From positions 1 through 13,352 of the forward strand of contig JAHFAK010000064.1 of NCBI GenBank assembly GCA_023250585.1: a DNA stretch of 13,352 nucleotides. The letters are read 5' to 3'. Below the pieces are notes generated by a model. The model did not search any database, was not told the DNA's origin, and saw nothing but the letters and a program-made list of their open reading frames with translations. This DNA comes from Deltaproteobacteria bacterium (GTDB lineage: Bacteria; Bdellovibrionota_F; JAHFAK01). Shown here piece by piece: positions 1-13,352 of this stretch (within the stretch, counting starts at the first letter, position 1; each line of letters opens with the position of its first letter). The translations under genes were made by a program, and so were the position numbers.

Positions 1-47
1 TAGTTGGCACATAAGTTGCATTTTATTAGTAGTCAGGATATCTATCA

Positions 48-53
48 TATAAT
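48..53 (+). promoter_or_regulatory. Possible -10 element upstream of the first lipoprotein gene
   Basis: A perfect TATAAT hexamer lies 26 bases before the ATG at 80. No convincing -35 box sits 16-18 bases upstream, so this is only a candidate. The purine-rich AAGGGTGG just before the gene (59-66) could act as the ribosome binding site, though its spacing to the ATG is long. The gene may instead be transcribed from outside the window. Confidence 0.3.
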
Positions 54-79
54 CGTACAAGGGTGGTGTAATATAACCT

Positions 80-1156
80 ATGAGAATGATACTTGTTTTT
101 TGTAGCATTGCTTTAAGTATTCTTGGCTGTAAACAGGTCAAAGACTCCTCAGTACCCGTGTTCCCTCAAGAGATAACGACACCTAATCCTTCGCTTTTTT
201 CCGCTCCGTGTGCTGAATCTCAATTTCCTATTCTTTGTAAAGCTGAACTCGATATTCAAACCGTAAAAGCACATGCAGAAGTGCCATCAATTCCGACTAC
301 TCCATCGGTCACCGTACCAGTATCGACACCGCCATTAGTACAAGAAAAATCGAGTGAGCCGAATAATTCTCCACCAACAATGCCTGTAGTTAATGCAGTA
401 CCAGCAGCTATGAAAGAAGAAACAGTTGAGGAAAGTGTAAAAGAAACGGAAGTCCCGCTTCAGCCACAAACAGATTATTCTTTACCGCCTCCGGCATCCC
501 AACAGAATCAATCAGTACCTTCTGTTCCTGAAAATCAGATCCCGGAACCTCAAAACACTGAAGCACAAAAAACCATACTTATTACAGGACCATCTACAGA
601 TAACAGCCAGACGCGCAATGTCCCAACTAAGATTTTAGCGCCATCAATTCTTTCAAGCCCCAATGCCATTGAATCAGTCGATACATCCTTGACGCTCTAT
701 GCTTCAGCCGAAGAACGCCAGCTTATGGTGAGTAAGTGGTGCATTGATGGAACTACATTTATCAATAAACATTTTTCGGATGGATTACATATACATGAAA
801 GAACGTATAGAAATAGTGAAGTAGCAAAGCATTGTGCTCATTTTGAAGATGGGACATTATCAAAAAGATTTGTCCAATTTTCTATATATCTCGATGCAGG
901 CGAATTATATGGTAAAGTTTCATATTGGAAAAATGATAATTTAATGACAAAAATTTTAAAAGAGAATGGACAGTACCCTCGTAAATATATTGAGAAATAT
1001 GATAGGTATCAGCACGGTTTTTTTGTAGTAGAAGATACGATTCCTCAAATGCCTCATTTCGATGGATTTGATATTATTTATTATTGGAAAACTAAAGAAC
1101 GGAAATTACTTATTGGTAATCGTATTGAAACTGATGTAGCTTATAGTGGAGAATAA
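80..1156 (+). CDS. Proline-rich probable lipoprotein, function unknown
   Basis: The 358-residue product opens with a short hydrophobic signal ending in S-I-L-G-C, a usable lipobox, so Cys17 is the likely lipidated residue and the protein is probably anchored to a membrane outside the cytoplasm. Residues about 25-195 are low-complexity and rich in Pro, Ser, Thr, Gln and Glu, which looks like a long disordered spacer. A folded C-terminal domain follows at about residues 210-358. It is rich in aromatic and charged residues (for example KWCIDG, HCAHFEDGT, YGKVSYWK) and has a Cys pair near residues 221 and 253. I do not recognise this domain. The architecture suggests a surface or periplasmic protein holding a small domain away from the membrane on a flexible arm. 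The stop is 3 bases from the next gene, so the two are probably cotranscribed. Confidence 0.8.
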   Translation: MRMILVFCSIALSILGCKQVKDSSVPVFPQEITTPNPSLFSAPCAESQFPILCKAELDIQTVKAHAEVPSIPTTPSVTVPVSTPPLVQEKSSEPNNSPPTMPVVNAVPAAMKEETVEESVKETEVPLQPQTDYSLPPPASQQNQSVPSVPENQIPEPQNTEAQKTILITGPSTDNSQTRNVPTKILAPSILSSPNAIESVDTSLTLYASAEERQLMVSKWCIDGTTFINKHFSDGLHIHERTYRNSEVAKHCAHFEDGTLSKRFVQFSIYLDAGELYGKVSYWKNDNLMTKILKENGQYPRKYIEKYDRYQHGFFVVEDTIPQMPHFDGFDIIYYWKTKERKLLIGNRIETDVAYSGE

Positions 1157-1159
1157 TAT

Positions 1160-1780
1160 ATGGAATTTTTTCTCGTTGCATTTACGGCAATTTTTGTAAT
1201 CATTGATCCTTTTGGGTGCGCGCCTATTTTTTTAGCCTTAGTAGAAGGGGCTCCGCGGTCGAAAATAAAAGTGATTGCTCTGCGGGCTTGTATAGTGAGT
1301 ATAGTAATTCTTGTTAGCCTTGCGTTCACGGGGACATTCATTTTTCAACTCATTGGCATTACCATTCCCGCATTTCGTATTGCTGGTGGTGTTGTTCTTG
1401 CTATGGTTGGTATTACCATGCTCAATGTTCGTACGGAGAGAATTAGGACCTCAGAAGAAGAGGAGGCTGAAGCAACTCGACTGGAAGATGTATCAATCAT
1501 TCCTCTTGCAATGCCACTTCTCGCTGGTCCTGGCTCGATTACAACTGTTATTGTAATGATGAGTAAAGCGGATACATTTTTGAAAGCTATTCAAGTTATC
1601 AGTTCTATTGTTATTGTTCTTGGCCTTACCTATATAATTCTCATTTATTCACGTGTTCTTTTACGTTTTTTGGGAAGTATCGGTATCCGAGTGATTAGCC
1701 GAATTATGGGATTATTCTTGCTGGCTCTTGCCTGCCAATTCATTATTGATGGTGTGTTGGAAGTAATGAAGAAGAGATGA
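1160..1780 (+). CDS. MarC-family integral membrane protein (UPF0056)
   Basis: The 206-residue length is typical of the MarC/UPF0056 family. The family signatures are visible: DPFGCAPIFLAL near residues 16-27, and PLAMPLLAGPGSI near residues 111-123. The hydrophobic profile suggests about six membrane segments, with a charged Glu-rich cytoplasmic loop near residues 92-106. Family members are inner-membrane proteins. The original link to multiple antibiotic resistance was not upheld and no transport substrate is established, so no specific function is claimed. GTGGAG at 1147-1152, inside the end of the previous gene, is a plausible ribosome binding site, which supports coupling to the lipoprotein gene. 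The TGA stop is one base from the end of convergent prfB. Confidence 0.93.
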   Translation: MEFFLVAFTAIFVIIDPFGCAPIFLALVEGAPRSKIKVIALRACIVSIVILVSLAFTGTFIFQLIGITIPAFRIAGGVVLAMVGITMLNVRTERIRTSEEEEAEATRLEDVSIIPLAMPLLAGPGSITTVIVMMSKADTFLKAIQVISSIVIVLGLTYIILIYSRVLLRFLGSIGIRVISRIMGLFLLALACQFIIDGVLEVMKKR

Positions 1781-1781
1781 G

Positions 1782-2882
1782 TCATGCTTTCTTCACAAGT
1801 CGGGTGAACAAAAACTTCTCAATAAAGTTGTCCAGCTCTCCATCAAGTACCTTCTGGACATTACCTTCTTCGTATCCGGTTCGATGATCTTTGATCAATT
1901 GATATGGCTGAAGTACGTATGATCTAATTTGGCTGCCCCAGGAAATATCTTTTTTTTCTCCTTCTTTTTTTGCAAGCTCTTCTTCTTTTTTTTCTCGTTC
2001 AAGTTGGTAAAGTTTTGCTTTGAGAATTTTCATGGCAGTTGCTCTGTTTTTATGTTGCGAGCGTTCATTTTGGCAGGCAACGACGGTATTGGTTGGAATA
2101 TGTGTAATCCGGACCGCTGAATCAGTGACATTAACATGCTGTCCACCAGCGCCACTTGAGCGATACGTATCAATCCGTAAATCACTTTCATTGATTTCTA
2201 TTTCAATATCATCTTCAACTTCGGGATACACATACACTGAGGCAAATGAAGTATGTCGACGTTTATTTGAATCAAAAGGAGAAATTCGTACGAGGCGGTG
2301 AACGCCAATTTCGGCTTTTAAAAAACCATATGCATAATTCCCTGAAATCGTAAACGTCACATTTTTAAATCCAGCTCCATCGCCCGGAAGTGAGTCAATA
2401 ACGTCTGACCTAAAACCTTTTTGTTCTGCATATCTGAGATACATTCGTAAGAGCATTGATGCCCAATCGCATGATTCTGTTCCCCCGGCGCCAGCATTAA
2501 TACTCATAATTGCATTGTTTATATCGTGTTCATCAGAGAGCATTGAATGAAATTCTAAATCGTGAATATCTTTTTCAAGCTGAGTGAGTTTTGTTTCTAA
2601 TTCTTGGGCGAGTGTTTCATCTTCACGTGCTAGATCAGCAAATTCGGAAATATCTTGTAACTCAACTTTTATTTTTTCTATTTTTGTAATTTCTTCTTCA
2701 AGCCGAGCTTTATTTTGTAAAGTACTTTTGGCTTTTTCCTGATTCTTCCAAAAGTCGTCTTTAATGCTTTCTTCATCAAGGCGGGCTACGTCCATTTTTT
2801 TAGTATCAATGGAAAGATATTGCCAAAGTTGACCGAGCTTTTCGTGCAACTTTTGTATAATTGGATCTAAATTATCATTCAT
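1782..2882 (-). CDS. prfB: Peptide chain release factor 2, frameshift-free form
   Basis: This 366-residue protein is class I release factor 2, which recognises UGA and UAA and triggers hydrolysis of peptidyl-tRNA on the ribosome. The stop-codon-reading tripeptide SPF is at residues 201-203, where RF1 would have a PxT motif, and the catalytic GGQ is at 246-248 within RSSGAGGQHVN. The N-terminal third is a charged helical domain, as expected. Length matches the family. Most bacterial prfB genes carry an in-frame UGA near codon 25 that needs a +1 frameshift. Here the equivalent place reads TAT CTT TCC (codons 22-24) and continues in frame, so that autoregulation is absent. The gene starts inside the last codons of the carotenoid gene (8-base overlap), implying cotranscription and coupling. 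Its presence supports UGA being a stop codon in this organism. Confidence 0.97.
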   Translation of the reverse strand: MNDNLDPIIQKLHEKLGQLWQYLSIDTKKMDVARLDEESIKDDFWKNQEKAKSTLQNKARLEEEITKIEKIKVELQDISEFADLAREDETLAQELETKLTQLEKDIHDLEFHSMLSDEHDINNAIMSINAGAGGTESCDWASMLLRMYLRYAEQKGFRSDVIDSLPGDGAGFKNVTFTISGNYAYGFLKAEIGVHRLVRISPFDSNKRRHTSFASVYVYPEVEDDIEIEINESDLRIDTYRSSGAGGQHVNVTDSAVRITHIPTNTVVACQNERSQHKNRATAMKILKAKLYQLEREKKEEELAKKEGEKKDISWGSQIRSYVLQPYQLIKDHRTGYEEGNVQKVLDGELDNFIEKFLFTRLVKKA

Positions 2883-3636
2883 AGTGTTTCTTGTACGCTT
2901 TTATAATCCAATAGGCGAGAGGAATAAAGAGGAAAATATCAACAAAACCCATACGTGGCTCTTTGATAGAGAAAGCAATTCCAATATGAAAGATAACAAT
3001 AACAAAATAGAAAATAAGCGTAGCGATATGAACATTTTTTTCATATGTTTGTGGAAACGGAATTTTTTTTAACAACAATCGATCAATGATTTGAAATATA
3101 AGTATTGTTATAAAACAAACAAAATACCAACCTAAGAAATTTGAGATCGGGACATCAAAATACAAACCAGGATATTCGTAGTAATATATTTTTCCTAAAA
3201 ACCACCGGTCTCCCAAGTGTGCGATAGGATCAACAATAATATCGACAAATGTTACCAAAAAAGGAGTAAGTAAAAGTACAAAAGGAGAGTGTCTTATTGT
3301 TAAAGGAGGTTTCTTTTTGTAGGCAGCGATAATAAAAGTTGCGAGTGTAAATCCTGCGAATGAAAGAAAAGCAAAGGACAGTGAATCCCAAAAAGGGACA
3401 TTTGAAATATAGAGTTCGTGAGGATTTTTATTAATGTAATGATATAATCCAAAAGGAAAACCATTGCGTGTTGAAGAATACTCACAAATAAATGCAGTTA
3501 AGTATCCAATAATCCAAAAAATGATTGTCCGAATAGTTCCAATATAGTAATACGCAATGATGAGCGCAACGGCAGTGTAAAAGAAAACATACGGACGAGA
3601 TTGTATAGTAGAAATTAACAGTGAAATAATATACAT
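2875..3636 (-). CDS. Carotenoid biosynthesis membrane protein, CruF-like (DUF422/COG2324)
   Basis: The 253-residue protein is strongly hydrophobic with roughly seven predicted membrane segments. It shows the conserved pattern of the Caroten_synth/CruF family: EYSSTRNGFPFGLYHY near residues 52-67, a DIIVDPIAHLGDRWF block near 130-144, and GLYFDVPISNFLGWY near 152-168. Characterised relatives are carotenoid hydratases acting on bacterioruberin- or gamma-carotene-type substrates (bisanhydrobacterioruberin hydratase, 1',2'-hydratase CruF). The family call is reasonably firm, but the exact substrate is not known. No crtB, crtI or other carotenoid gene lies in the window, so the pathway context is missing. 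It is the upstream partner of prfB, overlapping it by 8 bases. No clear ribosome binding site precedes the start, and the 38-bp inverted repeat lies immediately upstream. Confidence 0.8.
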   Translation of the reverse strand: MYIISLLISTIQSRPYVFFYTAVALIIAYYYIGTIRTIIFWIIGYLTAFICEYSSTRNGFPFGLYHYINKNPHELYISNVPFWDSLSFAFLSFAGFTLATFIIAAYKKKPPLTIRHSPFVLLLTPFLVTFVDIIVDPIAHLGDRWFLGKIYYYEYPGLYFDVPISNFLGWYFVCFITILIFQIIDRLLLKKIPFPQTYEKNVHIATLIFYFVIVIFHIGIAFSIKEPRMGFVDIFLFIPLAYWIIKAYKKHYE

Positions 3637-3643
3637 AGTGCTC

Positions 3644-3758
3644 AGCGGGTGTTTTTATCTTCTGTTTTTATTTTACAAAGATCGCGCTTTCCTGTTCTTA
3701 AAATTATTATGGAAGCGACGTCTTTGTAAAATAAAAACAGAAGATAAAAACACCCGCT
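3644..3758. repeat. Perfect 38-bp inverted repeat with 39-base centre
   Basis: Bases 3644-3681 and 3721-3758 are exact reverse complements over 38 positions. The outer ends read AGCGGGTG and CACCCGCT. The 39-base centre can pair partly again (CGCTTTCC against GGAAGCG). The element fills almost the whole gap between the FHA gene and the carotenoid gene, both on the minus strand. It could end FHA transcription or insulate the downstream unit. However, the arms are much longer and more AT-rich than a usual Rho-independent terminator, so a small mobile palindrome (MITE-like) is equally likely. No clear target-site duplication is visible. Confidence 0.85.
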
Positions 3759-3760
3759 CG

Positions 3761-4225
3761 TTATTCTTCTTCAATAAAACTAAATTTGATTTCCGTTTTA
3801 CCTAAAACAATAATTTCACCGCCATGTAAGGTGGTACAGTCTATTGTTTTTCCATTGATATATGTGCCGTTGGTAGAAGCAAGATCAACCAGCCCGGCAA
3901 TGTCTTCGCCAAAAAATATCATCGCATGTGCACGTGAGAGTTCTTGATCATCGAGAATAAAGTCAGTCGTTCGGCGGTATGGATTTTGGATTTGTTTCGT
4001 ATTTTTAATTTTTTTCTTTGGATTCAGAAAGGCATTAATCTTAGACATTTTCTTTTCTTCAAGATCAAGGTCTAATGTTCTATCCATTACATAGGTATCA
4101 TCGGCTTGGAAATCGTTTTCATCGATACTTCTTCCAATTAACTTACACGTGTCGTATTTAATCAGCGCAAGTTTTCCTTGATTTTTTCCGCTTATTACTT
4201 GAATTAGTCCATGCTTTTTGTTCAT
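3761..4225 (-). CDS. FHA-domain protein with an insertion between the GR and SxxH motifs
   Basis: This 154-residue cytoplasmic-looking protein has no signal peptide or membrane segment. Forkhead-associated domains bind phosphothreonine peptides. The conserved FHA residues are present: LIGRS (residues 29-33), LSRAHA (96-101), DLASTNGTYINGK (114-126) and a closing GGEIIVLGKTEIKF stretch (135-148). The GR to S-x-x-H distance is about 65 residues, much longer than the usual span of roughly 20. The extra stretch (about residues 40-86) is acidic at first (DRTLDLDLEE) and then basic (PKKKIKNTK). It may be a loop or a regulatory segment. AAAGG in the minus-strand leader supports the ATG chosen. No Ser/Thr kinase or phosphatase lies in the window, so the partner is unknown. 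Confidence 0.85.
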   Translation of the reverse strand: MNKKHGLIQVISGKNQGKLALIKYDTCKLIGRSIDENDFQADDTYVMDRTLDLDLEEKKMSKINAFLNPKKKIKNTKQIQNPYRRTTDFILDDQELSRAHAMIFFGEDIAGLVDLASTNGTYINGKTIDCTTLHGGEIIVLGKTEIKFSFIEEE

Positions 4226-4239
4226 AGTTGCCTTTCAAT

Positions 4240-4363
4240 ATACTAAGGTGCATTCAAACGCTAACTGCGTTGGCTTCGTCGGAGGCTCCTCGACGTATTA
4301 GCATATACGCCTGTGTCGCCTTCTCCTTGCCGCCTTGTTATCATTTTGAATCCACCTTAGTAT
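4240..4363. repeat. Imperfect terminal inverted repeat element (about 124 bp)
   Basis: The arms at 4240-4258 and 4345-4363 are reverse complements over 19 positions with one mismatch (core ACTAAGGTG and CACCTTAGT). The interior is visibly more GC-rich than its surroundings and holds a smaller hairpin (CGTAT and ATACG around 4295-4310). It fills the divergent gap between the FHA gene and panE. An open reading frame runs through it into panE from 4228, but the translated repeat resembles nothing in KPR proteins and is Arg/Ser/Ala-rich, so it is judged non-coding. The layout suggests a MITE-like or REP-like palindrome. It could also carry promoter or folding signals for either neighbour. Confidence 0.7.
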
Positions 4364-4377
4364 TACATACTAAAGAA

Positions 4378-5193
4378 ATGCGAGTAAATAAAATTTTAAA
4401 CACAAAATACAATGAGTTCATTATTATTGGGAATGGGGCGGTGGGGAGTTTTTTGCATTCTCTCTTAGACGATTCTTTTCGGTTATTAGGAAAAAAAGAT
4501 CCATTGGAGATTTCTGACAATTCACTCATTATTATTGCTACAAAAGCGTATGATCTTGAGAATATTTTATCACAATTCAACCGAACTCATTTCCCTGAAA
4601 TTATACTCGTTCAAAATGGTTATTTAGATGATATCATTGCTCCATATCCATTTGCTTTTTTCCGATTACTTCTCGATTTTGGCATCGAGAAAGAAAATAA
4701 TGAATTTCAAGTCCATGGTACGGGGGCATTTTATACCGATCACTATGCAGTGTATCAGATGCTCATGTCGAAAGCTGCTACATACTATTGTGAAGATACC
4801 CTGTGTATGAGATGGAAGAAGCTGATCACGAATTCTGTTATTAATCCAATAAGTGCTCTCTATAATGTTAAAAATAAAGATATTTTTCAGTATGATACTC
4901 TCATAATGAATATTATAGATGAAGGATTACATATTGCTAATGTCTTTCTTAAGCCTGAATTGACATATAAGGAAGCGCATGATTATGTATGCTCGGTTAT
5001 GACCAAAACAGGGAGCAACTCGTCCTCGATGTTACAAGATATACACAAACGAAAAAAGACAGAAATTGAATGCATTAATGGAGCATTAATTCGACTGGGA
5101 AAACACTATGGAATGTCTGTTTCTACCAATCAGCTTTTATATGATCAGGTAAAAAATTTAGAGAAGTCTTATCTATGCTCAGAAAAGTATTAG
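4378..5193 (+). CDS. panE: 2-dehydropantoate 2-reductase (ketopantoate reductase, KPR)
   Basis: The enzyme reduces ketopantoate to pantoate with NAD(P)H, the second step towards coenzyme A. With the ATG at 4378 the product is 271 residues, somewhat short for the family. The Rossmann dinucleotide motif GNGAVG is at residues 18-23, followed by the ATKAYD block (54-59). The C-terminal domain has WKKLITNSVINPISALYNVK (146-165), which includes the probable catalytic Lys148 and the conserved Asn residues. A later SSMLQDI...KTEIECINGAL stretch is typical of KPR. A longer in-frame start at 4228 is rejected because it would translate the palindromic repeat upstream and leave about 65 residues before the nucleotide fold. 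The Shine-Dalgarno signal is weak. The gene overlaps panD by 19 bases and is the first gene of the CoA operon. Confidence 0.93.
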   Translation: MRVNKILNTKYNEFIIIGNGAVGSFLHSLLDDSFRLLGKKDPLEISDNSLIIIATKAYDLENILSQFNRTHFPEIILVQNGYLDDIIAPYPFAFFRLLLDFGIEKENNEFQVHGTGAFYTDHYAVYQMLMSKAATYYCEDTLCMRWKKLITNSVINPISALYNVKNKDIFQYDTLIMNIIDEGLHIANVFLKPELTYKEAHDYVCSVMTKTGSNSSSMLQDIHKRKKTEIECINGALIRLGKHYGMSVSTNQLLYDQVKNLEKSYLCSEKY

Positions 5194-5534
5194 TATCAAA
5201 ATTACATCGAGCACGTGTTACTGACCGAGATACAAGTTACGAAGGTAGCATTACTATTGATGAATCTCTCATGCGACAGGCTCAGCTTCGTCCATATGTA
5301 GATGTTGAGATTTATAATGTGCATAATGGAGCGCGGTTTAATACATATGTAATTCCCGGTGGAACAGGCGAAATTGTTGTTAATGGTGCAGCTGCACGTC
5401 TTGTTGAACGAAATGATCCGATTATTATTTGTCATTATGGATATCTTACCGATGAAGAACTGGGTATTCACAAACCAACCATAATTCTTCTCAATGAGAA
5501 CAATGAAATCATCCGAAAACCTCAGAGCATATAA
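5175..5534 (+). CDS. panD: Aspartate 1-decarboxylase, pyruvoyl type (bacterial PanD)
   Basis: PanD decarboxylates aspartate to beta-alanine. It is made as a proenzyme that cleaves itself at a Gly-Ser bond, turning the Ser into the pyruvoyl cofactor. Here the bond is Gly24-Ser25 in SYEGSITID. Other active-site residues sit at the usual numbers: Lys9, Tyr22, Arg54, Thr57, Tyr58, and the NGAAARL block at 70-76. The 119-residue length is normal. This is clearly the bacterial small-protein family, not the PLP-dependent decarboxylase used by many archaea, which matters because the next-but-one genes are archaeal in type. The gene overlaps panE by 19 bases and panB by 41, so expression is probably tightly coupled. 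Confidence 0.97.
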   Translation: MLRKVLVSKLHRARVTDRDTSYEGSITIDESLMRQAQLRPYVDVEIYNVHNGARFNTYVIPGGTGEIVVNGAAARLVERNDPIIICHYGYLTDEELGIHKPTIILLNENNEIIRKPQSI

Positions 5535-6270
5535 AAATGGCCGTAAGATTGTAAGTATTACTGCCTATGATTATTTCAGCGCGAGGTACGCAGCACAAGC
5601 AGAAGTAGATTTTATTTTAGTTGGCGATTCACTTGGCTGTGTCATTAAAGGTGAAAAAGATACCAAAAATGTTACCATTGAAGAAGTTGCGTATCACACA
5701 CGATGTGTACGAAAAGGCGCTCCTCATATGCTTATTGCTGCTGATCTTCCTATTAATACTTATAGAACTAAAGATGATGCGCTCAAGAATAGCAAGATTC
5801 TTATACAAGCGGGTGCTGATCTTGTTAAGCCAGAAGGCTATTGCCACGAAGTTATCGAATGTTTAATTCAGAATGGATTTCGTGTTATTGGTCATCTTGG
5901 TTTTACCGCGCAGCATTTTGATAGCCCGCGCGTTTTAGGAAAAAATAATGAATCGTACAATGAAATTATTGCTCATGCGAAAAGTTTGGATAGTCTAGGC
6001 ATTGAAGTTCTTATCCTTGAATGCATTGTTGAATCGCTTGCTGCTACTCTTACAAAGCAAGTCGGCGCACTTACCATTGGTATTGGCGCGGGTGCTGCAT
6101 GCGATGGACAAATTTTAGTTTTTCATGATGTGCTTGGATTCGACGTGGGATTCAAACCTCGCTTTTTAAAAAAATACAGAAATATGGAAAAAGAAATGAT
6201 TGATGGAATTAAAGAATATCGTGATGAAGTCATTAATGGAGAATTTCCGAAAAAGGAGTATACGTATTGA
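5494..6270 (+). CDS. panB: 3-methyl-2-oxobutanoate hydroxymethyltransferase (KPHMT)
   Basis: PanB transfers a hydroxymethyl group from 5,10-methylene-tetrahydrofolate to alpha-ketoisovalerate, giving ketopantoate, the committed step. The 258-residue protein has the family landmarks: TAYDYFSA, LVGDSLG with metal ligand Asp45, ADLPI with Asp84, LVKPEG with Lys112 and Glu114, GHLGFTAQ, LECI with the likely catalytic Glu176, and IGIGAGAACDGQILVFHD. From the ATG at 5494, Asp45, Asp84 and Lys112 fall at the same numbers as in the E. coli enzyme. A second ATG at 5503 is also possible. The start lies 41 bases inside panD in another frame, a long overlap for unrelated folds. The stop overlaps the TTG start of the kinase gene. 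Confidence 0.97.
   Translation: MRTMKSSENLRAYKNGRKIVSITAYDYFSARYAAQAEVDFILVGDSLGCVIKGEKDTKNVTIEEVAYHTRCVRKGAPHMLIAADLPINTYRTKDDALKNSKILIQAGADLVKPEGYCHEVIECLIQNGFRVIGHLGFTAQHFDSPRVLGKNNESYNEIIAHAKSLDSLGIEVLILECIVESLAATLTKQVGALTIGIGAGAACDGQILVFHDVLGFDVGFKPRFLKKYRNMEKEMIDGIKEYRDEVINGEFPKKEYTY
6253..6258 (+). promoter_or_regulatory. Strong Shine-Dalgarno site for the TTG-started kinase gene
   Basis: AAGGAG lies 8 bases before the TTG at 6267, within the last codons of panB. It is the clearest ribosome binding site in the operon and decides the non-ATG start. The TTGA junction overlaps the panB stop codon, so reinitiation by ribosomes finishing panB is likely. Confidence 0.75.
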
Positions 6271-7100
6271 AACCATATCTTGCATTTTCGCCCGGAAGCA
6301 TTAGCACAATTTTTTCCCCATATTTTGATAATGACATACTCAAAACCGGATCACTGGGATTGAGTTTTACTATAGATCAAGGAGTATTCTGCGACATACA
6401 GGTATCAGAAGACGAAGGAACTTTTTTTAATAATCGTCATATGCACATTTCGGCTGTTGATTATGTTGCGCATGCACTTGCTCCATCTCCTGTTTCGATT
6501 TATTTTAGAACGTCACTTCCGATTGGTAGTGGATTTGGTGTGAGCGCTGCATGTGCACTGTCATGTGCCTTTGCACTCAACCGATTTTTTGATTTAGGAC
6601 AAAGCGAAGAAGAGCTTTTAAAAATTGCTCATGCAGCGGATGCTCTCTCTCGAACTGGTTTATCCGATGTTATCACGCAATATACTGGCGGTGTGATTTT
6701 ACGATATAAAAAAAATCATCCATTCGTAGTTAAATCTTTGCCAGGTTTTCATAACCAATCATTATGTGCCTATCTTGTAGATACGATCGAAACAAAGAAA
6801 GTATTACAAAACGAATCTCTCCTTTCACGAATTCAACAGGTAGGAGATTCAATTGTAGCAACTATTGATCAGCATGGCTTTGATTCAATCGATTCTTTAA
6901 TACGGGCGTCATATATTTTTTCTCAAGAATCCACATTGCTTAAAGAAGCAGGTCTTAAAGAAATTCTTGAAAAAATAAATTCGAAAAATGTTGAAGCAAG
7001 CATGATTATGTTGGGGAAAGCGTTCTTTTCTACTCAAGTATTTCCTGATTTCCATTGTATACCTATAAAAATGAGTGATGAGAGAACACGGTATTTATGA
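6267..7100 (+). CDS. Pantoate kinase, archaeal type (GHMP kinase superfamily)
   Basis: This 277-residue protein fits the GHMP-type pantoate kinase (PoK) known from archaea, which phosphorylates pantoate with ATP to 4-phosphopantoate. The GHMP ATP-binding loop is PIGSGFGVSAA (residues 85-95). The N-terminal SPGSISTIF and LKTGSLGLSFTIDQGV segments match the archaeal PoK pattern (a PxHxTxFF-like motif, then GSxGxGxxxxxGV). The DTIETKKVLQNE stretch (about 172-183) resembles the conserved threonine/lysine region of PoK. Position gives independent support: it sits between panB and the dedicated next enzyme of the archaeal route, with 4-base overlaps on both sides. Another small-molecule GHMP kinase is conceivable from sequence alone but unlikely in this setting. 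Start is TTG with a strong AAGGAG. Confidence 0.9.
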   Translation: MKPYLAFSPGSISTIFSPYFDNDILKTGSLGLSFTIDQGVFCDIQVSEDEGTFFNNRHMHISAVDYVAHALAPSPVSIYFRTSLPIGSGFGVSAACALSCAFALNRFFDLGQSEEELLKIAHAADALSRTGLSDVITQYTGGVILRYKKNHPFVVKSLPGFHNQSLCAYLVDTIETKKVLQNESLLSRIQQVGDSIVATIDQHGFDSIDSLIRASYIFSQESTLLKEAGLKEILEKINSKNVEASMIMLGKAFFSTQVFPDFHCIPIKMSDERTRYL

Positions 7101-7840
7101 AAATTCCTTCATCACATCCGCGAGCGCTGTCACTTTCTCTTCGCAATCTTATTGTTGAAGGCATTGAAAAGGGAATTACGAGTATTCATGGCTTAATTGC
7201 TCATGGAAGAGGGGAGGCCTTTGATTATCTTTTAGGAGAAAAAACAACTCACGAAGCACAACATGCACTACGAGTAGCAGCCGCAGAACTCTTATGTGCT
7301 GAATATCCTATTATATCAATGAATGGCAATGTCGCAGCTTTATGTATGAAGGAGATGATTCACCTTGCACAAACACTTAATGCATTTATTGAAGTAAACA
7401 TCTTTCATTTTAGTAAAGAACGAGTGAAGATGATTGAATCGATGGTACGTGAAAATGGTGGAAAAAATGTATTGATGAACGCTGATGATGAGAATTTTAT
7501 TTTACTTCCCGGTATAGATCATCCACGTGCACGAATGCATCCACGAGGAATTGCGCAAGCAGATTGTATTTTTGTTCCCCTTGAAGATGGAGATCGTTGT
7601 GAAGCGCTTGTCAAAAGCGGCAGAAAAGTTATTACTGTTGATCTAAATCCATTATCAAGAACAGCAAGAACTGCAACGATTACAATTGTAGATAATATTA
7701 TGAGAACAATTCCATTACTTATTGAAGAGATTAAAAAATTAAAAGTGAAATCTAAAGATGAGTTAGCAAAAATTATGAATGAATTTGATAATAGAAAGAA
7801 TTTAGATGAAATGGAAGGAATAATAAGAAGAGGAGCGTAA
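7097..7840 (+). CDS. 4-phosphopantoate--beta-alanine ligase, archaeal type (phosphopantothenate synthetase)
   Basis: The enzyme condenses 4-phosphopantoate with beta-alanine using ATP, giving 4'-phosphopantothenate. It does the joining step that PanC does in most bacteria, but after phosphorylation rather than before. The match to the archaeal family (formerly DUF137) is strong along the whole length: IPSSHPRALSL (3-13), HGLIAHGRGEAFDYLLGE (31-48), ISMNGNVAAL (73-82), EVNIFHF (99-105), PLEDGDRCEAL (161-171), VDLNPLSRTA (181-190) and ITIVDN (195-200). The 247 residues are near the usual size. The start overlaps the kinase stop in an ATGA. The C-terminal 35 residues are charged and less conserved. 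This family is rarely found in bacteria, so its presence beside prfB-bearing DNA suggests transfer from archaea or very old retention. Confidence 0.95.
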   Translation: MKIPSSHPRALSLSLRNLIVEGIEKGITSIHGLIAHGRGEAFDYLLGEKTTHEAQHALRVAAAELLCAEYPIISMNGNVAALCMKEMIHLAQTLNAFIEVNIFHFSKERVKMIESMVRENGGKNVLMNADDENFILLPGIDHPRARMHPRGIAQADCIFVPLEDGDRCEALVKSGRKVITVDLNPLSRTARTATITIVDNIMRTIPLLIEEIKKLKVKSKDELAKIMNEFDNRKNLDEMEGIIRRGA

Positions 7841-7843
7841 TGG

Positions 7844-8093
7844 CTGAGAAGGTGTGAAAAAATCAAGAGAGAGCTCCATTTTCTGAAAAAGAGCGATAGG
7901 AAACTGAAATGTCCAAATCGACTGTCATTGCGAAAACCTGAAGGGTTTGAAGCAATCTCTTCTTACATATGCACGATTGCGGAGTTTATCCCGAACCTGC
8001 TTGAGATTGCTTCGTCGGACAAGAAAACGTGTCCTCCTCGCAATGACAGGTGAGGGACCACGTTCGAAATCTGATTCTTTCACACCTTCTGAG
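7844..8093. repeat. Outer inverted repeat enclosing an inner palindrome
   Basis: Bases 7844-7865 and 8072-8093 are reverse complements over 22 positions with two mismatches (core AGAAGGTGTGAAA and TTTCACACCTTCT). They enclose the inner repeat pair at 7922-8049. The right arm ends 12 bases before the coaBC ATG, and the left arm begins 3 bases after the stop of the ligase gene. The nesting suggests that the inner element inserted into the loop of an older palindrome or hairpin, or that both moved together. Apart from these repeats I see nothing in the 265-base gap. Confidence 0.7.
7922..8049. repeat. Inverted pair of TGTCATTGCGA...GAAGCAATCTC repeats
   Basis: Unit one (7923-7959) begins TGTCATTGCGA and ends GAAGCAATCTC. 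Unit two is the same arrangement on the minus strand (8048 down to 8003). The outer 12-base arms at 7922-7933 and 8038-8049 and the inner arms at 7949-7959 and 8003-8013 are exact complements, while the middle of each unit differs. From memory, repeats of this TGTCATTGCGA/GCAATCTC type occur dispersed in many bacterial genomes as short non-coding palindromes. An open reading frame enters coaBC from 7947 through this repeat, but it is repeat-derived and not counted as protein. Confidence 0.8.
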
Positions 8094-8105
8094 AGATTAC
8101 AAAAT

Positions 8106-9302
8106 ATGCAATCACTATTGAAAGATAAAAAAATCACCATCGGTATCTCTGGTGGAATTGCCGCGTATAAAATTCCATTGCTCATTCGCTTATTGAGTCA
8201 ATATGGAGCTTCGGTGCAATGTGTGGTCACAAACAGTGCACTTGATTTTGTTACTGAGACACTTTTATTTCGTCTGACGAATAAACCTGTTCTTTCTCCG
8301 CAGAAAGAAAATGGATGGATTGAAGATTATCATATTACGGTCAAAAATAATTCGGATCTTTTTATTCTTGCACCTGGAACTCTTAATACAATCGGAAAAA
8401 TTGCAGCCGGTATCGCCGATGATCCATTAACAACAGTTGTCTCTGCGCTCTTTGCAAAGAAAGTTCCCTTGCTCTTTGTTCCTTCGATGAATATCGATAT
8501 GTGGAATAATCCAATCCTGCAAGACAATATTAAGAAACTCAAAAATCTCGACGTACATTTTTGTGGTCCCAATATTGGTGAGCTTGCATGTGGAGAATTT
8601 GGATTAGGTAAAATGAGTGAACCGGAGGAAATTTTTGAAAATGTCGTGTATGTTCTTTCACAAAAAAAACTCAGTGGAAAAAAAGTTTTAATTACAGCTG
8701 GTCCAACGCGAGAGCATCTTGATCCAATTCGTTTTATTTCTAATATTTCTTCAGGCTCACGTGGGTATGCCATGGCAAAGGTATGTGCATACGAAGGCGC
8801 AGAGGTAACGTTAATCAGTGGCCCATCCACGCAAAAAGCTTCTCAATTTGTGCATTCTTTTAAGGCGTGTGTAAGCGCTCAAGAAATGTTTGATATGGTT
8901 ATGTCAGAAATTAAAACTAATGAGTATGATTATTTTATTAGCGTTGCTGCAGTTTCCGATTTTGCTCCTCTGCACTATTATTCTGAGAAATTACCAAAAC
9001 AAGAAATTATGAATCTAGAGCTCAAAAGAAATGAAGATATCCTTGGTACGATAAGTGGAATGAAAAATTCTCTAAAAAAGCCTTTAAAATTAATCGGTTT
9101 TGCGGCTCAAACTCATAATACTTTAGAAATAGCTCGAAAGAAGTTAAAAACCAGGGAGTTAGATTTAATTATTGCTAATACCATAGATCAAAATTTTTCA
9201 TTATATCAGCATGTTACTTTAATAGATAAAAATTTCAATGAGTTAGTAATCACTGGTTCAAATGAGTCTATTGCTCAAAAAATTATTAAAAAAATGCTTT
9301 AA
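8106..9302 (+). CDS. coaBC: Bifunctional phosphopantothenoylcysteine decarboxylase / phosphopantothenate--cysteine ligase
   Basis: CoaB adds cysteine to 4'-phosphopantothenate and CoaC, a flavoprotein, decarboxylates the product to 4'-phosphopantetheine. From the ATG at 8106 the protein is 398 residues, normal for the fusion. The CoaC half (about 1-185) has GISGGIAAYK, catalytic His76, the PSMN motif with Asn129 and Cys162 in ELACGEFGLGKM. The CoaB half (about 189-398) has VLITAGPTREHLDPIRFISN, NISSGSRGYAMA, VAAVSDFAP, LKRNEDIL and GFAAQT. A longer in-frame start at 7947 would translate the palindromic repeats and is rejected. The step is shared by bacterial and archaeal routes, so it fits directly after the phosphopantothenate-forming ligase. 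It is probably in the same operon, separated by the repeat cluster. Confidence 0.96.
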   Translation: MQSLLKDKKITIGISGGIAAYKIPLLIRLLSQYGASVQCVVTNSALDFVTETLLFRLTNKPVLSPQKENGWIEDYHITVKNNSDLFILAPGTLNTIGKIAAGIADDPLTTVVSALFAKKVPLLFVPSMNIDMWNNPILQDNIKKLKNLDVHFCGPNIGELACGEFGLGKMSEPEEIFENVVYVLSQKKLSGKKVLITAGPTREHLDPIRFISNISSGSRGYAMAKVCAYEGAEVTLISGPSTQKASQFVHSFKACVSAQEMFDMVMSEIKTNEYDYFISVAAVSDFAPLHYYSEKLPKQEIMNLELKRNEDILGTISGMKNSLKKPLKLIGFAAQTHNTLEIARKKLKTRELDLIIANTIDQNFSLYQHVTLIDKNFNELVITGSNESIAQKIIKKML

Positions 9303-9328
9303 ATTTCAAGGTGTTATTTCTTTAATAG

Positions 9329-9344
9329 TGTGAGGTTCATCACA
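9329..9344. promoter_or_regulatory. CRP/FNR-family-like operator candidate
   Basis: TGTGA and TCACA are separated by 6 bases, exactly the half-sites and spacing of the classical CRP consensus. The site lies about 100 bases before the predicted transcription start of the repeat-protein gene at 9451 and 26 bases after the coaBC stop. The 10 fixed bases would occur by chance in roughly 1-2% of random windows of this length and composition. The 5-bp stem with a 6-base loop could instead be a weak hairpin, but no T-run follows it. No CRP-type regulator gene is in the window. Confidence 0.4.
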
Positions 9345-9400
9345 GCTTAATCTTTCGTATTCTTATATAATAATTATATATATAAACTGATATTTATATA

Positions 9401-9429
9401 TTGCATAATAAGCTTAAATATGATATGAT
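9401..9429 (+). promoter_or_regulatory. Sigma70-like promoter of the TSP3-repeat protein gene
   Basis: TTGCAT (9401-9406) and TATGAT (9424-9429) are separated by 17 bases in a very AT-rich stretch. Transcription would begin near 9436, giving a short leader containing the AAGGGGA ribosome binding site (9437-9443) before the ATG at 9451. The leader is short but workable. The hexamers each differ from consensus by one or two bases. Confidence 0.5.
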
Positions 9430-9450
9430 TTTACGTAAGGGGAATTATAT

Positions 9451-11196
9451 ATGAAATTAATTAAAATAATAATTTTAATACTCTGCCTTTCCTTAGCTAC
9501 GTGTATTAAACCTACGTCAAGTAGCGATGGAAATACAAGCTCCGGTGGAACTGATAGTAATTCATCGAATGATAATCTGACAGTCGATTATGCAACCGTT
9601 GTTGATGAAAATGGTCGCACCGTTCTTATTGATCCTCTCACCGGCGAAGAAATAGGGTATATCGATGCTGAGGGTAATATTGTTATTACCGCAGAAGGAT
9701 ATACAACGGTTGTTGATGCGAATGGGAATATCATTGTAGTCCAGACAGCTGAAGATACAACAGTAAATGAATCAAGTAGTGGAAGTGCAACGGTAGATTC
9801 AACAGATACCGCTGATCTTACTTTTGAAATGTCTACTACTCAATCAAATGATATGGTCGCTCGCTCTGATTTTACTACTGAAGCTGCGGGATTAATTGCG
9901 CGAAGTGATTATTTATTAAAGGAATTAGGATATAAATTTAGCATCATTGATAGGGATAACGATGGAATAAATAATACAAGTGATAATTGTCCTGATAATT
10001 ATAATGCATCGCAAATAAACAGTGATTCTGATGGGTATGGAGATGCTTGCGATAATTGTCCATTGATAGTAAATCCGACTCAACTTGATAACGATAGTGA
10101 TGGAGTAGGAAATGTTTGCGATAATTGCATAAGCACGAGTAATGCCAACCAAGCTGATAGTGACGGTGATGGCGTCGGGAATTCGTGTGATAACTGTCCA
10201 AATGCTTCAAATAGTTCTCAAACAGATACTGATGGTGATAGTCTGGGAGATGCATGTGATACTGCGAACGATGATAGTGATAGCGATGGAATAATGAATT
10301 CATCCGACAATTGTCCAAGTACTTCCAACCCACTTCAAACTGATACAGACAATGATGGCAAGGGCAATGTCTGTGATAATTGTCCTAATGCTGCAAATGC
10401 ATCGCAAGTTGATACTGATGGTGATGGTCTAGGAGATGCATGCGATCCTGACTTGATTGGTGATGATGATAATGATGGAGTAAAAAATGGTTCAGATAAT
10501 TGCAAAACGACAAGTAATGCTAGCCAAACTGACAGTGATAGCGATGGCAAAGGTGATGCATGCGATAACTGTCCTACTATGGCAAACGCGCTTCAAGTTG
10601 ATACGGACGGCGATGGCATAGGGGATGCGTGTGATACTGAAGCACCTAGTGATATAAGAGATGGAAGCCTTGATCAAAGAAAAGAATGGGTGACCGCTTG
10701 GTTCGCTACAAACTGTACGATAGAATTACTTACTCAACAATTTGTTAATAGTGAATTACAGGAAAGCGTTCTTCCTTTCAAAGATGGTAAAGTGTCATTG
10801 AAACCTATTAAAAAGGCTCTCACGAGACATTATGCCATTGCTCTGTGTAATAAAGGTGAATTAGGAGATAAAGTTGCACATAAAGTACAGTTACGAGATA
10901 AATTTTATGTTAAATTAGGCAGAGTGAGGGTAAAACTCTATATACAAGCTACTAATAGTACAATATACCCCAGCGTGTTTCAATATCAGGAGTCAACTTC
11001 TTATCGAGCTTTGCTTGAACGAGACGTCATACCAGAAACCGGTGAGGTTTATGAGAGAGCCGATTTTGATAGGATATCGAGAGACGAATTGAAAGAAAGC
11101 AGTTCATCGGCATTTGATAAAGATGGCGATGGATTACCTGATAACTTTGATTGTGATCCTAAAGACTCTGCAAAAAGTTGGCAATGTTCTAAATAA
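9451..11196 (+). CDS. Probable lipoprotein with eight thrombospondin type-3-like calcium-binding repeats
   Basis: The 581-residue protein starts with a hydrophobic signal ending LATC (Cys18). Thr at the position before Cys is unusual for a lipobox, so lipidation is likely but not certain. A Ser/Gly/Asn-rich linker follows, then a region with three related strands containing D-x-x-G (about residues 49-98). Residues 178-394 hold eight 23-residue units of the form DNCP...N..Q.D.D.DG.GDAC, as in thrombospondin type-3 and OmpA-linked repeats, with Asp-rich loops that bind calcium and paired Cys. Residues 395-581 form a separate domain I do not recognise, ending with one more calcium-loop motif, DKDGDGLPD (556-564). 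It is probably a rigid, calcium-stabilised surface protein. Partner and function are unknown. A candidate promoter and a CRP-like palindrome precede it. Confidence 0.88.
9982..10632 (+). repeat. Tandem repeat tract: eight 69-base units with three half-unit spacers
   Basis: Within the preceding gene the 69-base unit, encoding 23 residues, is repeated eight times. Half-unit spacers (pattern D.D.DG..N.S) stand before unit 1 (residues about 166-177), after unit 4 (residues about 270-285) and after unit 6, giving a 4+2+2 order. Units 3 and 7 have lost the usual Pro after DNC, having Ile and Lys. Nearly all units keep the Cys pair. The layout points to growth by duplication of blocks and possible length change by recombination. 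Confidence 0.9.
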
Positions 11197-11231
11197 TGTC
11201 ATTTCACGAGAAGACAGGAGTGACAGAAGTA

Positions 11232-11777
11232 TTATCGATACAATGTAACAGCTAAATCTTTAATCGATGCGGGAATGTCTTTTGTATCATGATTTTTCTT
11301 GAGAGCTTCTCTAATTGTGCTACTACTTATTTCTGGAAGATCGAAAGCAAGAATACGATAAGGACACGTATCACTCATAAATCCTTTACGAGTAACAACG
11401 ATTATTTCAACTTCTTGTTCAACTTTTTGATAATCTTTCCATGAGCGAATTTCTTCTAAAATATCACTGCCAATAATAAATGAAAATTGATAGGTGGGAA
11501 ATTTTAATTTTAGTGCACGAATAGTATCAATAGTTTTATTAGGACTTTTAAGGCTTTTTTCAATACTAGAAATATGTGCTTTCTTTATTTCTTTTAAACT
11601 ACGTTCAAGCATTTCTATTCGTTTTTCAAATGGCGCAAGTTCTTTTCCGAAGGGGTGATGTGCCGCAGGAAGAATCCACACTTCATTGAATTCCTCCATT
11701 GCTGCTAATTTTCGTATTATTTCGATGTGACCGTTGTGTGGCGGATTAAAGCTTCCCCCAAAGAGTGCTACTCTCAT
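11232..11777 (-). CDS. nadD: Nicotinate-nucleotide adenylyltransferase
   Basis: NadD joins nicotinate mononucleotide to ATP, giving deamido-NAD, in NAD biosynthesis. The 181-residue protein has the nucleotidyltransferase signature GGSFNPPHNGHIEI (residues 7-20) with the HxGH-type motif as HNGH, the FIIGSDIL segment, and ISSSTIREAL (150-159), the C-terminal ATP-contact motif. GSFNPPH and ISSSTIR favour NadD over the related phosphopantetheine adenylyltransferase CoaD, which is relevant because CoaD is missing from the nearby CoA operon. It is slightly shorter than most family members. The start overlaps the stop of the CapK-like gene in an ATGA, so it is translated as the second gene of that unit. 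Its stop faces the repeat-protein gene across 35 bases. Confidence 0.92.
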   Translation of the reverse strand: MRVALFGGSFNPPHNGHIEIIRKLAAMEEFNEVWILPAAHHPFGKELAPFEKRIEMLERSLKEIKKAHISSIEKSLKSPNKTIDTIRALKLKFPTYQFSFIIGSDILEEIRSWKDYQKVEQEVEIIVVTRKGFMSDTCPYRILAFDLPEISSSTIREALKKNHDTKDIPASIKDLAVTLYR

Positions 11778-13117
11778 GTAATATCCACTTCACTTTTAAT
11801 CCATTTAAATTTTTCTTCGCTTGCTTCTAAATCAGTTATAAAATCAATCTCAAGGTCAATTTTTGCGCCCAAAACTTTTTTAAATTTATTAATAATGAGA
11901 TCAATATTTTGATATTCAAAGAAAGGGTCTTTCACAATATTGATTTTAATATTGAGATCTTTTTTTTGAATGATGGTAAATTTTTTGATCCCATCGATTT
12001 TTGCAAATGCACTCATGAGACGCAGACCATTGATTGGTTTTTTATTTTCATCATACAGAAGGTCAGCGCTACTTGCCGCGGTCAGTTTAAGATAGGGAAA
12101 AGGAAGCCCACAAGCACAGTCTTTGTAGAAAATTTTCCCCACATCTTCAATTTTATAGCGAATGAGAGGCATACCGTAACCGTCAAGATTGGTGACGATA
12201 ATTTCACCTTCTTGAGTTTCATGCGCAGGAATGAGTTTACCAGTCTTAATATCAATTACTTCTAAAATTACATGATCAAGCGGAATATGAAGATTTTCGA
12301 ATTTACAGGAATGCCCCAAAAAACCGCCATCAAAGGCTGAATATTCTTCGACGACTTTTGTTTTAAATGCTTTTTCAATATATTTTCTTTCATTAGGCAC
12401 CAACATTTCTGAAGTATAAACCAGATATTTGAGGTCTTTTAAGACAAGCGGAAAATTTTTATTAATAATATAATCTGCTAAAATATATAAAAAACTTGGT
12501 CGAGAGTAGATAAGCTCAGGCTGAAATTTATTCATGAAGTTGAGGTAACGAACAATTATTTTATCATCGAGAATGATGTCGCGATTAATTTGAATATCTC
12601 GTATATTTCTGCGAAATATGAAGCCAGCTTTGAGCGGATTTATTTTTTTACGATAACGAAATCCCAGAATATGAGAATCAAAATCAACTCCTAGCCACGA
12701 ACGACCTCGGGTACGATTGAGTTCAATCATGAATTCTTTATGGAGATCGGTATAAAATTTTAACGGAATTCCCGCGCCGCCTGTGGTAAAGCTCTCCATA
12801 ATTCTATCTGCTAAATTTTGGGAGACCATAATTTCTGCGGATCTCTTAACCATATCTTTTGTGGTAATGGGGATTTTTTTGAGATCCTGCAATGAGCGTA
12901 TCTCATCTTCAGTAATTCCATGCGCAGCAAAAAGATTTTTATAGTACTGAGAATTTTCCCGGGCGTGTTTAATAAGAGTTTTAAGTTTTTGTAGAACCAA
13001 ATTATTGAGTTCTTCTTTGGACAGCTTTTCATTGTGTTTCAGTATTTCAAGATGAGGTAGGATTTTTTCTCCTAAATATTTATCATAGTATTTGTAAATG
13101 TGTTTGAAGATTTTCAT
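11774..13117 (-). CDS. CapK/PaaK-like adenylate-forming protein (phenylacetate-CoA ligase family)
   Basis: This 447-residue protein belongs to the ANL (adenylate-forming) superfamily, in the branch of phenylacetate-CoA ligase and CapK. Visible landmarks are the family N-terminal LIKHARENSQYYKNLF (48-63), the Gly-rich phosphate-binding loop SFTTGGAGIPLKF (109-121), a YTSEML segment (234-239), EYSAFDGGF (258-266) where ligases often have a YGxTE-type motif, and GEIIVTNLDGYGMPLIRYKI (304-323). A Cys pair, CACGLPFPYL, follows (334-343). The usual GRxxD motif after this point is replaced by AASSAD, so the hinge Arg is missing. The substrate is unknown: in relatives it may be an aryl acid or a polymer-linked acyl group. 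It is the first complete gene of a unit with nadD. No Shine-Dalgarno is seen, and its start overlaps an open tail upstream. Confidence 0.85.
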   Translation of the reverse strand: MKIFKHIYKYYDKYLGEKILPHLEILKHNEKLSKEELNNLVLQKLKTLIKHARENSQYYKNLFAAHGITEDEIRSLQDLKKIPITTKDMVKRSAEIMVSQNLADRIMESFTTGGAGIPLKFYTDLHKEFMIELNRTRGRSWLGVDFDSHILGFRYRKKINPLKAGFIFRRNIRDIQINRDIILDDKIIVRYLNFMNKFQPELIYSRPSFLYILADYIINKNFPLVLKDLKYLVYTSEMLVPNERKYIEKAFKTKVVEEYSAFDGGFLGHSCKFENLHIPLDHVILEVIDIKTGKLIPAHETQEGEIIVTNLDGYGMPLIRYKIEDVGKIFYKDCACGLPFPYLKLTAASSADLLYDENKKPINGLRLMSAFAKIDGIKKFTIIQKKDLNIKINIVKDPFFEYQNIDLIINKFKKVLGAKIDLEIDFITDLEASEEKFKWIKSEVDIT

Positions 13118-13236
13118 AGCGCACGTGGTAATTTTATAACAAAGGTTTCTCCAAGGTTATTAATATAAGTATAAAGTTTTTCTTTATGTTTTTCAATACT
13201 ACGTTTGTTTACTGAAAAGTCCTTATGTAGTGCTAT
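13114..13236 (-). pseudogene. Possible C-terminal remnant of a gene upstream of the CapK-like gene
   Basis: On the minus strand 40 sense codons run between a TAG (13237-13239) and a TGA (13114-13116). The last codons overlap the CapK-like ATG in the common ATGA coupling form. The translation ends YINNLGETFVIKLPRAL and has a natural mix of charged and hydrophobic residues. There is no ATG, GTG or TTG in the stretch, so it cannot be a complete ordinary gene. It could be the tail of a gene broken by a stop or frameshift, or a chance reading frame. I do not recognise the family. The rest of the sequence, to 13352, shows nothing I can support. Confidence 0.3.
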
Positions 13237-13352
13237 CTATGCAAGCTTTTCATAGAAAAGAAACAAAAAGTATAATGAGCTCAAGATTTTAAAGAATATT
13301 CTCTGCAACCTATTGAAATTATTTCATTTAAAAACTTTCATTTGTGGTATAG

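Follow-up and report, generated by a model that had tools for sequence, protein, structure and literature searches.

The locus analysed here raises the question of whether a bacterium can build coenzyme A (CoA) with pantoate kinase (PoK) and phosphopantothenate synthetase (PPS), two enzymes that have been termed "unique to the archaea" (Shimosaka et al., 2019, PMC6650551). The locus lies in a stretch of 13,352 nucleotides (the window), which is contig C131 of a 2.24-Mb bacterial draft genome (164 contigs, 96.7% complete, 1.13% estimated contamination). Judged from gene content and homology, the answer is very probably yes: the locus would be a hybrid CoA operon, in which transferred archaeal-type PoK and PPS replace PanC and pantothenate kinase.

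An earlier note on this DNA had read panE, panD, panB, a kinase of the GHMP family, a ligase and coaBC in this order on one strand, with overlaps among the first five genes. All six genes were confirmed by family matches (Table 1), whose scores exclude chance as the source of these identities, and four overlaps were found, of 19 bp (panE/panD), 41 bp (panD/panB), 4 bp (panB/PoK) and 4 bp (PoK/PPS). The second of these is reduced to 32 bp if panB begins at the ATG at 5503, which is as likely a start as 5494. For its part, PanE scored 114.6 with TIGR00745, below the cut-off of 141. PanD contains the Gly-Ser cleavage motif (YEGSI), and its PDB matches were PanD chains; the best solved relatives of PanB and CoaBC were 1m3u (9e-52) and the CoaBC structure 6tgv (9e-55), respectively. 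Just upstream of panE, a 19-nt inverted repeat (95%) with an 86-nt loop was observed (4240-4363). No Rfam match was obtained within the window, and promoter and terminator scans of the window gave results at or below chance.

The coaBC reading frame had been listed from position 7947, which falls within a palindromic spacer that the first 53 codons of the frame would cross. The TIGR00521 match starts at residue 58 of this frame, just past the ATG at 8106, and the predicted true start of coaBC is 8106, not 7947. With this start, the gap between PPS and coaBC measures 265 bp. The nested inverted repeats that occupy it, with perfect inner arms of 12 nt (7922-7933 and 8038-8049), look like a small palindromic mobile element; beyond a 16-nt match, no further copy was found in 25 kb of the genome's other contigs. 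Of the earlier assignment of coaBC to the operon, adjacency and common orientation were retained, but the spacer sets the gene apart, so that coaBC may or may not share a transcript with the five-gene run.

Table 1. Genes and spacer of the putative hybrid CoA locus (positions in the window)
Feature	Position	Strand	Evidence
panE, ketopantoate reductase, bacterial ApbA/PanE family	4378..5193	+	PF08546 (ApbA_C) 8.4e-30; TIGR00745 5e-33
panD, pyruvoyl aspartate 1-decarboxylase	5175..5534	+	TIGR00223 132.5 bits (cut-off 106)
panB, ketopantoate hydroxymethyltransferase	5494..6270	+	TIGR00222 240 bits (cut-off 207.6)
PoK, predicted archaeal-type pantoate kinase, GHMP family, TTG start	6267..7100	+	NF040725 1e-36
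PPS, predicted archaeal-type phosphopantothenate synthetase	7097..7840	+	PF02006 6e-68; NF010324 330.6 bits
Spacer between PPS and coaBC, with nested inverted repeats	7837..8100		29-nt arms 7837-7865 / 8072-8100 (86%)
coaBC, bifunctional phosphopantothenoylcysteine decarboxylase / phosphopantothenate-cysteine ligase	8106..9302	+	TIGR00521 359 bits (cut-off 219.7)

The ligase is a predicted member of the PPS family by both a curated cut-off and its conserved positions. It reached 228.3 bits with PF02006 (cut-off 26.4) and exceeded the cut-off of NF010324 (227), and its score with the equivalog NF041123 (292.4) was slightly below the 300 set for that model. By sequence, its only solved relatives were 3wdk (9e-74) and 4mb0 (6e-73), both of them phosphopantothenate synthetases; of 58 columns with a conservation of 95% or more among 59 other rows, it retains 55.

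The identity of the kinase is weaker than that of the ligase, but clear: by sequence, it appears closer to the pantoate kinases than to the rest of the GHMP kinases. Pantoate kinase models yielded 126 and 89 bits and the mevalonate kinase model 37 bits, with E-values of 1e-36 for the NCBIfam pantoate kinase model versus 3e-9 for mevalonate kinase. The best solved relative was the pantoate kinase 6jbc (3e-15), and the next PDB match (5e-6), a mevalonate kinase, came nine orders of magnitude behind. Another GHMP specificity was rejected, the mevalonate and homoserine kinase models scoring much lower. The score with NF040725 (126.4 bits) is under the equivalog cut-off of 380, and so is that of a Woesearchaeota kinase encoded a few kb from PPS (146 bits). 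The protein retains 24 of 28 near-invariant columns, the deviations being E125D, G33S, G94A and G133S. The scores below the equivalog cut-offs and these four changed residues were counted against a replacement of the bacterial enzymes by the archaeal-type pair. An AlphaFold model of the kinase, made from a 3-row alignment, had a mean pLDDT of 51, too poor for a fold search.

The earlier note had suggested that panC and coaA or coaX might be missing, and none of them was detected in the 96.7%-complete genome. These absences rest on profile searches: PanC (PF02569), CoaX and CoaA gave no match in the window's genome, and 9, 7 and 10 of the 14 control genomes, respectively, were positive. In a broad draw of bacterial genomes, PanC was present in 166 of 192. 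The genome-wide search that had been proposed for coaD and coaE located both on other contigs, CoaD on C88 (TIGR01510, 187 bits) and CoaE on C133 (TIGR00152, 168 bits). A candidate gene is available for every reaction that leads from ketoisovalerate and aspartate to CoA. With no PanC, CoaA or CoaX detected, and with coaD and coaE elsewhere in the genome, PoK followed by PPS is therefore the one route that can be recognised between pantoate and 4'-phosphopantothenate. If completeness is taken as the per-gene chance of detection, both PanC and a kinase would be missed by bad luck in about 1 case in 1000. A second bacterium with PoK and PPS (G040), in which no PanC was detected either, lends further support to the replacement.

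It could still be that a pantothenate kinase that escaped detection, for instance one of type II, is also present, and that the cell combines salvage of pantothenate with synthesis through PoK and PPS. The type II search gave no match in the window's genome, but no control genome matched either, and the draft may lack some 3% of the genome; the lack of a positive control and the 96.7% completeness of the draft were both counted against a full replacement. We nevertheless regard such a supplementary kinase as unlikely, since the CoaA and CoaX searches were empty in the presence of positive controls and the type II search was empty too.

In the proposed pathway, PanB and PanE would produce pantoate and PanD would yield beta-alanine from aspartate. 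The archaeal-type PoK would then convert pantoate to 4-phosphopantoate, which the archaeal-type PPS would join to beta-alanine at the expense of ATP, giving 4'-phosphopantothenate. CoaBC would carry this on to 4'-phosphopantetheine, and CoaD and CoaE, encoded elsewhere, would complete CoA. The earlier proposal that CoA is built from ketoisovalerate and aspartate through PoK and PPS thus holds as far as the gene set is concerned, which is complete; the activities and the order of the steps are assigned by homology.

That order might be reversed, with the ligase making pantothenate from pantoate and beta-alanine and the GHMP kinase then phosphorylating pantothenate, which would amount to the bacterial order of steps carried out by unrelated enzymes. 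In a further bacterial genome (G708; L106:6835-8629), an archaeal-type PPS gene comes immediately after coaX, which encodes type III pantothenate kinase, and PoK is not alongside; a ligase of the PPS family may therefore precede a kinase. In this genome, either PPS makes pantothenate, or CoaX or another kinase makes phosphopantoate. A reversed order would also agree with the pantothenate synthetase activity that a Methanosarcina member of the PPS family reportedly has. However, the best models and the best solved relative (6jbc) of the partner kinase at our locus are pantoate kinases, its PPS retains nearly all conserved positions, and the Thermococcus kodakarensis pair phosphorylates first (PMC6650551). 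Ligation before phosphorylation is quite improbable in view of these observations, and phosphorylation of pantoate first remains the preferred order.

A chimeric or archaeal contig, or a contaminated bin, is hardly credible: while a draft of 164 contigs with 1.13% estimated contamination would allow for such an artefact, the panB/PoK junction between bacterial and archaeal-type genes is itself a 4-bp gene overlap, as is the PoK/PPS junction, the contig also carries the bacterial genes prfB, nadD and pyruvoyl panD, composition is uniform (G+C of 0.33 to 0.40 along the contig, 0.368 in PoK, 0.358 in PPS and 0.35 in two other contigs of the genome), and PoK-PPS was found also in complete and near-complete bacterial genomes. 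The prfB gene lies at 1782-2882 (TIGR00020, 530.8 bits), in agreement with the earlier description of PoK and PPS alongside a bacterial pyruvoyl PanD in prfB-bearing DNA.

Downstream of coaBC (9451-11196) lies a gene for a lipoprotein-like protein that has several thrombospondin type 3 repeats and falls below the cut-off of the related MtsC family of cell-cell cohesion proteins. The sample held one class-mate of the window's genome (G001, 86% complete) and no nearer kin. Of the pathway, this class-mate showed only CoaD and CoaE, with no match for PanB, PanC, PPS or CoaBC, and it may rely on imported precursors.

PPS was detected in 5 of 386 widely drawn bacterial genomes, which belong to four lineages: the window's genome, G040 and G536 (both from one other phylum), G708 and G716. 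The earlier note had put the system forward as a candidate for an undescribed one. PoK-PPS is rare in bacteria and not unique to the window's genome, PPS occurring in several other bacterial lineages, and these carriers lower the surprise of the finding. In the phylum of G040, PPS was present in 63 of 84 species and PoK adjoined it in several, while in the loci read the pair was not next to other pan genes. The neighbours of PoK in G040 encode sulfatases and phytanoyl-CoA dioxygenase, a setting that we take to be reminiscent of Poribacteria. In G716, a complete genome on a single contig of 2,472,645 bases, PoK and PPS overlap and share a strand with metH, while panB, coaC, coaB and panD lie a few kb away on the opposite strand (L105:2771-11904). 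The G716 proteins are 26% (PoK) and 50% (PPS) identical to those of the window. A gene of the malate/ureidoglycolate dehydrogenase family was observed beside the G716 locus, and its product might act as ketopantoate reductase. Overlap of PoK-PPS with panE-panD-panB was seen only at the window locus.

PoK and PPS occur in some DPANN archaea as well (L003 and G192, Woesearchaeota), PPS being found in 5 of the 119 sampled; G192 also has PanB, CoaBC, CoaD and a bacterial-type CoaE. This is in contrast to a paper of 2019 in which Nanoarchaeota are listed as lacking both enzymes.

In both trees, the window's proteins (PoK and PPS, respectively) had long branches and were placed close to DPANN archaea and to the second bacterial phylum, at a distance from Thermococcus, G716 and a Thaumarchaeota MAG. 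The copies of the second phylum (G040 and kin) formed a separate, strongly supported clade. A single origin of all bacterial copies was rejected (AU test, p values of 0.004 for PoK and 0.043 for PPS), while a shared origin of the window and second-phylum copies was not (0.125 and 0.485, respectively). Because one origin for all bacterial copies was rejected, at least two gains of PoK-PPS in bacteria appear likely. Methanogens and most other archaea are absent from the trees, which for this reason do not fix the donor. No relatives of PPS were found in plasmid, phage or viral-contig collections, and none of PoK in the plasmid collection; carriage as mobile-element cargo was rejected on these grounds.

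The pair at our locus would have been acquired horizontally, from an archaeon or from a bacterium already carrying PoK-PPS, and then joined to a bacterial pan operon, the ancestral genes presumably being lost. We lean slightly towards the broader view that several bacterial lineages exchanged PanC and pantothenate kinase for PoK-PPS by separate transfers, with the pair being wired into the pan operon in the present case.

A complete hybrid pathway in a bacterium lacking the standard genes would show that, even in an essential pathway, a difference between domains is open to exchange. In the reading of genomes, the absence of panC and pantothenate kinase easily leads to a bacterium being called a pantothenate auxotroph, while some such bacteria would make CoA de novo by PoK-PPS. 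CoA control and the response to pantothenate analogues are also expected to differ in carriers. If the broader view is right, carriers could not use free pantothenate, would be indifferent to those pantothenate analogues that need pantothenate kinase, and would control CoA at another step. The neighbouring coaX and PPS of G708, and similar mosaics, would then represent further stages or variants of the swap.

In the titles and abstract openings of the open-licence literature, no earlier report of PoK or PPS in bacteria was found. The enzymes and their chemistry are known; what appears new is that the host is a bacterium lacking the standard genes and that the pair sits inside a panE-panD-panB operon. 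Compared with the classical bacterial CoA route, PanB, PanE, PanD, CoaBC, CoaD and CoaE of the window's genome belong to the same bacterial families, whereas PanC, CoaA and CoaX were undetected. The PoK-PPS route of T. kodakarensis (6jbc, 3wdk) uses the same two enzyme families in place of PanC and pantothenate kinase (PMC6650551). Unlike it, the window belongs to a bacterium, in which a pyruvoyl PanD and a bacterial CoaE take the place of the archaeal beta-alanine enzyme and the archaeal dephospho-CoA kinase, and its pair overlaps the panE-panD-panB operon. Since CoaE is bacterial and PanD pyruvoyl, the genome does not encode the complete archaeal CoA pathway; among the pathway genes found, only the two middle steps are of predicted archaeal type. 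G040 and its kin share with the window the adjacency of PoK and PPS, but their pair lies away from other pan genes and forms a separate clade. In G716, PoK and PPS overlap as in the window and lie within a few kb of panB, coaC, coaB and panD, but on the opposite strand and behind metH.
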